Source: Arthrobacter saudimassiliensis
Lineage (GTDB): Bacteria > Actinomycetota > Actinomycetes > Actinomycetales > Micrococcaceae
Length of the DNA stretch: 64,000 nucleotides
NCBI GenBank assembly: GCA_900016675.1
Contig: LN483072.1
Coordinates: 186,001-250,000, forward strand
Direction of reading: 5' to 3'
In this document: positions 1-64,000 of the stretch, piece after piece
How positions within the stretch are numbered: position 1 is the first letter of the stretch
Layout of the letters: each line of letters starts with the position of its first letter
The notes under the pieces: generated by a model
Seen by the model: the letters and a program-made list of their open reading frames with translations, nothing else
Databases searched by the model: none
What the model was told of the DNA's origin: nothing
Position numbers and translations under genes: made by a program

Positions 1-378
1 ACCTGCACGCAGCGCGCCGATGAGCTGCAGGCCCGCGGCGTCCCGGCGGACCGGTTGGCGCGGCTGCACGCCCCGATCGGCCTGGACATCGGCGCCGCCA
101 CCCCGCAGGAGATCGCCGTCGCGGTGTTCGCCGAAGTCCTGGCCAAGCGCACCGGACGCACCGGGCTGCCGCTGTCGCTCGGCTCCGGCGCCCTGCATGG
201 GACGGGCGACGCTGCGCCCGCGCACCCCGGCACCACGCCGGCGGGTACCGCAGGCACTGCCCCGGGCGATGCCGTGCCCGCCGTCCCCACCGGACAACAA
301 GCTGCCGGGCGCCCGCCCGGACCCGCACCCCGCGGCGGCACCGCCGCCACGATTCCGGAGGTCGGCCCGTGGACCTGA
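1..378 (+). CDS. XdhC/CoxI-family protein, C-terminal part (5' end outside window)
   Basis: Frame 1 is open from the window edge to a TGA at 376-378, giving about 125 residues. The segment LHAPIGLDIGAATPQEIAVAVFAEV is the conserved C-terminal helix of the XdhC Rossmann domain (usually LxxPIGLDIGAxTPxEIAxSIxAE). XdhC-family proteins bind and help insert or sulfurate the molybdenum cofactor of xanthine-dehydrogenase-type enzymes. The last 65 residues are a Gly/Pro/Ala-rich tail not typical of the family. The stop overlaps the GTG of the FAD-subunit gene, so it is the first visible gene of a molybdenum hydroxylase operon. The N-terminal domain cannot be seen. Confidence 0.8.
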   Translation, partial: TCTQRADELQARGVPADRLARLHAPIGLDIGAATPQEIAVAVFAEVLAKRTGRTGLPLSLGSGALHGTGDAAPAHPGTTPAGTAGTAPGDAVPAVPTGQQAAGRPPGPAPRGGTAATIPEVGPWT

Positions 379-1208
379 ACACCGTCACCGCCCACCTGCC
401 CACCGCCGACCCGGCGGCCTGGCAGCCCGGCGACGCCTGGCTCGCCGGCGGCACGGTGCTGTTTTCCTACGGCACCACGGCACGGCGGCTGCTGGACCTG
501 ACCGGTGCCGGATGGCAGGCGCTGACCGAGAGACCCGAGGGCTTGGAGATCGCCGCCACCTGCACCGTTGCCGAGCTGTTCGCATTCCCCGACCGGTCCG
601 CCCGCGCCGGACAGTGGCCGGCCCTGGACCTGGTGCGCCGCTGCTGCGAGTCCTTCGTCGCGTCGTTCAAGATCTGGAACGTGTCCACGGTCGGCGGGAA
701 CATCTGCACTGCCCTGCCCGCCGGGCCGATGACCTCGCTCACCGCGGCGCTGGACGGCGTCGCGCTCCTGCTGGCACCCGACGGCGACACCCGCCGGATA
801 CCGGTCGCCGAGCTGGTCACCGGCGACGGAAAGACGGCCCTGCAGCCCGGCGAGCTGCTGCGCAGCGTCAGCCTTCCGGCCGCCGCGCTGGGCGCCCGCA
901 CCGCGTTCCGGCGGCTGTCGCTGACCACCCTCGGCCGCTCCGGCGTACTGCTGATCGGCCGGCTCGACGCCGACGGCGGGTTCGTCCTCACCGTGACCGC
1001 TGCCGTCAAACGTCCCGTGCAGCTGCGGATGCCCGCAGTCCCCGGTTCGGCGGAGCTGGCCGCGGCCCTCGCGGACGCCATCGCCCCGGACCTGTGGCAC
1101 GACGACGTGCACGGACTGCCGGACTGGCGGCGGGACATGACGGGCCGGCTGGCCGAAGAGATCCGCGCTGAACTGGCCGCCGCGGCGGCGGAAGGAGCCA
1201 GGGCATGA
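369..1208 (+). CDS. FAD-binding subunit of a molybdopterin hydroxylase (YgfM/CoxM type)
   Basis: A 279-residue protein starting at GTG 369. It resembles the FAD-binding domain of molybdopterin dehydrogenases (PF00941). The flavin-binding motif is SFKIWNVSTVGGNICTALPAGPM at residues about 98-120, equivalent to the usual IRNxATxGGNxxxxxPxxD. A CO-dehydrogenase flavoprotein C-terminal domain follows (about 180-260). The subunit passes electrons from the Fe-S centres to NAD or another acceptor. It overlaps the XdhC-like gene by 10 bp and the next gene by ATGA, so translation is probably coupled. The substrate cannot be read from the sequence; purines are the family default. Confidence 0.88.
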   Translation: MDLNTVTAHLPTADPAAWQPGDAWLAGGTVLFSYGTTARRLLDLTGAGWQALTERPEGLEIAATCTVAELFAFPDRSARAGQWPALDLVRRCCESFVASFKIWNVSTVGGNICTALPAGPMTSLTAALDGVALLLAPDGDTRRIPVAELVTGDGKTALQPGELLRSVSLPAAALGARTAFRRLSLTTLGRSGVLLIGRLDADGGFVLTVTAAVKRPVQLRMPAVPGSAELAAALADAIAPDLWHDDVHGLPDWRRDMTGRLAEEIRAELAAAAAEGARA

Positions 1209-3979
1209 AGTTCACCCTCAACGGCCGGGAAACCGACGCTTCCCCCGCCCCGGGCCAGTGCCTGCGCACCTTCCTGCGCGAGCAGGGCAGCTTCGGCGTG
1301 AAGAAGGGCTGCGACGCCGGTGACTGCGGCGCGTGCACCGTGCACGTGGACGGCGCGCCGGTGCACTCCTGCCTGTTCCCCGCCGTGCGGGCCTCGGGCC
1401 GGGACGTCACCACCATCGAAGGCCTGGCCGGGCCGGACGAGCAGCTGCATCCGATGCAGCAGCAGTTCCTGGACGCCCAGGGCTTCCAGTGCGGCTTCTG
1501 CACCGCCGGCATGGTGATGACTGCCGCCACCTTCTCCGAGGACCAGCGGCAGGACCTGCCGCGCAACCTCAAGGGCAACCTCTGCCGCTGCACCGGCTAC
1601 CGGGCGGTCGAGGACGCGGTCCTCGGCCGGAAGAACGTGGACGACGGCGGTGCCTCCGGGGAGGACTCCCCCGTGGGCCGCTGCGCCCCCGCACCGGCCG
1701 GCCCGGACATCGTCACCGGGCGGGCCGCCTACACCCTGGATGCCCCCGCTCCGCCCGGCATGCTGCACCTGAAGCTGCTGCGCTCCCCGCACGCCCATGC
1801 CCGGATCCTCTCGATCGACACGTCCGCCGCGCTGGCCTTTCCCGGCGTCGAGGCCGTCTTCACCCATCTGGACGCTCCGGAGCGCCGGTTCTCCACCGCC
1901 CAGCACGAGCTGCACACCGACGATCCCGAGGACACCCGGGTGCTGGACGACGTCGTCCGGTTCAAGGGCCAGCGGGTGGCGGCGGTGGCCGCCGCCACCG
2001 TCGCCGCCGCCGAGGAGGGCGTGCGCCGGCTGCGCGTCGAATACGAGCCGCTGCCGGCGGTGCACGACGTCGATGCCGCCCTCGCCCCCGACGCGGTCCT
2101 GCTGCATCCGGACGCCCCGGGCGCCGTCGGCAACACCGTGGCCGAAGTCCACTCGGTGATCGGCGACCCGGCGGCGGCGCTGGCGGCGGCCGACGTCGTG
2201 CATGAGGGCACCTACGAGAGCCAGCGGCTGGCGCATGTGGCGCTGGAGACGCATGCGGCCCGCGCCTGGTTCGACGACGCGGGGCGGCTCACGGTCCGCA
2301 CCTCCTCCCAGGTCCCGTTCCTGGTCCGGCGTACCCTGTGCCGGCTGTTCGACCTCGAGCTCGGCCAGGTGCGGGTGCTGGCCGGGCGGGTCGGCGGCGG
2401 GTTCGGCGGCAAGCAGGAGGTGCTGGTCGAGGATCTGGTGACGCTGGCCGCGCTGCGCCTGCGCCGGCCGGTGCAGCTGGAGTTCACCCGCGAGGAGCAG
2501 TTCGCCGCCGCCACCACCCGGCATCCCTTCCGGGTCCGGGTGAAGGCCGGCGCCTCCGCCGACGGTACGCTGACCGCCCTCGAGGTGGACGCCACCGCCA
2601 ACACCGGCGCCTACGGCAACCATGGCCCCGGCGTGATGTTCCACGGCTGCGGCGAGTCGGTCGCCGTGTACCGGTGCGCGAACAAGCGGGTGGACGCCCG
2701 CTCGGTCTACACCAACACCGTCCCGGCCGGCGCGTTCCGCGGCTACGGGCTGAGCCAGATGGTCTTCGCCGTGGAGTCCGCCATGGACGAGCTGGCGCGC
2801 GGCCTGGGCATGGATCCGCTGGAGTTCCGGGCCCGCAACGTGGTGGCCGAGGGCAACCCGATGGTGTCCACCTCGGCGGAACCGGCGGAGGATGTGCACT
2901 ACGGCAGCTACGGGCTGGACCAGTGCATCTCCCTGGTCCGCGGGGCGCTGGCCGCCGGCCGGGAGGATCCGGCGCGCTCCGGCGCCGGGCTGGAGCCGGA
3001 CTGGCTGATCGGCGAGGGCTCGGCGCTCTCGATGATCGACACCGTGCCGCCGCGCGGCCACGTCTCCCATGCCCGTGCCGCGCTGCTGCCGGACGGACGG
3101 TACGGGCTCGACGTCGGCACCGCCGAATTCGGCAACGGCACCACCACCGTCCACGCCCAGCTGGCCGCCTCGGCCCTGCACACCGAACCCGGCCGGGTGG
3201 TGATCCGCCAGTCGGACACCGACCTGGTGGACCATGACACCGGCGCGTACGGCTCCACCGGCACCGTGGTGGCCGGCAAGGCCTCGCTGGCCGCCGCGGC
3301 GGAACTCGCTGTGCGGCTCGTGGGTTTCGCCGCCTCGCTGTTCGCCGGCACCTCGGCGCAGGTGCGCCTGGCCGCCGACGCCGTCGAGTGCGGGGAAGAG
3401 CGGATTCCGCTGGCCGAGGTGGCCCGCAGGGCGGCGGAGGCCGGCGTCGACCTGTCCGCCGAGGGCCGCTGGGGCGGCACTCCCCGCTCGGTCGCGTTCA
3501 ACGTGCAGGGCTTCCGCGTGGCCGTGCAACCGGGCACCGGTGAGCTGCGGATCCTGCAGAGCGTGCAGGCGGCCGACGCCGGTGTGGTGATGAACCCGCT
3601 GCAGTGCCGCGGCCAGGTGGAGGGCGGCGTGGCCCAGGCCCTCGGCGCGGCGTTGTTCGAGGAGGTGCGGGTGGGTGCCGACGGTGACGTCGAGACCCGG
3701 ATCCTGCGCCAGTACCACGTGCCGACCTTCGCGGACGTGCCGCGGACCGAGGTGTTCTTCGCCGAGACCAGCGACGAGCTGGGCCCGATGGGCGCCAAGT
3801 CGATGAGCGAAAGCCCGTTCAACCCGGTGGCCCCGGCCCTGGCGAACGCGGTGCGCAGCGCCACCGGCGTGCGTTTTGCCCGGCTGCCGCTGGCCCGCGA
3901 CGTGCTGTACCTGGGCCTGCGGGACGGCGTCCAGCCGGACCGGTCCGGGCTGCAGGCCGAGGCCGACGTCCCGGCCTGA
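1205..3979 (+). CDS. Fused [2Fe-2S] / molybdopterin-binding subunit of a xanthine-dehydrogenase-family hydroxylase
   Basis: 924 residues. The N-terminal 150 hold a plant-type ferredoxin domain (CDAGDCGACTVHVDG) and a second [2Fe-2S] helical domain (CGFCTAGMVM and NLCRCTGY). The remainder is the aldehyde oxidase/xanthine dehydrogenase hammerhead and Moco-binding region, with GGGFGGKQE near 400 and AFRGYG near 510. The catalytic Glu seems kept within GAKSMSESP near 865, where classical XDH has GxGEPP. Domain order (separate FAD subunit, Fe-S fused to Mo) matches E. coli YgfM/XdhD rather than classical XdhAB. It probably hydroxylates a purine or N-heterocycle in the cytoplasm; the exact substrate is not determinable. 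Confidence 0.87.
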   Translation: MKFTLNGRETDASPAPGQCLRTFLREQGSFGVKKGCDAGDCGACTVHVDGAPVHSCLFPAVRASGRDVTTIEGLAGPDEQLHPMQQQFLDAQGFQCGFCTAGMVMTAATFSEDQRQDLPRNLKGNLCRCTGYRAVEDAVLGRKNVDDGGASGEDSPVGRCAPAPAGPDIVTGRAAYTLDAPAPPGMLHLKLLRSPHAHARILSIDTSAALAFPGVEAVFTHLDAPERRFSTAQHELHTDDPEDTRVLDDVVRFKGQRVAAVAAATVAAAEEGVRRLRVEYEPLPAVHDVDAALAPDAVLLHPDAPGAVGNTVAEVHSVIGDPAAALAAADVVHEGTYESQRLAHVALETHAARAWFDDAGRLTVRTSSQVPFLVRRTLCRLFDLELGQVRVLAGRVGGGFGGKQEVLVEDLVTLAALRLRRPVQLEFTREEQFAAATTRHPFRVRVKAGASADGTLTALEVDATANTGAYGNHGPGVMFHGCGESVAVYRCANKRVDARSVYTNTVPAGAFRGYGLSQMVFAVESAMDELARGLGMDPLEFRARNVVAEGNPMVSTSAEPAEDVHYGSYGLDQCISLVRGALAAGREDPARSGAGLEPDWLIGEGSALSMIDTVPPRGHVSHARAALLPDGRYGLDVGTAEFGNGTTTVHAQLAASALHTEPGRVVIRQSDTDLVDHDTGAYGSTGTVVAGKASLAAAAELAVRLVGFAASLFAGTSAQVRLAADAVECGEERIPLAEVARRAAEAGVDLSAEGRWGGTPRSVAFNVQGFRVAVQPGTGELRILQSVQAADAGVVMNPLQCRGQVEGGVAQALGAALFEEVRVGADGDVETRILRQYHVPTFADVPRTEVFFAETSDELGPMGAKSMSESPFNPVAPALANAVRSATGVRFARLPLARDVLYLGLRDGVQPDRSGLQAEADVPA

Positions 3980-3995
3980 CGGGAAGCCCGGCGGT

Positions 3996-4030
3996 GCCCA
4001 GGCGGGCCGGCGCGTCCGGCCTGCCTGGGC
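3996..4030 (+). terminator. Hairpin terminator after the molybdenum hydroxylase operon
   Basis: Arms 3996-4010 and 4016-4030 pair over 15 positions with one G/T wobble around a 5-nt loop. It sits 16 bp after the hydroxylase stop codon. There is no U tract. The right arm runs into the heptamer repeat. Confidence 0.55.
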
Positions 4031-4075
4031 TCAGGGCTCAGGGCTCAGGGCTCAGGGCTCAGGGCTCAGGGCTCA
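4027..4075. repeat. Seven perfect tandem copies of GGGCTCA
   Basis: Forty-nine bases are seven uninterrupted copies of the heptamer GGGCTCA. The first copy overlaps the right arm of the terminator hairpin at 3996-4030. It is intergenic, between the hydroxylase stop and the convergent monooxygenase stop at 4124. Such short arrays often vary in copy number by slipped-strand replication. Confidence 0.95.
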
Positions 4076-4123
4076 GATGAGGCAGCCCCAGGCGGCTAGC
4101 TCCGTGAGTTCCGGGCCGGCGGG

Positions 4124-5815
4124 TTAAGACGCGGCGGCCACGGGCATGCCTGAGCCCTCCGAAGCAACAGGCATGGCAGCGCCAAGTGCCGCTGCGAAGG
4201 ACATGACGTCGGCAGGCAGGACCTCACCTCGCCAGGCAATGTGCTGGTCCTGGCGGGCGATGAGGAACGGCACGTTGTACGCCGGGTCGTTTAAGGCTTC
4301 CGGCACATGCACGGCAGCCACAGGCAGCCCTGCCCCGCGTGCTTCCTCCGCCCACCGGAAGGCGTCCTGCGGGTTCGCGACAGCGATCAGCGTGTACCAC
4401 GGTCCTAGCCAGTCATAGAGCGAGGAGCCATCTTCGCGCCATACATGGGGCAGGCGGCACCCAGGAACCGTGGAGGGCGTGTAGGACCCCATGGTGTAGC
4501 CGGGAGGCGTCCCGTCAGGAATGATGATGGGGCTGTCTTGGTAGGAGTAGCCGAAGTTGAGCCCGGCGGCGGCGAACTGCTGGACGTTCAGCTGATAAGC
4601 GAGCGCACCAAAGGCCGCCCGGGCTTCTTCCCCGATGCTGCCGTCCGCCTCCAAGTCCGCGGGGATGTCGGTGGCCTTGATCTTGCGCAGGTGCGACATC
4701 GCGAAGGCTGAAACCTGCTCGGTGATTGGCTGCCGTTCCGCCGCGTAGGCATCGAGGATGGCAGGTGATGCCCATCCGGAGATCACCGCACCAAGCGCCC
4801 ATGCCAAGTTCAGGCCGTCGGCGATTCCGGCGTTCATGCCGTAGCCGCCGTACGGAACCCACAGGTGTGCGGCGTCCCCAGCGATGAACATCCGGCGGTC
4901 CCGGAACCTGTTGGCCACCAGCCGGCGGGCTGTCCAGTCCTCGTGCGAGAGCGTTTCATAAGCCATCTCCTCCGACAGACCGAGGATGTCCCGGACCGCC
5001 TGGTCCCGGTCCACGCCGCCCTGCGCAGCCTCCGCTTCGCTGAGGTAGGTGTGGATCAGGAATGTCCCGGTCCCGTCAATGGAGAAGACATGGCCGCAAC
5101 GACGCTCGTTGTAGACGTAGTAGCACCACGCCTTTCCCGCAGTCATCCGCGCGTAGAGCTCCGGCACCCGGACGCAGGTGGACTGGACCTGCTGCAGCAC
5201 CGGGTCGCCGAGCAGCGAGGCGCCGATGGCTTTGCGGACCATGGACCTGCCCCCGTCCGCCCCGACGAGGTACCTACCCCGGAGCTCGACAGTGCCGTCC
5301 GTTCCCACTGGCCGGACCACTGCGGTCACCGCGTCATCGTCCTGCCGGACCTCCACGACCTCCGTTCCGTTACGCAGTGATACTCGCTCCAAACCTGCCA
5401 CATGCTCTTCGAGGATGGGTTCCAGGAACTGCTGGTTGACCCGGTGTGGAGCCTCTGCCGCCGCCCACGCGGTGTCCGGTCCGTTCCCGGTGCCAGCCAT
5501 CCGCGCGTCTGGCGAAGGGAGGTGGATCCGGCCGAACTCGGTGCCCGTCACGGCAGTGAGGAAGGCTATGTCGTGCGGGTGGTCTGAGGGCATGCCCGCC
5601 TGCCGGATACGATCGGCCAAGCCGAAGCGTCGGAATGCCTCCATGGTCCGGGCAGACACGTGGTTGCATTTCACGTTCGGCCTGTGGAGGTAGGGGTCCT
5701 TCTCCAGGACGATGACGGTGGCGCCGCGTGCAGCGAGGTCCATGGCGGTCATCAGGCCGACCGGCCCGCCGCCCACGATCAGGACGTCTGCGTCGAGTGC
5801 TGCTGGGTGGTGCAT
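4124..5815 (-). CDS. FAD-dependent aromatic hydroxylase (class A flavoprotein monooxygenase, PF01494)
   Basis: 563 residues. The N-terminal Rossmann motif is DVLIVGGGPVGLMTAMDLA with Glu ending the second strand (VIVLEKDP). The second FAD motif is GDAAHLWVPYGGYGMNAGIADG, followed by NLAWALGA, typical of phenol/MhpA/TfdB-type hydroxylases. A thioredoxin-like C-terminal region is probable. Such enzymes insert one O2 atom into an aromatic ring using NAD(P)H. The ATG at 5815 is preferred because GGAG lies 9 nt upstream; a TTG five codons earlier overlaps that site. It lies 19 bp downstream of an MHS transporter on the same strand, so the two probably form a catabolic operon under the divergent LysR regulator. 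Substrate unknown. Confidence 0.85.
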   Translation of the reverse strand: MHHPAALDADVLIVGGGPVGLMTAMDLAARGATVIVLEKDPYLHRPNVKCNHVSARTMEAFRRFGLADRIRQAGMPSDHPHDIAFLTAVTGTEFGRIHLPSPDARMAGTGNGPDTAWAAAEAPHRVNQQFLEPILEEHVAGLERVSLRNGTEVVEVRQDDDAVTAVVRPVGTDGTVELRGRYLVGADGGRSMVRKAIGASLLGDPVLQQVQSTCVRVPELYARMTAGKAWCYYVYNERRCGHVFSIDGTGTFLIHTYLSEAEAAQGGVDRDQAVRDILGLSEEMAYETLSHEDWTARRLVANRFRDRRMFIAGDAAHLWVPYGGYGMNAGIADGLNLAWALGAVISGWASPAILDAYAAERQPITEQVSAFAMSHLRKIKATDIPADLEADGSIGEEARAAFGALAYQLNVQQFAAAGLNFGYSYQDSPIIIPDGTPPGYTMGSYTPSTVPGCRLPHVWREDGSSLYDWLGPWYTLIAVANPQDAFRWAEEARGAGLPVAAVHVPEALNDPAYNVPFLIARQDQHIAWRGEVLPADVMSFAAALGAAMPVASEGSGMPVAAAS

Positions 5816-5834
5816 GTGGTCAAACTCCAATCGA

Positions 5835-7169
5835 CTAACGAATTGACGTCAGGTCCCGCTTGCTGCTTTCGGGCATAACGAACAGGGCGACGGCGCAGGC
5901 CGCGAGAACCGCGATCCAGGTGCCGCCGAGGGCCGGCAGGCCCCCGGCGGAGGCGGCGAGGGCACCGGCGAAGATGGGGGTGAAGCCAGCACCGAGCGCA
6001 GATGCTCCTTGGAAGGCCAGAGAGGAGCCGGTGAACCGCACGGCTGTGGGGAAAAGCTCCGCTAGGAAGGCCGCGAGCGGGCCGAGGATGATGCCCTGGA
6101 CCGCCTGGGCCGCAATAACCGCCACCCCGAACAGGAGGTTGTCTCCAGCATCGATCATTAGCAGGAGCGGATAGGCCAGAAGGATGGCCCCAGCGATGCC
6201 CACTCCGATGACGGGCCGGCGGCCCCAGCGGTCACTGAGCCGGGCCGCGAGCAGGGTGGTCAGGAACAGGGCCAGGGCGGAGGCCACTTTGGCGTTCAGT
6301 GCGAAGGTCTGGTCCACTCCCTGGGCGGTTGCGTGGCTGAGCCCCCAAACGCTGGCCATACCGGAAATGGTGAGCTGGGAGACGGCAACAAGGGTTCCGA
6401 GCACCAGCACTTTCGGTGACTTGGACAGCACCGCGATCAACGGGACCCGGCGCTCTTCGGCTTCCCGGTCGAACTGGACGAACATGGGGCTCTCCACAAC
6501 CTTGAGCCGGACGAACATCCCGATCAGGACGAGGACGACGCTCAGCAGGAAGGGAATGCGCCAGCCCCAGCTGAGGAACTGGTCCTCCGGAAGCAGAGAG
6601 AACAGCCCGAGGACACCGGCAGACAGGATCGAGCCGGCCGGAGCGCCGAGATTGGCGAAGGAGGCGGCGAAACCCCGTTTGCCGCCGGGGGCGTGCTCCA
6701 AGGCAATGAGCATCGCCCCGCCCCACTCGCCGCCGACAGCAAAGCCCTGGATGATGCGCAGGGCCACCAGTGCCAGCGGCGCCGCGAGCCCGATCTGCTC
6801 ATAGGTGGGCAGCAACCCGATCAGCGCAGTGGCGATGCCCATAAGCAGCATGGTCGTGACGAGGACTCCCTTACGTCCCAGACGATCGCCGAAGTGGCCG
6901 AAGACGATTCCACCCAAGGGGCGGGCGACGTAGCCGGCAGCAAGGGTTCCAAAGGAGGCGACCGTGGCCATCCCGGGACTGAGTGAGGCGAAGAAGACCT
7001 GGGAAAAGACCAGGGCCGAGGCGCTGGCATACAGCATGAAGTCATAGAACTCGATGGCGCTGCCGAGAAAGCTGGAGGCCAGAATCCGCTTCATTTGGGG
7101 GGTGTTAAGCGATTCGCTGCCGCGGGTGGCGGGTGCGGGGCCGGGCGGCAATGTGGGGAGGGTGCTCAT
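5835..7169 (-). CDS. MFS transporter, metabolite:H+ symporter (MHS) type
   Basis: 444 residues with about 12 hydrophobic segments. The start of TM1, GSAIEFYDFMLYASASALVF, is the MHS-family signature (ShiA, YhjE, ProP-like). The loop 2-3 motif GDRLGRKGVLV and the loop 8-9 copy LSDRWGRRPVI are both present. It likely imports an organic acid or aromatic acid with protons across the plasma membrane. ATG 7169 is chosen because GAGGAG lies 9 nt upstream; the frame is open further up but lacks conserved residues. The adjoining hydroxylase suggests it carries that enzyme's substrate. Confidence 0.87.
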   Translation of the reverse strand: MSTLPTLPPGPAPATRGSESLNTPQMKRILASSFLGSAIEFYDFMLYASASALVFSQVFFASLSPGMATVASFGTLAAGYVARPLGGIVFGHFGDRLGRKGVLVTTMLLMGIATALIGLLPTYEQIGLAAPLALVALRIIQGFAVGGEWGGAMLIALEHAPGGKRGFAASFANLGAPAGSILSAGVLGLFSLLPEDQFLSWGWRIPFLLSVVLVLIGMFVRLKVVESPMFVQFDREAEERRVPLIAVLSKSPKVLVLGTLVAVSQLTISGMASVWGLSHATAQGVDQTFALNAKVASALALFLTTLLAARLSDRWGRRPVIGVGIAGAILLAYPLLLMIDAGDNLLFGVAVIAAQAVQGIILGPLAAFLAELFPTAVRFTGSSLAFQGASALGAGFTPIFAGALAASAGGLPALGGTWIAVLAACAVALFVMPESSKRDLTSIR

Positions 7170-7255
7170 CCTCGAACTCCTCGTGACGTCGGACGGCAGG
7201 GCCGTTGGGTAGGGGGACCTCCTGAGTGTGTCAAGGGTCACTTCGTCAGGCAATG

Positions 7256-7266
7256 ACAAGTATTGT
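7256..7266. promoter_or_regulatory. Short inverted repeat ACAA-GTA-TTGT in the LysR/MFS divergent promoter
   Basis: The 121-bp gap between the divergent MFS gene and LysR gene contains ACAA-N3-TTGT, 25 bp upstream of the LysR start. LysR-type regulators commonly bind interrupted palindromes in such divergent regions. That this one is the operator is inference only. Confidence 0.3.
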
Positions 7267-7290
7267 GGTTGATAGTTCAAGGAGGTTGAA

Positions 7291-8253
7291 GTGAGCGTAC
7301 CCCTCTCCCTGCGGCAGCTGGAGTACTACCGCGCCGTCGTGGAAACGGGATCCATCACCCGGGCAGCTGAGCGCCTGCACGTGTCACCGGGCGGCATCTC
7401 GCTGGCGATCACCCAGCTCGAGCAGGAGCTCCAGGTGCAGCTGATGATCCGCACCAGGGGCAAGGGTGTGGTCGTCACCGATGCCGGACGCAGCGTGTAT
7501 GACAGCGCGCGCAGGGTAGCCCGGAGCGTCGAGGACATCCGGGAAGTCGCAGGGTCGGTGCGCACCGAGCTCCGCGGCGCGCTCAGGATCGGGGTGTTCA
7601 ATACCCTGTCGCCCTGGCTGTTTCCCCAGATTGCCGAGCACTTCGCTGCCGAACACCCGGCCGTGGACCTGCAGTTGAACGAGGGCCCGTCCGCAGAGCT
7701 GCAGAACGGCATCCTTCAGGGACGGCTTGACGCCGCCCTCCTCTACGAAAATCACCTTTCCTCCGAGGTAGAGTTTGAGCGCCTTACCCCGGTTCGGCTG
7801 CAGCTGGCCGTCTGCGCCGGGCACCCGCTCGCAACCATGGACGCAATACCACTGAGCTACCTGCGTGAGGAGTCTGCGGTCCTGCTGGCCATGCGGCCAG
7901 CGACTGATCACGTCGAGGAGATCCTCCGCAACGCCGGGGTAGCCCCAAAGGTGCGCTGGCGAAGCGCCAACGTGGAGACCATCCGCTCACTCGTGGCCAG
8001 GGGGCTGGGTTACACCATCATCATGGGCCGCCCCCACGGGGATCAGACCTATGACGGACGCCCCCTCGTCTATCGGCCGATCGCAGACGACCTGCCACCA
8101 AACTTTATCGGTCTCGCTACAGCCCCGGGCGCGAGACGTATGGCGCGATTGGATGCCCTTGCCGACTACTGCAGGCATGCCCTAAGCACCGGCTCCCTGA
8201 CGGCACCCGGCGCGGACGGCGAAGGCCAGGAGCCGCTGCACGGAAGAGCCTGA
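7291..8253 (+). CDS. LysR-family transcriptional regulator
   Basis: 320 residues. The winged HTH is at residues 6-65 (LRQLEYYRAVVETGSITRAA, then LHVSPGGISLAITQLEQEL), followed by a linker helix and a periplasmic-binding-protein-like effector domain (about 95-300). GTG 7291 has AAGGAGG about 6 nt upstream. The gene is divergent from the transporter/hydroxylase pair, the usual arrangement when a LysR protein activates the neighbouring catabolic operon in response to the substrate. The inducer is not identifiable. Confidence 0.92.
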   Translation: MSVPLSLRQLEYYRAVVETGSITRAAERLHVSPGGISLAITQLEQELQVQLMIRTRGKGVVVTDAGRSVYDSARRVARSVEDIREVAGSVRTELRGALRIGVFNTLSPWLFPQIAEHFAAEHPAVDLQLNEGPSAELQNGILQGRLDAALLYENHLSSEVEFERLTPVRLQLAVCAGHPLATMDAIPLSYLREESAVLLAMRPATDHVEEILRNAGVAPKVRWRSANVETIRSLVARGLGYTIIMGRPHGDQTYDGRPLVYRPIADDLPPNFIGLATAPGARRMARLDALADYCRHALSTGSLTAPGADGEGQEPLHGRA

Positions 8254-8296
8254 TTTGCGACGCCGCACCCCGCTGGCTAGAGTGGAGCACCCAAAT

Positions 8297-8312
8297 ACTA
8301 AGCCTACTTAGT
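8297..8312. promoter_or_regulatory. Perfect palindrome ACTAAG-CCTA-CTTAGT before the DUF892 gene
   Basis: Six-base arms with a 4-bp spacer, directly adjoining the Shine-Dalgarno TTAGGAG and ending 11 nt before the ATG. The TAAG-N4-CTTA core recurs at 13105-13116 and 15224-15235, upstream of two other stress-type genes. It is a candidate operator of a shared regulator, or an RNA hairpin masking the ribosome site. Confidence 0.5.
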
Positions 8313-8323
8313 TAGGAGTTCCC

Positions 8324-8824
8324 ATGGAACAGCTGAAGACCCCCGAAGAGATCCTCGCGTTCAAGCTTGGCAAGGCGCTGACCATGGAGGCAGGCGACCT
8401 GGACATGCTCGGCGAATTCGTGGAGAACGCGCAGCGCCAGGAGCTCAAGGACTTCTTCACGGAGCACCAGGAGCAGACCCGTGCCCAGGCCGACCGGCTG
8501 CGGAAGGTGTTTGAACTGCTTGGCCTCAACGCCAAGGAGGAGACCGCGCCGGCGCTGACCGGGCTGGCGAAGGAAGGCCGCACGGCCATGACCAACACGG
8601 CGGAGGAACTGGTGGATTCGGTGATCCTCGCCTCCGCCCTGGCCGCCGAGTACTACGAGGTGGCGGCGTACGAATCGCTGATCACCATGGTGCAGGCGCA
8701 GGGCGAGACCGAAGTCGCGGCCCTGCTGCAGGAAAGCCTGGACGAAGAGCGGCAGACCATCGCCCGCGCGCAGAAGCTGGCCGAAGCCGTGGCCAAGGAG
8801 TCTGCCGGCGTCGCCGCGAAGTAG
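8324..8824 (+). CDS. YciE/YciF-like ferritin-fold protein (DUF892)
   Basis: 166 residues, nearly all predicted helix. The N-terminus (LKTPEEILAFKLGKALTMEAGDLDML) and the E-rich helices with EYYEVAAYESLITMV and LLQESLDEERQT match the DUF892 family, a ferritin-like four-helix bundle induced by osmotic, desiccation or oxidative stress. Family metal ligands are Glu/His; several Glu are present but a di-iron site cannot be confirmed by eye. Monocistronic, followed by a strong bidirectional terminator. TTAGGAG precedes the ATG by 5 nt. Confidence 0.85.
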   Translation: MEQLKTPEEILAFKLGKALTMEAGDLDMLGEFVENAQRQELKDFFTEHQEQTRAQADRLRKVFELLGLNAKEETAPALTGLAKEGRTAMTNTAEELVDSVILASALAAEYYEVAAYESLITMVQAQGETEVAALLQESLDEERQTIARAQKLAEAVAKESAGVAAK

Positions 8825-8847
8825 CCATTCCTGAGCGTCCCACCTCT

Positions 8848-8889
8848 CGACGGCGGGGCCGCCACCATCCGGTGGCGGCCCCGCCGTCG
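8848..8889. terminator. Bidirectional terminator between DUF892 gene and the FAD oxidase gene
   Basis: A perfect 19-bp stem (8848-8866 with 8871-8889) and a 4-nt ATCC loop. It lies between two convergent genes whose stops are at 8824 and 8898, so it can serve both. No U tract, as is common in high-GC actinobacteria. Confidence 0.75.
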
Positions 8890-8897
8890 TTCCCGCT

Positions 8898-10274
8898 TCA
8901 GATCGCTTTGCCCGGGTTCAGGATGCCCAGCGGATCCAGTGCCTGGCGGATGGCGTGCTGCACCTCCAGGGAGACGTCCCCCAGCTCGTCGCGCAGCCAG
9001 TCGCGTTTGAGCAGCCCGACGCCGTGCTCGCCGGTGAGGGTGCCGCCCAGGCGCTTGGCGAGGTGGAACATCCGCCCCAGCGCCTCCTTCGGCGGCCCCT
9101 CGGTCACCGACTCCTCCTGGTCCATGACGATCATCGGGTGCAGGTTCCCGTCGGAGGCGTGCGCGATGGTGAAGATCCGCACCCCGGTGTCGGCGCTGAT
9201 CTGCTCGAGCCCGGCCACCACCTCGGCCAGCCGGCCGCGCGGCACCCCGATGTCCCCGATGGACACCCGGCCCAGCCGCTCCAGCGACGGAATCGCCTCC
9301 CGCCGGGCGGTGACCAGCGCCGCCGCATGCTCGTCGTCGACCGCCTTTTCGCAGGTGCCGAGCGGGCTGACCGCCTCCAGCACCACCTCCTGCTCCAGGA
9401 AGGCGCCGTACCCGTCGGTCTGGACCAGCAGGAACGCACCGCCCCGGGAGCGGTAGTCGGTGCCCAGCGCCATGTCCACGGCCTCCAGCGTGGGCCCGTC
9501 CATCAGTTCCATCATCGAGGGCTGCACCCGCGCGGCGACCACCGCCGACGCCGCGCGGGCCGCGCTCTCGACGTCGGGGAAGAACGCCGCGACCGTGGCG
9601 GTGGCGGTGGGCAGCGGCCGCAGCCGCAGGGTCGCCTCGACCACGATTCCGAGGGTGCCCTCGGACCCGATGAACAGGGCGTTCAGGTCATACCCGGTGA
9701 CGCCCTTGATGGTGTCCCGGCCGGTGCGCAGCTCGCGGCCGTCGGCGAGGATGACCCGCAGCGACAGCACCGATTCCCGGGTCACTCCGTATTTGGCGCA
9801 GCGCATCCCGCCGGCGTTGGTGGCGATGTTCCCGCCGATCGAGCAGATCGCCGTGCTGGCCGGATCCGGGGCGTAGAACAGCCCGTAGCCGGCGGCCGCG
9901 GCGTTCAGTTCGGCGTTCAGGACCCCGGGCTGGACGACGGCGAGCTGCTCCACCGGGTCGATCCGCAGGATCTCGTTCATGCCCGAGACGTCAAGCACCA
10001 CCTCCCCGGCGCGGGAGGCGGAGGCGGCGGCAAGGCCGGTGCCGGCGCCCCGCGGCACCACCGGCACCCGGTGCCGGCTGGCCAGCCGGAGGGTCTGCAC
10101 GACGTCGTCGGCGCTGCGGGCAAAGACCACGCCGTCCGGCGGGCTGGGCGGGAGGTAGCCGGAACGGTCGGTGCTGGCCCGCTCCCGGTCCTCGCCTCGG
10201 ATGGATACGTTCGGTGCCGCCTGCAGCAGCGCGGCGGTGGAACCGGCGGTAAGGTCGAAGTCGATGGTGTTCAT
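8898..10274 (-). CDS. FAD-linked oxidase, GlcD-type (D-lactate dehydrogenase / glycolate oxidase)
   Basis: 458 residues. The FAD-binding PCMH domain occupies about 40-220 (PPDGVVFARSADDVVQTLRLA, VPRGAGTGLAAAS, SIGGNIATNAGGMRCAKYGVT), and the FAD-oxidase C domain follows, with HASDGNLHP and LTGEHGVGLLKRDWL near the end. These are hallmarks of GlcD/D-LDH enzymes that oxidise D-lactate or glycolate to the 2-oxo acid. The lactate permease gene lies 30 bp upstream on the same strand, which favours D-lactate (or glycolate) as substrate and suggests an operon permease-oxidase. GlcE/GlcF subunits are not adjacent. Confidence 0.88.
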   Translation of the reverse strand: MNTIDFDLTAGSTAALLQAAPNVSIRGEDRERASTDRSGYLPPSPPDGVVFARSADDVVQTLRLASRHRVPVVPRGAGTGLAAASASRAGEVVLDVSGMNEILRIDPVEQLAVVQPGVLNAELNAAAAGYGLFYAPDPASTAICSIGGNIATNAGGMRCAKYGVTRESVLSLRVILADGRELRTGRDTIKGVTGYDLNALFIGSEGTLGIVVEATLRLRPLPTATATVAAFFPDVESAARAASAVVAARVQPSMMELMDGPTLEAVDMALGTDYRSRGGAFLLVQTDGYGAFLEQEVVLEAVSPLGTCEKAVDDEHAAALVTARREAIPSLERLGRVSIGDIGVPRGRLAEVVAGLEQISADTGVRIFTIAHASDGNLHPMIVMDQEESVTEGPPKEALGRMFHLAKRLGGTLTGEHGVGLLKRDWLRDELGDVSLEVQHAIRQALDPLGILNPGKAI

Positions 10275-10304
10275 GGGTCCTCTCGAACGTCGGGCGCGGA
10301 GCCG

Positions 10305-12158
10305 TCAGGGCACCATCCACCCCAGGATGGGTGTGGACTGCAGCCAGATGATGACGGTGAGCATGGCCAGCAGGGCCAGGCTCCAGCCGATGAGCTTGCG
10401 CAGCAGCACGCTCTCGGAGCCTTCCCGGCCGACGGCGGCGGAGGCGATGGCCAGGTTCTGGAGCGAGAGCATCTTGCCCATGACGCCCGCCGAGGAGTTG
10501 GCGGCGGCCATCAGGGTGGGCGACAGGCCGGTCTCGTTGGCGGCGGCGACCTGCAGCTGCCCGAACAGGGAATTCGACGACGTGTCGGAACCGGTCAGCG
10601 CGACCCCGATCCAGCCCAGCAGCGGCGAGAGGATGGCAAAGAAGCCGCCCGCCGAGGCCAGCGCCACCCCGAGGGTGGTGGTCTGCCCGCTCAGGTTCAT
10701 CACGAAGGACAGGGCCAGCACGGCGCAGACCGTGACGATGGTCCAGCGCAGCTGCTTGAGGGTCTCGCCGTAGATCCGCACCCCGGCGCCGGGCCTGATG
10801 CGGTAGAGGAGCATGGTCAGGATGCCGGAGAACAGCAGCAGCGTTCCGGTGGCCTTCACATGGTCGAAGCGCAGGTTCTGGGCCGCCACCGGCTCGCCCG
10901 CGGAGTTGGTGACGTCCAGGCCCGGCCAGTGGAAGGTCACCCCGCCGATCTGCGTCAGCCAGGCCTTCACGGCGGGAATCTGGGCGAGGGAGAAGACCGT
11001 GATGATGATCAGGTAGGGCGCCACCGCCATCCACACGCTCCGGGCATCGGGGCGCGTGTTGTCGGCCTCCCCTGCCGGACGGCCGGTGCCGCCGTCCGCA
11101 GGCGACGCGGCGGCATGCGCCCCGGCGCGGCCGGAGACATCGCCCGGACCATCGACGCCGGCCGGACCGTCGAGCCCGCCCGGGCCCGCGGGCGACGGCG
11201 CCGCATGCCGTCCGCCTCCGCCGCCGGCCGAGACCGGGAGCGCGCCGCCGCCGTCGGCGTCACCGCGGGCCGTGGCCGCGGCGGTGTCTTCGACGTCCTG
11301 CGACTGGCCGTTCATGCCGATGATTTCCTTCGGCTGCCAGACCCGCAGCATCAGCAGCACCGCAATGACGGTGACGACGGCGGCCACCACGTCGGTCAGC
11401 TCCACCACGAAGAAATTGGACGCCACGAACTGGGCGAGGCCGAAGGCAATGCCGGAGACCAGGGCCACCGGCCAGGTCTGGCGAAGCCCGCGTTTCCCGT
11501 CCACCAGGAAGACCAGGATCAGCGGCACCACCAGGGCAACGAACGGCGTCTGGCGGCCCGTCATGGAGGACAGCTCCTGCAGCGGGATGCCGGTGACGCC
11601 GTTGAGCGCGATGATGGGCGCGGCCATCGCTCCGAAGGCGACCGGGGCGGTGTTGGCCAGCAGCGCGACGACGGCGCTCTTGATCGGCTTCATGCCGGCG
11701 GCCATGAGCATGGCCGCCGCGATCGCCACGGGCGCTCCGAACCCGGCCAGGGATTCGAGCAGGGCGCCGAAGCAGAAGGCGATCAGGATGGAGAGGATGC
11801 GCAGGTCATCCGAGATCGACCGGATCGTCCTGCCCAGCAGCTCGAACCACGGGGTGGAGACGGTGAGCTTGTAGATCCACAGCGCGTTGATGAGGATCCA
11901 CAGGATGGGAAAGATCGCGTAGAACGCGCCGAGCCCGGTGGCCGAGAGCGCCTGGCCCAGCGGCATCCCCCAGGCGATCACCGCCAGGAGGAAGGACAGG
12001 GCCAGGCCGATGACGCCGGCCTGCCAGGCCTTCATCCGGAACACGCCGAGGAGGACGAACAGCAGCAGCAGGGGCAGGGCGGCGAGGATGGCCGAGAACA
12101 CCAGCGACCCGCCCACCGGATCGAGGACCTGCTGAAAAGCTGCAACCTGGATAGCCAC
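10305..12158 (-). CDS. lctP: L-lactate permease (LctP family) with a low-complexity cytoplasmic insert
   Basis: 617 residues with about 13 hydrophobic segments. ALLESLAGFGAPVAIAAAML and LTGSDTSSNSLFGQLQ are LctP/LldP family signatures. It imports lactate or glycolate with protons. GTG 12158 is chosen: GAGGGGG lies a few bases upstream and the protein then begins directly with the conserved N-terminus; the frame is open another 41 codons without conservation. Residues about 283-366 form a Gly/Pro/Ala/Asp-rich low-complexity stretch between transmembrane segments, lengthening the protein relative to usual 550-560 aa members. It lies directly upstream of the GlcD-type oxidase. Confidence 0.88.
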   Translation of the reverse strand: MAIQVAAFQQVLDPVGGSLVFSAILAALPLLLLFVLLGVFRMKAWQAGVIGLALSFLLAVIAWGMPLGQALSATGLGAFYAIFPILWILINALWIYKLTVSTPWFELLGRTIRSISDDLRILSILIAFCFGALLESLAGFGAPVAIAAAMLMAAGMKPIKSAVVALLANTAPVAFGAMAAPIIALNGVTGIPLQELSSMTGRQTPFVALVVPLILVFLVDGKRGLRQTWPVALVSGIAFGLAQFVASNFFVVELTDVVAAVVTVIAVLLMLRVWQPKEIIGMNGQSQDVEDTAAATARGDADGGGALPVSAGGGGGRHAAPSPAGPGGLDGPAGVDGPGDVSGRAGAHAAASPADGGTGRPAGEADNTRPDARSVWMAVAPYLIIITVFSLAQIPAVKAWLTQIGGVTFHWPGLDVTNSAGEPVAAQNLRFDHVKATGTLLLFSGILTMLLYRIRPGAGVRIYGETLKQLRWTIVTVCAVLALSFVMNLSGQTTTLGVALASAGGFFAILSPLLGWIGVALTGSDTSSNSLFGQLQVAAANETGLSPTLMAAANSSAGVMGKMLSLQNLAIASAAVGREGSESVLLRKLIGWSLALLAMLTVIIWLQSTPILGWMVP

Positions 12159-12322
12159 AAAAACCCCCTCGTTTTTGTGCTGGCCGGTCTCCCGCGGATC
12201 ATCGGGAGCCGGGCCGGCCGGGCGGCACCGTAGCCGCCTCACGATGGGGTCGACAGTAGGCCCGCCCCTCAGGGCGGTCAACCCTCGTCAGGGTCCTGTT
12301 TTCCGCTGCGGCCGGAAAAGCC

Positions 12323-12355
12323 GCACGGCCCTTCCGCTCAGCGGAAGGGCCGTGC
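12323..12355 (-). terminator. Terminator after the ChaB-domain gene
   Basis: A perfect 15-bp stem (12323-12337 with 12341-12355) and a 3-nt loop, 37 bp downstream of the ChaB-gene stop. On the minus strand it is followed within a few bases by GGCTTTTCC. Well formed. Confidence 0.75.
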
Positions 12356-12392
12356 TACACCGTCGGACGGGGCCCCTGGGGACCGGCCGGCG

Positions 12393-12821
12393 TCAGTTGC
12401 CGCGGGCCTTGCGGGTCTGCTTGTCGTTGGCTTTCTGCAGCGCGTCCACGAGCTCATCCTTCGTCATGTTGGACCGCCCGGGCACGTCGAGCTTCCTGGC
12501 CTGCTCGTAGAGGTGGTCCTTGGAGGCGTTGGCGTCCACACCGCCTGCCGTGCCCTTCGAGGATCCCGGGCCGCCGCCTTCGGCGCGCTTGTCGGATGGG
12601 CCGGATTCCTCCTTCTCCTCCCAGTGGTCGCCCACCTTCTCGTGCGTGTGCTTCAGCGAGGCGTAGGCCGCACGGGCTGCGCGCTCTTCGTTCCCGTCAT
12701 AGGACTCCATGGCAGAGTCGTAGGTCTTGGCGAACGTGTCCTGCGCCTTCGTGTCGGAGCGCTGCAGGGTCGAGGGCAGTTCGCTGTCCTTCGCGTGGCC
12801 GCTCTTTGACGTCTTCGGCAT
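12393..12821 (-). CDS. ChaB-domain protein with C-terminal Rho-N-like motif
   Basis: 142 residues. Residues about 10-75 match ChaB (ELPSTLQRSDTKAQDTFAKTYDSAM, EERAARAAYASLKHTHEKVGDHW). A charged Gly/Ser linker leads to a SAP/Rho-N-like helix pair at about 105-138 (KDHLYEQARKLDVPGRSNMTKDELVDALQK). ChaB proteins are small soluble proteins often near stress genes, and Rho-N/SAP motifs bind nucleic acid. The cellular role is not established. It follows a 70-aa stress-type gene by 22 bp, so the pair is probably one operon controlled by the palindrome at 13105. Confidence 0.82.
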   Translation of the reverse strand: MPKTSKSGHAKDSELPSTLQRSDTKAQDTFAKTYDSAMESYDGNEERAARAAYASLKHTHEKVGDHWEEKEESGPSDKRAEGGGPGSSKGTAGGVDANASKDHLYEQARKLDVPGRSNMTKDELVDALQKANDKQTRKARGN

Positions 12822-12843
12822 CGTGCCTCCTTGTCCCGCCGGC

Positions 12844-13056
12844 TCAGCTGTTGCGGCCGGATTCGCCGGTCTCCGCGGTTCGGTTCGGCTCCATGGCGTC
12901 CTGGACCTCTCCGCTGTCGGTGTCGTCCGGCATCGGTTCCGGCTGGCGCCATTCCTCGGCGTGGTCCGGGATGGTGTTCTTCGTCAGCCCTTCGGTCTCC
13001 TGCTTCATTTCCTCGTCGAGCCGACGTCCGTGGGTGGTGTTTCCGCGTTCTGCCAT
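12844..13056 (-). CDS. Small acidic hydrophilic protein, unknown function
   Basis: 70 residues, highly charged, without hydrophobic segments, rich in Glu, Asp, Asn and Pro; probably disordered. AAAGGA lies 7 nt before the ATG at 13056. It is the first gene of a likely two-gene unit with the ChaB-domain gene. The TAAG-N4-CTTA palindrome lies 48 bp upstream. Composition resembles small stress or desiccation proteins, but no family is recognised. Confidence 0.65.
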   Translation of the reverse strand: MAERGNTTHGRRLDEEMKQETEGLTKNTIPDHAEEWRQPEPMPDDTDSGEVQDAMEPNRTAETGESGRNS

Positions 13057-13104
13057 CAGCGGTCCTTTCGCTCGCGGCCCGTAAGCCTGGATCGAAACCT
13101 TTAC

Positions 13105-13116
13105 TAAGGGTACTTA
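13105..13116. promoter_or_regulatory. Palindrome TAAG-GGTA-CTTA upstream of the small-protein/ChaB operon
   Basis: Second of three copies of the TAAG-N4-CTTA element in the window. It ends 48 bp before the ATG at 13056, almost the same distance as the copy before the DUF4383 gene (49 bp). Candidate operator or promoter element. Confidence 0.5.
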
Positions 13117-13203
13117 TGGTCTATCACCATATGCCCGCTCCCTCAACCGCCCGACGCCGGCACCCGGCGCCCCGATCCGGCCCCCGTCGACCCGGCCTGC
13201 ACC

Positions 13204-14586
13204 CTAGGCTGAGCGCGTCTCCCCGGCCCGGTCAAGGTAGGACTCCAGCAGCTCACCCTCCAGGGCGAGTTCCACGCGCCGGACCATGTCGCGGACCTTT
13301 TCCGCATCCACGCCCACCATCCGGTCATCCATGGCATCCAGCACCAGGGAGGTCTGGCGCCTGATCTCGTCCCGTTGGGTATCGTTGGCAGCGCTCGCCG
13401 CGCAGTCCCGCAGCAGGCGCAGCAGCGCGGTCAGCACGATGGGATCACCGGAGCCGTAGTGGCGGACGGGGGCGCAGACCAGGTCGATAAAGGATCGGTA
13501 GTCGCGCCCGGCAGTCACCAGGCGCAGCGTTCCGTTCCTGCCCTGGTGCGCCTCCGGCCCCAGCCGCCGGTGCTGGATATCCACCAGGAGGTCCGCACAG
13601 TAGCCCAGGGCATGGGAACAGGTCACCGGGTCGTTGATGCTGGGCGAGATGGCCTTCACGGCAATGTCCGTGAGCTGCCGCAGGCCAAGCGCCGCGTCCT
13701 GTTCCGGCGTGCGTTCGTAGCCGATCTCCAGGGCGCGGGCGAGGGCCGCGGTGACGTCGGCAGTGTCGGCGGCCGGTGCGCCGTCGTCGTTCCACAGCCG
13801 CCCGATCGGCGCACCCAGCGCGACGTGGTCGCCCGGCTGGACATCAACATGGAGCACCTGGCCGCTGCGCTCCAGCGCCTCCACCAGGGGATGCCAGTCC
13901 AGCGCCTTGATGATGCCGCTGCGCGGGGCGCGGAGGAGCGTGCCGCCCTCGGGTGCCGGGAAGCACTGCTCCTCTCCGACCGGGGACTCGGGATAGGTCA
14001 CGCGCAGCACGGCCAGCGCCTGCCCATGGGCCGTGACCATCATCGTGTCCACCCGCAGGGACCTGGTGATGTGGCCGATGAACAGCAGCAGCACCATGCC
14101 GCAGGCAATGCCCAGGACATAGACCAGTCCGACGACGAGCACCGGCACCGGCGTCTGGGGATCCATGCCGCGCAGCCCGGTGATGCTCACCACGAACGTT
14201 GACAGCAGGACGGCCAGGACCAGCTGGGTCCGCTTGTCCCGGGCGAACTCGCGCAGCAGCCGGGGCGAGAACTGCTGTGACGCCAGCTGCAGCGCCACGA
14301 CCGTCAGCGAGAACGTCACGGTCACCGCGGTCATCACGCTGGTGGCCACCGCCTGCAGGAGCGTGGAGGCCGCCTCCATGCCGCTGGGCCAGATCCAGCG
14401 GGCCCACGCCTGGTCCTGCCCGGGCCGCACCGGCAGCAGCAGCAGGGTCACGGCAAGCGCAGCGAGGGAGGCGCAGGTGGGCCAGAACCACACGGACGCC
14501 CTCAGGGCCTCCCGATCGATACGAAACCGGCGTGCGCCGCTGCCTGCCGGCTGTGATGCCGCCGATGCCCCGGGCCTGGCTGCCAT
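13204..14586 (-). CDS. DUF2254 integral membrane protein
   Basis: 460 residues. After a short basic N-terminus there are about four transmembrane segments (about 40-200), with SVMTAVTVTFSLTVVALQLASQQFSPRLL typical of DUF2254, then a large soluble domain ending in helices (DIAVKAISPSINDPVTCSHALGY is a family signature). The role of DUF2254 is unknown; the fold suggests a membrane sensor or channel-like protein. ATG 14586 is preferred, with GGAG 9 nt upstream. A hairpin between it and the upstream DUF4383 gene suggests separate transcription. Confidence 0.85.
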   Translation of the reverse strand: MAARPGASAASQPAGSGARRFRIDREALRASVWFWPTCASLAALAVTLLLLPVRPGQDQAWARWIWPSGMEAASTLLQAVATSVMTAVTVTFSLTVVALQLASQQFSPRLLREFARDKRTQLVLAVLLSTFVVSITGLRGMDPQTPVPVLVVGLVYVLGIACGMVLLLFIGHITRSLRVDTMMVTAHGQALAVLRVTYPESPVGEEQCFPAPEGGTLLRAPRSGIIKALDWHPLVEALERSGQVLHVDVQPGDHVALGAPIGRLWNDDGAPAADTADVTAALARALEIGYERTPEQDAALGLRQLTDIAVKAISPSINDPVTCSHALGYCADLLVDIQHRRLGPEAHQGRNGTLRLVTAGRDYRSFIDLVCAPVRHYGSGDPIVLTALLRLLRDCAASAANDTQRDEIRRQTSLVLDAMDDRMVGVDAEKVRDMVRRVELALEGELLESYLDRAGETRSA

Positions 14587-14628
14587 ATCCACGGACTCCG
14601 CTCCCCTGCTCTGGACTGTTCCCCTTAA

Positions 14629-14666
14629 GAATGAAAGGGACGGCCATCCGGCCGCCCCTTTCATTC
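14629..14666 (-). terminator. Hairpin downstream of the DUF4383 gene
   Basis: Arms 14629-14645 and 14650-14666 pair over 17 positions with one A/C mismatch and a 4-nt loop. It lies 31 bp after the DUF4383 stop on the minus strand, before the DUF2254 start. No clear U run. Confidence 0.5.
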
Positions 14667-14697
14667 CACCGCCGGCAGCCGCCGGCGGGCAAATCGG

Positions 14698-15174
14698 CTA
14701 GGCGTTGTGGCCCACCTGGCGCCCGGCGGCACCGCGGTCACGGGTCAGCAGCAGGGCCAGCCCGATCATGGTCACGCCCAGGAACAGGTGCAGCCAGTTG
14801 TCGGCATTGTTCAGCGGCACGAAGTTGGCCGAGGAGTCATGGTCGACGACCAGGCCGTAGATCCACAGCACCAGGTACACCGCACCGCCCCAGAGCAGGT
14901 AGCTGCGGGCTCCGCCCACGGTGCGGGCCAGGACCAGGCCTGCGACGCCGTAGAGCAGGTGGACGATGTTGTGCAGGACGGAGACCTGGAAGATCCCGAG
15001 CAGCAGGGCGCCCGAATGATGGCCGGCGCCGCTCAGCGCCTCATAGTTGCTGGTGATTCCGGGAATGAATCCCATGACGCCGACGAGGAGAAAGACCACT
15101 CCGTAGGCAAGGGCCGCCTTCTGGACATTGGTGCGTCCCCGGGTCTGCAGGCCGCTGTTTCCGGTTTCAGTCAT
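14698..15174 (-). CDS. DUF4383 four-helix membrane protein
   Basis: 158 residues with four transmembrane helices. AALAYGVVFLLVGVMGFIPG, LLGIFQVSVLHNIVHLLYGVAGLVLAR and LNNADNWLHLFLGVTMIGLALLL match DUF4383 (small actinobacterial membrane proteins, function unknown). ATG 15174 begins directly before the conserved region; the frame runs open further upstream through the serine-dehydratase gene but that is a shadow. The TAAG-N4-CTTA palindrome lies 49 bp upstream. Confidence 0.85.
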   Translation of the reverse strand: MTETGNSGLQTRGRTNVQKAALAYGVVFLLVGVMGFIPGITSNYEALSGAGHHSGALLLGIFQVSVLHNIVHLLYGVAGLVLARTVGGARSYLLWGGAVYLVLWIYGLVVDHDSSANFVPLNNADNWLHLFLGVTMIGLALLLTRDRGAAGRQVGHNA

Positions 15175-15223
15175 GTGTTGCCCAATCTCTCGTGAATCGC
15201 GGAAAAGATGTGGAACCACATGA

Positions 15224-15235
15224 TAAGCACACTTA
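15224..15235. promoter_or_regulatory. Palindrome TAAG-CACA-CTTA upstream of the DUF4383 gene
   Basis: Third copy of TAAG-N4-CTTA, located 49 bp before the ATG at 15174. An AT-rich stretch (TTTTTAATT) adjoins it on the promoter side, in an otherwise GC-rich region. Confidence 0.5.
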
Positions 15236-15290
15236 GTTTTTAATTGCACATTTCTGCCCCGCCCGCTGACGTGCAGTGATGGGCTGCGGC

Positions 15291-16706
15291 TCAGCACTCC
15301 ACGACGTTGACGGCGAGGCCGCCCATGGCGGTTTCCTTGTATTTGTCGCTCATGTCGCGCCCGGTTTCGCGCATGGTGATGATGACTTCGTCCAGCGATA
15401 CCCGATGGTCGCCGTCGCCCCACAGCGCCATTTTCGCAGCGTTGACGGCTTTCGCTGCGCCGATCGCGTTGCGCTCGATGCAGGGCACCTGCACGAGCCC
15501 GCCGATGGGATCGCAGGTGAGCCCCAGATTGTGCTCCATCGCTATTTCGGCGGCGTTCTCCACCTGGGCGGGCGTGCCGCCGAGGATCTCGGCCAGCCCG
15601 GCGGCGGCCATGGACGACGCCGAGCCCACCTCTCCCTGGCAGCCCACCTCGGCGCCGGAAATTGAGGCCTGCTCCTTGTACAGCACCCCCACGGCGCCGG
15701 CGGCAAGCAGGAACCGGACGACGACGTCGTCGCGCTCCGCCGGCGTCGCGCCCTCCATGCCCGGGCCGTAATGGGTGGCGTAGAACAGGACGGCCGGGAT
15801 GATGCCGGCGGCGCCGTTGGTGGGGGCGGTGACCACCCGGCCGCCGGAGGCGTTCTCCTCGTTCACGGCCAGGGCCACCAGGTTGACCCATTCCTGCCAG
15901 AACTTCGGATCCCGGGTCGGATCCTCGGCCCGCAGCCGGGTGTGCCAGGCCGGGGCCCGGCGGCGGACGTTCAGCCCGCCGGGCAGCAGCCCGGTGCGGC
16001 GGATGGCGGAATTCTTGCACTCCTCCATCACGTCGCGGATGTGCAGCAGGCCGGCCCGGATGTCGGCCTCGGTACGGGAGGCCATCTCGTTGGCCAGCAT
16101 CACCTGGCTGATCGACAGGTTGTTGGCCTCGCAGTGCGCCAGCAGCTCGGCGGCGGTGCGGAAGGGATAGGGCAGCTGCGCCTTGCTGGACTCCAGCTCC
16201 GCCGCCGCGGCGTCCTCCTCGCCGTCGCGGACGATGAACCCGCCGCCCACGGAGAACCAGGTGCCCTCGTGCAGCACGGCCCCGCCGGCGTCGAGCGCAG
16301 CGAACTTCACGCCGTTGGTGTGCCGGGGCAGGATGGTCAGCGGGTGCAGGATGATGTCCTCGGCCGTATAGGCCAGGACGACGCCGCGGTCGCCGGGCAG
16401 CTCGGCGCCGAGCCGCAGCTTGCCGGTGGCGGCGATGTCGGCCAGCCGCTTGTCCACCTGCTCGGGCAGGATCAGCTCCGGGGCGAAGCCCTCGAGCCCG
16501 AGCAGTACGGCGGTCATGGTGCCGTGCCCGCGGCCCGTGGCCGCGAGGGACCCGTAGAGGTCCACCCGCAGCCCGGCCACGGCGGGCAGGACGCCGGCGT
16601 CGGCCAGTTCCGCGGCGAAGGCCGCGGCGGCCCGCATGGGCCCCACCGTGTGGGAGCTGGACGGGCCGATCCCCACGGAGAACAGGTCAAAGACGCCGAC
16701 GGCCAT
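15291..16706 (-). CDS. sdaA: L-serine dehydratase, iron-sulfur dependent, single chain
   Basis: 471 residues. The beta-domain start [22 protein letters not shown] and the alpha-domain cysteines that hold the [4Fe-4S] cluster are present ([48 protein letters not shown]). It converts L-serine to pyruvate and ammonia. The gene follows gcvH by 31 bp on the same strand, at the end of the glycine-cleavage operon, so carbon from glycine can pass through serine (by SHMT, not in this window) to pyruvate. Length is typical for the fused bacterial form. Confidence 0.95.
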
Positions 16707-16737
16707 GGTTACGCTCCGGCGCCGGAAAGGCGGCAGC

Positions 16738-17115
16738 TCACAGCTCGCCGCCGTTCTTCTGCGCGTACTCCTCGGCGGAGAGCAGCTCGCCCTCGGCGGT
16801 GACGTTGACGGTGAACAGCCAGCCGGCGCCGTACGGGTCCTCGTTCAGCAGGGCCGGATTGTCGATGGCCTCCTGGTTGATCTCCACGACCTCGCCCGAG
16901 ACCGGGGCGTACAGGTCGGAGACCGACTTGGTGGATTCCACCTCGCCGCAGGTCTCGCCGGCGGTCACGGTGTCGCCCACGGCGGGCAGGTCGACGTAGA
17001 CCACGTCGCCCAGGGCGTCGGCGGCGACGGCGGAGATCCCGACCTTCACGGGCGAGGAGCTGTCCACCCATTCGTGCTCGGCGGAGTAGCGGAGGGAGGA
17101 ATCGACTTTGCTCAT
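16738..17115 (-). CDS. gcvH: Glycine cleavage system H protein
   Basis: 125 residues. The lipoylation site is the Lys in [21 protein letters not shown], near residue 64, within the biotinyl/lipoyl-like fold; EHEWV at the start and [11 protein letters not shown] after the lipoyl domain are family hallmarks. H protein carries the aminomethyl group between P and T proteins and the dihydrolipoyl group to L protein. It is 71 bp downstream of gcvT in the same operon. L protein (Lpd) is not encoded here. Confidence 0.96.
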
Positions 17116-17186
17116 TGGTGGGTGCCTTTCGAAAGGGTGCGGAGGGATCGGGGAACGCCGCCGTGGGAGCAGGCGCTGGTATGAGT

Positions 17187-18314
17187 CTAGGAGCGGTCGC
17201 GCCGATAGAACGGCAGGGTGACGACCTCGAAGGCCTCGGGGCGGCCGCGCAGGTCGACCTCGACGGCGGTGCCCGGCTCGGCGAGCGCGGTGTCCACGTA
17301 GGCGAGGGCGATCGGGTAGCCGAGGGTCGGGCTCGGCGCACCGGAGGTCACCTCGCCCACGGTCCGCCCGCCGGCGAGCACCGGATAGCCGGAGCGCGCC
17401 GAACGGCGTCCGCTGCCCTTGAGCCCGACCAGCTTCCGGGCCGGCTCGGTGCCGGAAAGCTTCTTTAGGGCGGCGCGGCCGACGAAGTCGCCTTCCTTGG
17501 CCAGGGACACCACGGGGCCGAGCCCGGCGGCGTACGGGTCGAGGTCGCGGTTGAGCTCGTTGCCGTAGAGCGGCATCCCGGCTTCCAGGCGCAGCGAGTC
17601 GCGGCAGGCCAGCCCGGCGGGGATCAGGCCGTCGTCGGCTCCGGCGGCCAGCAGGGCGGACCAGAGGTCGGCGGCCTGTGCGTTGGGCACGTAGATCTCG
17701 AACCCGTCCTCGCCGGTGTATCCGGTGCGGGCGACGAGCATCTCGGCTGCCCCGCCGGCGCCCAGGTCCAGGGACACCGGTGCGGCGGCGTAGTACTTCA
17801 TGCCGGTCACGGCCCCGTGCGCGTCGCCGGGCACCAGGCGCAGCAGGATCTGCTCGGCCTTCGGGCCCTGGACCGCCACGAGGGAGGTGTCGGCGGATTC
17901 GTCGGTGACGGCCACGTCGAAGTCCTCGGCGCGGGCGGCCAGCTCGCCGGCCACGACGGTCGCGTTGCCGGCGTTGGGCACGACCAGGAACTCATCGTCG
18001 GCCAGCCGGTAGCTGATCAGGTCGTCGATGATCCCGCCGTCGGCGTCGGTGATCAGCGAGTACTTGGCCCTGCCGACCTTCACGGCGGAGAGCTTTCCGG
18101 CCAGCGCGTAGTCGAGGAAGGCGCCGGCGTCGGGGCCGGAGACCCGGACCTCGCCCATGTGGGAGAGGTCGAACAGCCCGGCGGCCTCGCGCACGGCACG
18201 GTGCTCGGCGAGCTCGGAGGTGTACTTCAGCGGCATCTGCCAGCCGCCGAAGTCGGTGAAGGAGGCGCCGGCGGCCTGGTGCTGCCCGTACAGGGCGGTG
18301 GTCTTCTCGGTCAC
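17187..18314 (-). CDS. gcvT: Glycine cleavage system T protein (aminomethyltransferase)
   Basis: 375 residues. Conserved blocks [45 protein letters not shown] and a C-terminal beta-barrel ending [11 protein letters not shown] match GcvT. It transfers the methylene group from aminomethyl-lipoyl H protein to tetrahydrofolate and releases ammonia. GTG 18314 is chosen because AGGAG lies 8 nt upstream; that site overlaps the TAG stop of gcvP, so translation of the two is likely coupled. Confidence 0.95.
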
Positions 18315-18324
18315 TGGAACGCTC

Positions 18325-21171
<2,847 letters not shown>

Positions 21172-21235
21172 CTTCAACTCCGGGGCAGGCAGGATGAGGG
21201 CATGCCGGCGGCAGGCCGGCTCCTCCCCGCTCTGT

Positions 21236-21412
21236 ATTGGACCTGAGAGATTCCGCGGGCCGCAGCCCGCTTGCACCGTCGGTGAGCACGGCCTTGGGCC
21301 GGGCTGCTTTCCAGAGTTGCCTCGCTGCGGCGGTACCGGTGCCTGAGAGATTCCCGGGGAGGGTTTGCTCCTACGGCGCCGACGGATGTGATGCTCCGGC
21401 GGGCTCTCCCGC
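21236..21412 (-). ncRNA. Tandem glycine riboswitch (gcvT element) controlling gcvP
   Basis: On the minus strand the leader of gcvP carries two glycine aptamers. Aptamer I starts with GGGAGAGC near 21410, contains GTAGGAGCAAACCC and ends GGAATCTCTCAGGCACC near 21341. Aptamer II contains AACTCTGGAAAGC (about 21311-21320), CACCGACGGTGCAAGC and ends GGAATCTCTCAGGTCC near 21241. These are the invariant cores of the family. Known behaviour is activation of glycine-cleavage genes at high glycine. The ATG of gcvP lies 65 bp beyond aptamer II; the expression platform was not resolved. Confidence 0.95.
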
Positions 21413-21713
21413 CGCGGCTGATAGCGGCATTTTTACTTGTGTTCTACGCTACGAAACTCTAGCCTCCGCCCCCGGCCGCAGCAAGGCGGTTTCGGGCCTG
21501 TGACAGGCGGCGGGGCGTGCCGCCTCCGTGCGCGCGGGCGCTGCGCGCACGGTAAGGGGGACAGGCGGCGGCGCAGGCCTGTTTTGACATCGCCTGCGCG
21601 GACTCCCAGACTTTCAAGGGTCGGCGGCGGCGCCGCATCCCCCCGGATTCCCGGGCGGCGGCCTCGGCCGAGCGGACCCGTCCGCTCCGGCTGCGCCTAG
21701 AAGAAAGATCTCC
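21413..21713. other. Divergent promoter region between the riboswitch and the CycA-like permease gene
   Basis: About 300 bp without a gene. The part next to the riboswitch is AT-rich by local standards (21425-21465, containing TTTTTACTTG and CTACGCTACGAAACTCTAG) and is the likely gcvP promoter. The rest is very GC-rich with short inverted repeats such as CGTGCGCGCG/CGCGCGCACG near 21528-21552. No second riboswitch is seen before the permease gene. Confidence 0.5.
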
Positions 21714-23225
21714 ATGTCTGAGAGCACCGCCTCCATCTCCCCTTCAGCCACGCCGGCTGTTACCGGCTCCGGAACGGACGACGGCGGGGGCGGCGGCAGC
21801 GGGCTGGCCCGCTCCATGTCGAGCCGGCACATCCAGCTGCTGGCCATCGGCGGGGCGATCGGCACCGGCCTGTTCATGGGTTCGGGCAAGACCATCTCCG
21901 TGGCCGGCCCGTCGGTGATCTTCGTGTACATGGTCATCGGGTTCATGCTGTTCTTCGTCATGCGGGCCCTCGGTGAGCTGCTGCTGTCCAACCTGAACTA
22001 CAAGTCCTTCACCGACTTCTCCGCCGACCTGCTCGGTCCGTGGGCCGGATTCTTCACCGGCTGGACGTACTGGTTCTGCTGGGTGGTCACCGGCATCGCG
22101 GATGTGGTCGCCATTGCCCACTACGTGACGTTCTGGTGGGCGGACGCGCCGCTGTGGATTCCGGCCCTGGCCTGCATCCTGCTGCTGGTGGCGCTGAACC
22201 TGCCCACCGTGAAGGCGTTCGGCGAAACCGAGTTCTGGTTCGCCCTGGTCAAGATCATTGCCATCCTGACGCTGATCGTGGTGGGCCTGGTGATGATCTT
22301 CTCCGGCTTCAGCTCCGACTCCGGCGAGGCCTCCTTCACCAACCTGTGGGCGCACGGCGGCTTCTTCCCGACCGGGCCGATGGGCTTCGTGGCCGGCTTC
22401 CAGATCGCCGTGTTCGCCTTCGTCGGCATCGAGCTGGTGGGCACCGCCGCCGCCGAGACGAAGGACCCGGAAAAGAACCTGCCCAAGGCCATCAATTCCA
22501 TTCCGATCCGCGTGATGCTCTTCTACGTGGCCGCGCTGGCCATCCTGATGGCGGTCACCCCGTGGACGGGCTTCAGCGCGGATGAGAGCCCGTTCGTGGG
22601 CATGTTCGCGCTGGCCGGCCTGGGCACGGCGGCGGCCGTGGTCAACTTCGTGGTCCTGACCTCCGCCGCGTCCTCGGCCAACTCCGGCATCTATTCCACC
22701 TCGCGCATGGTGTACGGCCTGGCGCACGAGGGCGACGCCCCCAAGGCGTTCGGCCGGCTGTCCCGGCGCAAGGTGCCGCGGAACGCCCTGTTCTTCTCGT
22801 GCACCTTCCTGCTCGCCGGCGTCGTGCTGCTCTACGCCGGCGAATCGGTGAGCGCGGCCTTCACGCTGGTCACCACCATCTCCGCGCTGTGCTTCATGTT
22901 CGTCTGGACGCTGATCCTGGTCAGCTACCTGGCCTACCGCCGCCGCCGTCCGCACCTGCACGCGGCGTCGACGTTCAAGCTGCCCGGCGGCGTCGTCATG
23001 ATCTACGTGGTCCTGGCCTTCTTCGCCTTCCTGCTCTGGGCGCTGACCACCCAGCCCGACACCCTGCAGGCGCTGCTGGTCACGCCCATCTGGTTCCTCC
23101 TGCTGGGCGTGGTGTACGCCGTGATGCGCCGCCGCCCGGAGCACCGGGCCCGGGTGGCCGGCTTCAAGGCACAGCGCAGCGCCGAGCGGGCGGCGCTGGC
23201 CGCCGTCGGGCAGCAGCCGGGCTAG
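21714..23225 (+). CDS. cycA: APC-family amino acid permease, CycA-like (D-Ser/D-Ala/Gly:H+ symporter)
   Basis: 503 residues, about 12 transmembrane segments. RHIQLLAIGGAIGTGLFMGSGKTISVAGPSV is the amino-acid-transporter entry motif. The stretch FVMRALGELLLSNLNYKSFTDFSADLLGPWAGFFTGWTYWFCW closely resembles E. coli CycA. Divergent placement next to a glycine-responsive glycine-cleavage/serine-dehydratase operon supports glycine, serine or alanine as substrate. Its stop codon shares the palindrome CTAG with the convergent AmaP-like gene. The symbol is by resemblance; related AnsP or AroP permeases cannot be fully excluded. Confidence 0.8.
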   Translation: MSESTASISPSATPAVTGSGTDDGGGGGSGLARSMSSRHIQLLAIGGAIGTGLFMGSGKTISVAGPSVIFVYMVIGFMLFFVMRALGELLLSNLNYKSFTDFSADLLGPWAGFFTGWTYWFCWVVTGIADVVAIAHYVTFWWADAPLWIPALACILLLVALNLPTVKAFGETEFWFALVKIIAILTLIVVGLVMIFSGFSSDSGEASFTNLWAHGGFFPTGPMGFVAGFQIAVFAFVGIELVGTAAAETKDPEKNLPKAINSIPIRVMLFYVAALAILMAVTPWTGFSADESPFVGMFALAGLGTAAAVVNFVVLTSAASSANSGIYSTSRMVYGLAHEGDAPKAFGRLSRRKVPRNALFFSCTFLLAGVVLLYAGESVSAAFTLVTTISALCFMFVWTLILVSYLAYRRRRPHLHAASTFKLPGGVVMIYVVLAFFAFLLWALTTQPDTLQALLVTPIWFLLLGVVYAVMRRRPEHRARVAGFKAQRSAERAALAAVGQQPG

Positions 23226-23845
23226 TACACCACGGTGCCGCTGGCGGGCACCGTCGTGCCGGCCTTGGCCGGCTGCCCGGACACCTCCACCAGGATGCCC
23301 AGGGAGTGCAGCGGCGTTTCCAGGGCCGCCGCCAGGTCCGGCACCAGGCGGTCCTGCACCTCGCGGAGCACCTGCTGGATGTCCGCCCGGGAGTTCACGG
23401 TCAGCCGCAGGGCAAGGTCCGGCTCCTCGGCCGTGCCGCGCAGCAGCGCATCGCAGCCGACGACGCCGGGCACCTGGCCGGCCTGTTCCTCGAACGCTCC
23501 GGCCAGGACGGCCGGATCGATCACGGTGATGCCGCGGGCCGGGTTTTCCTGCAGCCGGAACTCGCGGCCGAGCCGGCGCCGCGGTATCTGCGCCAGCAGC
23601 CACCACAGCGCCAGCAGGCCCAGCAGCACCCCGGCGGCCAGCACCGCCCAGGGCAGCCAGTCGGAGCCCTCCGTGAAGGTGCCGAGGCCGGGGGCTGCCC
23701 GGTCCTGCGGGCGCCCTGCCCTGCCGTCGCTTGCGCCGTCCGCCACGCCCGAGGCCAGCAGCAGGATCCAGATGCCCCCGGCCAGGGCCAGCAGCCCCAG
23801 GAGGATCAGCCAGGTGCGGTTGGCCGCGCCGGGATGCTCACGCAT
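23222..23845 (-). CDS. AmaP-like membrane anchor of the Asp23 envelope-stress system
   Basis: 207 residues. Two N-terminal transmembrane helices (about 10-32 and 62-84) precede a soluble domain of about 110 residues (TVIDPAVLAGAFEEQAGQVPGV, LRLTVNSRADIQQVLREVQDRLVPDLAAAL). This is the layout of alkaline-shock membrane anchor protein AmaP, which tethers Asp23 to the membrane. It is the last gene of the operon, 21 bp after the DUF6286 gene. Its TAG stop is the complement of the CTAG that also holds the permease stop. Confidence 0.72.
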   Translation of the reverse strand: MREHPGAANRTWLILLGLLALAGGIWILLLASGVADGASDGRAGRPQDRAAPGLGTFTEGSDWLPWAVLAAGVLLGLLALWWLLAQIPRRRLGREFRLQENPARGITVIDPAVLAGAFEEQAGQVPGVVGCDALLRGTAEEPDLALRLTVNSRADIQQVLREVQDRLVPDLAAALETPLHSLGILVEVSGQPAKAGTTVPASGTVVY

Positions 23846-23866
23846 GTCCTTGTCCTTTCCGCTGCA

Positions 23867-24460
23867 TCACGCCGTGGACCGCACGTCCACCCTGACCTCG
23901 GGCACCGGATCGAGCCCCGAGGCCTCCAGCCGGGACCGTACTCCCTCGGCGACCCAGTTCTGCAGATCGGCGGTTTCGCGCAGGGCGGTCTGCACCGCCA
24001 CCCGCACCGTCCGGTCCCCCGCGGTCGCGGAGGCCTCGGACACGCCGTCGATGTGTTCACAGGTGGCCGCCGCGAGCCGGGCCGTCCCGCGGCGCGAGAT
24101 CACGGCGGCGGCGCCGGAACCGGAAACGGCGGCGTCCTGGAGTCCGGAGCTGCGCGGCGGCATCCGCACCGGAAGGGTGCGGTAACCGCCGGGAACCAGC
24201 CCGCACAGCAGCAGGATCAGCCCGAGGAGGGCAAGGACGCCGCCGGTGATCCAGGCCGCCGGCTCGTTCCACAGCGTCTGCGAAGCCTCCCGGGTGCCGC
24301 TGAGAAAAAACTGCGGCCAGCGGCCCTGCAGGAGCCGTTCCACGGCCACCCAGCACAGTGCCACCGCCAGGGCGAGCAGCAACAGCGAGGCGATGAGTGC
24401 CGGGAGGGTCCGGCTGGGGCGCCGGCGGAGGTTCAGCTGCCCGGGCACCTCGGCGCTCAC
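23867..24460 (-). CDS. DUF6286-type membrane protein of the Asp23 cluster
   Basis: 197 residues with two transmembrane helices (about 18-40 and 66-90) and a C-terminal soluble domain (VRVAVQTALRETADLQNWVAEGVRSRLEASGLDPVPEVRVDV), similar in outline to the Asp23-associated domain of the next gene. Its ATG overlaps the stop of the preceding Asp23-like gene by ATGA. In actinobacteria such proteins occur in Asp23/Gls24 loci; the function is presumed structural at the envelope. Confidence 0.72.
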   Translation of the reverse strand: MSAEVPGQLNLRRRPSRTLPALIASLLLLALAVALCWVAVERLLQGRWPQFFLSGTREASQTLWNEPAAWITGGVLALLGLILLLCGLVPGGYRTLPVRMPPRSSGLQDAAVSGSGAAAVISRRGTARLAAATCEHIDGVSEASATAGDRTVRVAVQTALRETADLQNWVAEGVRSRLEASGLDPVPEVRVDVRSTA

Positions 24461-24849
24461 AGTAGCCTCCGGCGCGCGCCGTCCGCCCGGGGCGGCTGGA
24501 GCCAGCGGATCAGGATGTCCACCTGCCGCACCTCGACGCCGGTCAGTTCGCCGATCCGGGCGGTCAGCCGTCCGCGCAGCCGGTCAGCCTCGGCGCGCAG
24601 CGGCACCGGGTACGGCATGCCCACCTCCACCTGCAGGCTGGCGATGTTCCCGGCCAGCTCCACGGAGGTCCTGGGCCGCGCGGAGAGGTCCGCCGAGGAG
24701 CCGAAGCCCAGGAAGCCGCCGCTTCCGCCGCCGGCGGCGGTCTCGTCCGCGGTGACCTGCCCGGCGATCTTCTCCAGCACCTGGCGGGCCATCCGCGTGG
24801 CTCCCCGTTCCTCGACGGGGCGCGGCCTGCGCGGCGCCTGGGCCGTCAT
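24457..24849 (-). CDS. Asp23/Gls24-like small protein
   Basis: 130 residues, soluble. SVELAGNIASLQVEVGMPYPVPLRAEADRLRGRLTARIGELTGVEVRQVDILIRWL is an Asp23-like alpha/beta segment (compare VDVSIVVEYGYSIVEVSQAIRRNV and VLEVNVNVTDVHL in the larger paralogue). A Gly-rich linker lies near residues 35-55. ATG 24849 overlaps the stop of the 59-codon membrane gene by ATGA, so translation is coupled on both sides. Confidence 0.75.
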   Translation of the reverse strand: MTAQAPRRPRPVEERGATRMARQVLEKIAGQVTADETAAGGGSGGFLGFGSSADLSARPRTSVELAGNIASLQVEVGMPYPVPLRAEADRLRGRLTARIGELTGVEVRQVDILIRWLQPPRADGARRRLL

Positions 24850-25025
24850 CTGCTCGACGCCCTGCCGAACAGGGACTGCAGGTCCAGCCGCCCGTCCGCC
24901 GCCAGCCCGACGAGCAGCCCGATCAGTCCAAACAGGATGGTCAGCAGGAACGCCAGCCAGCCTCCGAAGGCCAGCACGATTCCCAGCACCAGGCCGACGG
25001 CCAGGCACCAACGCGTTGCGGACAT
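24846..25025 (-). CDS. 59-aa small membrane protein (DUF2273-like) in the Asp23 operon
   Basis: A 59-codon gene beginning MSATRWCLAVGLVLGIVLAF, with two close hydrophobic helices (about 7-20 and 24-42) and a charged C-terminus (ADGRLDLQSLFGRASSR). AGGAG lies 7 nt before ATG 25025, and the stop overlaps the next ATG by ATGA. Short DUF2273 proteins of this design accompany Asp23 in many Gram-positives. Easily missed because of its size. Confidence 0.78.
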   Translation of the reverse strand: MSATRWCLAVGLVLGIVLAFGGWLAFLLTILFGLIGLLVGLAADGRLDLQSLFGRASSR

Positions 25026-25068
25026 GGCATTTCTCCTATCGTTGCTTCCGAGTCCGGTGTCCGGGCTC

Positions 25069-25590
25069 CTATTCGAGGCGGGTGGAGCCCTGCCGGCCGT
25101 CGTCTCCGCCGCCGCCGCCGTCGTCGTCCTCCTGGGGCAGGTGCACGTCGGTGACGTTGACGTTGACCTCCAGCACCTCCAGCCCGGTGGCGTTCTCCAC
25201 GGAGCGGATCACGTTGCGGCGGATGGCCTGGCTGACCTCGACGATGGAGTAGCCGTATTCCACGACGATGCTCACGTCGACGGCCGCCTGGCGTTCGCCC
25301 TTTTCGACGCTGACGCCGTTGGCCACGTTGGTCTGCGACCCCGGGATGCGTTCGGTCATGGCGCTGAGGGCACGGCGGGCGCCTCCGCCCATCGCGGCGA
25401 CGCCGGGCACCTCGCGGGTGGCGATGCCGGCCAGCTTCTGCACCACCGTCTCCTCTATCGTGGTGTCGCCGCGCGGGGTGTGCAGCGGCCCCGAGACCCG
25501 CTGGGATTCCTGCGGCGGGGCCTGGGTCTCCATCGGCTTCTTCTGCTCGGCGGCCACGGATCCCGCCTGGTTCCTCGACACATCGGTCAT
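25069..25590 (-). CDS. Asp23/Gls24 family envelope stress response protein
   Basis: 173 residues. The core (IEETVVQKLAGIATREVPGVAAMG, AVDVSIVVEYGYSIVEVSQAIRRNVIRSVENATGLEVLEVNVNVTDVHLP) is classic Asp23. An N-terminal Gln/Pro-rich stretch and a Gly/Asp-rich tail flank it. ATG 25590 is favoured: AGGAG lies 9 nt upstream, whereas it directly abuts the earlier ATG at 25599. First gene of a five-gene operon, divergent from an ECF sigma factor. Asp23 is a cytoplasmic, membrane-associated protein linked to cell-envelope homeostasis. Confidence 0.9.
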   Translation of the reverse strand: MTDVSRNQAGSVAAEQKKPMETQAPPQESQRVSGPLHTPRGDTTIEETVVQKLAGIATREVPGVAAMGGGARRALSAMTERIPGSQTNVANGVSVEKGERQAAVDVSIVVEYGYSIVEVSQAIRRNVIRSVENATGLEVLEVNVNVTDVHLPQEDDDGGGGGDDGRQGSTRLE

Positions 25591-25624
25591 GGAACTCATC
25601 TCCTGCCTGTTCGTCGCACCTTTA

Positions 25625-25638
25625 CGTCCTTAAAGACG
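25625..25638. promoter_or_regulatory. Inverted repeat CGTC-N-TTAA-N-GACG upstream of the Asp23 operon
   Basis: CGTCCTTAAAGACG lies 34 bp upstream of the alternative ATG at 25599. It is palindromic except at the two N positions. It may be a promoter or operator element in the gap between the Asp23 operon and the divergent sigma factor gene. Confidence 0.35.
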
Positions 25639-25777
25639 CACGCCGCCCGGCTTCGTCACGGCCGGCGCGTGAACTTGCCGTTAATGCCCGACGTCGGCAC
25701 ACCCGCTATTCCTCCCCCGCACCGGCGGTGGGAAAATCGGTCCTGAACGGCACCGGCCGTTTGGACGGGGGTTCGAC

Positions 25778-26386
25778 GTGACCGTTGCCCGCCGGCCGGA
25801 GCACCCCGGCACCCCGGCTGCTTTCACCGCGGTGGAGGAGGCCGCCGTCGTCGCCCTGGCCCAGGCCGGCGACGCCGCCGCCTTCGAATTCCTGGTCCTG
25901 GCCTACCGGGGCCGGATCCACCGCCTGGCGCTGCGGATGCTGGGCGACGCCGGCGAAGCCGAAGACGTGGTCCAGGAGACGCTCGCGGCGGGCTGGCGCG
26001 CCCTGCCCCTGCTGGAAACGCCCGGCGCCTTCGGCGGCTGGCTCTACCGCACCGCGGCCAACAAGTCCCGGGACGTGCTGCGCCGCCGCAGCTCCCATCC
26101 GGTGGAGGCGGTCGACGCGGCGGACCTGGGCATCGCCCTGATCGGACCCGGGCAGCCGGAGACGGATCCGCACCGCACCGCGGAGACGGCGGCCGAGCTG
26201 CTGGACCTGGCCGTTGCCCTGCGCGCCCTGCCGGAGGATCTGCGCTCGTGCTGGCTGCTGCGCGAGCTCCACGAGCAGAGCTACCGGGAGATCGGCAGCG
26301 CGCTGCACATCAGTCCGCACGCCGTCCGGGGCAGGCTGGCCCGGGCCCGGGAGAAGCTCGCCGAAGCCATGGTCGCCTGGCGCTGA
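25778..26386 (+). CDS. ECF-type RNA polymerase sigma factor
   Basis: 202 residues. Sigma region 2 is at about 32-100 (FLVLAYRGRIHRLALRMLGDAGEAEDVVQETLAAGWRAL, then WLYRTAANKSRDVLRRR). Region 4 is at about 145-198 (LRALPEDLRSCWLLRELHEQSYREIGSALHISPHAVRGRLARAREKL). GTG 25778 follows ACGGGGG. Divergent from the Asp23 operon, as often found when the sigma factor controls envelope-stress genes; this link is inference. No anti-sigma gene is adjacent. Confidence 0.88.
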   Translation: MTVARRPEHPGTPAAFTAVEEAAVVALAQAGDAAAFEFLVLAYRGRIHRLALRMLGDAGEAEDVVQETLAAGWRALPLLETPGAFGGWLYRTAANKSRDVLRRRSSHPVEAVDAADLGIALIGPGQPETDPHRTAETAAELLDLAVALRALPEDLRSCWLLRELHEQSYREIGSALHISPHAVRGRLARAREKLAEAMVAWR

Positions 26387-26639
26387 CGGCGCGGACCGGC
26401 TGCCCCTCGCAGCCCGGGGGGGCCGGATCCGGTGTGTGACCCGCGTTGGCCGGCACGGTTGCCCTCCTCTGTGACGGACAGCATAATGAGACCACCAGTT
26501 TTCAAATTCGCGGCCCTTGATTCCGCATTATGAAAGTTGGCGAGATGCGCGGGAAACGCAGCCGTTCCCCGCCCCGGCCTCAGCTGACACCCGGACCGCT
26601 GCGCGGTCCGGACCAAGCCCTATCGCAGGAGGAACACGC
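26387..26639. promoter_or_regulatory. Malate synthase upstream region with an inverted repeat
   Basis: About 250 bp without a gene. CATAATG (26482-26488) and CATTATG (26526-26532) form a 7-bp inverted repeat around AT-rich DNA (GTTTTCAAATTC). Both arms could also read as -10-like sequences. No specific regulator is assigned. Confidence 0.35.
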
Positions 26640-28238
26640 ATGGCCATCGAGACAACCGACCTTCGGCCCGCCGACGGCGCGGAGCAGATCCTCACCGAAG
26701 AGGCGCTGGCCTTCGTGGAGGAGCTGCACCGCCGCTTCGCGGGCACCCGGGACGACCTGCTGGCGGCCCGCGGCAGGCGCCGCGCCGACGTCGCCGCCAC
26801 CGGCAAGCTGGACTTCCTGCCCGAAACCGCCGAGGTGCGCAACGGAGACTGGAAGGTGGCCGAGGCCCCGGCCGCGCTGCAGGACCGCCGGGTGGAAATG
26901 ACCGGGCCGGCCTCACCCGCGAAGATGGCCATCAACGCCCTGAACTCCGGCGCCCGGGTCTGGCTCGCCGACCTTGAGGACGCCGCCACCCCCACCTGGC
27001 ACAACGCCATCGACTCCCAGGTCAACCTGTACCGGGCCGCGCGCGGGGACCTGTCCTTCACCTCCGCCGACGGCAAGGAGTACGCGCTGCGCACCGACGC
27101 GCCGCTCGCCGTCGTCGTCATGCGCCCCCGCGGCTGGCACCTGCCGGAGAAGCACATCAGCGTGGACGGCCGGGAGGGCATCGGCGCCCTGGTGGACTTC
27201 GGCCTGCACTTCTTCCACAACGCCGCCCGCCTGCTGGAAAACGGCCAGGGGCCCTACTACTACCTGCCGAAGATGGAGAGCCACCTCGAGGCCCGCCTTT
27301 GGAACGACATCTTCACCTTCTCCGAGGAGTACGTCGGCGTACCGCACGGGTCGGTGCGAGCCACCGTCCTGATCGAGACGATTCCGGCCGCGTTCGAGAT
27401 GGAGGAGATCCTCTACGAGCTGCGCGACCACGCTTCCGGCCTCAACGCCGGCCGCTGGGACTACCTGTTCAGCATCATCAAGTACTTCCGCGACGCCGGA
27501 AAGGACTTCCTGCTGCCCGACCGCGCCGACGTCACCATGACGGCGCCGTTCATGCGCGCCTACACGGAGCTGCTGGTGAAGACCTGCCACCGCCGCGGCG
27601 CCTTCGCCATGGGCGGCATGGCGGCCTTCATTCCCAACCGACGGGAGCCCGAGGTGACGGCCGCGGCCTTCGAGAAGGTCAAGGCGGACAAGACGCGCGA
27701 GGCCACCGACGGGTTCGACGGCTCGTGGGTGGCCCACCCGGACCTGGTTCCCACCTGCATGGAGGTGTTCGACGGCGTGCTGGGCGAGAAGCCGAACCAG
27801 GTGGACCGGCTGCGCGAGGACGTGTCGGTCACCGCCCGGGACCTGCTGGACGTGACCACCGCCGAAGGCTCCATCACCGAGGCCGGACTCCGCTCCAACC
27901 TGTATGTGGCAGTGGCGTACACGGCCGTCTGGCTTTCCGGCAACGGCGCGGTGGCCATCCACAACCTGATGGAGGACGCCGCCACCGCCGAAATCTCCCG
28001 CTCCCAGGTCTGGCAGCAGGTGCGCAACGCCGTCGTGCTCGAGGACACCGGCGAGACCGTCACCGAGGACCTGGTCCGGCGGCTGCTGGCGGAGGAGACC
28101 GAGCGGCTGCGCGGCGAGGTGTCGGAGGAGATGTTCACCCGGTACTACGAGCCGGCCAGCCGGCTCATCGGGGCCATCAGCCTGTCCGAGGACTACCCGG
28201 ACTTCCTGACCCTGCCGGCCTACGAACTGATCGACTGA
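26640..28238 (+). CDS. aceB: Malate synthase A
   Basis: 532 residues, the usual size for isoform A. The TIM-barrel core has MRPRGWHLPEKHISVDG with the catalytic Arg, and VLIETIPAAFEMEEILYELRDHASGLNAGRWDYLFSIIK with the Mg-binding Glu. GRWDYLFS is diagnostic. It condenses glyoxylate and acetyl-CoA to malate in the glyoxylate shunt. ATG 26640 has GCAGGAGG 7 nt upstream. Isocitrate lyase is not in the window. Its 3' end overlaps the convergent hydrolase gene by 19 bp. Confidence 0.95.
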   Translation: MAIETTDLRPADGAEQILTEEALAFVEELHRRFAGTRDDLLAARGRRRADVAATGKLDFLPETAEVRNGDWKVAEAPAALQDRRVEMTGPASPAKMAINALNSGARVWLADLEDAATPTWHNAIDSQVNLYRAARGDLSFTSADGKEYALRTDAPLAVVVMRPRGWHLPEKHISVDGREGIGALVDFGLHFFHNAARLLENGQGPYYYLPKMESHLEARLWNDIFTFSEEYVGVPHGSVRATVLIETIPAAFEMEEILYELRDHASGLNAGRWDYLFSIIKYFRDAGKDFLLPDRADVTMTAPFMRAYTELLVKTCHRRGAFAMGGMAAFIPNRREPEVTAAAFEKVKADKTREATDGFDGSWVAHPDLVPTCMEVFDGVLGEKPNQVDRLREDVSVTARDLLDVTTAEGSITEAGLRSNLYVAVAYTAVWLSGNGAVAIHNLMEDAATAEISRSQVWQQVRNAVVLEDTGETVTEDLVRRLLAEETERLRGEVSEEMFTRYYEPASRLIGAISLSEDYPDFLTLPAYELID

Positions 28239-29392
28239 AGCGCACGGCCGGCCCTGGCGCGCAGGCCCGCCAGCCCCCGCAGCCAGCGCGGCGGCCCGGC
28301 TGCCTGCTCCCTTTCCGGGGGCAGGTAGCCGGTCCCCCAGCGGCTGATCGCCGCGTAGGCGTCCGCCCGCACCGGCGGCAGGGACAGGAAGACGTCGTGC
28401 ATTGCGTCGGGGATGCGGATGATGCTGACCGTGTTGCCCAGCGACAGGGCCCGATGCGCCACCACGTTCACGTCCAGGGCGACGTCGGAGGTGCGCACCT
28501 CCGGTGACCAGCGCGGCTGCAGATAGCTGCGGGTGGAGAGCAGGACCAGGACGGGCAGGTCCAGGTGCAGGCCCCGCGCCACCGCCGCCTGGCCGCGGAA
28601 CACGGCGTGGATGAACGCCGTCGTGGCCGTAAAGCCGCGCACCGGGCGCCACTGCGAGTTGTAGTGCCACTCCCCGCCGAAAGCGGCCGACACCGCCCGG
28701 GAGTAGTTCCCCGAGTCGACGGCGGGCAGGGTGCCGCGCGGATTCCGGGCGGCCTCCAGGTTGATGAGCGGGCTGATTGCCCGGCGCCCGAGCTCGGCGC
28801 CCTGGAACTCCAGCCAGGGACTGTTCAGGATCAGCGCCGCCGCCACCCCCGGATGGCGGGCCGCCCACAGGCTCAGCGTGAGGCCGCCGGTGGAGTGGCC
28901 CAGCAGCACCAGCGGCAGGTCGGCTCCGGCCTGCGGCGTGCCGGGGTTCCCCGGCGTGCCGGCTCCGCCCGGTCCCGCGGGATCGCGGCGGCCCATGGCC
29001 TGCAGCGCTGCGGCGATGTCGGCGTCGTACTCGGCGAGGTCGGTGACGAACCCGGGGGTATCCCCCGGCCGAAGGCTGCGGCCGTAGTTATGCAGGTCCA
29101 GGGCGAAGAACCGCGCGCCGACGTCGATCCAGTACTGTGCCAGTTCCTTCTGGAAGAAGTAGTCCGACCAGCCGTGCACATACAGGACATCCATCCGCGG
29201 GGCCCTGCCGGCCTCCGGATCCGGCTGCCGGTGCACGAGCGTCGCGATCCGGTCCTCGGGAAGATGCAGGGTCAGCTGCTCGAAGCCCGGGCCCAGGATG
29301 TCGGGCCGCCAGCCGGCAGGCTCGGCCGGCGGCGGCGCGGCGGGGGCGGGCGGGACGGCGGGACGGGGTCCTGCGGTCCTGCGGTTGGCCAT
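28220..29392 (-). CDS. Alpha/beta hydrolase (serine aminopeptidase / monoacylglycerol lipase-like)
   Basis: 390 residues. VLYVHGWSDYFFQKELAQYW (oxyanion region), the nucleophile elbow LVLLGHSTGGLTLSLWAARHPG and a late His (IPDAMHDVFLS) fit the PF12146 serine hydrolase fold. A proline/alanine-rich N-terminus of about 28 residues precedes the core. It probably cleaves a lipid or peptide ester; the substrate is not known. ATG 29392 has GGAGG very close (1 nt), so the exact start is uncertain. Convergent with aceB. Confidence 0.82.
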   Translation of the reverse strand: MANRRTAGPRPAVPPAPAAPPPAEPAGWRPDILGPGFEQLTLHLPEDRIATLVHRQPDPEAGRAPRMDVLYVHGWSDYFFQKELAQYWIDVGARFFALDLHNYGRSLRPGDTPGFVTDLAEYDADIAAALQAMGRRDPAGPGGAGTPGNPGTPQAGADLPLVLLGHSTGGLTLSLWAARHPGVAAALILNSPWLEFQGAELGRRAISPLINLEAARNPRGTLPAVDSGNYSRAVSAAFGGEWHYNSQWRPVRGFTATTAFIHAVFRGQAAVARGLHLDLPVLVLLSTRSYLQPRWSPEVRTSDVALDVNVVAHRALSLGNTVSIIRIPDAMHDVFLSLPPVRADAYAAISRWGTGYLPPEREQAAGPPRWLRGLAGLRARAGRALQSISS

Positions 29393-29491
29393 GCCTCCAT
29401 TGCAGCACGCGGCGGGGCAGGCACCAAAGGACGCCGGCGTATTCCGGTGAGGCGCCGGGAATGCGCCGTTCCGGTTTGGCAAGATGGTCCG

Positions 29492-29974
29492 ATGGACTCC
29501 ACACCGCGGACCACGCAGGCGCTGCCCGGGAAGGAGGCCGGGGCGCTGGCCCGGGCCCTGGACGCCGGGGACGTGACCGTCTTTGTCGACGGCACGGCGC
29601 TGCGGCTGCCCCCGGCCGCCCGGGACGCCGTGCTCGACCTGCTGGCACGGCTCGCCCGCGGCGCCGCCGTGACCGTCGCCGACGCACGTGCCGACGGGGA
29701 CCCGGCAACGGCCGGAGGCCGGGCCGCCGCGCCGGCCGGCACACAGGCCGCGGCCGCACCATCTCCGCTGCTGACGACCTCGCAGGCTGCCGCGGCGGCG
29801 GGCATCTCGCACACCTACCTGCGCAACCTCACCGACGCCGGAATCATCCCGGTGGAATACCGGGGCTCGCACCGGCGCATCCGGATGGAGGACATCCAGG
29901 CATGGCTGGAACAGCAGCGCCTCGCGAAGGAAGCCCGACGGACATCGGGCCGGGCGGCGACGGGAGCCGAATGA
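29492..29974 (+). CDS. Helix-turn-helix excisionase/antitoxin-like DNA-binding protein
   Basis: 160 residues. The C-terminal half (LLTTSQAAAAAGISHTYLRNLTDAGIIPVEYRGSHRRIRMEDIQAWLEQQR) is a MerR/excisionase-type HTH_17 domain. The N-terminal half (DVTVFVDGTALRLPPAARDAVLDLLARLARG) resembles the amino end of actinobacterial antitoxins paired with PIN-domain toxins. No PIN toxin follows: the next 100 bp holds no gene and then alanine dehydrogenase starts. It may be an orphan antitoxin or a plain regulator. Confidence 0.75.
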   Translation: MDSTPRTTQALPGKEAGALARALDAGDVTVFVDGTALRLPPAARDAVLDLLARLARGAAVTVADARADGDPATAGGRAAAPAGTQAAAAPSPLLTTSQAAAAAGISHTYLRNLTDAGIIPVEYRGSHRRIRMEDIQAWLEQQRLAKEARRTSGRAATGAE

Positions 29975-30083
29975 CCGGTCCCTGGGCCTGATTTCGGCGT
30001 GATGGCCCCCGGGCCTGCGGCGACCTATGCTGGTGACTGGATGGGCGTGATCCGCCCCACATTCTTCGACCAATGGAGGTCTC

Positions 30084-31199
30084 GTGATCGTCGGTGTCCC
30101 CAGGGAAATCAAGAACAACGAATATCGGGTGGCCATCACGGCCTCGGGAGTGCATGAACTCATCACCCGCGGACATGTGGTGCTGATCGAGGCGGGAGCC
30201 GGGGCAGGGTCGCAGATCAGCGACGAGGAATACGCCGCGGCCGGGGCGGAGATCGTGGAAACAGCCGACGACGTCTGGTCCCGTTCCGCCATGATCCTGA
30301 AGGTCAAGGAACCGGTGGCCTCGGAGTACCGCCACTTCCGTCCCGGCCTGGTGCTGTTCGCCTATCTGCACCTTGCGGCCGAGCCGGAGCTGACCCGGGC
30401 CCTGCTCGACGCCGGCGTCACCGCCGTCGCCTATGAGACCGTCCAGTCCGGCCGGGCGCTTCCCCTGCTGGCGCCCATGTCCGAGGTGGCCGGGCGGCTT
30501 TCCGTCCAGGTGGGCGCGCAGTGCCTCACCCGCCCTGCCGGCGGTCCGGGGCTGCTGCTGGGCGGAGTGCCCGGCGTCCGCCCGGCCAAGGTCGTGGTCC
30601 TGGGCGCGGGCGTGGCCGGCACCAACGCCGTCGCCGGAGCTGTCGGCGCCCACGCCGACGTCACGGTGCTCGACATCAACATTGCCCGGCTGCGCGAGCT
30701 GGACGCCCAGTACGCCGGGCGCATCAAGACCGTCGCCTCCAACGCGTTCGAGATCGAACGGGCCCTGCTGGACGCCGACCTGGTCATCGGCTCGGTCCTG
30801 ATCCCGGGCGCCCGCGCCCCCAAGCTGGTCACCAACGCCATGGTCGCCCGGATGAAGCCGGGCAGCGTGCTTGTGGACATCGCCGTCGACCAGGGCGGCT
30901 GCTTCGAGGACAGCCACCCGACCACGCACGAGGACCCGACGTTCCGGGTCCACAACTCCCTGTTCTACTGCGTGGCCAACATGCCCGGCGCGGTGCCCAA
31001 CACTTCCACCTACGCGCTCACCAACGTGACGCTGCCGTACGCCGTCGCCCTTGCGGACAAGGGCGTCCCGGCCGCCTTCGAAGCGGACCCGGCGCTGGCG
31101 CAGGGGCTGAACACGGCGGACGGACAGGTCATGCACCACTCGGTGTCCGAGGCCCACGGCCTGGAACTGGCCCACTGGGAGCAGCTGCTCCCAGCCTAG
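30084..31199 (+). CDS. ald: Alanine dehydrogenase
   Basis: 371 residues, family length. The N-terminal IVGVPREIKNNEYRVAITASGV, active-site Lys in MILKVKEP, His in LFAYLHLAAE, the NAD-binding VVVLGAGVAGTNA near 175 and DIAVDQGGCFE near 270 are all present. It interconverts L-alanine and pyruvate with NAD and ammonia. GTG 30084 has GGAGG 5 nt upstream. It appears monocistronic. Confidence 0.95.
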   Translation: MIVGVPREIKNNEYRVAITASGVHELITRGHVVLIEAGAGAGSQISDEEYAAAGAEIVETADDVWSRSAMILKVKEPVASEYRHFRPGLVLFAYLHLAAEPELTRALLDAGVTAVAYETVQSGRALPLLAPMSEVAGRLSVQVGAQCLTRPAGGPGLLLGGVPGVRPAKVVVLGAGVAGTNAVAGAVGAHADVTVLDINIARLRELDAQYAGRIKTVASNAFEIERALLDADLVIGSVLIPGARAPKLVTNAMVARMKPGSVLVDIAVDQGGCFEDSHPTTHEDPTFRVHNSLFYCVANMPGAVPNTSTYALTNVTLPYAVALADKGVPAAFEADPALAQGLNTADGQVMHHSVSEAHGLELAHWEQLLPA

Positions 31200-31212
31200 G
31201 CCCGGCACGGAA

Positions 31213-31228
31213 CGGCGCAGCTGCGCCG
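31213..31228. terminator. Perfect 16-bp palindrome between ald and the GAF-ANTAR gene
   Basis: CGGCGCAGCTGCGCCG is a perfect palindrome located between two convergent stops (31199 and 31235). It could act as a short bidirectional terminator with a tight loop, but no U tract follows. Confidence 0.35.
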
Positions 31229-31234
31229 CGCCCG

Positions 31235-32011
31235 CTACTCGTTTTCGAAGTGGGTCTGCGCCGGGGCACCGTTGTACCGCTGGACGACCTCCGCGGCGAT
31301 CTCCCGCAGCTTGAGGTTCCGTGCGTTCGAGGCGCGGCGGAGGACGTCGAAGGCTTCCTGCTGTCCGCAGCGGTTCTGGCCCATGACGATCCCCACTGCG
31401 AGGTCGATGTCGGTGCGGGAGGCCAGCACCGCCTGCAGGTCGGCGACCGTGCCGACCTGGGCCGCCATCCGCACTGCTAGCTTGAGGGCCTGCGAGGCCT
31501 GCCCGGCGTAGGCGCGGGCTGCATACCGGAACCGGTGGTCGAAGACCTCCGGTTCCTCCGCATACAGGTTGAGCGCCGCCCTGGCCCTTCCTTCCAAGGC
31601 CAGCGGCAGGCTGTAGACCGAGCGCACCCCCAGCGAGGCGATGTGCGCTGTGTAGTTGCGCCAGCGGCTTTCGAGCAGGGTGTCCGCAACGAGCACTTCC
31701 TCGCCGGTGCGCAGCGCATGCAGGCAGGGGCCGTCGCCGAAGTCGTACTGGACTTCATCGAGGCTGCGGGCGGTGTCGCCGCTGCTGGCCACGGTGTGTT
31801 CCGCAGCTGCCGCGCGCTGCAGGGTGACACCGCAGTGCACGGTGCCCCGGCAGGAGAAACCGGATGCGCTCAGGCGGGCCAGCTCATGCAGGAACCCAAG
31901 CACATCGGCTGAATCCACCAGCAGATCCTGCAGCGCCGCCGCGGCGGCCTGGCGGGCTTCCCTGTCCGCCTCCGACGGAGGCAGGGCGCGCTCATGCGCA
32001 GTGGAATCCAT
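31235..32011 (-). CDS. GAF and ANTAR domain-containing regulator
   Basis: 258 residues. A GAF domain spans about 60-180 (YDFGDGPCLHALRTGEEVLVADTLLESRWRNYTAHIASLGVRSVYSLPL). A C-terminal ANTAR domain (LQAVLASRTDIDLAVGIVMGQNRCGQQEAFDVLRRASNARNLKLREIAAEVVQRY) follows. ANTAR proteins bind paired hexaloop hairpins in nascent RNA and prevent termination; the GAF domain would sense a small molecule or redox state. No adjacent target was identified. The ATG at 32011 has only a weak ribosome site. Confidence 0.9.
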   Translation of the reverse strand: MDSTAHERALPPSEADREARQAAAAALQDLLVDSADVLGFLHELARLSASGFSCRGTVHCGVTLQRAAAAEHTVASSGDTARSLDEVQYDFGDGPCLHALRTGEEVLVADTLLESRWRNYTAHIASLGVRSVYSLPLALEGRARAALNLYAEEPEVFDHRFRYAARAYAGQASQALKLAVRMAAQVGTVADLQAVLASRTDIDLAVGIVMGQNRCGQQEAFDVLRRASNARNLKLREIAAEVVQRYNGAPAQTHFENE

Positions 32012-32184
32012 AATGATCAGCAGGCCTTCCCGCGGACCATCAGGGTCCAGAATTGGCGACAGGGACGATTGATCATACGATAGGCACCGGTCAAGACGCG
32101 GCCGTGGTTCCTGCCTGCCGCAGAGGAAACACCCTTGATGCGTTTTTCGGCCCCCGTCCCCGCTCTGTCCGCTCCCGGGCAGCC

Positions 32185-32391
32185 ATGAATCCCCCGTATC
32201 CTGTGGGCTATTCCCCGCGCCTGCTCTCAGCTGCCGCCTACGTGGCCGCCGCCTCCGAGGAGCGATGCCCCTCCGCGCCCCAGCTAGAGCCGGAGGACGA
32301 ACGCGTCCTCCGCTCGGAGCTGATCAGCATCATCCGGAGCCTGGCTCCGGGCCCCCTGCCGGCGGCCGGGGATCAGGACGCCGCCGGCTAG
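32185..32391 (+). CDS. Possible small hypothetical protein (68 aa)
   Basis: From ATG 32185 the frame encodes 68 residues (NPPYPVGYSPRLLSAAAYVA at the start, EPEDERVLRSELISIIRSL near the end, a plausible amphipathic helix). The frame stays open upstream to 32053, but that part looks non-coding. No clear ribosome site. Its stop lies in the first copy of a 17-bp direct repeat. Coding status is uncertain. Confidence 0.3.
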   Translation: MNPPYPVGYSPRLLSAAAYVAAASEERCPSAPQLEPEDERVLRSELISIIRSLAPGPLPAAGDQDAAG

Positions 32392-32413
32392 AGACAGCCG
32401 CCGGCTAGAGACA
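32380..32413. repeat. 17-bp direct tandem duplication
   Basis: GCCGCCGGCTAGAGACA occurs twice in tandem (32380-32396 and 32397-32413). Both copies contain the TAG that ends the small hypothetical frame. Confidence 0.9.
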
Positions 32414-32424
32414 TCCGGACATGA

Positions 32425-32645
32425 GGAAGGACCCGCCGCAGGGGGATACGACAGGTCCTTCCGTGGCGGGGGGCTTGGCCGGCACCCCGCCGCTGCGCTG
32501 CGCGGGTCGGATCCCAGCACGGCCGGCCGACGCAGCGCAAGTCTTGGGTTACACCACGGGGGCCAAAGGAGGGGCCCTGGTTCTTCCGTGGTCTGTAGCT
32601 TGCTTGCCTATTCACTTTTTCGGGTGCACGCTTCCCGCGTGCCCG
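32425..32645. other. Non-coding, hairpin-rich stretch downstream of the peptide locus
   Basis: No gene is convincing between 32392 and 32657. Inverted repeats are dense: GGAAGGACC/GGTCCTTCC (32425-32433 with 32454-32462), GGCGGGG/CCCCGCC (32465-32471 with 32485-32491), and GCACGC-TTCCC-GCGTGC (32626-32642), the last 16 bp downstream of the 63-aa gene stop and a terminator candidate for it. TCACTTTTT on the plus strand precedes the last hairpin. Confidence 0.5.
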
Positions 32646-32657
32646 CCCGGCGTCGGC

Positions 32658-32849
32658 CTAGTCCCAGAGCCCGTCCGCCCACGCGGCGTCCCGCAGATAG
32701 CTCCGGGCCGACGCGACATCCCACAGCTCGCCGCGGGATGCCACCATTCCCATCTCGCACATATCCAGCACCTGGTCCTCGGAACAGCCGAGGGCGTTGC
32801 CCAGATCGCCGGTGTCGGCCGCGAGAACTACGTCTTCCTGCTCCCCCAT
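32658..32849 (-). CDS. 63-aa acidic protein of the RiPP-like locus, unknown function
   Basis: 63 residues, acidic, ending in a Trp-rich tail (AAWADGLWD). It contains two Cys (LGCSEDQVLDMCEMG). The pattern LGNALGCSEDQVLDMCEMGMVASR followed by WDVASARSYLRDAA resembles a small helix-turn-helix fold, so it may bind peptide or DNA. It starts 44 bp after the thiopeptide-type gene on the same strand, with AAAGGGG upstream, so it is likely co-transcribed. No family is recognised. Confidence 0.6.
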   Translation of the reverse strand: MGEQEDVVLAADTGDLGNALGCSEDQVLDMCEMGMVASRGELWDVASARSYLRDAAWADGLWD

Positions 32850-32893
32850 GGCGTTACTGCCCCTTTCAGTGGTTTCCCCCGACCGACGCGGGG

Positions 32894-33853
32894 CTAACGC
32901 TTGTCCAGCAGCATGGCTTCCCGTTCAGGGCTCCAGGTCCGCGCATAGAGTCCCATGGCGGCCTCTTCCCTCAGCGACAGCCCCAACCGGTTCAGGAGCA
33001 TGTGCGCCTGGTACACCGTCAGGTGCTGTGCACTCCTGCTCACCCTGGCCTTGTCCGCCCGGTAAAGGTAAGTGTCCATGGCCCGGAACCAGCGCCGTCG
33101 CCAGTTCTCCACGGCCGATTCGGCCGCCGTGGCCGCCATCAGCCGATGGGTGGGCATGATCTTGGCGCCCACCTGCACGGTCATCGCCTGCCGCATTCCG
33201 GCGGCCCGGGGACCCAGGCCGGCGGTGCAGCTGCGCAGGTGGCTGTCCCAGTAGTACTCCCAGGAGAGGCGCCGGCGGTCCGGCCAGCTCGAGGCCCGGG
33301 GGCCTTTCATCATGCTGCGCGCGGAATCGAAGAGCAGCAGGGATCCGAGCGCCCAACGGTTCTGCACCTTCGGGAACCGTGCCGTCGCCCAGCAGGCCAG
33401 GTCGGAGGAAAGCTCAAAGACCTCCTCCGCCAGGGCCAGGCCCTCCACCCCGCCGTACTTGGCGAGGTCCGCCTCGACCCGCGGATCCTGGGGCTCCATG
33501 CCACCGGGGCCCAGCCTGTCCATTGCCGGCTCGCTGAACTCGTGCGCGACGCCAAGGTGCCCGATGACTCCGCTGGCCCGCTCCTGCAGCGCCGCCAGGA
33601 GCGACTGCAGCCGGTCCAGGGTCTCCTGGGCGGCCAGCACCCGGAGCCGGACATGAGCATTGCCCGGCTCCGAGCACCTGGTGTAGAACCACCGTTGAGC
33701 GCCCCACACCTGGGCCTGCGCCGCCAGCGGGGTAACCAGTTCTCCAATGATGCCGTCCGCTACATCGAATCCCCCGGTATAGATGGAAAGGGTCCACCAA
33801 TGAGTGCCTGTCTGTGTCCGCGAGGCTGATCGAACTGCAGCTAGCTGACTCAT
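32894..33853 (-). CDS. Stand-alone thiopeptide-type bacteriocin biosynthesis protein (lantibiotic dehydratase C-terminal domain)
   Basis: 319 residues. After about 15 residues, WWTLSIYTGGFDVADGIIGELVTPLAAQ and GAQRWFYTRCSEPGNAHVRLRVLA correspond to the start of the SpaB_C/TIGR03891 domain (usual wFFiRY..PgpHLRLRl). Helical stretches later (HLRSCTAGLGPRAAGMRQAM) also fit. In known systems this domain eliminates glutamylated Ser/Thr (LanB C-terminal half) or forms the thiopeptide pyridine ring. The Arg of the RLR motif is present. GGAGGG precedes ATG 33853 by 8 nt. No glutamylating LanB-N partner is in the window, so the reaction is unknown. Confidence 0.8.
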   Translation of the reverse strand: MSQLAAVRSASRTQTGTHWWTLSIYTGGFDVADGIIGELVTPLAAQAQVWGAQRWFYTRCSEPGNAHVRLRVLAAQETLDRLQSLLAALQERASGVIGHLGVAHEFSEPAMDRLGPGGMEPQDPRVEADLAKYGGVEGLALAEEVFELSSDLACWATARFPKVQNRWALGSLLLFDSARSMMKGPRASSWPDRRRLSWEYYWDSHLRSCTAGLGPRAAGMRQAMTVQVGAKIMPTHRLMAATAAESAVENWRRRWFRAMDTYLYRADKARVSRSAQHLTVYQAHMLLNRLGLSLREEAAMGLYARTWSPEREAMLLDKR

Positions 33854-33910
33854 GGCGTCTTCCCTCCGGGTAAACCTGGCTACCGCCGCTGGGGCGAGTC
33901 TTTACCTGCT

Positions 33911-33945
33911 AAAAACAAAAAACTGTTCCCCCAAATGAGGGGACC
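33911..33945 (-). terminator. Rho-independent terminator after the 17-aa peptide gene
   Basis: On the minus strand a short GC stem (GTCCCC paired with GGGGGAAC, with a bulge, loop TCATTT region) is followed by TTTTTTGTTTTT. It begins a few bases after the peptide stop and ends about 55 bp before the thiopeptide-type gene start. This is the best U-tract terminator in the window. It would let the peptide be expressed above the downstream genes, or act as an attenuator. Confidence 0.75.
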
Positions 33946-33948
33946 AGC

Positions 33949-34002
33949 CTAGAACCACTCCCAGCTCTTGGAGCCGGCGACGCTGATGCGAATCCTGTTC
34001 AT
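33949..34002 (-). CDS. 17-aa peptide, candidate RiPP precursor or signal peptide
   Basis: ATG 34002 opens MNRIRISVAGSKSWEWF followed by TAG. GAGGGGA sits 7 nt before the ATG; an in-frame ATG five codons earlier would add MRGNH but overlaps that site. The peptide is basic at the N-terminus and ends in an aromatic WEWF core with three Ser, which could be modified. It is directly followed by a U-tract terminator and then by the thiopeptide-type enzyme gene. Peptide identity as a precursor is inference from ribosome site, terminator and enzyme neighbour. A leader-peptide attenuator (two Trp codons before a terminator) is the main alternative. Confidence 0.6.
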   Translation of the reverse strand: MNRIRISVAGSKSWEWF

Positions 34003-34372
34003 GTGATTTCCCCTCATTGTGCGGCCCCCTGAGAGTGGGGCCGGTGCCTTGATTGACTCCGAAAGCTTCCCGCGCAGGGAAGACCAGTGTCCACCCCTTC
34101 CCGCTGCCCTCTTGCGGACATGACAGGAACAGGAACTGGACATCCGAAGGGAAAGCACTATTGCTGAGAATGACGGTCCGCCGCGGCGGCGATTCCGGGA
34201 CACAGAAGGAAAAACCGCGACGGTTCCCATGACTGTCAGCATCCTGACATGGCAGGGTTTTCACCAGTAGTCCGGTTCCTGAATGTTCACCGGGAGCCTT
34301 CTGCGCGCCGAAGACGAGGCTTCCGGATAGGGTTACAGAGAAGTGCCGGGGGAGGGCAGGAAAGGAGCAGCC
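34003..34372. promoter_or_regulatory. Intergenic leader/promoter region of the peptide locus with two hairpins
   Basis: About 370 bp between the peptide ATG and the divergent regulator. It contains CGGCCCC/GGGGCCG (34022-34043, 8-nt loop), directly upstream of the peptide ribosome site, and CTTCCC-GCGCA-GGGAAG (34066-34082). The stretch 34200-34290 is AT-richer and probably holds both promoters. Longer frames crossing this region look non-coding. Confidence 0.5.
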
Positions 34373-35338
34373 GTGCTGGATCAGGTATCACTCGATGTGT
34401 ACCGGTTCGCCGTAAGCCATCCCGGATGGAGCGTACCGCAGGCATCCGAGGCGCTGGGCTTCACCTCGAAGGCGATCGAGTCCGCCATTGACGTGCTCCG
34501 GACCCGGTGCCTCCTGGTGGAGCAGCCCGACGGCGTGGGCCTGAGCGCGGTCTCCCCCGACGTCGCCCTGGCTGAGCTGGTGGATCCGGACGAGCGGGCC
34601 CTGCTCGAGCTGCGCTCTCGCATCGCCGAGCGCAGGCGGGAGCTCACCAGCCTCGTTCCGGCCTTCCTGGAGGCGCGCCGCCAGGTGAGTGAAGACGCCT
34701 CGGTCGAGGTGCTGGAAGACCCCGAACAGGTCCAGCGCGTGCTGATCGAGTACGGCCGCTCCGTATCCGACCGGGTGCTCATCGCCCGCCCCGGGCAGGG
34801 TTCCAGCGCGGACTTCCAGGAGGAGAGCGTGCAGAAGGACGTCGAGCTGCTCCGGCAGGGCGTCCAGCGCAAGACCCTCTACCAGTCGAGCACCCGGGAC
34901 CATGTCCCCACCCGCAAGGCCGTCGAAGCCATCACGGCCGCCGGCGGGGAGTTCCGCGTCCTGCCGTACCTGCCGGTGCGGGCACTGATCTTTGACGACG
35001 AGGTCGGCGTGCTGGCCCGCCAGCTCCACCCCGAGGACCGCGCCGGACTGGTCATCCGCGATCCGAACCTGGTCCATGCCATGACGCACCTTTTCGAGTT
35101 CGCCTGGGGCCTGGCCGAACCGTTCCTGGCGGAGCAGGCCAGCGGCGCCGCGCTCAACAGCACCCAGCGCTCCGTGCTGCGCGGGCTGGCCTCCGGCGCC
35201 TCCGATGAAGTGATCGCGCGGCGGCTGGGCATCAGCGTCAGGACCTGCCGCCGGCACATTGCCTGGATGCTGGAGGAGCTGGGAGCCGAGAGCCGCTTCC
35301 AGGCGGGAATCAAGGCGCATCGGGTGGGCTGGATCTAG
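34373..35338 (+). CDS. LuxR-type regulator with TrmB-like N-terminal domain
   Basis: 321 residues. The N-terminus (VYRFAVSHPGWSVPQASEALGFTSKAIESAIDVLRTRCLLVEQ) is a TrmB/winged-helix-like domain. A phospholipase-D-like middle region follows (KTLYQSSTRDH, FRVLPYLPVRALIFDDEVGVLARQ). The LuxR HTH is at about 262-318 (LNSTQRSVLRGLASGASDEVIARRLGISVRTCRRHIAWMLEEL). GTG 34373 has AAAGGAG 6 nt upstream. It is divergent from the peptide/thiopeptide-type genes, so it is probably their regulator; the trigger is unknown. Confidence 0.87.
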   Translation: MLDQVSLDVYRFAVSHPGWSVPQASEALGFTSKAIESAIDVLRTRCLLVEQPDGVGLSAVSPDVALAELVDPDERALLELRSRIAERRRELTSLVPAFLEARRQVSEDASVEVLEDPEQVQRVLIEYGRSVSDRVLIARPGQGSSADFQEESVQKDVELLRQGVQRKTLYQSSTRDHVPTRKAVEAITAAGGEFRVLPYLPVRALIFDDEVGVLARQLHPEDRAGLVIRDPNLVHAMTHLFEFAWGLAEPFLAEQASGAALNSTQRSVLRGLASGASDEVIARRLGISVRTCRRHIAWMLEELGAESRFQAGIKAHRVGWI

Positions 35339-35457
35339 GCTCTGCGGCAGGAGCCGGGCCGGGACGGGAGGAGACTGGCGCCCGCTGCCCCCTGGGACGG
35401 CAACGCGGCGGCAACAGACGGTGCCTGCCGGTGAACCGCTCGAACTATCATGTGGGA

Positions 35458-36765
35458 ATGACTTCGTCGACGAACGCATCGGAATCCGTGGAGCTGGCCG
35501 CCGAGACCGAGGTGGCATTGGAACGGGCGGAGGCAGCCCACCGGCATGAGCAGCTGTTTTCGCAGCGCGCGCACCACATCAAGCAGTCCGCGGTCCGCGA
35601 CGTCTTCGACATCTCCATCCGGCCCGGGCTCATCTCCCTGGCCGGCGGCAGCCCGTACCTGCGCTCCCTGCCCCTCGACGACCTTGCCGCCACCGTGGCG
35701 GACCTGATCCGTGGACATGGCCTGGAAGCGCTCCAGTACGGCGGCGGCCGCGGCACGGACGAGCTGCGCCGGCTGGCCTGCGAGATCATGGCCGAGGAGG
35801 GCATCACCGACGCCGATCCCGAGGACATCGTCATCACCACCGGATCGCAGGCGGCGCAGGACGTGGCGGGAAAGGTCTTCTGCGATCCCGGCGACGTCGT
35901 GCTCTGTGAGGACCCCACCTATGTGGGCGCGCTGAACTCCTTCGAGGCCTACCAGGTAGACTTGCAGCCGGTGGAGACCGACGCCGAGGGGCTCGTTCCG
36001 GAGCGCCTGGCGGAGCGGATCCGGGAGCTGGAGGCCGCCGGGCGGCGCATCAAGCTCCTGTACACGATTCCGAGCTTCAACAACCCGAGCGGGATCACCA
36101 TGACCGCCGGCCGCCGGCAGCAGGTCGTGGACATCTGCCGGGACCACGGCATCCTGGTCCTCGAGGACAACCCCTACGGGCTGCTCCGGTTCGACGGCCG
36201 TCCGCTGGTGCCGATGCGGGCAGGCAACCCCGACGACGTGCTGTACCTCGGCTCGTTCTCCAAGATCTTTGCCCCCGGGGTCCGGCTGGGCTGGGCCCTG
36301 GTGCCGCGGCACCTGTTCCGCCGCTTCTACCTGGCCTGCGAGGCGGTGGTCCTGTGCCCGTCGCCGCTTAACCAGATGCTGGTGACCGCCTACTTCCGGG
36401 ACTACGACTGGCGGGCCCAGCTGCGGGCCTCGCGCGCGCTGTACGCCGAGCGCTGCTCCGCCATGCTGGCCGCCCTGGGCGAGCACATGCCCGAGGGCGT
36501 GTCCTGGACGGAGCCCGACGGCGGGTTCTTCGTCTGGCTCACCCTGCCCGAGGGCGTGGACACCTACCCGCTGCTGACGCAGGCCGTGGAGGCCGGCGTG
36601 GTGTTCGTGCCCGGCGCCGCGTTCACGCCGTCGGACGAGCCCGCGTCGACCCTGCGCCTGGCGTTCTCCGGGGTCTCCCCCGAGGACATCGCCGAGGGCG
36701 TGCGGCGGCTGGCGCCGATCATCCGGCGGGCGGTGGAGGCCGCCCCACCCGGGCACCCGGCCTAG
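35458..36765 (+). CDS. PLP-dependent aminotransferase, class I/II fold (LysN/2-aminoadipate type)
   Basis: 435 residues from ATG 35458. GLISLAGGSPYLRSLPLDDL, LQYGGGRGTDELRRLACEIM, ITTGSQAAQDVAGKVFCDPGD, the PLP lysine in LGSFSKIFAPGVRLGW and LYTIPSFNNPSGITM are typical of the MocR/LysN subgroup without the GntR domain. TATCAT lies about 6 nt before the ATG, so the mRNA may be leaderless; a GTG at 35431 is an alternative. The TAG stop at 36763-36765 lies in the CTAG target duplication of the adjoining IS481 element, so the insertion did not change the protein. The substrate is unknown. Confidence 0.87.
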   Translation: MTSSTNASESVELAAETEVALERAEAAHRHEQLFSQRAHHIKQSAVRDVFDISIRPGLISLAGGSPYLRSLPLDDLAATVADLIRGHGLEALQYGGGRGTDELRRLACEIMAEEGITDADPEDIVITTGSQAAQDVAGKVFCDPGDVVLCEDPTYVGALNSFEAYQVDLQPVETDAEGLVPERLAERIRELEAAGRRIKLLYTIPSFNNPSGITMTAGRRQQVVDICRDHGILVLEDNPYGLLRFDGRPLVPMRAGNPDDVLYLGSFSKIFAPGVRLGWALVPRHLFRRFYLACEAVVLCPSPLNQMLVTAYFRDYDWRAQLRASRALYAERCSAMLAALGEHMPEGVSWTEPDGGFFVWLTLPEGVDTYPLLTQAVEAGVVFVPGAAFTPSDEPASTLRLAFSGVSPEDIAEGVRRLAPIIRRAVEAAPPGHPA

Positions 36766-37754
36766 TTGTACTGCCCAGCGAGGTTAGTTAAGCGGCTGAT
36801 GGGTGGCTGGTTCCCGATTGCAGTGTGGGGTCTGTGGTGATTGTACTCATGGACCCAACCCGATAATGCTTCGCGGCGGGCGGTTTCATTGGCATAGAAA
36901 CGGGCGTAGGCCCATCCGTCGTTCAGGGTGCGGTGGAACCGCTCGATCTTGCCGTTGGTCTGGGGCCGATAGGGTCGGGTGCGCTTGGGCGTGATGCCCA
37001 GTTCGGCGCATTTGTCGCGCCATGCATGTGAGCGGTAGGCAGACCCGTTGTCCGATAAGACCCGCTCCACGGTGACGCCGCGGTCGGCGAACCAGGCCGC
37101 GGCCCGTTCGAGCACTCCGATGGCCGTGACTGATTTCTCGTCGTCGTGGATCTCGGCGTAGGCGATCCTTGAGTGGTCATCGATGACGGTGTGCACGAAA
37201 GCGGTACCCATTTTCGGGTTGCGGTGGGCATTGCGCGGCTTATCAGGCGTTGCCGAACGGTTCTTCCTGCCTTGCACCCTTCCCACCAGTCGGTGCCCGC
37301 CACCGTCGGGGATGTTGCCGAACTTCGTGACGTCCACATGGATCATCGCGCCGGGGTGTGAGTGTTCGTACCGGCGGATCGGTTCCCGGGTAACCCTGTC
37401 GATATGGCGCAACCGGTTGATCCGGCATCGGACCAGCACGGCGTGCACGGTTGAGGCGGCCAAACCCAGCCGGTGGGCGATCTGAACCGGGCCCAAACGC
37501 TTGCGCCAGCGCAGCGCCACGATCTTCTTGACCACAGCCTGCGGGGTGCGGTTCGGGCTTGTCCGGGGCCGGCTGGGCTTGTCAATCATCCCGTCCTTGC
37601 CGTGGACGCGATAGCGGTCAGACCAGCGATTGGCCGTCGGCCACGAGACCATGTACATCTTTGCCGCAGCGGCCACGCTCCACCCCTCATCGACGATGAG
37701 CTTGGCGAGGCTCAGACGTGCTTTAGGCGTCAGTGCTGCACTAGCGTGGGACAT
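36762..37754 (-). CDS. IS481-family transposase
   Basis: 330 residues. An N-terminal HTH pair (KARLSLAKLIVDEGWSVAAAAKMYMVSWPTANRW) precedes an rve integrase core with the D-D-E triad in IHVDVTKFG, VLSDNGSAYRSHAWR and NGKIERFHRTLNDGWAY. ATG 37754 has AGGAGG 5 nt upstream. The TAG stop is supplied by the CTAG target duplication at 36762-36765, so the reading frame closes outside the element. The gene looks intact. Confidence 0.93.
   Translation of the reverse strand: MSHASAALTPKARLSLAKLIVDEGWSVAAAAKMYMVSWPTANRWSDRYRVHGKDGMIDKPSRPRTSPNRTPQAVVKKIVALRWRKRLGPVQIAHRLGLAASTVHAVLVRCRINRLRHIDRVTREPIRRYEHSHPGAMIHVDVTKFGNIPDGGGHRLVGRVQGRKNRSATPDKPRNAHRNPKMGTAFVHTVIDDHSRIAYAEIHDDEKSVTAIGVLERAAAWFADRGVTVERVLSDNGSAYRSHAWRDKCAELGITPKRTRPYRPQTNGKIERFHRTLNDGWAYARFYANETARREALSGWVHEYNHHRPHTAIGNQPPISRLTNLAGQYN
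36766..36792 (+). repeat. Left terminal inverted repeat of the IS481 element
   Basis: 27 bp beginning TTGTACTGCCCAGCGAGG; matches the complement of the right end at 23 of 27 positions, the first 13 being identical. Confidence 0.88.
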
Positions 37755-37851
37755 GAAGGCCTCCTGTTTGTGAAGCGGTTTCTTAGACAGCTCCACTCCA
37801 CATCGGGAGGCCTTCGTCATCCCTTCAATTCAGTTCGTGTCGTCACACGAA

Positions 37852-37878
37852 CTCAACCAACCTGCCTGGGCAGTACAA
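37852..37878 (-). repeat. Right terminal inverted repeat of the IS481 element
   Basis: 27 bp; on the minus strand it begins TTGTACTGCCCAGGCAGG and differs from the left end at four positions. Confidence 0.88.
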
Positions 37879-37896
37879 CTAGCGCCGCCCGGAGCG

Positions 37897-37913
37897 GGCA
37901 GTCCCGGACTGCC
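37897..37913. terminator. Short hairpin between the IS element and purN
   Basis: GGCAGT-CCCGG-ACTGCC, 7 bp from the purN stop. Before the IS insertion it would have lain just after the aminotransferase stop, so it may have been a shared bidirectional terminator. Confidence 0.4.
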
Positions 37914-37919
37914 GCCGGG

Positions 37920-38498
37920 TCAGGGTGAGGGGACGCCGTCGGCGGCGAAGGCGGCCAGGGTCTGCAGCAGCAGGCGCCGTTCCTGGACCTTGATCCGCTC
38001 GTGCAGGCTTTCCTCGGTGTCACCGTCGCGGACCTCGACGGCGGCCTGGGCGATGATCGGCCCGGTGTCCACCCCGGCGTCGGCCCAGTGCACCGTGCAG
38101 CCGGTGACCTTCACGCCGTAGGCCAGCGCGTCGCGCACGCCGTGGGCGCCCGGAAAGGACGGCAGCAGGGCCGGATGGGTGTTCAGGTAGCGGCCCGCGA
38201 AGGCGTCGATGAAGTCCGCGTCCACGATCCGCATGAACCCCGAGGACAGGACCAGGTCCGGCTGGTATGAGGCGACCCGTGCGGCCAGTGCCCGGTTCCA
38301 CTCGGCGCGGTCGGCGTAGTCGCGGAAGTTCACCACGAAGGTCTCGCAGCCGGCGTCGGCCGCCCGCTGCACCCCGCCGGTGCCGTGGCGGTCCGCGCCC
38401 ACCGCGGCGATGTCCACGTCCAGACTGCCCGCGGCCACGGCGTCGAGGACCGCCTGGAGGTTGGATCCGGTACCGGAAACGAGGACGACGATGCGCAT
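37920..38498 (-). CDS. purN: Phosphoribosylglycinamide formyltransferase (GAR transformylase)
   Basis: 192 residues, family length. VVLVSGTGSNLQAVLDAV binds the GAR phosphate; the catalytic Asn/His lie in YLNTHPALLPSFPGAHGVRDAL and the Asp in GCTVHWADAGVDTGPIIAQAAV. It transfers formyl from 10-formyl-THF to GAR in purine synthesis. ATG 38498 has AAGG 7 nt upstream. Other pur genes lie outside the window. Confidence 0.95.
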   Translation of the reverse strand: MRIVVLVSGTGSNLQAVLDAVAAGSLDVDIAAVGADRHGTGGVQRAADAGCETFVVNFRDYADRAEWNRALAARVASYQPDLVLSSGFMRIVDADFIDAFAGRYLNTHPALLPSFPGAHGVRDALAYGVKVTGCTVHWADAGVDTGPIIAQAAVEVRDGDTEESLHERIKVQERRLLLQTLAAFAADGVPSP

Positions 38499-38508
38499 GC
38501 GTCAACCT

Positions 38509-38527
38509 TAGGCGAGCCCGTCGCCTA
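38509..38527. promoter_or_regulatory. Inverted repeat TAGGCGA-GCCCG-TCGCCTA between purN and a divergent gene
   Basis: A perfect 7-bp inverted repeat in the 39-bp gap between the divergent starts at 38498 and 38538. It may be an operator serving either gene. No regulator is assigned. Confidence 0.4.
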
Positions 38528-38537
38528 CCCTTAAACC

Positions 38538-38966
38538 ATGACCGCACCCGGCCAGACTCCGCCGCCCGTCCGCCCTTCGGCTCCTCGCCGTCCTTCCGAG
38601 GACCAGGCGCGGGAGGCCCGCAACTACCTCGGTTTGTTCACGCTGCTGGTCCTGGGCCTGGCCCTTTCCAGCAACCTCGTGCTGCCGTGGAAGCTGGTGC
38701 CGCTGGTGCTCGGCGTCGCGGCCCTGGTGATCGGGATCATGACGCTGGTCAAGCTGGTCCGGCTGAAGTCGCGGCCGCTGCTGACGGTCACCACGGTGCT
38801 GCTGCTGGGCATGAGCGCCATGATGACGCTGCTGATGGCGGTCATGGTCGCCGCGTGGCCGCTGACCGCGTCCTGGGAGCAGTGCCGCACCGGAGCGCTG
38901 ACGCTCCAGGCGCAGGAGGCATGCGACGCCGAGCTGAGCGAGTCCGCCGGGGTGAGCATGCCCTGA
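38538..38966 (+). CDS. Small membrane protein of unknown function
   Basis: 142 residues. A Pro-rich basic N-terminus (about 25) is followed by three hydrophobic segments (about 30-48, 50-70, 82-108) and a short extracellular-type tail with two Cys (WEQCRTGALTLQAQEACDAE). No ribosome site is evident before ATG 38538 and TACCCT lies about 7 nt upstream, so the message may be leaderless. Such proteins commonly sit beside purN in this group; the role is unknown. Confidence 0.75.
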   Translation: MTAPGQTPPPVRPSAPRRPSEDQAREARNYLGLFTLLVLGLALSSNLVLPWKLVPLVLGVAALVIGIMTLVKLVRLKSRPLLTVTTVLLLGMSAMMTLLMAVMVAAWPLTASWEQCRTGALTLQAQEACDAELSESAGVSMP

Positions 38967-39022
38967 GGCCTTCGCAGGCCCGACGCCGTGCCGGGACCGG
39001 TGCGGCGGGACAGGCGCGGCGG

Positions 39023-40306
39023 CTACCGCTTCTCCCGCTCCAGCCAGGGGCCGGCCGCGTAGCCGATGACCACGCCGACCGCGACCTCCGCGGCGATCAG
39101 CAGCCCGGTCCACAGCGGGTCGGGGCCAAGCTCGGTGAAACGTCCGATGCCCAGTGAGCCGCGGCTGACCAGGGCCACGGCCGCCGCCAGCAGGCCGCTG
39201 ACCAGCCCCACCAGGATCCCCAGCACCACGGTGGAGGCCGGAGCGGTGAACCAGCGGGCATGGATGCGGATGGACAGCCATTCATCGAAGTGGTTCTCGC
39301 CCTCGCGCAGGAACCACCAGCCCGCCAGCACTCCGGCCAGCACCGGCAGCAGGAGTGCGGCGTACCCGTATTCGAGGGTTCCGCCGGGCAGCGCGGCAAG
39401 CACCGGCACCGCGGGCAGCGGGCCGACGGCGGTCTCCAGGGGGCTGACGCTGCTGCCCGCGCCCAGCGCGAACCCGGCGCCCGAGGACCAGCCCAGCGCC
39501 CAGCCCACGAAGTTGGGCATCAGGCCCAGCTGGGCCACCGTCAACACGACGCCGCCGATCAGCCCGGCGTCCAGGTGCTGGTAGACGGTTGCCACCTCGG
39601 CCCAGTGCAGGCCGAGGCAGACGGCCAGCAGGGCGGCGGCCAGCCCGACGGCGGCGACGGCGCCAACGGTTCCGGCGCGCACCACCGCCCACAGGTAGGA
39701 GCCCGCCCAGCGGGAGTGCTGGCTGGTGCGGGAGACCCAGGCGGCCACGTCCACGCCGAAGAGCCGCTCCCAGGACCCGGCCTCCCGGCGCAGGCCGATG
39801 ACCAGTCCCAGCCCGGACGCCAGCAGGGGCACCAGCGCCCCCGCGACCGGCGAGATGCTCACGTCGGCGTTGGAGGAGAACCACGCTGCGGCTCCGCCGG
39901 CCATGGCATAGATGCCGAGCGCGCCGAGCAGCGCCTGCCAGAGCTGGTCGGTGTAGCTGGCGCGGGCCAGGCGCCGTCCGGCCCGCCAGGCCAGGAAGAA
40001 CGGCAGCAGGGTCAGGCCGAGGGGAACCAGCGAGAGCAGCCCGGAGGCCGCCTCGGGCGCGACCTCTCCCGGTACGAAGGTCAGGGTCAGCGGCACGCCG
40101 TGGATCAGCAGCCAGGCCTGCCCGGCCAGGCGGGCCAGCGAGCCGAAGTCCCGGTCGGTGAATCCGTTGGCAAACCAGACGCCGGTCAGCGGCAGCACCA
40201 CCACCAGGGCGGAGATCACGGCGGCCTGGCCCAGCTCGAAGGCGCCCTGCAGCCACAGCGGCATGGGTAGAACGCCCGGCCCCTTGGGGCGGGTAAAGAG
40301 TTTCAT
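39023..40306 (-). CDS. DUF6350 integral membrane protein
   Basis: 427 residues with nine or more hydrophobic segments (FELGQAAVISALVVVLPLTGVWFANG near the start, VVIGYAAGPWLEREKR at the end). DUF6350 proteins are multi-pass actinobacterial membrane proteins usually close to purN/purH and cell-envelope genes; no activity is known. GAGGGG abuts the ATG at 40306, so a slightly later start is possible. Confidence 0.78.
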   Translation of the reverse strand: MKLFTRPKGPGVLPMPLWLQGAFELGQAAVISALVVVLPLTGVWFANGFTDRDFGSLARLAGQAWLLIHGVPLTLTFVPGEVAPEAASGLLSLVPLGLTLLPFFLAWRAGRRLARASYTDQLWQALLGALGIYAMAGGAAAWFSSNADVSISPVAGALVPLLASGLGLVIGLRREAGSWERLFGVDVAAWVSRTSQHSRWAGSYLWAVVRAGTVGAVAAVGLAAALLAVCLGLHWAEVATVYQHLDAGLIGGVVLTVAQLGLMPNFVGWALGWSSGAGFALGAGSSVSPLETAVGPLPAVPVLAALPGGTLEYGYAALLLPVLAGVLAGWWFLREGENHFDEWLSIRIHARWFTAPASTVVLGILVGLVSGLLAAAVALVSRGSLGIGRFTELGPDPLWTGLLIAAEVAVGVVIGYAAGPWLEREKR

Positions 40307-40445
40307 CCCCTCTATCGTGCCACCCGCGGCCCGGCCCGCGGCTGAGGCCGCCGGCGTGAGTCCACCCCCGGCGCCCCGGCCGGGCCCCGCGGCAGCCGGC
40401 GGCCACCGCCGCTGCGGCAGCGCCGGTGCGACGGCGCCGTGGTGG

Positions 40446-41204
40446 TCAGCCGGCCAGGTCCACGATGCCCTTGACCAGGGCCGCGCCGGCGCCGAAGAAC
40501 GCGAAGACGATCACCGCGGCACGGGCCTGCTCATCCCGGATCCGGCGCTGGAGCCGTTCGCCGGCGTAGATGCCGCCGACGATCATCAGGATGATCAGCG
40601 CCCAGGCCCACGGCGCGAACGGGGGCATGTGCCCGGGATCCAGCGAGAGCTTGGTGGCGAGCGTGACCGCGGCGATCGAGACGAAGAAGGGCTGCAGCGT
40701 CGCAGCGAACGGCCGCTGCGGCCAGCGCGCCAGCAGCGCATACGCACTGACGGATGGCCCGCCGACGCCGGCGACGGCGTTGGTCACGCCCGAGGTGAAT
40801 CCGGCCACGACCTTGGCGGTGTTGCCCCTGACGACCACGCTGGTCCGGGTCAGCAGCAGCGAGACGGACAGGGCCGCCAGCACGACCGACCCCACGATCA
40901 CCGCCATCGGCGCGGCGGGCAGGTAGACCGCGGCCACCGAGGCGGGGATGCTGCCCAGCACCGCGGGAATCACCAGCCACCGGAACATGCTCCAGTCCAC
41001 GTCCCGGTACACCCGGAACAGGATCAGCAGGGAGGAGACCAGCCCGCACACGTTGACCATCAGCACCCCGCCGTGGGCGCCCAGGATGATCACCAGGAAC
41101 GGTGAAATCAACAGCGCGAAGCCCAGGCCGGCGATCCGCTGCGCCATGGCGCCCAGGAAAATCGCCGCCAGCACAATGATCAGCAGTCCCACACTCACCA
41201 GCAC
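40446..41204 (-). CDS. TauE/SafE-family sulfite/organosulfonate exporter-like permease
   Basis: 252 residues with about eight hydrophobic helices. The N-terminal half (FLGAMAQRIAGLGFALLISPFLVIILGAHGGVLM) and the second-repeat signature GFTSGVTNAVAGVGGPSVSAYAL are characteristic of TauE/SafE (PF01925). These proteins move small anions across the membrane; the substrate is not known here. The start is GTG 41204, 16 bp from the divergent DUF1684 gene. Confidence 0.88.
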   Translation of the reverse strand: MLVSVGLLIIVLAAIFLGAMAQRIAGLGFALLISPFLVIILGAHGGVLMVNVCGLVSSLLILFRVYRDVDWSMFRWLVIPAVLGSIPASVAAVYLPAAPMAVIVGSVVLAALSVSLLLTRTSVVVRGNTAKVVAGFTSGVTNAVAGVGGPSVSAYALLARWPQRPFAATLQPFFVSIAAVTLATKLSLDPGHMPPFAPWAWALIILMIVGGIYAGERLQRRIRDEQARAAVIVFAFFGAGAALVKGIVDLAG

Positions 41205-41220
41205 ATCCTAGGCTGGTTCC

Positions 41221-41862
41221 ATGGTTTCCCCGCTTTTGGCACTTCACACAGCCGACTGGCGCCTGCGCGTCTTCGAGCTGTACGCCCGGGTCCGCGAGGC
41301 TGCTGCGGACTCGCCGCCGGCGGCCCACCGGATCTGGCGCGAGGGCCGCGACCGGCTCTTCGCCGACCATCCGGCGTCGCCCCTCTCCCCCGCCGCCCGC
41401 GCGGACTTCGGGGGCCTCGCCGTCGCGCCCTATGATCCGTGGCTGCGGGTGCAGGCGGTGCCCGACGACGACGGCGCGGGCCAGGTGCGCGAGGTCCCCA
41501 CCGGCACCGACGGCACCGTCCGGTTCGAACGCCTCGGCACGGTGGCGGCCGACGGCGTCGGCCGGCTGGCGCTGTGGCGCCTGGCCTCGTACGGCGGCGG
41601 ACTGTTCCTGCCCCTGCATGACGGCACCTCCGGCCGGCCGGCGGCTGAAGGCGGCAGCTACGGCGGCGGCCGCTACCTGCTGGACACGATCAAGGGCGCG
41701 TTCCTGGGCGCCGGCGCGCGGGAGGGCTCGCTGATCCTGGACTTCAACTTCCTGTACAACCCCTCCTGCGCCTACGACCCGGCCTGGGCCTGCCCCCTGC
41801 CCGGGCCGGAAAACCGGGTTCCCGCCCCGGTGACGGCCGGCGAGCTGGCCGCCGGGTACTGA
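41221..41862 (+). CDS. DUF1684 domain protein
   Basis: 213 residues. LHTADWRLRVFELYARVREA, RLFADHPASPLSP, then YGGGRYLLDTIKGA and LILDFNFLYNPSCAYDPAWACPLPGPENRVPAPVTAGE match DUF1684, where the final block (F-N-x-x-Y-N-P-x-C-x-Y) is invariant. The family may bind a metal or small molecule; function unproven. It is divergent from the TauE-like gene and 39 bp before the MSMEG_6728-type gene. Confidence 0.87.
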   Translation: MVSPLLALHTADWRLRVFELYARVREAAADSPPAAHRIWREGRDRLFADHPASPLSPAARADFGGLAVAPYDPWLRVQAVPDDDGAGQVREVPTGTDGTVRFERLGTVAADGVGRLALWRLASYGGGLFLPLHDGTSGRPAAEGGSYGGGRYLLDTIKGAFLGAGAREGSLILDFNFLYNPSCAYDPAWACPLPGPENRVPAPVTAGELAAGY

Positions 41863-41901
41863 GGTCCGCGGGCGGGGCGGGGCTGCTGGCACACTGGTGG
41901 G

Positions 41902-42705
41902 ATGCAGACCTTCCTCCCCTACGCCGATTTCGGGCGCAGCGCGGCCGTGCTGGACCAGCCCCGGCTGGGCAAGCAGCGGGTGGAGACCCTGCAGATCCTG
42001 CGGGCGCTGGTGGTGCCGGACTATGGCTGGCAGAACCACCCGGCGACGCTGATGTGGATGGGCCATGTGCCCGCCCTGGTCGCCTACGGCCTGGCGATGG
42101 CGGATGAATGGATCCGCCGCGGCCATGCCGACACCACCCGGGAGCAGATCCTGGAGTTCGCCCCGGAGGCGGAGGCCGCCGACGTCGTCCTGCCGTACTG
42201 GGTCGGCGATGAGGCGGTGCACCGCAGCCACCGCTCCAACCTGATCGCCAAGGACCCGGCGTTCTACGGCCCGCGGTTTCCGGACACGGACGGCGGGCTG
42301 CCCTACGTCTGGCCGCAGCCGCGCACGCTGATCCGGCCGCAGGATCCGCCCGGGGGCATCTGGGCGGCGCGGACGGCGGCCCCGGAGCGGGGCCGGGCGC
42401 TGATCCGGCTGCCGATGCTCTCCGCGAAGGGCACGCCGATCAGCGGGAAGCGGGGCCGCCAGCTGGTCCGCCTGCTGGAGGACATGGCCGACGGCGATCC
42501 GGTGGCGGTGCTGGCCGGAGACCCGTCCGTCGTGCTGCTGGGCACCGCCGGAGAGGTGCGGCTGACCAACGACACCGCGGAGCGCGAGGTCCTGCTCACC
42601 GGCCAGGCCGCCCGCAGTGACTTCGCCAGCCCCGCGCTGCTGCAGGACCCGCGGACCCTGTTCCGGGTTCCCGCCCCGCAGCCGGCGGGCAGCCGCAGGG
42701 ACTGA
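41902..42705 (+). CDS. MSMEG_6728-family protein (pyrimidine-dimer-glycosylase-like)
   Basis: 267 residues. MQTFLPYADFGRSAAVLDQPRLGKQRVETLQILRAL and WQNHPATLMWMGHVPALVAYG define the actinobacterial MSMEG_6728 family, whose N-terminal half relates to DNA-glycosylase-like folds (T4 endonuclease V type). The C-terminal third (RGRALIRLPMLSAKG, VVLLGTAGEVRL) is less conserved. A role in DNA repair is suggested by annotation of relatives, not shown. Confidence 0.8.
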   Translation: MQTFLPYADFGRSAAVLDQPRLGKQRVETLQILRALVVPDYGWQNHPATLMWMGHVPALVAYGLAMADEWIRRGHADTTREQILEFAPEAEAADVVLPYWVGDEAVHRSHRSNLIAKDPAFYGPRFPDTDGGLPYVWPQPRTLIRPQDPPGGIWAARTAAPERGRALIRLPMLSAKGTPISGKRGRQLVRLLEDMADGDPVAVLAGDPSVVLLGTAGEVRLTNDTAEREVLLTGQAARSDFASPALLQDPRTLFRVPAPQPAGSRRD

Positions 42706-42717
42706 ACACCGGCGGCG

Positions 42718-43776
42718 TCAGGCGTTGGCGTCCGACTCGGCCGGCGTCCGCGGCACGGCGGTGCTGGAGCGGACCACGAACTCGGTCGGATAGTAACCGT
42801 GCAGCAGGTCCGGGGCGGGAGCACGGTTCTGCAGCAGCGAGAGGACCGCCGCGACCGCCGCAGCGCCCTGACCGGCCGGATCCTGGCCAATGGTCGTCAG
42901 CCCGAAGACCTCCGCCAGCTCATGGTCGTCAATGCCGATCACGGACAGATCCTCCGGCACGCGCAGGCCCAGTTCGCGGGCCGCCAGCAGCGTCCCGACG
43001 GCGATTTCATCCGCCGCGCAGAATATCCCGGTCACCCGGGTGTCCGGATCGGCGAGCAGCCGCTTCGCCGCGGTCCGTCCTCCGGCCACGCTGAACTCCG
43101 AGCTGGCCAGCCACTGCGGCTGCACCTCGATTCCCGCTTCGGCCATCGCGTGCAGGTAGCCGTCCTGCCGGGTGCTGCCCATCCGGAAGTCACGCTCCAG
43201 CTCTTCGCCGCCGCCGATGTGGGCGATGCGCCGGTGCCCCAGGGAGATCAGGTGCCGGGTGGCCAGGGCGGAGATGCTGAACTCATCCACCCGGACCGTG
43301 GGGGTCTCCGGCAGCGGGCCGCCGATGGCCACGATCGGCTTGTCCACGGCCCGCAGCTGGCCGAGCTCCTCCTCGGTGAGCCGCAGCGCCACGGTGATGA
43401 CGGCGTCGAGCCGCTTGCGCCGCAGCATCTCCTTCAGCACGCTTTCCCGGTGGCCCGGCCCGTCGCTGGTGTTGTACAGGGTCAGGTCGTAGCCGGCCTC
43501 GATCAGCGCCGACGCCGCCCCCTCCAGGACCTGCGAGAAGTACCAGCGGCCCACGCTGGGCATGACGATGCCGATGTTGCGGCTGCGCCCGGAGGCCAGC
43601 GAGGAGGCGTTGTAGGAGATGACGAACCCCAGTTCGTCCGCTGCCTGCTGCACCTTCCTGCGCGTGGCCTCCGAGACCCTTCCGTTGCCGCTCAGCGCCC
43701 GGGATACGGTCGCCGCCGACACGCCGGCGCGGGCGGCGACCTCCTTGATGCCGGCTCCCCGGGCATGTTTTTCCAC
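42718..43776 (-). CDS. LacI-family transcriptional repressor of the maltose-type cluster
   Basis: 352 residues. HTH IKEVAARAGVSAATVSRALSGNGRVSEATRRKVQQAADELGF, followed by a LacI/GalR periplasmic-binding-like domain (NIGIVMPSVGRWYFSQVLEGA, GIFCAADEIAVGTLLAARELGLRVPEDLSVIGIDD). GTG 43776 starts 5 nt after the glucosidase stop, with no ribosome site, so it is probably translated by coupling. It likely binds the two palindromes at 45540 and 45686 and releases them on a maltodextrin-type sugar. Confidence 0.88.
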   Translation of the reverse strand: MEKHARGAGIKEVAARAGVSAATVSRALSGNGRVSEATRRKVQQAADELGFVISYNASSLASGRSRNIGIVMPSVGRWYFSQVLEGAASALIEAGYDLTLYNTSDGPGHRESVLKEMLRRKRLDAVITVALRLTEEELGQLRAVDKPIVAIGGPLPETPTVRVDEFSISALATRHLISLGHRRIAHIGGGEELERDFRMGSTRQDGYLHAMAEAGIEVQPQWLASSEFSVAGGRTAAKRLLADPDTRVTGIFCAADEIAVGTLLAARELGLRVPEDLSVIGIDDHELAEVFGLTTIGQDPAGQGAAAVAAVLSLLQNRAPAPDLLHGYYPTEFVVRSSTAVPRTPAESDANA

Positions 43777-43781
43777 GGAAG

Positions 43782-45506
43782 TCAGGCTAGCCGAAGCCAG
43801 ACGCTGGTATCCGGGTGGAGCACCCCGTCCCGCCCGGCTTCCGGGTGGCTGCCGAGCAGCAGCTCGCCGGCGGGCAGCTGCACGGGGCCGCCGCCCATGT
43901 TCATGACGGCGAGCACGTCGCCGTTCACCAGGGCGATGACGCCGGCGTCGTCGTGCTCCGGCCACCAGGCCAGCGTGCCGTGCCCCAACGCCAGTTTCCG
44001 CCGGAGCCGCAGCGCGGCCTTGTAGAGGTTCAGCGTGGACCCGGGGTCCGCCGCCTGCCGGTCCCGGGCCAGTCCGGCCCAGTCCCCGGGCTGGGGCAGC
44101 CAGCTGGCGCCGGAGCTGCTGAACCCGTAGGCCGGTGCGTCGGCGGTCCAGGGCAGCGGCACGCGGCAGCCGTCGCGGCCCAGGCGCTCCCCCGCGGTGC
44201 GGTGGAAGGTGGGGTCTTGGCGGTGGTCGTGGTCGAGGGTGGTGTGGTCCGGCAGGCCCAGCTCCTCGCCCTGGTACAGGTAGACCCCGCCCGGCAGCGC
44301 CAGCATGAGCAGCGTCGCCGCGCGGGCCCGGGCCAGGCCGAGCCAGTAGTCGGGCTGCGGATCCGCCGGGCCCAGGCCGTCGCCGGGCCGGGCGTGGCCG
44401 GAGGTCATGCCGAAGCGGGAGACGTGCCGGACGACGTCGTGGTTGGACAGCACCCAGGTGGTCGGCGCGCCCACGCGGTCGAAGGCCCGCAGGGAGGACT
44501 CGATGATCCGGCGCAGCTCCCACGCGTTCCACGGGTGGTGCAGGTAGGCGAAGTTGAATGTCTGGTGCATCTCGTCCGGACGGACCCACTGCGCCAGGCG
44601 GTCCAGCGGGTCGATGGTGGCCTCGGCGCAGAGCACCCGCTCGCCGTCGTAGGAATCGAGGATCTGCCGCCAGGAGCGGAAGATGTCGTGGATGCCGTCC
44701 TGGCCGAACATCGGCGCCTCGTGGCCGGGGAAGCCTTCGCTGGAGGAGCCGTCGGCGCGTCCGCCCCAATCCGGCAGCCCGGACTTCTTGATCAGCGCGT
44801 GCGCGACGTCCACCCGGAAGCCGCCGACGCCGCGGTCCAGCCAGAAGCGCAGGATCCGCTCGAACTCGTCATGCACGGCGGGGTTGTCCCAGTTGAAGTC
44901 CGGCTGCGAGGAGTCGAACAGGTGCAGGTACCACTGCCCCGGCGTGCCGTCCGGTTCGGTGATGCGGGTCCAGGCGGAACCGCCGAAGTGCGACTGCCAG
45001 TTGTTGGGTGGCAGCTCGCCGTGCTCGCCCCGGCCGTCGCGGAAGATGAACATCTCGCGGGCGGGGGAGCCGGCCGGGGCGGCCAGGGCGGCCTGGAAGA
45101 GCGCGTGCTGGTCGGAGCAGTGGTTGGGCACCAGGTCCACGATGACGCGGATGCCGTGCCGGGCCGCCTCGGCCGTGAGGGCGTTGAAGTCCTCGAGGGT
45201 GCCGAAGATCGGATCGACGGCGCAGTAGTCGGCGACGTCGTACCCGGCGTCCTTCTGCGGGGACTTGAAGAAGGGCGAGAGCCAGACGGCGTCGACGTCG
45301 AGTTCGGCGAGGGCGGGAAGCCCGGCGGTGATGCCGGGCAGGTCCCCGATGCCGTCGCCGCGCAGGTCGCGGAAGGAGCGGGGGTAGATCTGGTAAATGA
45401 CCGAGGAGCGCCACCAGTGGCGGTCCCGTTCGGCCCACGCGTCATGCACGGGCACGAGGGAGGCTCCCGGCAGCGGTGCGGGGGGAGCGGCAAGAGAGCT
45501 AGGCAT
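43782..45506 (-). CDS. GH13 alpha-glucosidase / oligo-1,6-glucosidase-type enzyme
   Basis: 574 residues. The (beta/alpha)8 signature regions are present: VDLVPNHCSDQH (I), GGFRVDVAHAL with the nucleophile Asp (II), ERVLCAEATI with the acid/base Glu (III) and WVLSNHDVVRH with the stabilising Asp (IV). RSFRDLRGDGIGDLPGI near the start is typical of alpha-glucosidases. It probably splits maltose or short alpha-glucans in the cytoplasm. ATG 45506 is favoured, with AGGA 8 nt upstream. Between a LacI regulator and a divergent malEFG-like importer. Confidence 0.9.
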   Translation of the reverse strand: MPSSLAAPPAPLPGASLVPVHDAWAERDRHWWRSSVIYQIYPRSFRDLRGDGIGDLPGITAGLPALAELDVDAVWLSPFFKSPQKDAGYDVADYCAVDPIFGTLEDFNALTAEAARHGIRVIVDLVPNHCSDQHALFQAALAAPAGSPAREMFIFRDGRGEHGELPPNNWQSHFGGSAWTRITEPDGTPGQWYLHLFDSSQPDFNWDNPAVHDEFERILRFWLDRGVGGFRVDVAHALIKKSGLPDWGGRADGSSSEGFPGHEAPMFGQDGIHDIFRSWRQILDSYDGERVLCAEATIDPLDRLAQWVRPDEMHQTFNFAYLHHPWNAWELRRIIESSLRAFDRVGAPTTWVLSNHDVVRHVSRFGMTSGHARPGDGLGPADPQPDYWLGLARARAATLLMLALPGGVYLYQGEELGLPDHTTLDHDHRQDPTFHRTAGERLGRDGCRVPLPWTADAPAYGFSSSGASWLPQPGDWAGLARDRQAADPGSTLNLYKAALRLRRKLALGHGTLAWWPEHDDAGVIALVNGDVLAVMNMGGGPVQLPAGELLLGSHPEAGRDGVLHPDTSVWLRLA

Positions 45507-45539
45507 GCCTTGCATCCTAGGGGAACTACTCACCAGTAG

Positions 45540-45553
45540 TGCAAACGCTTACA
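45540..45553. promoter_or_regulatory. LacI-type operator 1, TGCAAACGCTTACA
   Basis: Imperfect 14-bp palindrome centred on CG, the standard LacI/GalR form, 34 bp upstream of the glucosidase start. It agrees with the site at 45686 at 12 of 14 positions. Confidence 0.75.
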
Positions 45554-45785
45554 TAACGGTTTGGGCGTGTCTCCCCCTGCGGTTCTGGGCGCTCCCTTCC
45601 TTGCCAAGTGGGCTGATAATGCGCGTGACCGTTCCGGTGGATACTGCCGTCCGGGACCGGATATCCGGGAACTGGACGAGTGATGTGCACGCGCTTACAC
45701 TTTCCCCATGCCGCCGTCAGGCCACCGGACCGGCTAACCACGCTTCCCCGTTTCTCACGGGGCCCAACACAGAAGAGGTACACCA
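45554..45785. promoter_or_regulatory. LacI-type operator 2, TGCACGCGCTTACA at 45686-45699, within the divergent promoter region
   Basis: The rest of the 280-bp divergent region between the glucosidase and the importer. The second operator lies 87 bp before malE. No other gene is seen here. Confidence 0.7.
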
Positions 45786-47075
45786 ATGAAGGTGCACACA
45801 ATGGGTGGGGCTGCCCGCGGCCGCCGCACCCTGGCTCTCGGTGCGGTGTCCGTCACCGCCGCCCTCGTCCTCAGTGCCTGCGGCGGATCCGACGCCGGCG
45901 AAAACGCCGGGAGCGAAGACCTCGCCTCGGCCGGCGCCACGACGCTCACCATGTGGGTTGACGCCGAGCGCTCCCCGGCCCTCACCGACGTCGCCGCCCG
46001 TTTCAAGGAGGACACGGGCATCGAGGTCAAGCTGGTCACCAAGGACTTCCAGCAGGTGTCGGACGATTTCATTACCCAGGTCCCGACCGGCAAGGGCCCG
46101 GACCTGATCGTGGGCCCGCACGACTGGCTGGGCAAGTTCGTCCAGAACGGCGTGGTCGCCCCCGTCGAGCTGGGCGACAAGGCGGAGCTGTTCGAGGATT
46201 CGGCCATCCAGGCGATGACCTATGAGGGCAACACCTACGGTGTCCCCTACTCCATCGAGAACATCGGGCTGCTGCGCAACGCCGACCTCGTTCCCGAGGC
46301 GGCGGCCACCATGGACGAGGTCATCGCCAACGGCAAGGCCGCTGTGGCCGACGGCGCCGCCGAGTTCCCGTTCCTGGTGGGCCTGGATCCCAAGCAGGGC
46401 GACCCGTACCACCTGTACCCGTTCCAGACTTCCCTGGGCGCTCCGGTGTTCGGCACCGACGAGACCGGCGGCTATGACGCCTCCAAGCTCGAGCTGGGCA
46501 ACCCCGGAGGCGCCGAGTTCGCCGCCAAGCTGCTCGCCTGGGGCGAAGCCGGCGAAGGCATCCTGAACTCCAACATCTCCCCTGACATCGCCAAGGAGAA
46601 GTTCAGCGCCGGCGAGTCCCCGTACTTCCTGACCGGCCCGTGGAACGTGCCGGACGCCGTCGACGCCGGCATCAACGTCGTCGTGGATCCGCTGCCCACC
46701 GCAGGCGACCTGCCGGCCCAGCCGTTCATCGGCGTCAACGGCTTCTTCATCAGCGCCAAGAGCCAGAATGCGCTGGCCGCCAACGAATTCGCCCTGAACT
46801 ACCTCACCACCGAGGCCGTCCAGGACGCCATGTTCGAGGCCGGCGGCCGTCCTCCGGCCCTGACCGCCTCCTTCGAGAAGGCAGCCTCCGATCCGGTGGT
46901 TGAGGCGTTCGGCGCGATCGGCGCCGACGGCGTCCCCATGCCGGCGATCCCGGAAATGGAAGCTGTCTGGGCCGACTGGGGCGGCACTGAGCTGGCCCTG
47001 ATCAAGGGCGAGGGCGAGCCGGCGTCGGCCTGGGCCGCCATGGTCTCCAACATCGAATCCAAGATCGCCAAGTAG
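45786..47075 (+). CDS. malE: Maltose/maltodextrin-type sugar-binding lipoprotein
   Basis: 429 residues. A signal peptide (GRRTLALGAVSVTAALVLSAC) ends in lipobox LSAC, with the Cys near residue 33. The mature protein is an SBP_bac_1 fold (TTLTMWVDAERSPALTDVAARFKEDTGIEVKLVTKDFQQVSDDFI, GPDLIVGPHDWLGKFVQNGVVAPVEL), the typical MalE arrangement. Membrane-anchored on the outer face; delivers sugar to MalFG. First gene of malE-malF-malG and divergent from the glucosidase. The ATP-binding subunit is not here; actinobacteria usually share MsiK. Confidence 0.9.
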   Translation: MKVHTMGGAARGRRTLALGAVSVTAALVLSACGGSDAGENAGSEDLASAGATTLTMWVDAERSPALTDVAARFKEDTGIEVKLVTKDFQQVSDDFITQVPTGKGPDLIVGPHDWLGKFVQNGVVAPVELGDKAELFEDSAIQAMTYEGNTYGVPYSIENIGLLRNADLVPEAAATMDEVIANGKAAVADGAAEFPFLVGLDPKQGDPYHLYPFQTSLGAPVFGTDETGGYDASKLELGNPGGAEFAAKLLAWGEAGEGILNSNISPDIAKEKFSAGESPYFLTGPWNVPDAVDAGINVVVDPLPTAGDLPAQPFIGVNGFFISAKSQNALAANEFALNYLTTEAVQDAMFEAGGRPPALTASFEKAASDPVVEAFGAIGADGVPMPAIPEMEAVWADWGGTELALIKGEGEPASAWAAMVSNIESKIAK

Positions 47076-47147
47076 CGGTATTCCGCTCAGGCGGACATCG
47101 GGCGGGCGGGGCTGGTGCCCCGCCCGCCTGCGCCGAAGGAAGAAATC

Positions 47148-48755
47148 ATGGTCGCATCCGTGGACACTGCCGTCCGCCCCTCACAGCCCGCTCCGCCGCG
47201 CCCGCCGCGCCGCGGTCCCGACTCCGTGGCCGGAACCCTGGCCAAAATCCTGCTGCTCGGACTGGTGGACGCGTTCGCCGTCTACGTCCTGATCACGCTG
47301 TTCATGGCGGAGAAGTGGCTGATCCTGGCCATCGCCGCCTCGGTCACCCTCCTCATCAACTGGATCTACCTGCGCCGCGGCGGACTGCCCGCCAAGTACC
47401 TGGCTCCCGGCGTGCTGTTCCTGATGGTGTTCCAGGTCTTCGTGGTGGCCTACAGCGGCTACGTTGCCTTCACCAACTACGGCGACGGGCACAACAGCAC
47501 CAAGGATGACGCGATTGCCGCCATCTCCCTCACTGCCCAGCAGCGCGTCCCCGATTCCCCCGCCTACCAGGTCTCGGTCCTGGAACAGGATGATGACCTG
47601 TTCCTGCTCGTCACCGACCCCGACGGCGAGGTGCAGCTGGGCGGCAGCGAGGTGCCCCTGAAGTCCGTCGACGACCCGGAGATCGGGTCCGCAGGCAAGG
47701 CCGTGGGCGCCGACGGCTACCGGACGCTGGCGTTCAACGAACTGCTCAACCGGCAGTCGGAGATCCTGGCGCTCCAGGTTCCGCTCACCGGTGACCTCGA
47801 CGACGGCACCCTGCAGACCGCCGACGGCTCCAACGCGTACGTCTACAAGCCGGTGCTGGTCTACGACGAGGCTGTGGACACCTTCACCAACATCGACACC
47901 GGGACCGTGTACCGCGACGGCGGTGAGGGCTCCTTTGTGTCCGACAGCGGCGAGGCGCTCGCCACCGGCTGGAAGATCAACGTCGGCTTCGAGAACTTCG
48001 AGCGCGCGCTGACCGACCCAAACCTGCGCGATCCGCTGCTGAGCGTGATTGTGTGGACCTTCACGTTCGCCGTCGCCTCGGTGGCCCTGTGCTTCGGGCT
48101 CGGGCTGTTCCTGGCGATCACGTTCAACCATCCGACGCTCAAGGGCAAGCGGATCTACCGGGTCCTGATGATCCTGCCCTACGCCTTCCCGGCCTTCCTG
48201 GCCGGTTTGGTGTGGTCCGGCATGCTGAACGAGGAGTTCGGCTTCATCAACCAGGCCCTGCTGGGCGGGGCCTCGGTTCCGTGGCTGAACGACCCGTGGC
48301 TGGCCAAGGCAAGCGTGCTGCTGGTGAACACGTGGCTGGGCTTCCCCTACATGTTCCTGGTCTGCACCGGCGCCCTGCAGTCGCTGCCCGAGGAGGTCAA
48401 TGAGGCGGCCCGGATGGACGGGGCGAGCGCCTGGCGCATCTTCCGCTCCATCAAGCTGCCGCTGCTGCTGGTCTCCACCGCCCCGCTGCTGATCTCCACG
48501 TTCGCGTTCAACTTCAACAACTTCAACGTCATCTTCATGCTCACCGGCGGCGGGCCGCGCTTCCCGGACACCAGCCAGGACATCGGAGCGACCGACCTGC
48601 TCATCACGGTGGTGTACAAGGTGGCATTCGGCCAGGGATCGGGCCGTGACTACGGCCTGGCCAGCGCGCTGGCCATCCTGATCTTCATCATCGTCGCCGT
48701 TATTTCCGCAATCAGCTTCAGGCAGACCAAGTCGCTGGAGGAAGTGAACTCATGA
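47148..48755 (+). CDS. malF: ABC sugar permease, MalF-like with large extracytoplasmic loop
   Basis: 535 residues. Three N-terminal helices (about 30-110) are followed by an approximately 180-residue soluble insert (about 115-290) corresponding to the P2 loop of E. coli MalF, then the permease core (LIVWTFTFAVASVALCFGLGLFLAITFNHP). The EAA loop is EEVNEAARMDGASAWRIFRSIKLPLLL. ATG 47148 has GAAGGAAG 6 nt upstream. The P2 loop supports maltose-type rather than general sugar transport. The stop overlaps malG by ATGA. Confidence 0.9.
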   Translation: MVASVDTAVRPSQPAPPRPPRRGPDSVAGTLAKILLLGLVDAFAVYVLITLFMAEKWLILAIAASVTLLINWIYLRRGGLPAKYLAPGVLFLMVFQVFVVAYSGYVAFTNYGDGHNSTKDDAIAAISLTAQQRVPDSPAYQVSVLEQDDDLFLLVTDPDGEVQLGGSEVPLKSVDDPEIGSAGKAVGADGYRTLAFNELLNRQSEILALQVPLTGDLDDGTLQTADGSNAYVYKPVLVYDEAVDTFTNIDTGTVYRDGGEGSFVSDSGEALATGWKINVGFENFERALTDPNLRDPLLSVIVWTFTFAVASVALCFGLGLFLAITFNHPTLKGKRIYRVLMILPYAFPAFLAGLVWSGMLNEEFGFINQALLGGASVPWLNDPWLAKASVLLVNTWLGFPYMFLVCTGALQSLPEEVNEAARMDGASAWRIFRSIKLPLLLVSTAPLLISTFAFNFNNFNVIFMLTGGGPRFPDTSQDIGATDLLITVVYKVAFGQGSGRDYGLASALAILIFIIVAVISAISFRQTKSLEEVNS

Positions 48756-49669
48756 GCGCAGCTACAGAGTCCCGTCCCGCTGCCATCCAGCGGGCGCCCC
48801 GCCCCCGCCGACGCCGCTTCGCCGCGTGGTTCCGCGATACGGGGTGGCGTCATCTCGTCGGTTGGGTGACCGCGGCCTTCGCGCTGCTTCCCCTCGTCTA
48901 TGTGCTGTCCGCGGCGCTGAGCCCCACCGGCACCCTCGTCTCCTCCGGCGGACTGTTCCGGACCGTGGGCCTGGACAACTTCCAGGCCCTGTTCTCGGAT
49001 CCTCAGAAGCCGTTCGCCCGGTGGTTCCTGAACACCCTGGTGATCGGACTGGTGACCAGCGCGGCGACGGTCTTCCTGGGGGCACTTGCCGCGTACAGCT
49101 TCTCGAGGATGCGGTTCAAGGGCCGCCGGATGGGTCTGCTGAGCCTGCTCCTGCTGCAGATGTTCCCGCAGATGCTCGGTGTGGTGGCGATCTTCCTGCT
49201 GCTGTCGGGGATCAGCGACATCATTCCCGCGCTGGGCCTGGGCAGCCAGCTGGGCCTCATCATGGTGTACCTGGGCGGCGCGCTGGGCGTGAACACGTAC
49301 CTGATGTACGGGTTCTTCAACACGGTGCCTCAGTCTCTCGATGAAGCGGCGCGAATTGACGGTGCCGGCCATTTCCAGATCTTCTTCACGATCATCCTGC
49401 GCCTGGTCACTCCGATCCTCGCGATCGTGGGGCTGCTGACGTTCATCACGACCACGGGTGAGTTCATGATCGCCTCGATTGTGCTGAACGATCCGGACTC
49501 GCAGACCCTGGCCGTGGGGCTGTATTCGTTCGTGGGCGACAACCAGTCCCGCACCTGGGGCGTTTTCTCCGCCGGCGCCGTGCTGGCGGCCGTTCCGGTG
49601 ATGGCGCTGTTCCTGTTCCTGCAGCGATACATCTCCTCCGGCCTGGTGGCCGGTGCCGTCAAGGGCTGA
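48752..49669 (+). CDS. malG: ABC sugar permease, MalG-like
   Basis: 305 residues with six transmembrane helices. The EAA loop is QSLDEAARIDGAGHFQIFFTIILRLVTPILA; the C-terminus FLQRYISSGLVAGAVKG is typical of MalG-family inner membrane subunits. It pairs with MalF and starts in an ATGA overlap with it. A strong hairpin follows. Confidence 0.93.
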   Translation: MSAATESRPAAIQRAPRPRRRRFAAWFRDTGWRHLVGWVTAAFALLPLVYVLSAALSPTGTLVSSGGLFRTVGLDNFQALFSDPQKPFARWFLNTLVIGLVTSAATVFLGALAAYSFSRMRFKGRRMGLLSLLLLQMFPQMLGVVAIFLLLSGISDIIPALGLGSQLGLIMVYLGGALGVNTYLMYGFFNTVPQSLDEAARIDGAGHFQIFFTIILRLVTPILAIVGLLTFITTTGEFMIASIVLNDPDSQTLAVGLYSFVGDNQSRTWGVFSAGAVLAAVPVMALFLFLQRYISSGLVAGAVKG

Positions 49670-49690
49670 TTCGGCTCCTCGACGCGGTGT

Positions 49691-49722
49691 GGGCCGCGGA
49701 AGGCTTCGGCTTTCCGCGGCCC
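49691..49722 (+). terminator. Terminator after malEFG
   Basis: Perfect 11-bp stem GGGCCGCGGAA / TTCCGCGGCCC (49691-49701 with 49712-49722), followed by TGCCGTTTTAG. It begins 21 bp after the malG stop. Confidence 0.8.
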
Positions 49723-49869
49723 TGCCGTTTTAGGAGTCCATGCATGGATCATGAGCTCCATAACGACGCCGCATAGAGGGAGGGGTGACTAGGCAGGCCC
49801 CGGTGCCATCGCACCGGCACAGGGCACGGCGCATACCGGAGATAGGGGGACCACACAAGGGTAGTCATT

Positions 49870-49875
49870 TACAAT
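49870..49875 (+). promoter_or_regulatory. Candidate -10 box TACAAT for the SIR2/NTPase gene
   Basis: TACAAT in an AT-richer stretch (TCATTTACAATGTGACC), 59 bp before the TTG start at 49935. If used, transcription would start after the GTG at 49785, which supports the TTG start. No clear -35 box. Confidence 0.35.
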
Positions 49876-49934
49876 GTGACCATCACCACGCGCACCTCGA
49901 CCGGCGCACCGACCTCAGTCCGAGAAGAGACATC

Positions 49935-52900
49935 TTGACCGATTATCGCCAGCGGCTTCTAAACAAACTCGAGCATGGGCAGGTTGTTGCTGTCGTCGGC
50001 GCCGGCGTCAGCATGGCCATAACGGGCAATGCACCCACTGCCAACTGGGTCGGCTTGATCCGCCACGGAATCAACTACGCGGCCCCATTCACATCCATGG
50101 ATCGCTGGTCCGAGCTGAAGAAATCATCCTTGGACAGCGCCCTTCAAGCCAACAACACGCAAGAGTTGGTACTCACAGCGACTTCGATTGCCAGCCAGCT
50201 TAAAAATCACCCACAGCGTTACACTGACTGGCTCAGGGAAGCCATCGGGGAGCTGCCAGTAGAACACGAAGACGTAGCCCATGCTCTCGCAGCGCTGCAG
50301 ATCCCAATTCTTACAACGAACTACGACACTCTCCTAGAGAAAGTGCTTCGGCTAGAGGCAGTTTCATGGAAAGAAACTGAAGCAATGCGGGAGCTATTCA
50401 ACAATAGCACCAGCAGAACGATAGGACACATGCACGGGATTTGGGATGACCCGTCCAGCGTCATCCTCAGCGAATCAGATTATGCACGCCTGACTCTAAC
50501 TGAGAGCGCTCAGTTTCTTCAGCAGTCGCAGTACGCAAGCAAATCGTTCCTGTTCGTGGGTTGCGGCGAGGGCTTGGCTGATCCAAACTTCACCAACATG
50601 CTCAAATTGCACCGTGAAATGTTCCCGGAATCCCGGGGCGACCATTTCCGACTCTGCCTATCATCCGAACTGCCTACCATCGAGGCGAATCACTTGGATG
50701 ACGACATTCGCGTTATCAGCTATGGCGAATCGTTTGAAGACCTCCCTGCATTCCTTACGGACTTGGCTACCGCCACGTCAACTACGACCCGAGCCCCAGT
50801 ACGCAGAATTGATGGCGTAGCTTTCGCCAAGGCGGCGCTGCTCGAAGAGATCGCCGACAGCAACGTTACTCGTCGTTCGAAAAAAGACGGAACTGAAGAT
50901 CTTGATGATTTCCTCATTCCACCCCTGCTTCTGCCGATGAGCCATGAGCAATTCGCGTCCATGAAATCGAAGCAGGCGGAGACCGACTCCGACACGCTGG
51001 ATACCCTTGACCCTCACGAGGTCGCAACTGATGAAACTCCCGACGTTATAGTAGTCGTGGGAGGGGAGCACAGCGGAGTTACCACTGCCCTTCAATGGCT
51101 ACTCGCTACAAACACGCAAGACTCGGATAACAGGTCCCCTCTCTACGTAGATGCCCAAACCTGCCCATCGGACGCGAGGCAACCATTCATCCGGAAACTG
51201 TCACATGCGGCCCGGGCAAGCCGCCTTATCGACCGACTGGAAGACCCTTTACCCCCGTGTGCATTCGCACTTGACAATCTTGTGTACCGACCCACCGCTT
51301 TCACCTCAAAGATATTGGATGATGTCGCAGATTTGGAGGCACCGTACAAGCTTGTGGGTTGCCGACCAGAAGACGAGCCGATGATAGTCAAATCGTTGGA
51401 GGAGCGCGGACTGACCATCAAGACGGTCCATATGGGAAAATTAACCAAGAACGAAGTGACCAAGTTTGTCTCAATTATCGCTCCCAGTACGCACGTTGAG
51501 ACCACCAGTGAAGCTGTCTTGGAGATCGCCAAAAGAGAACATCTACCAAGAAACCCCTTTACTATATCGTTGCTAATATCTTTGGTCTCCGAGCTGGGTC
51601 AAAGGGACGAACGCTACGACTCAGAAACTGTCGTTCTAGATGAGTATACGAAGCTTCTCCTAGGAATGTTTTCAGACCGCAATGATTCTAGATTTACGCT
51701 GTCTTACCAAGATAAAGGCACTATCCTCAGCCATCTGGCTAAGGAATATGTAGCTAGCCGGCGAGGCTCGCTCCGAAATTCTCGTGTTTTAGAAATAATC
51801 GAGGATACTTTTGACGCTCTCTCCTGGAAGGAGGACCCGGATAAATGCTTGGCTAGCTTCTATAAAGCTCGCGTCCTGCGCAAAGACGGCGATCAAGTCC
51901 GGTTCCAGCAATCGAGTTACCTTTACCTCTTCGCTGCGAAGGCGGCTCTGAGTGACAGTGATTTTAAGGATTCCATTTTCGAAGAGCCCCTATTCTTTGC
52001 ACCAATAATCAAACACTACGCCGCCCTGAAAGGGGACAGCGTAGAGGCAGTGACCAAGATAGGGAAACTGTTAGATGAATGGGACGATTACCGGGCACAG
52101 GGCAGCATTTATGGTGCAATTGAAGTCAGCACCTACAGTGATGATGATTTGGATGACCCTGACAAGTTGGATGAGGGTCGCCCAGCCGAGCAGAGGGACA
52201 TTGACAGGAAGACTGGAAAGGAAGCCGAGGCCGATCTAGTTCCATACGACACCTCGGACGATTCTGACCACGCACCCTTCCCCCTTGACGACCTGGAGGA
52301 TCTCTCTGGCTCTGCCCTTTTGGGACGAAGGGTCGATCTCGCCTCGCGGGTTCTTCGCGACTCGGTGAGCCTCGCGAACAAGGAACTCAAGGCCGATACA
52401 CTGCTCAAGATCCTTCATAGTTGGGCCGTACTAATTGAGCTCCTCGAGATCGAGGGTGAATTTGCCAGCGTCGTATCCCTCATCGTCGAAAATAACGAAG
52501 AGCTTCACTCACTGTCGGATGATAAGAAGAGTGAAATTGTTGAACGCGCGAATCTGCTGCTCCCATCGCTGTATGTCATGGCAGGCATGAATGTTTGCCT
52601 CACATCACGCAAACTGTTGATCACGCTAGAAAACTTGATGACCGATGAGTCCTTCTTTGATCGTGATTTCGCCCCGATCGGTGCCGTCCTCTATGCACTC
52701 CTCCTTCACGAGGAGAATTGGGCTGCTGGACTGCCTCGCTTGCTCCAAGCGCATGGGGATAAGTGGATAGTTTCAGGGTTCATTTCGTTGATGGCTCAGA
52801 TCACGCATCGGACAGAGGCGCTAGCTGCAAATGACGAATCTCTAGTTAAACAGTTTATCATCGGAGCAGAAACTCGTAAGCGCGCGTTCGCTACGGACTC

Positions 52901-53024
52901 ACAGAGGAAAGTATATATAGCGTCCCTCAATCAAAGGCTGGACAGGGCACGTCGGCTAAGCCGTCGGGAGCGGCTCGTTGCGGGAGTCTCGGCGTCAAGC
53001 CGATTGGTCGAAGGGACAGATTGA
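49935..53024 (+). CDS. SIR2-domain / P-loop NTPase fusion protein, probable anti-phage effector
   Basis: 1029 residues from TTG 49935 (preceded by GAGAAG); the frame is open to GTG 49785, but that part looks non-coding. Residues 1-320 are SIR2-like: VVGAGVS (20-26), TTNYDTLLEKVL with Asn129, GHMHG with His165/167, and FLFVGCGEGLADPNF (207-221). These Asn and His positions are the NAD-hydrolysis residues in defence sirtuins. A STAND/AAA-like NTPase follows: GGEHSGVTT near 376 (Walker A with Val in place of Lys), CAFALDN near 443 (Walker B). The rest is helical with an acidic patch (about 730-790). The architecture resembles SIR2-STAND (Avs5-like) systems. Base composition is much lower in GC than neighbours, with TTA, CTA and ATA codons, indicating transfer. 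Confidence 0.8.
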   Translation: MTDYRQRLLNKLEHGQVVAVVGAGVSMAITGNAPTANWVGLIRHGINYAAPFTSMDRWSELKKSSLDSALQANNTQELVLTATSIASQLKNHPQRYTDWLREAIGELPVEHEDVAHALAALQIPILTTNYDTLLEKVLRLEAVSWKETEAMRELFNNSTSRTIGHMHGIWDDPSSVILSESDYARLTLTESAQFLQQSQYASKSFLFVGCGEGLADPNFTNMLKLHREMFPESRGDHFRLCLSSELPTIEANHLDDDIRVISYGESFEDLPAFLTDLATATSTTTRAPVRRIDGVAFAKAALLEEIADSNVTRRSKKDGTEDLDDFLIPPLLLPMSHEQFASMKSKQAETDSDTLDTLDPHEVATDETPDVIVVVGGEHSGVTTALQWLLATNTQDSDNRSPLYVDAQTCPSDARQPFIRKLSHAARASRLIDRLEDPLPPCAFALDNLVYRPTAFTSKILDDVADLEAPYKLVGCRPEDEPMIVKSLEERGLTIKTVHMGKLTKNEVTKFVSIIAPSTHVETTSEAVLEIAKREHLPRNPFTISLLISLVSELGQRDERYDSETVVLDEYTKLLLGMFSDRNDSRFTLSYQDKGTILSHLAKEYVASRRGSLRNSRVLEIIEDTFDALSWKEDPDKCLASFYKARVLRKDGDQVRFQQSSYLYLFAAKAALSDSDFKDSIFEEPLFFAPIIKHYAALKGDSVEAVTKIGKLLDEWDDYRAQGSIYGAIEVSTYSDDDLDDPDKLDEGRPAEQRDIDRKTGKEAEADLVPYDTSDDSDHAPFPLDDLEDLSGSALLGRRVDLASRVLRDSVSLANKELKADTLLKILHSWAVLIELLEIEGEFASVVSLIVENNEELHSLSDDKKSEIVERANLLLPSLYVMAGMNVCLTSRKLLITLENLMTDESFFDRDFAPIGAVLYALLLHEENWAAGLPRLLQAHGDKWIVSGFISLMAQITHRTEALAANDESLVKQFIIGAETRKRAFATDSQRKVYIASLNQRLDRARRLSRRERLVAGVSASSRLVEGTD

Positions 53025-53051
53025 CCCACCTAGGTCGATGACTATGCCGTC

Positions 53052-53699
53052 TCAATCGGCGTTCCGCAGGGAGGTGAGCATGCGCAGCACGTCCCGGTAC
53101 TCCTCCGTCTGCGGATAGGCCGCGGCCTCTTCCAGGAACTCCGGGCTTTCCGGCGGCTGCCCGCTCACAAACTCGCCCATGAACCGTCCGCCGCTGCTCT
53201 CGGTAAGGCGGAAGAAGTCGAACAGCCCGCATTGGCCGGTTTCCTCGGCTCCGCTCACCACCGCATAGGTGGCCTTGGACGGCCCCTCCGCCGGATCCAC
53301 GGAGTGGTACACGAACCGCTGCTGCGTTCCGCCCGACGCGGTCAGGTCGGGCATCGGACGCGCCTCGTACTCGGTGTACTGCGTGGGTTCCGCGGGCGGG
53401 CTGCATTCCTGTCCGACGATGAGGCCGGTGTCCAACGCGGCAATAATCCGGCCTGCGCCGTCCCGCACCCTGACCGATACGCCGCCGTCGGGATCGTTGG
53501 CCAGCGGTTCGACGGCGCTCACGGACCAGTCGCCCGGATATTCGAACGCCAGCCGCCGGTCGGCCGTGGTGTAGGTGCTCCACTGCGCCGGCTGCGATGC
53601 CGCCGACGACCGGTCTTCCTGGCCCGGCGGGGCGGCGCATGAAGACATAGTCATCACGGCAATCAGCACTGCGGCGGCGCTGGTGTTACGGTATCCCAC
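53052..53699 (-). CDS. Putative secreted lipoprotein, unknown function
   Basis: 215 residues from GTG 53699, which has GGGGAG 5 nt upstream. A short signal peptide (RNTSAAAVLIAVMTMSSC) ends in a lipobox with Cys near residue 21. The mature part has a PsbP/LpqN-like start (LAFEYPGDWSVSAV) and about four further Cys. The frame is open to 53801 but the extra residues would bury the signal peptide. No specific function is recognised. Confidence 0.72.
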   Translation of the reverse strand: MGYRNTSAAAVLIAVMTMSSCAAPPGQEDRSSAASQPAQWSTYTTADRRLAFEYPGDWSVSAVEPLANDPDGGVSVRVRDGAGRIIAALDTGLIVGQECSPPAEPTQYTEYEARPMPDLTASGGTQQRFVYHSVDPAEGPSKATYAVVSGAEETGQCGLFDFFRLTESSGGRFMGEFVSGQPPESPEFLEEAAAYPQTEEYRDVLRMLTSLRNAD

Positions 53700-53853
53700 A
53701 TCGGCTCCCCGGAGATCTCCGCCTCGGGCACTCATGCTATCGGGACAGTACGGGGCATCCCAGACCAACGGCGTTTTCGCGCCTGGAGCCAGCTCTTTCA
53801 CGTGCAGCGCCGCACAGGTCCCTTATTCCACCGGCGCCGCGGCGCCGTGACTG

Positions 53854-55455
53854 TTGGAGGTTCCGATTACCGACATCTCAGCTGAACACGACGTCTACTT
53901 CGGCACACCGGAGGAAACCCCCGAGGCGGAAGACCTGCAGACGGCTTCGCTCGCCGTCCTCCGCCGGGTCGGTGAACGGCCGGACGTGGCCAAGGTCAAG
54001 GGGCGCCTGACCCTGATGGATACCGGGCTCACCCCGCACCAGGCGATGGTCGAGGACCTGCTGTTCGTCCGCCGGGTGCTCGACGACGCCGGCATCCCCT
54101 TCCTGCTCGTTCGAGGCAACGACGAACGCCCGGTGCTCGCCGTGGACCTCGGCGCCCGCGGGCAGCTCGCCAAAGCCATGGTCGAGGCCTGCCGCGAGGA
54201 GCCCTTCTACTCCCGCAGCGTGGACCGCAAGGCCCGCACCCGACTGATCGCCGACGGCGAGCTCGCCCCCGCGGAAAGCCGCATCATTCGCGTCTTCCGG
54301 CCACGCAGTGTAAGCGGCACCAACCTGGTCTACGGCGCCTCCGCCGGCGTCCAGCTTGAACTGTGGGACCTGTCCGGCGAACAGATCACCCTGCCGGTGG
54401 AGAACTCGCTGACCCGCCGCACCCTGCCCGCTGCCGAGGTGGTCCGCGGCACGGTCGAGCGGCACGGCCTGATCTGGCCCACCATCGAGAACATGTTCGC
54501 GGACCACGCCACAGACATCCGGTTCGACGTCGACCTCGTCTTCTCCTGGGTGGACGGCAGCTCCCCCGAGTTCCAGGCCGCCCGGGCCGCCCGCATGAAG
54601 AACGCCGTGGTGGGCGAGGGCGATGACCACGAGGCCCGGTACCGGCAGATCAACGAACTCAAGTACGCGCTGCGCTCGGTGTACATGTTCGCCCCGTGGA
54701 TCCGGCGGATCTTCATCGCCACCGACTCCCCCGCCCCCGCCTGGCTGGCCGAGCATCCCTCGGTCACCCTGGTCCCGGCCGCGGAGCATTTCAAGGACCC
54801 CTCGGTGCTGCCCACGCACAATTCGCAGGCGGTGGAGTCCCAGCTGCAGCACATTCCGGACCTGTCCGAGCACTTCCTGTACTCCAACGACGACATGTTC
54901 TTCGGCCGCCCGGTAGGCCCGGACATGTTCTTCTCCCCCGGCGGGATCACCAAGTTCATCGAGGCCAGCACCCGGATCGGCCTGGGCGCCAACGACCCTG
55001 AGCGCAGCGGCTTTGAAAACGCCGCCCGGGTGAACCGGCGCCTGCTGTGGGAGCGGTTCGGCCGGATCACCACCCGGCACCTGGAGCACTGCGCCGCGCC
55101 GCTGCGGCGCAGCGTGCTGCTGGAAATGGAAGCGGTGTTCCCGGACGAGTTCGCCGCTACCGCCGCCAGCACCTTCCGCGCCCAGGACAACATCTCGGTG
55201 ACGAACTCGCTGTACCACTACTACGCGCTGCTCACCGGCCGCGCCGTCACCCAGGAGACGGCGAAGGTGAAGTACGTGGACACCACCACCCGCGACGGGC
55301 TGCGCAGCATGGACAAGCTGCTGGCCAAGCGGAACAAGGACATGTTCTGCCTCAACGACGGCTCCTTCCCGGAGGTCTCCGCCGAAGAGCGGGCCGGGCG
55401 GGTGACGGCGTTCCTCGAGGCCTACTTCCCGATCAAGGCACCCTGGGAGAAGTAG
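53854..55455 (+). CDS. Stealth-family sugar-phosphate transferase
   Basis: 533 residues from TTG 53854. Stealth CR1-CR4 blocks are visible: DVDLVFSWVDGSSPEFQAAR (CR1, about 225), INELKYALRSVYMFAPWIRRIFIATDSPAP and SNDDMFFGRPVGPDMFF (CR2), HLEHCAAPLRRSVLLEMEAVFPDEF (CR3), FCLNDG near the C-terminus (CR4). Relatives transfer hexose-1-phosphate in capsule or cell-wall glycan synthesis. GGAGG lies 5 nt before an ATT codon at 53866, which might be the true start. No other glycan gene is nearby. Confidence 0.87.
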   Translation: MEVPITDISAEHDVYFGTPEETPEAEDLQTASLAVLRRVGERPDVAKVKGRLTLMDTGLTPHQAMVEDLLFVRRVLDDAGIPFLLVRGNDERPVLAVDLGARGQLAKAMVEACREEPFYSRSVDRKARTRLIADGELAPAESRIIRVFRPRSVSGTNLVYGASAGVQLELWDLSGEQITLPVENSLTRRTLPAAEVVRGTVERHGLIWPTIENMFADHATDIRFDVDLVFSWVDGSSPEFQAARAARMKNAVVGEGDDHEARYRQINELKYALRSVYMFAPWIRRIFIATDSPAPAWLAEHPSVTLVPAAEHFKDPSVLPTHNSQAVESQLQHIPDLSEHFLYSNDDMFFGRPVGPDMFFSPGGITKFIEASTRIGLGANDPERSGFENAARVNRRLLWERFGRITTRHLEHCAAPLRRSVLLEMEAVFPDEFAATAASTFRAQDNISVTNSLYHYYALLTGRAVTQETAKVKYVDTTTRDGLRSMDKLLAKRNKDMFCLNDGSFPEVSAEERAGRVTAFLEAYFPIKAPWEK

Positions 55456-56209
55456 CCCGGGAACGCGCCGCGGCCAGGAAGGCCTCCAGCAGGGCCGGGA
55501 ACTGGCCGGGCGCCGTTCCCGGCGCCTCCGGGTGCCACTGCACGCCCACCAGCCACCCGGCGTCGTGGTCCTGCCCCTCGATGCCTTCCACCACGCCGTC
55601 ACCGGCCGTGGCGCTGACGCCAAGGCCCGCCCCCAGCTCACGGACCGCCTGGTGGTGGCCGGACTGCACCGGGACCCTGCCTCCGTCGGATACCTTCTCC
55701 AGGGCGGCCGCCAGGAGGGTTCCGGGACGGACGACGACGTCGTGCGCCGCCATGCCGGCGGTGTCCCTGTCGGTGTGGTCGGCGAAGACCTTGTGCACGG
55801 ACCCGGGGCCCAGGTCCTCGACCAGTGTGCCGCCGAAGGCGACGTTGAGCAGCTGCATGCCCCGGCAGATGCCCAGGACCGGAAGGCCCCGCCCCGCGGC
55901 CTCCCGGATCAGGGCCAGCTCGCCCTCGTCGGCCTCCCGGCAGACATGCCCGAGGCTCGGATGCCCGGCATTCCCGCCGTACAGCCGCGGGTCCACGTCA
56001 CCGCCGCCGAGCACCAGCACACCGTCGAAACCGTCGGAGCCGGCCGGCCCGGCGGCGGCGTCGACTTCCACCGGATCGGCTCCCGCGGCGGCCAGCCCCT
56101 GCAGGGCCGAGGCGGCCAGCCGGCCCAGCTTGGCATGGAACTGCGGACTGTGGGACGCGGCGGTCCGGGCCCAGGAGACGGCGATGCGGGGTTCGGGCGA
56201 AGCAGCCAT
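55433..56209 (-). CDS. Gamma-glutamyl-gamma-aminobutyrate hydrolase family (class I glutamine amidotransferase-like)
   Basis: 258 residues. The nucleophile is the Cys in PVLGICRGMQLLNVAFGG (about 115), with VQSGHHQAV and GVQWHPE carrying the His-Glu pair. This is the PuuD family (PF07722). It hydrolyses gamma-glutamyl amides, for instance in putrescine catabolism. No other puu genes adjoin. The gene overlaps the 3' end of the stealth gene by 23 bp, convergently. Confidence 0.9.
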   Translation of the reverse strand: MAASPEPRIAVSWARTAASHSPQFHAKLGRLAASALQGLAAAGADPVEVDAAAGPAGSDGFDGVLVLGGGDVDPRLYGGNAGHPSLGHVCREADEGELALIREAAGRGLPVLGICRGMQLLNVAFGGTLVEDLGPGSVHKVFADHTDRDTAGMAAHDVVVRPGTLLAAALEKVSDGGRVPVQSGHHQAVRELGAGLGVSATAGDGVVEGIEGQDHDAGWLVGVQWHPEAPGTAPGQFPALLEAFLAAARSRATSPRVP

Positions 56210-56299
56210 GGCCCGAGCCTACTCCGCCCGGCTGCGGGGTTCGAGGCACCGCGGGTACAGGCCAAAGGGAGCCGAAAACTGTCCCGGCCGTGTTAACGT

Positions 56300-56337
56300 C
56301 GACGGCGGCGGCCCGCCGAAGCGGGCCGCCGCCGTCG
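56300..56337 (-). terminator. Terminator after the catalase gene
   Basis: A perfect 17-bp stem (56300-56316 with 56321-56337) and a CGAA tetraloop, 14 bp after the catalase stop. Very stable; no U tract. Confidence 0.72.
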
Positions 56338-56351
56338 TTCGTCCGCAGGAA

Positions 56352-58025
56352 CTAGCGGGTGACCACCACGTGCTCGTTGGGCACGCAGTGGGTCATGGTG
56401 AGGCCCTCGACGTTGCGCGGGCCGTTGTGGCCCAGGTTCTTCATGCGCTCGGTCTCTTCCTCGTTCAGGGTCTGGGTGGCCAGCGGGCCGAGGTCCTTGA
56501 CCTCGTCCAGGCTGATGCCCAGGCCCTCGCCCACGCGGGCGCCCAGCTCGTCGTCGCACATGTAGAAGTGCCAGAGCATGCGCTCCTGCACCTCGCGCAC
56601 GGCCTGGGAGATGTTGGCGACGAAGTTGGCGACCAGGTCGTCCTTCTCCCACTGCTCCATCAGCTGGTAGCGCTGGCCGGCCTGCATGTAGTCGTTGGTC
56701 CGCTCGATGCGGGCGCGGGTCAGGCGGCCCTGCAGCTCGGGGCCGACCTCGGCCTGGCCGGGCTTGGGAGCCTCCTGCAGGCCGCCGGTGATGTTCGGCT
56801 CGTAGTTCACGTGCGGGTTCTGGCCCGGCGCGAGGTCGGTGCCGTAGGACATCTGGCCGCCGCGCTGGTTGGTGGCGACCTTGGCGTTCTTGGCCGAGTT
56901 GACCGGCAGCTGCAGGTAGTTCGGGCCCACCCGGTAGCGCTGGGTGTCGGAGTAGCTGAAGGTGCGGCCGACGAGCATCTTGTCGTCGGAGAACTCCAGC
57001 CCGTCCACCAGCACGCCGGTGCCGAAGGCGATCTGCTCGTTCTCGTTGTGGTGGTCCTGCACGTTGCGGTTCAGCGTCATCGTGCCGACGTACTTCGGCT
57101 CGAACTCCTGCTCCGGCCAGGTCTTGGTGTCATCGAGCGGGTCGAAGTCCAGCTCCGGATGGTCGTGGTCGTCCATCAGCTGGACGTACAGGTCCCACTG
57201 CGGGTAGTCGCCGCGCTCAATCGCCTCGTAGAGGTCCTTGGACGCGTGGCCGAGGTCCTGGGCCTGGATGTTCGCGGCGTCCTCTTCGGTCAGGGACTTC
57301 ACGCCCTGCTTCGGCAGCCAGTGGTACTTGACCAGCTTGGACTCACCCGCGGCGTTGACCCAGCGGTAGGTGTTCACGCCGAAGCCCTGCATGTGCCGGT
57401 AGTCGGACGGGATGCCGCGCGGGCTGAAGAGGTTCACCAGCATGTGCATGGACTCGGGGGTCTGCGACATGAAGTCGAAGATCCGGGCCGGCTCCTGCCG
57501 GAAGGTGACGGGGTCCGGCTTCAGGGAGTGGATGACGTCGGGGAACTTGATGGCGTCCCGGATGAAGAAGACACCCAGGTTGTTGCCGACCAGGTCCCAG
57601 TTGCCGTCCTCCGTGTAGAACTTCACGGCGAAGCCGCGCGGGTCGCGGGCCGCCTCCGAGGAGTCGCGGCCGCCGATCACCGAGGAGAAGCGGATGGCGA
57701 CGTCGGTCTTCTTGCCGGGCTCCTGGAACAGCTTGGCGCGGGTGTACTTCGAGATCGGCTCGTCGCCCCACTTGCCGCTGGCTTCGAATTCGCCGTAGGC
57801 CACGAAACCGCGGGCGTGGACCACGCGCTCCGGAATCCGTTCACGGTCGAAGTGGCTGATCTTCTCCAGGAACTGATAGTTCTCCAGGGTGGCCGGGCCG
57901 CGGGAGCCGACGGTGCGGGTGTTCTGGTTGTCGTAGACCGGGTGGCCCTGCCGCGTGGTCAGGTGGTTCGCGGGTTCGCTCTGCCCGGCGTTGGAGGGAT
58001 TGGGGTTCTGCTCTGCGTCTGTCAT
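56352..58025 (-). CDS. katA: Monofunctional heme catalase
   Basis: 557 residues. The distal His is in [15 protein letters not shown], the Asn in [18 protein letters not shown], and the proximal heme-ligand Tyr is in [17 protein letters not shown]. The C-terminal extension and length fit clade 3 or related catalases. It breaks down hydrogen peroxide in the cytoplasm. ATG 58025 is used, the codon before it is GTG. It is divergent from the PNPOx-like gene. The symbol reflects family only. Confidence 0.93.
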
Positions 58026-58166
58026 CACGTTCTCTCTGAGTAGAGTTTTGAGCTGATCAGGGTAAACAACTGCCCATCTACACTCTTATGGCCGGTTCCC
58101 GGGACCGTCAAGTTGGCTGGAACGGCCGGGCTGGCGCGGCAGGGGGCAACGCTGCACACTGGGACC

Positions 58167-58598
58167 ATGAGAAACGATGACCTCCCTCCCGTCGTGGAAC
58201 TCACCGCCGAAGAGTCGTGGAAATACCTCGAGCACACGGCCCACGGGCGGCTTGCGGTCAGTGTGCAGAACCGGCCGCACATCTATCCGCTGAACTATGT
58301 CGCACGGGACGGGCGCATCGTGTTCCGGACCGCTCCCGGCACCAAGCTCGCCGAGCTGGCGGTGAACTCAAACGTCGCCTTCGAGGCCGACGGCATCACC
58401 AGCGACCAGGCCTGGTCCGTGGTCGTCACCGGCACTTCCCGGCTGCTGGAGCGCTCCGCCGAAATCGAGGCAGCCGACGCGCTGCCGCTGGAGCCGTGGG
58501 TCCGCACGTTGAAGTACCAGTACGTGGAAATCCAGCCGGAGCGGATCACCGGGCGGTTCTTCAACCTCGGCCGGGAGCCTGCGCGCTACGACATCTGA
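58167..58598 (+). CDS. Pyridoxamine 5'-phosphate oxidase-like flavin/heme-binding protein
   Basis: 143 residues. [53 protein letters not shown] is the split-barrel PNPOx-like core (PF12900/PF01243). Such small actinobacterial proteins bind FMN, F420 or heme; the reaction is unknown. The start ATG 58167 has a weak ribosome site. It overlaps the convergent phosphoesterase gene by 13 bp and is divergent from catalase. Confidence 0.82.
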
Positions 58599-59506
58599 TG
58601 CGGATAGTCCGCAGCCCCGGCCATCTGCCGGGGCTCCGGGATCCGGACGCCGGCCCGGTCCAGCCGCCTGCGTGCCTCCTGGGGGCCCACCTGTTCCCCC
58701 ACGGTCGGCGCCTCGTCGAGCGGCACCACCGAGTGCACCACGGTGTGGTCGTAGACGTGCACCATGTTGAAGCCCTGCGCCGCGTCCTGTCCCCGGGTTC
58801 CCGGCGTCGCCAGGTCCTGGGTGTAGCAGGTGGCTGAGGCCACTGAGACGGGTACGCCGGCGAACGTGGCAAAGGTCGAGTAATGCAGGTGTCCGGCGAT
58901 GATGGCCCGGACATCGGAGCCTTCCAGCGCCTCGGCCAGCCGTTCCTGGTCCCGCAGCTCCACCAGGACGCTGAGGTCCTGGACGCTGGGCACCGGCGGA
59001 TGGTGCAGCGCGAGGATGGTGCCGTGGGGTGCCGGGACGGCGAGCTCGCTGCGCAGCCACCGCAGCTGCCCGGGGTCCAGCTCACCGTGGTGGTATCCCG
59101 GCACGCTGGAGTCCAGCGTGATGATCCGCAGCCCGTTGACGTCGTAGCTGCGGTCCACCGGGCGCAGGTCCGGCGCCTCCCCGAGCAGCTCGGCCTTGAA
59201 GCCGGCACGGTCATCATGGTTTCCCACTGCGAAGATCAGCCGGGCGCCCATCTCCCGGGCCGCCGGTACCACCAGCTCCCGCAGGGCGGCGTAGGCGTCC
59301 CGTTCTCCGCGGTCGGCGAGGTCCCCGGTCAGGACCAGGGCGTCGGGGCGCATCTCCGAGTTCCGCAGCCGCTCGAACAGGCGGTGCAGCCGGGCGCGGC
59401 TGTCGACGTCGCCGTACAGCAGCCGGTTCTCACCCACCAGGTGGGTGTCGCTGAGATGGAGGATGAAATGTCGCGGCCGGGGGTGCTCGGCCGGGAGGAA
59501 TTCCAT
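58586..59506 (-). CDS. Metallophosphoesterase (CpdA-type phosphodiesterase)
   Basis: 306 residues. The calcineurin-like metal motifs are all present: [30 protein letters not shown] and GHLHYS. The order and spacing fit class III cyclic-nucleotide phosphodiesterases (CpdA/Rv0805 group), though phospholipid or other phosphodiesters are possible. ATG 59506 is preferred because AGGA lies 7 nt upstream. Confidence 0.88.
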
Positions 59507-59687
59507 GGGATTTCCTATTCGTCTCGACAGCTGCGGGCTACCTTCCTCCATGTAAGCAGAAACACATCCGGAAGGCTAAGCAGCGCCGCGGAGCGTGTTC
59601 CGCCTGAGGCCTCGTCTGGCGTTTCCGGGCAAAACAGCATTAGGCTCAGGGAAAGAAGCACCCTTACTTTCGAAGGAAGGACTTTCC

Positions 59688-60236
59688 ATGAAGCTCAGCC
59701 AGATCCCGCTGCGCCTGACCACCGGCGCCTTCATCCTCAACTCGGGCCTGAACAAGCGCAACCTCGACGCCGACAGCGCCGCGGGGCTGCAGGCGATGGC
59801 CGCCAACGCTTTCCCGCAGGTCGCCGAGATGGAGCCGGAGAAGTTCGGCAAGCTGATCTCCGCCGCCGAAATCGGCGTCGGCGCGACCCTGCTGGCGCCG
59901 TTCATCCCCGCACGGGTGGCGGGACTGGCCCTGGGCGCCTTCTCCGGCGGCATGATTGCCATGTACCTGAAGACTCCCGGCATGACCGAGGAGGACGGCA
60001 TCCGCCCCACTCAGCAGGGGACCGGTTTGGCCAAGGACTTCTGGATGGCCGGGATCGCCGCCTCGCTGCTGATGGCGAAGAAGGCACGGACGAAGGTCAA
60101 GGTCGTCAAGGTTCCTGCGCCGGCCAAGGCCGGCGCGGCCGCCGCCGCCGTCAAGGGAGCCGGCAAGGCGACTCAGAAGGCCGCAGGCAAGGCAGCCGGT
60201 ACGGCTGCGAAGGCCGCCAAGTCGGTCAAGTCCTGA
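59688..60236 (+). CDS. DoxX-like membrane protein with Lys/Ala-rich histone-H1-like tail
   Basis: 182 residues. Residues 1-125 hold about three hydrophobic stretches (IPLRLTTGAFILNSGL, IGVGATLLAPFIPARVAGLALGAFSGGMIAMY, DFWMAGIAASLLM), DoxX-like. Residues about 128-182 are almost entirely Lys and Ala with PAKAG, KGAGKATQKAAGKAAG repeats, like histone H1 or mycobacterial HupB tails. ATG 59688 has GAAGGAAGG 7 nt upstream. The tail would lie in the cytoplasm and could contact DNA or acidic polymers; this is inference. Confidence 0.78.
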   Translation: MKLSQIPLRLTTGAFILNSGLNKRNLDADSAAGLQAMAANAFPQVAEMEPEKFGKLISAAEIGVGATLLAPFIPARVAGLALGAFSGGMIAMYLKTPGMTEEDGIRPTQQGTGLAKDFWMAGIAASLLMAKKARTKVKVVKVPAPAKAGAAAAAVKGAGKATQKAAGKAAGTAAKAAKSVKS

Positions 60237-60256
60237 TCAACCACAGCTGAGACCGG

Positions 60257-60302
60257 CGCGGCGGCCGGCGTCGTCCCCCCGCGGGCGACGCCGGCCGCCG
60301 CG
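60257..60302. terminator. Strong terminator between the DoxX-like gene and the second GH13 gene
   Basis: Perfect 17-bp stem (60257-60273 with 60286-60302) and a 12-nt loop, followed on the plus strand by TCTTTCC. It lies between convergent genes, 20 bp after the DoxX-like stop. Confidence 0.75.
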
Positions 60303-60360
60303 TCTTTCCGCGCGGTCCCGGTATCCCTGCCGGCTGGGCTGCGGCCCGGCCGGCAGCGGT

Positions 60361-61986
60361 TCAGGCCAGTACCCAGACCGATTCGTCGGCACCGAGCTCC
60401 TGCGGTTCGCCGCCGGTGCTGGACAGCAGCACGCGGCCGGCGGGCACCGGCACCGGAGTCGGGCCAAAGTTGAGCATGCACTGCAGCGGACCGCGGCGGA
60501 AGGCCAGCACGTCGCACCCGGCGTTGATCCACTCGATGCCGTCCCCCGGTGCCAGCGCCAGCAGTTGCCGGCGGGCCCGGACGGCGCGGCGGTACAGCGC
60601 CAGGAACGATCCCTCGTCGCCCTCCTGCTCCGAAGCGGCATACCGGCCCCACCCCTGCGGCTGGGGCAGCCACGGCGTCCCCGCGCCGAACCCGAACGCC
60701 GGTTCGTCCGCATTCCAGGGCAGCGGCACCCGGCACCCGTCCCGCCCCTTTTCCCGGCCGCCGGTCCGCTCGTATATCGGGTCGCGCAGGGCCTCCGCCG
60801 GAAGGTCCGGCACCTCGGGCAGCCCGAGTTCCTCCCCCTGGTACAGGTAGGCGGCGCCGGGCAGGGCGAGCGTGAGCAGCACCGAGGCCCTGGCCCGCTT
60901 CTCTCCCAGGGCGTCATCGGCCGGCGGTTCGGTTCCGTTGCCGGCCAGCCACTTGACCGGGTCGGTGCCGTTCGGCAGCCCGTAGCGGGTGCGGTGCCGC
61001 ACGACGTCATGGTTGGACAGCACCCAGGACGTGGACGCCCCGACCGATGCGACGCCGGCGAGCGCCGAGTCGATCACCCGCCGGAACTCGTCGGCCTGCC
61101 AGGGGCAGCGCAGGTAGAAGAAGTTGAAGGCCTGGTCCAGCTCGTCCTGCCGCACGTACAGCGGCAGCCGGTCCAGGCTCACGCCCGCTTCGGCGACCGC
61201 CAGCCGCGGCGGATCGTACTCATCGAGCACCTTGCGCCATTCCCGGTACACCTCGTGCACCTCGTCCCGGTCCCAGAAGGGGTGGTTGTCCCCCTCCGGC
61301 GGAGAAAGCAACGGCGCGTTGTCGGCGCCGCAGGTGTTGCGCAGCGGCGCCTCCAGGTCCTTCATCAGCCCGTGGGCGACGTCGATCCGGAACCCGTCCA
61401 CCCCAAGGTCGGACCAGAAGCGCAGGGTCCGGTCGAAGTCCTCCCGGACCGCCGGGTTGCGCCAGTTAAAGTCCGGCTGCTCGCGGGAAAAGATGTGCAT
61501 GTACCACTGCCCGTCCGGCACCCGGTCCCAGGCCGGGCCGCCGAACTTGGACTGCCAGTCCGACGGCGGCAGCTCCCCGTGCTCGCCCAGCCCGTCACGG
61601 AAGATGAATCTGTCCCGTTCCGGCGAGCCCGGAGCTGCGGCGAGGGCGGCCTGGAAATCCGGGTGGGCGTCGGAGCAGTGGTTGGGCACGATGTCGACGA
61701 TGATCCTGATCCGGCGGGCGTGCGCCTCGTCCAGCAGTGTCCGGAAGTCATCGAGGCTCCCGTACATGGGATCGACGTCGCGGTAGTCGCTGACGTCGTA
61801 CCCGCCGTCGGCCTGCGGGGAGGGGAAGAACGGAGTCAGCCAGAGCGCGTCCACGCCCAGCTCCTCCAGATAGTCCAGCTTGGACACGACCCCCGGCAGG
61901 TCCCCGGTGCCGTCCCCGTTGGAGTCGGCGAAGCTGCGGACGTAGACCTGGTAGATGACGGCGTCGCGCCACCATGTGCTGCTCAT
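60361..61986 (-). CDS. GH13 alpha-glucosidase-type enzyme of the second sugar operon
   Basis: 541 residues. Region I VDIVPNHCSDAH, region II DGFRIDVAHGLM (nucleophile Asp), region III PRLAVAEAGV (Glu) and region IV WVLSNHDVVRHRTRYG are all present; YQVYVRSFADSNGDGTGDLPGV at the start is typical. It is a paralogue of the enzyme at 43.8-45.5 kb. AGGAG is 7 nt before ATG 61986. It directly follows the two permease genes, so it probably cuts the imported oligosaccharide. Confidence 0.9.
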   Translation of the reverse strand: MSSTWWRDAVIYQVYVRSFADSNGDGTGDLPGVVSKLDYLEELGVDALWLTPFFPSPQADGGYDVSDYRDVDPMYGSLDDFRTLLDEAHARRIRIIVDIVPNHCSDAHPDFQAALAAAPGSPERDRFIFRDGLGEHGELPPSDWQSKFGGPAWDRVPDGQWYMHIFSREQPDFNWRNPAVREDFDRTLRFWSDLGVDGFRIDVAHGLMKDLEAPLRNTCGADNAPLLSPPEGDNHPFWDRDEVHEVYREWRKVLDEYDPPRLAVAEAGVSLDRLPLYVRQDELDQAFNFFYLRCPWQADEFRRVIDSALAGVASVGASTSWVLSNHDVVRHRTRYGLPNGTDPVKWLAGNGTEPPADDALGEKRARASVLLTLALPGAAYLYQGEELGLPEVPDLPAEALRDPIYERTGGREKGRDGCRVPLPWNADEPAFGFGAGTPWLPQPQGWGRYAASEQEGDEGSFLALYRRAVRARRQLLALAPGDGIEWINAGCDVLAFRRGPLQCMLNFGPTPVPVPAGRVLLSSTGGEPQELGADESVWVLA

Positions 61987-61996
61987 TGTGTTGCTC

Positions 61997-62842
61997 CTAG
62001 CCTTTGACGGCGCCGGCGGTCATGCTTGAGACCACGGCCCTGCGGAATACCAGCACCAGGATGGCGACCGGAAGGATCGCCACCACCGATGCCGCGAAAA
62101 TAGTCCCGTACGGAACCTCGAACTCTGCCCCGAACAGGGCGATGCCCACCGGCACCGTCCGGAAGCGGTCCTCGGCGTTGAAGGTCATCGCCATCAGGAA
62201 CTCGGTGAAGCAGGCCGTGAAGGTGAAGATCCCGGCGGTGAACAGGCCCGGCCGGGCGGCGGGCAGGATGATCGAGAACACCGTGCGGGTGACCGAGGCG
62301 CCGTCCATCCGCGCCGATTCCTCCAGCTCGAACGGCAGGTCCTTGAGGTAGTTGCGCATGATCCACACCGCGAAGGGCAGGTTGAAGGCGATGTAGGGCA
62401 GGATCAGCCCCTGGTAGCTGTTGAGCATGCCCAGCGAGCGCTCGAGGAGGTACAGCGGGGTGACCACGGCGATTGTCGGGAACACCGAGATGACCAGCAG
62501 GCCCACCAGCATGGGCCCCTTGCCGCGCACCGGCAGCCGGGCCAAGGCGTACCCGGCCAGCAGGGCCAGCAGCAGAACCACGGCCGTGGCCGTGAGCGCG
62601 ATCAGCACGCTGTTGAACATGTACGTGCCGAAGGAGTACTGGCCGAACGCCTCACGGTAATGTTCCAGGCTCGGCTCGCGGGGCAGCAGGGTGGGCGGCA
62701 GCGAGCCCAGTTCCGCCGACGGCTTGAAGGAGCTGGCGAACAGCCAGTAGATGGGCGCGGCGGTCAGCAGGGCGATCACCACGGCGCTGATGTTGATGGT
62801 GTTGATGTAGCGGCGCCAGCCCCTGCGGGTGCGGTTCCTCAT
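61997..62842 (-). CDS. ABC sugar permease, MalG-like (second operon)
   Basis: 281 residues, six helices. The EAA loop is FELEESARMDGASVTRTVFSIILPAARPGLF and the C-terminus is FRRAVVSSMTAGAVKG. ATG 62842 overlaps the upstream permease stop by ATGA. It is followed 10 bp later by the GH13 gene. Confidence 0.92.
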   Translation of the reverse strand: MRNRTRRGWRRYINTINISAVVIALLTAAPIYWLFASSFKPSAELGSLPPTLLPREPSLEHYREAFGQYSFGTYMFNSVLIALTATAVVLLLALLAGYALARLPVRGKGPMLVGLLVISVFPTIAVVTPLYLLERSLGMLNSYQGLILPYIAFNLPFAVWIMRNYLKDLPFELEESARMDGASVTRTVFSIILPAARPGLFTAGIFTFTACFTEFLMAMTFNAEDRFRTVPVGIALFGAEFEVPYGTIFAASVVAILPVAILVLVFRRAVVSSMTAGAVKG

Positions 62843-63792
62843 GGCTTCTCCTCGTTGACCTGGGAGCGGAAGGCCCGCAGCGACAGCAGGCAGGCGATCA
62901 GGACCAGGGCGCCGGTGGTGACCGCCACTGCGGCGCCGGTGCCCAGGTTCAGGCTCTGGAACATGACTTTCCAGCCGAGCAGGGCCAGGGACTCCGTGGA
63001 TGTCCCCGGGCCTCCGCCGGTGAGGACGAACGGCAGGTCGAAGACGCCGAACGCCTGCAGCACCCGGAACAGGACGGCGATCGCCAGCGTCGCGGACAGC
63101 TGCGGCAGGGTGACCTGCCAGAAGGTCTGCCAGGCGTTCGCGCCGTCGAGCTCGGCGGCCTCGTAGACGTCGCCCGGGATGGCCACCAGCCCGGCGAGCA
63201 CGATGATCGCCACGAACGGCGTGGTCTTCCAGATGTCCGCGACCATCATCGCGGTGATCGCCGACGCCGGTTCGCCGAGGATCACCGGGTCGCCGCCGAA
63301 GAGGCCGAAGACCCACGAGACGGCCCCGTAGGCGGAGTTGTACAGGTAGGACCACAGCTGGGCGGAGATCACCGTGATCATGGCCCAGGGGATCAGCAGC
63401 AGGGCCATCATCCAGCCCCGCCAGCTGGTCAGCCGCTCCAGGACCAGCGCCACGAGGGTGCCCAGGATCAGTTCGATGACCACGGTGACGACGGTGTAGA
63501 AGATGGTGAACAGGGCCGCATAGGCCCAGCGGCCGCTGCTGAACAGGGCCGCGTAGTTGTCGGTGGTGAACCCGGTGAGGGCGAAGCCGGTGTAGCCCAG
63601 TTCCACCTTCGAGAAGCTCATCGCGATGGAGAAGGCGATCGGGAACAGGGTCACCAGGCCCACCACGGCGAGCGTGGGGCTGAGGTAGATCCATCCGGTG
63701 CGGGCGGCAGAGCTGGAAAGCCGGCGGCGGCGCGGCGGCGCGGGCGCCGGCCTGCGGTCCGGTCCCGGGCGGGCGGGTGCGGTGACGGCCAT
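62839..63792 (-). CDS. ABC sugar permease, MalF/UgpA-like (second operon)
   Basis: 317 residues. A basic Pro/Arg-rich N-terminus (about 25) precedes six helices. The EAA loop is PGDVYEAAELDGANAWQTFWQVTLPQLSATLA. Unlike the MalF at 47 kb it lacks a large extracytoplasmic loop, so it belongs to the general sugar UgpA/TreT-type group. ATG 63792 shares one base with the stop of the binding-protein gene (TGATG). Confidence 0.92.
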   Translation of the reverse strand: MAVTAPARPGPDRRPAPAPPRRRRLSSSAARTGWIYLSPTLAVVGLVTLFPIAFSIAMSFSKVELGYTGFALTGFTTDNYAALFSSGRWAYAALFTIFYTVVTVVIELILGTLVALVLERLTSWRGWMMALLLIPWAMITVISAQLWSYLYNSAYGAVSWVFGLFGGDPVILGEPASAITAMMVADIWKTTPFVAIIVLAGLVAIPGDVYEAAELDGANAWQTFWQVTLPQLSATLAIAVLFRVLQAFGVFDLPFVLTGGGPGTSTESLALLGWKVMFQSLNLGTGAAVAVTTGALVLIACLLSLRAFRSQVNEEKP

Positions 63793-64000
63793 CAGAGGCT
63801 CCTTCCATCCAGGGCGGACCGGATGCCCCGCGTGACGGCCGCCAGCCCGTCGGCGGCGGGAGTGCTTCCGGCCAGGACGCCGTTGACGTTGCCGTAGACC
63901 GACTGGGAGATCTGGGCGTAGTAGGGCGAGGCGGTGGGCCGGGGCACCAGGTCGTTGTCCACGCTGGCCGCGATCACCGGCGACAGCTCCTGAACCTCCG
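63792..64000 (-). CDS. Sugar-binding protein, C-terminal fragment (continues beyond window)
   Basis: The frame is open through the window end and stops at 63792-63794. About 69 residues are visible, with VDNDLVPRPTASPYYAQISQSVYGNVNGVLAG near the middle and GLAAVTRGIRSALDGRSL at the end, the typical last helices of an SBP_bac_1 solute-binding protein. The stop shares its A with the permease ATG. The lipoprotein signal lies outside the window. Confidence 0.82.
   Translation of the reverse strand, partial: EVQELSPVIAASVDNDLVPRPTASPYYAQISQSVYGNVNGVLAGSTPAADGLAAVTRGIRSALDGRSL

Follow-up and report, generated by a model that had tools for sequence, protein, structure and literature searches.

What does a stand-alone protein of the LanB elimination-domain type do beside a gene of only 17 codons? 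The question is raised by a locus in the window, the 64,000-nucleotide stretch of Arthrobacter saudimassiliensis DNA analysed here. A first-pass annotation of the window had read the locus as a minimal RiPP-like cluster with a tiny peptide gene, a SpaB_C/TIGR03891-type protein, a 63-aa protein and a divergent LuxR-type regulator. That coupling holds: at the level of sequence, a conserved tiny peptide gene, an orphaned LanB-elimination-type protein, a small protein ending in the tail RDxxWAxxxW and a linked LuxR-type regulator form one cassette in the Micrococcaceae.

Loci and genomes compared

Enzyme loci with an identical first 300 nt were collapsed into one, and loci were excluded if they had less than 700 nt upstream or if the match began beyond residue 45. 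Of the cassette loci, 82 in number, five lack an adjacent regulator and were included for carrying the peptide. Outside the window's genus, 57 genomes of the family had a match and 56 were used, with G389 (a partial match) left out; the enzyme searches there and in another family scored the best five candidates per genome. One locus (L172) is entered twice in the peptide listing (lengths and pN/pS) and in the tail and ATGTCC counts, and once in the 82-locus and residue counts.

A tiny peptide gene with a constant Trp-(Asp/Glu)-Trp

The 17-codon gene MNRIRISVAGSKSWEWF lies on the minus strand at positions 33949 to 34002, with the ribosome site GAGGGG (34010 to 34015) 7 nt ahead of its ATG, as first annotated. 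Comparable ribosome sites stand ahead of the frame in relatives. The constant part of the window's peptide is W-E-W near the C-terminus.

Conservation of this frame beside homologues of the 319-aa protein had been named beforehand as the test of the annotation, and it is present rather than absent: a W[DE]W frame with a ribosome site is found upstream of the enzyme gene in 79 of 82 distinct Micrococcaceae cassette loci, or 74 of 77 when only regulator-linked loci are counted. The motif occurs at 0 of 82 loci in each of three other regions, and at 0 of 47 loci beside other enzyme copies. The three exceptions have WGW, WAW and YDW. A wider pattern, [WY]xW, was chosen only after these exceptions were seen; it covers 82/82 loci, with 1, 1 and 6 of 82 in the control regions and 2/47 at other enzyme loci. 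Both patterns, and RDxxWAxxxW of the tail protein, were derived from the same sequences on which they are counted, and independence lies only in the controls.

Peptide length varies widely (start codons were picked by a script rule). Peptides of the window's genus have 7 to 17 residues, the shortest being MKSWDWF. The W[DE]W frames of other genera encode 33 to 93 residues, mostly with signal-like starts, and hold one to six copies of the motif; one lineage has repeats free of Ser and Thr, such as VWDWPQQAVAG. Two features of the series count against the explanation that we propose below: the 7-aa peptides keep no leader-like recognition sequence, and the Sec-like signal that most longer precursors have would not be expected where the modifying enzyme is cytosolic.

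Among pairs at least 50% identical, pN/pS is 0.24-0.48 in five of seven peptide length groups. The 7-aa group (two distinct sequences) gives 0.00, and the 9-aa group (two sequences) has zero synonymous change and a pN of 0.101. The peptide codons thus appear to be mostly under purifying selection. Sequence conservation marks the tiny frame as a coding gene with Trp-(Asp/Glu)-Trp as its constant part, and we reject an untranslated leader on account of the codon-level conservation and the repeats. A genetically encoded precursor peptide beside a modifying-enzyme homologue, as in a RiPP cluster, is what is found here.

The first-pass annotation had proposed that the Ser residues and the WEWF end of the peptide may be modified. 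Ser is not conserved: of 75 peptides, 55 have Ser directly ahead of the last W[DE]W, and the other 20 have Ala, Val, Asn or Ile there. The conserved element is W-[D/E]-W.

The annotation also placed a U-tract terminator behind the peptide gene. A hairpin followed by a T-rich stretch does exist in the intercistronic gap (positions 33927 to 33943, minus strand), and the terminator-like scan is near shuffle level, finding 3 sites here where shuffled sequence gives 1.1 +/- 1.2. None of the 12 related loci whose peptide-enzyme gap was folded has a T run of at least five, and we do not regard the T-tract terminator as a conserved feature.

A stand-alone enzyme of the LanB elimination type

The 319-aa protein is encoded at positions 32894 to 33853 of the minus strand. 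Its assignment stands, with scores above cut-off for PF14028 (79.9 bits, cut-off 24.4) and TIGR03891 (55.8 bits, cut-off 48.45). The AlphaFold model (pLDDT 88.9) has Foldseek matches to MadB, MibB, TbtD, TsrL, a [4+2] aza-cyclase and NisB, and we predict the fold of LanB elimination domains and pyridine synthases.

R786, R826 and H961 are described as required for glutamate elimination in NisB (PMC4979651). We compared these positions in 79 of the 82 cassette enzymes, leaving out those of 250 aa or less (frameshifted or cut). The R786 position has R in 35, S in 19, H in 13, K in 8 and N in 4; the R826 position has K in 55, R in 16, T in 6 and A in 2; the H961 position has H in 76, Q in 2 and R in 1. 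The three residues required on the LanB route are thus not all kept in the cassette enzymes. This departure rests on R786, since the His is kept and Lys at the R826 position is common to split-type relatives (5/6).

LanB-N, the glutamylation domain (PF04738), is not found over cut-off in any of 10 cassette genomes from five genera (the window's own and nine others), in agreement with the earlier remark that the locus has no LanB N-domain. The best score in the window's own genome is 14.8 bits (cut-off 28), and both positive-control genomes (2/2) exceed the cut-off; a diverged LanB-N could be missed, because one in a control genome fell under the cut-off when scored piece by piece. Among the cassette genes we recognised no cyclase, exporter or protease.

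Another 47 enzyme loci have neither the W[DE]W peptide nor the tail protein, so the enzyme family can exist without both. Within the window's genus such peptide-less copies have multiplied, as seen also in an enzyme tree built by a quick method that carries a long-branch warning. In another family of the class, relatives sit behind a gene matching PF04738 and a PqqD/M50-peptidase gene. From these neighbourhoods, the cassette enzyme looks like an elimination subunit that was orphaned and put to new use on a Trp-X-Trp peptide.

A 63-aa protein with a nearly invariant tail

The annotated 63-aa gene is confirmed as part of the conserved cassette (positions 32658 to 32849, minus strand). From the alignment and a predicted model (pLDDT 79.2, pTM 0.52), its product may have a small winged-HTH-like body and a C-terminal helix. 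It has no Pfam family over cut-off and no NCBIfam match, and Foldseek with the model gives no match below E 0.39; we therefore do not assign it to a known HTH family.

The protein ends in RDAAWADGLWD (positions 32661 to 32693, minus strand). The consensus of this tail, RDxxWAxxxW, is found in 80 of 83 cassette rows and at none of the 47 other enzyme loci, and is retained even where the N-terminal rest of the protein has diverged. The three rows without the tail protein include L171, which is cut by a contig end and cannot be judged. The protein was not found in G036 (where the peptide has the YDW exception) or in G330, and it is not strictly required, because both genomes keep the peptide and the enzyme. 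Earlier taken as an accessory, the 63-aa protein may, given its nearly invariant Trp-bearing tail, be a second substrate or an essential partner.

The regulator and its neighborhood

The regulator is encoded on the plus strand (positions 34373 to 35338), divergent from the other three genes. A start at the GTG of 34373, preceded by AAAGGAG, appears more likely than one at 34343. The C-terminus matches the GerE/LuxR HTH (33.9 bits). It had been called a TrmB-LuxR type regulator; the LuxR type and the divergent orientation are upheld, and TrmB stays a reading by eye, because no TrmB family is among the Pfam matches at E<=1.

The regulator is present in 35 of 99 genomes (the window's own included), and the enzyme is present in all 35. 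All four parts (peptide, enzyme, tail protein and regulator) were seen in five genera, and peptide, enzyme and regulator in seven. Five genomes have the regulator at a distance of about 9-12 kb, with the peptide, enzyme and tail protein still side by side.

Two ATGTCC sites (positions 34116 to 34143, minus strand) mark a candidate regulator-binding region. Of 78 divergent intergenic rows, 73 contain ATGTCC or GGACAT, where shuffles give a mean of 12.45 and a maximum of 20. Among the five genomes with a separated regulator, three have no ATGTCC within 450 nt of the enzyme and two have it 428-429 nt away; the one of the five that was examined has copies upstream of the regulator, at about 580 and 690 nt. 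As the sites are distant from the enzyme, or absent near it, when the regulator is separated, we regard ATGTCC as a cassette operator only as a lead.

An aminotransferase gene behind the regulator (positions 35431 to 36765, plus strand) is next to it in several genera and has a putative role in the cassette. Rfam gave one chance-level match (11.6 bits, gathering 90). We also clustered 324 small ORFs from enzyme loci without an adjacent regulator (clusters of at least four members) and found no further conserved peptide family there; the clusters consist of peptides and tail proteins from five cassette loci, a small reading frame common to four of these, and neighboring coding fragments.

Possible functions of the cassette

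The explanation that we favor, and hold to be just on the probable side, is a conserved Micrococcaceae peptide cassette in which the orphaned elimination-type enzyme acts on the Trp-X-Trp peptide with the 63-aa protein as partner and under control of the regulator. The elimination-type protein would bind the Trp-X-Trp segment and modify it, though not through Ser/Thr dehydration driven by glutamate. The 63-aa protein would dock or deliver the peptide via its Trp-bearing C-terminal helix, or be a second substrate. A mature short Trp peptide would be released as a signal or bioactive product, with the LuxR-type regulator controlling the operon. Outside the window's genus, most precursors may be exported by means of a Sec-like signal and cut at A-x-A-like repeat junctions (seen by eye); in the window's genus, signal and leader are gone and the gene would have shrunk to little beyond the core. 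Besides the two features of the peptide series named above, this explanation has against it the two genomes that lack the 63-aa protein, the absence of a recognised exporter or protease, the 47 enzyme loci with neither partner, and the 9-aa peptide group.

The peptide could instead be an unmodified, exported W[DE]W pheromone sensed by the LuxR-type regulator, directly or after uptake, with the tail of the 63-aa protein as the core on which the enzyme acts. Many precursors have a Sec-like signal and several short copies, the regulator tracks the enzyme, and the 63-aa protein keeps its tail unchanged as its other parts decay. There is also a precedent in streptococci, where XIP is described as the C-terminal 7 or 8 residues of small double-Trp ORFs, for example GLDWWSL (PMC5131902). 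However, G036 and G330 keep the peptide and the enzyme without the proposed substrate, the distant regulator of five genomes leaves the other three parts together, and peptides of the window's genus have no visible export signal; we consider the pheromone unlikely.

Less likely again is that the 319-aa protein is catalytically dead and serves to bind or carry the Trp peptide or to give immunity to it. Two of the three NisB elimination residues are mostly non-Arg (Arg in 35/79 and 16/79), and the multiplied peptide-less copies would fit such a role, but the H961-equivalent His is kept in 76/79 cassette enzymes versus 13/47 other copies, which suggests a cassette-specific active site.

In the window's genus, two Trp codons in a very short frame with a hairpin behind it could be merely a leader peptide for attenuation ahead of the enzyme gene. 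We judge this very improbable: the residue between the two Trp is acidic in 79/82 loci and all four of its codons (GAC, GAT, GAA and GAG) occur, W[DE]W frames of other genera are long, mostly signal-like and in some cases repeated, and the T tract is absent from the 12 relatives.

Ser/Thr dehydration with glutamylation supplied elsewhere, for which the family name, His284 and the frequent Ser ahead of the last motif speak, is scarcely credible as the shared chemistry, given the repeats without Ser or Thr, the missing LanB-N (10/10 cassette genomes versus 2/2 positive controls) and a non-Arg residue at the Arg786 equivalent in 44/79; the three Ser first proposed as modification sites are likewise not supported.

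Comparison with known peptide systems

The cassette enzyme shares family, fold and the catalytic-type His with the elimination domain of class I lanthipeptide dehydratases (NisB C-terminal, PF14028). The cassette differs in having no LanB-N over cut-off, no conserved Arg786, no recognised cyclase or exporter, and no conserved Ser/Thr and Cys in the core, where only W[DE]W is conserved.

Thiopeptide pyridine synthases (TbtD, TclM, TsrL and the [4+2] aza-cyclase) are likewise stand-alone, of similar size and of the same fold; the cassette model is predicted to have this stand-alone SpaB_C fold (TM 0.55-0.60 by query length, rmsd 7-10 A, 14-17% identity). They are described as acting on two dehydrated Ser made by lantibiotic-like dehydratases (PMC4979651), whereas neither a two-Ser core nor a dehydratase was found for the cassette.

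Biarylitides also have an extremely short aromatic-core precursor gene (18 bp) beside an enzyme, described as a cross-linking cytochrome P450 (PMC13417212). No P450 is among the five neighboring proteins scanned, and the cassette peptides have at least seven residues rather than five. PEARL is a LanB-N-like ligase in a neighborhood given without PF14028 in the account of PMC11212132, whereas the cassette enzyme is PF14028 and no PF04738 is over cut-off. Like the cassette, the ComRS/XIP pheromones of streptococci come from a very short gene, Trp-rich at its end, with a regulator next to it, and the XIP sensor is given as the protein ComR (PMC5131902). The cassette was not among the matches listed in topic literature searches (titles and abstract starts), and six cassette peptide strings had no match in a literature text search. 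To our knowledge, no PF14028 enzyme takes part in ComRS/XIP.

These findings suggest a previously undescribed kind of modified or signaling peptide. Tentatively, the cassette may stand for a new RiPP-like class: an orphaned LanB elimination domain would carry out a hitherto unknown reaction on a peptide with Trp-(Asp/Glu)-Trp, partnered by the Trp-tailed 63-aa protein, and the precursors would go down to seven codons in one genus. If so, these would be among the shortest peptide-precursor genes proposed, and such tiny genes are easily missed in ordinary gene calling. The precursors, which range from a 93-aa repeat peptide to a seven-codon gene, also document in an unusual way how a precursor is stripped to its core. 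A domain known as a dehydratase half or a pyridine former persists here without the partner needed for either chemistry, beside a peptide with a strict motif; as the peptides are short enough to synthesise, the role of a stand-alone SpaB_C protein without LanB is directly testable.

Conserved small peptide gene in the cassette

We compared the 450-nt stretch preceding the enzyme gene in 82 distinct loci, 77 adjacent to the LuxR-type regulator and five taken in for carrying the peptide. A small frame is conserved in relatives: a ribosome-site-like stretch and a frame with the motif W[DE]W occur in 79/82 loci (74/77 of those adjacent to the regulator). The motif frame was found in 0/82 loci in each control (the next 450 nt upstream, a downstream stretch, and the opposite strand) and in 0/47 of the other enzyme loci, which have neither the cassette peptide nor the 63-aa tail protein. 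In mononucleotide-shuffled sequence it turned up on average in 0.07 of 78 rows. The three exceptions carry WGW (L055), WAW (L171), and YDW (L057). The wider pattern [WY]xW, chosen after the fact, covers 82/82 loci, compared with 1/82, 1/82, and 6/82 for the three control regions and 2/47 at the other copies; since it also occurs in controls, these three are the weaker cases. Five peptide length groups have pN/pS of 0.24-0.48. The 7-aa group (two sequences) has 0.00, and the 9-aa group (two sequences) has no synonymous change and a pN of 0.101. Between the two Trp codons (n=75) stands GAC in 49, GAT in 13, GAA in 7, and GAG in 6.

The window itself, part of a 3.55-Mb genome (the own genome), has the arrangement described in the first-pass annotation: the minus strand carries, in this order, a 17-codon frame with a good ribosome site, the gene for the 319-aa enzyme, and that for the 63-aa protein, and the LuxR-type gene is divergent from them. 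An aminotransferase gene runs in the same direction as the LuxR-type gene and is adjoined by an IS481-like transposase (36762-37820, minus strand; rve_3 68.5 bits, rve 66.3, LZ_Tnp_IS481 35.3). A GAF-ANTAR protein is encoded downstream of the cassette (31235-32011, minus strand; ANTAR 61.8 bits). An ANTAR relative also lies close behind enzyme copies in loci L016-L019, L023, L064, L070, and L087.

Peptides of the window's genus include MNRIRISVAGSKSWEWF, MKKATAPVSIKSWEWF, MEKATGSTVSIKSWEWF, MTSKVWDWL, MTKVWDWI, and, in eleven loci, the seven-codon MKSWDWF. In other genera the frames encode 33-93 aa with one to six motif copies, and nearly all have a Sec-signal-like start, as judged by eye. Their repeat and terminal forms include ..AVGAASWDWPKTVTASWDWPK, six VWDWPQQ units, ..AANWEWPK.., and a terminal ..AAWDW. 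By eye, a signal is absent from the L124 peptide (33 aa, three repeats) and from the WAW and YDW peptides (21-24 aa). Two cassette enzymes of the NWEWPK-type lineage (L168, L169) have an apparent insertion, with match spans of 1065 and 1029 nt versus 957 in the window.

A block like GGGGGAAGCTTTCGGAGTCAA lies upstream of the peptide gene (~34050-34075, minus strand) and is near-identical in most of the loci listed for the window's genus, including those with the regulator moved away; it is possibly a promoter or 5' leader element. Shortly before the enzyme start is a GC-rich stretch like CGCCCCAGCGGCGGTAACCA (33880-33898, minus strand), seen in loci of several genera. It may be a conserved RNA hairpin or act in translation control.

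Six cassette peptide strings are absent from the literature searched, which omits most subscription papers, and topic searches gave nothing on the cassette among the matches listed. Tiny as it is, the peptide gene does not set a record: the biarylitide genes, at 18 bp (PMC13417212), are even shorter. The cassette enzyme differs in kind from the biarylitide enzyme.

Linked regulator and 63-aa protein

The regulator was found in 35/99 genomes (own counted), all of which encode the enzyme. G033 has the enzyme and no regulator, and identity of the match is as low as 35-38% in G036 and G050. Within the window's genus, five genomes have the regulator ~9-12 kb distant; G007, the one examined of these, has several other genes between it and the cassette, and the aminotransferase stays beside it. 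ATGTCC/GGACAT occurs in the divergent intergenic region in 73/78 rows, which are related, versus a mononucleotide-shuffle mean of 12.45. Where regulator and cassette are separated, the sequence is not kept close to the peptide. The regulator may plausibly control the cassette. The signal-like starts, repeats, and linked regulator would also fit a pheromone, and the double-Trp XIP pheromones offer a formal parallel (PMC5131902); we find this reading attractive but unlikely.

The 63-aa protein ends in RDxxWAxxxW, one further residue, and the stop in 80/83 cassette rows (one locus entered twice) and at 0/47 of the other enzyme loci. It has no match in G036 (YDW peptide) or G330 (WDW peptide), both of which have the enzyme; the third row lacking it is L171, where the contig ends. 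In one genus (g8) the tail is unchanged and the N-terminal part has strongly diverged. A tail that stays constant while the rest of the protein changes is the pattern expected of either a core peptide or a docking helix, and the tail may be one of these. AlphaFold suggests a small winged-HTH-like body with a C-terminal helix, for which a structure search gave no significant match.

Distribution and ancestry of the enzyme

Profile matches bear out the assignment of the 319-aa enzyme as a stand-alone PF14028/TIGR03891 protein. In a structure search its AlphaFold model (pLDDT 88.9) resembled both LanB proteins (MadB, MibB, NisB) and thiopeptide cyclases (TbtD, TsrL, a [4+2] aza-cyclase). E-values ran from 1.6e-7 to 6e-4 and TM was ~0.42-0.60 by query length, with large rmsd.

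The enzyme occurs in 36/99 relatives (own genome counted) and, across the family, in 86/395 genomes and 9/32 genera (E<=1e-25). It was found in its own genome only in a phylum sample of 396 genomes (E<=1e-20). In a class sample of 394 genomes (E<=1e-4), 26 have matches; setting aside the own genome and one more from its family, five genomes of another family (f105) reached 1e-79 or better. The enzymes of these five share 36-40% identity with the window protein. In L201 and L203, the f105 relatives scanned, the next gene upstream scores 48.1 and 43.2 bits against PF04738 and is itself preceded by a gene with PqqD and peptidase M50 matches. ORF listings give ORFs of like size and position in L204 and L205, and only the first of the two in L202. 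L206 has a PqqD-type gene and a 767-aa neighbor without any family match at E<=0.01. L201, L203, and L206 are split LanB-like arrangements in other families, with the stand-alone PF14028-like gene third in the row. The simplest history would be that an elimination subunit was left without its partner and acquired a new substrate.

Of the 47 enzyme loci without either peptide (e.g. L073, G000:C1:368322-369176; L016-L019, L074, L075, L077), 44 are in the window's genus, the exceptions being L058, L059, and L170. There are up to seven enzyme matches per genome (G004, fragments among them), and some peptide-less loci are closely spaced. In a quick tree with long-branch warnings, the cassette form is scattered across the family. 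Most of the peptide-less copies group in one part of the tree together with the window's genus, a pattern that suggests a later expansion.

Predicted activity of the enzyme

The first-pass annotation proposed a minimal RiPP-like locus with Ser of the peptide as possible modification sites. Three observations argue against Ser/Thr dehydration. The peptide repeats are devoid of Ser/Thr in some lineages. PF04738 was below cut-off in 10/10 cassette genomes from five genera, the sole match at E<=0.01 being 14.8 bits in the own genome; both positive-control genomes had it over cut-off, although a diverged LanB-N in one control fell below it piece by piece, so sensitivity is imperfect. Third, the R786 position is not conserved. 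The NisB variants R786A, R826A, and H961A can transfer glutamate yet fail to eliminate it (PMC4979651), and H961A abolishes in vivo dehydration (PMC4341554). We mapped the NisB stretches PHIRLRI and YDQEVERYGG via a split-type relative of the enzyme. In the set of 79 cassette enzymes, the residue at the R786 position is R in 35, S in 19, H in 13, K in 8, and N in 4, and that at the R826 position is K in 55, R in 16, T in 6, and A in 2. The split-type relatives have R at the former in 6/6; only this loss is telling, because K at the R826 position is also common to 5/6 of them.

The H961 position is H in 76, Q in 2, and R in 1 of the cassette enzymes, and His is kept in only 13/47 other copies. 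This speaks against a non-catalytic binding role for the enzyme, which we consider improbable. From the sequences compared, we lean slightly toward a cassette in which the enzyme would modify the short Trp peptide, with the 63-aa protein as a partner. The modified peptide would be exported or released, and may serve as a signal or bioactive compound.
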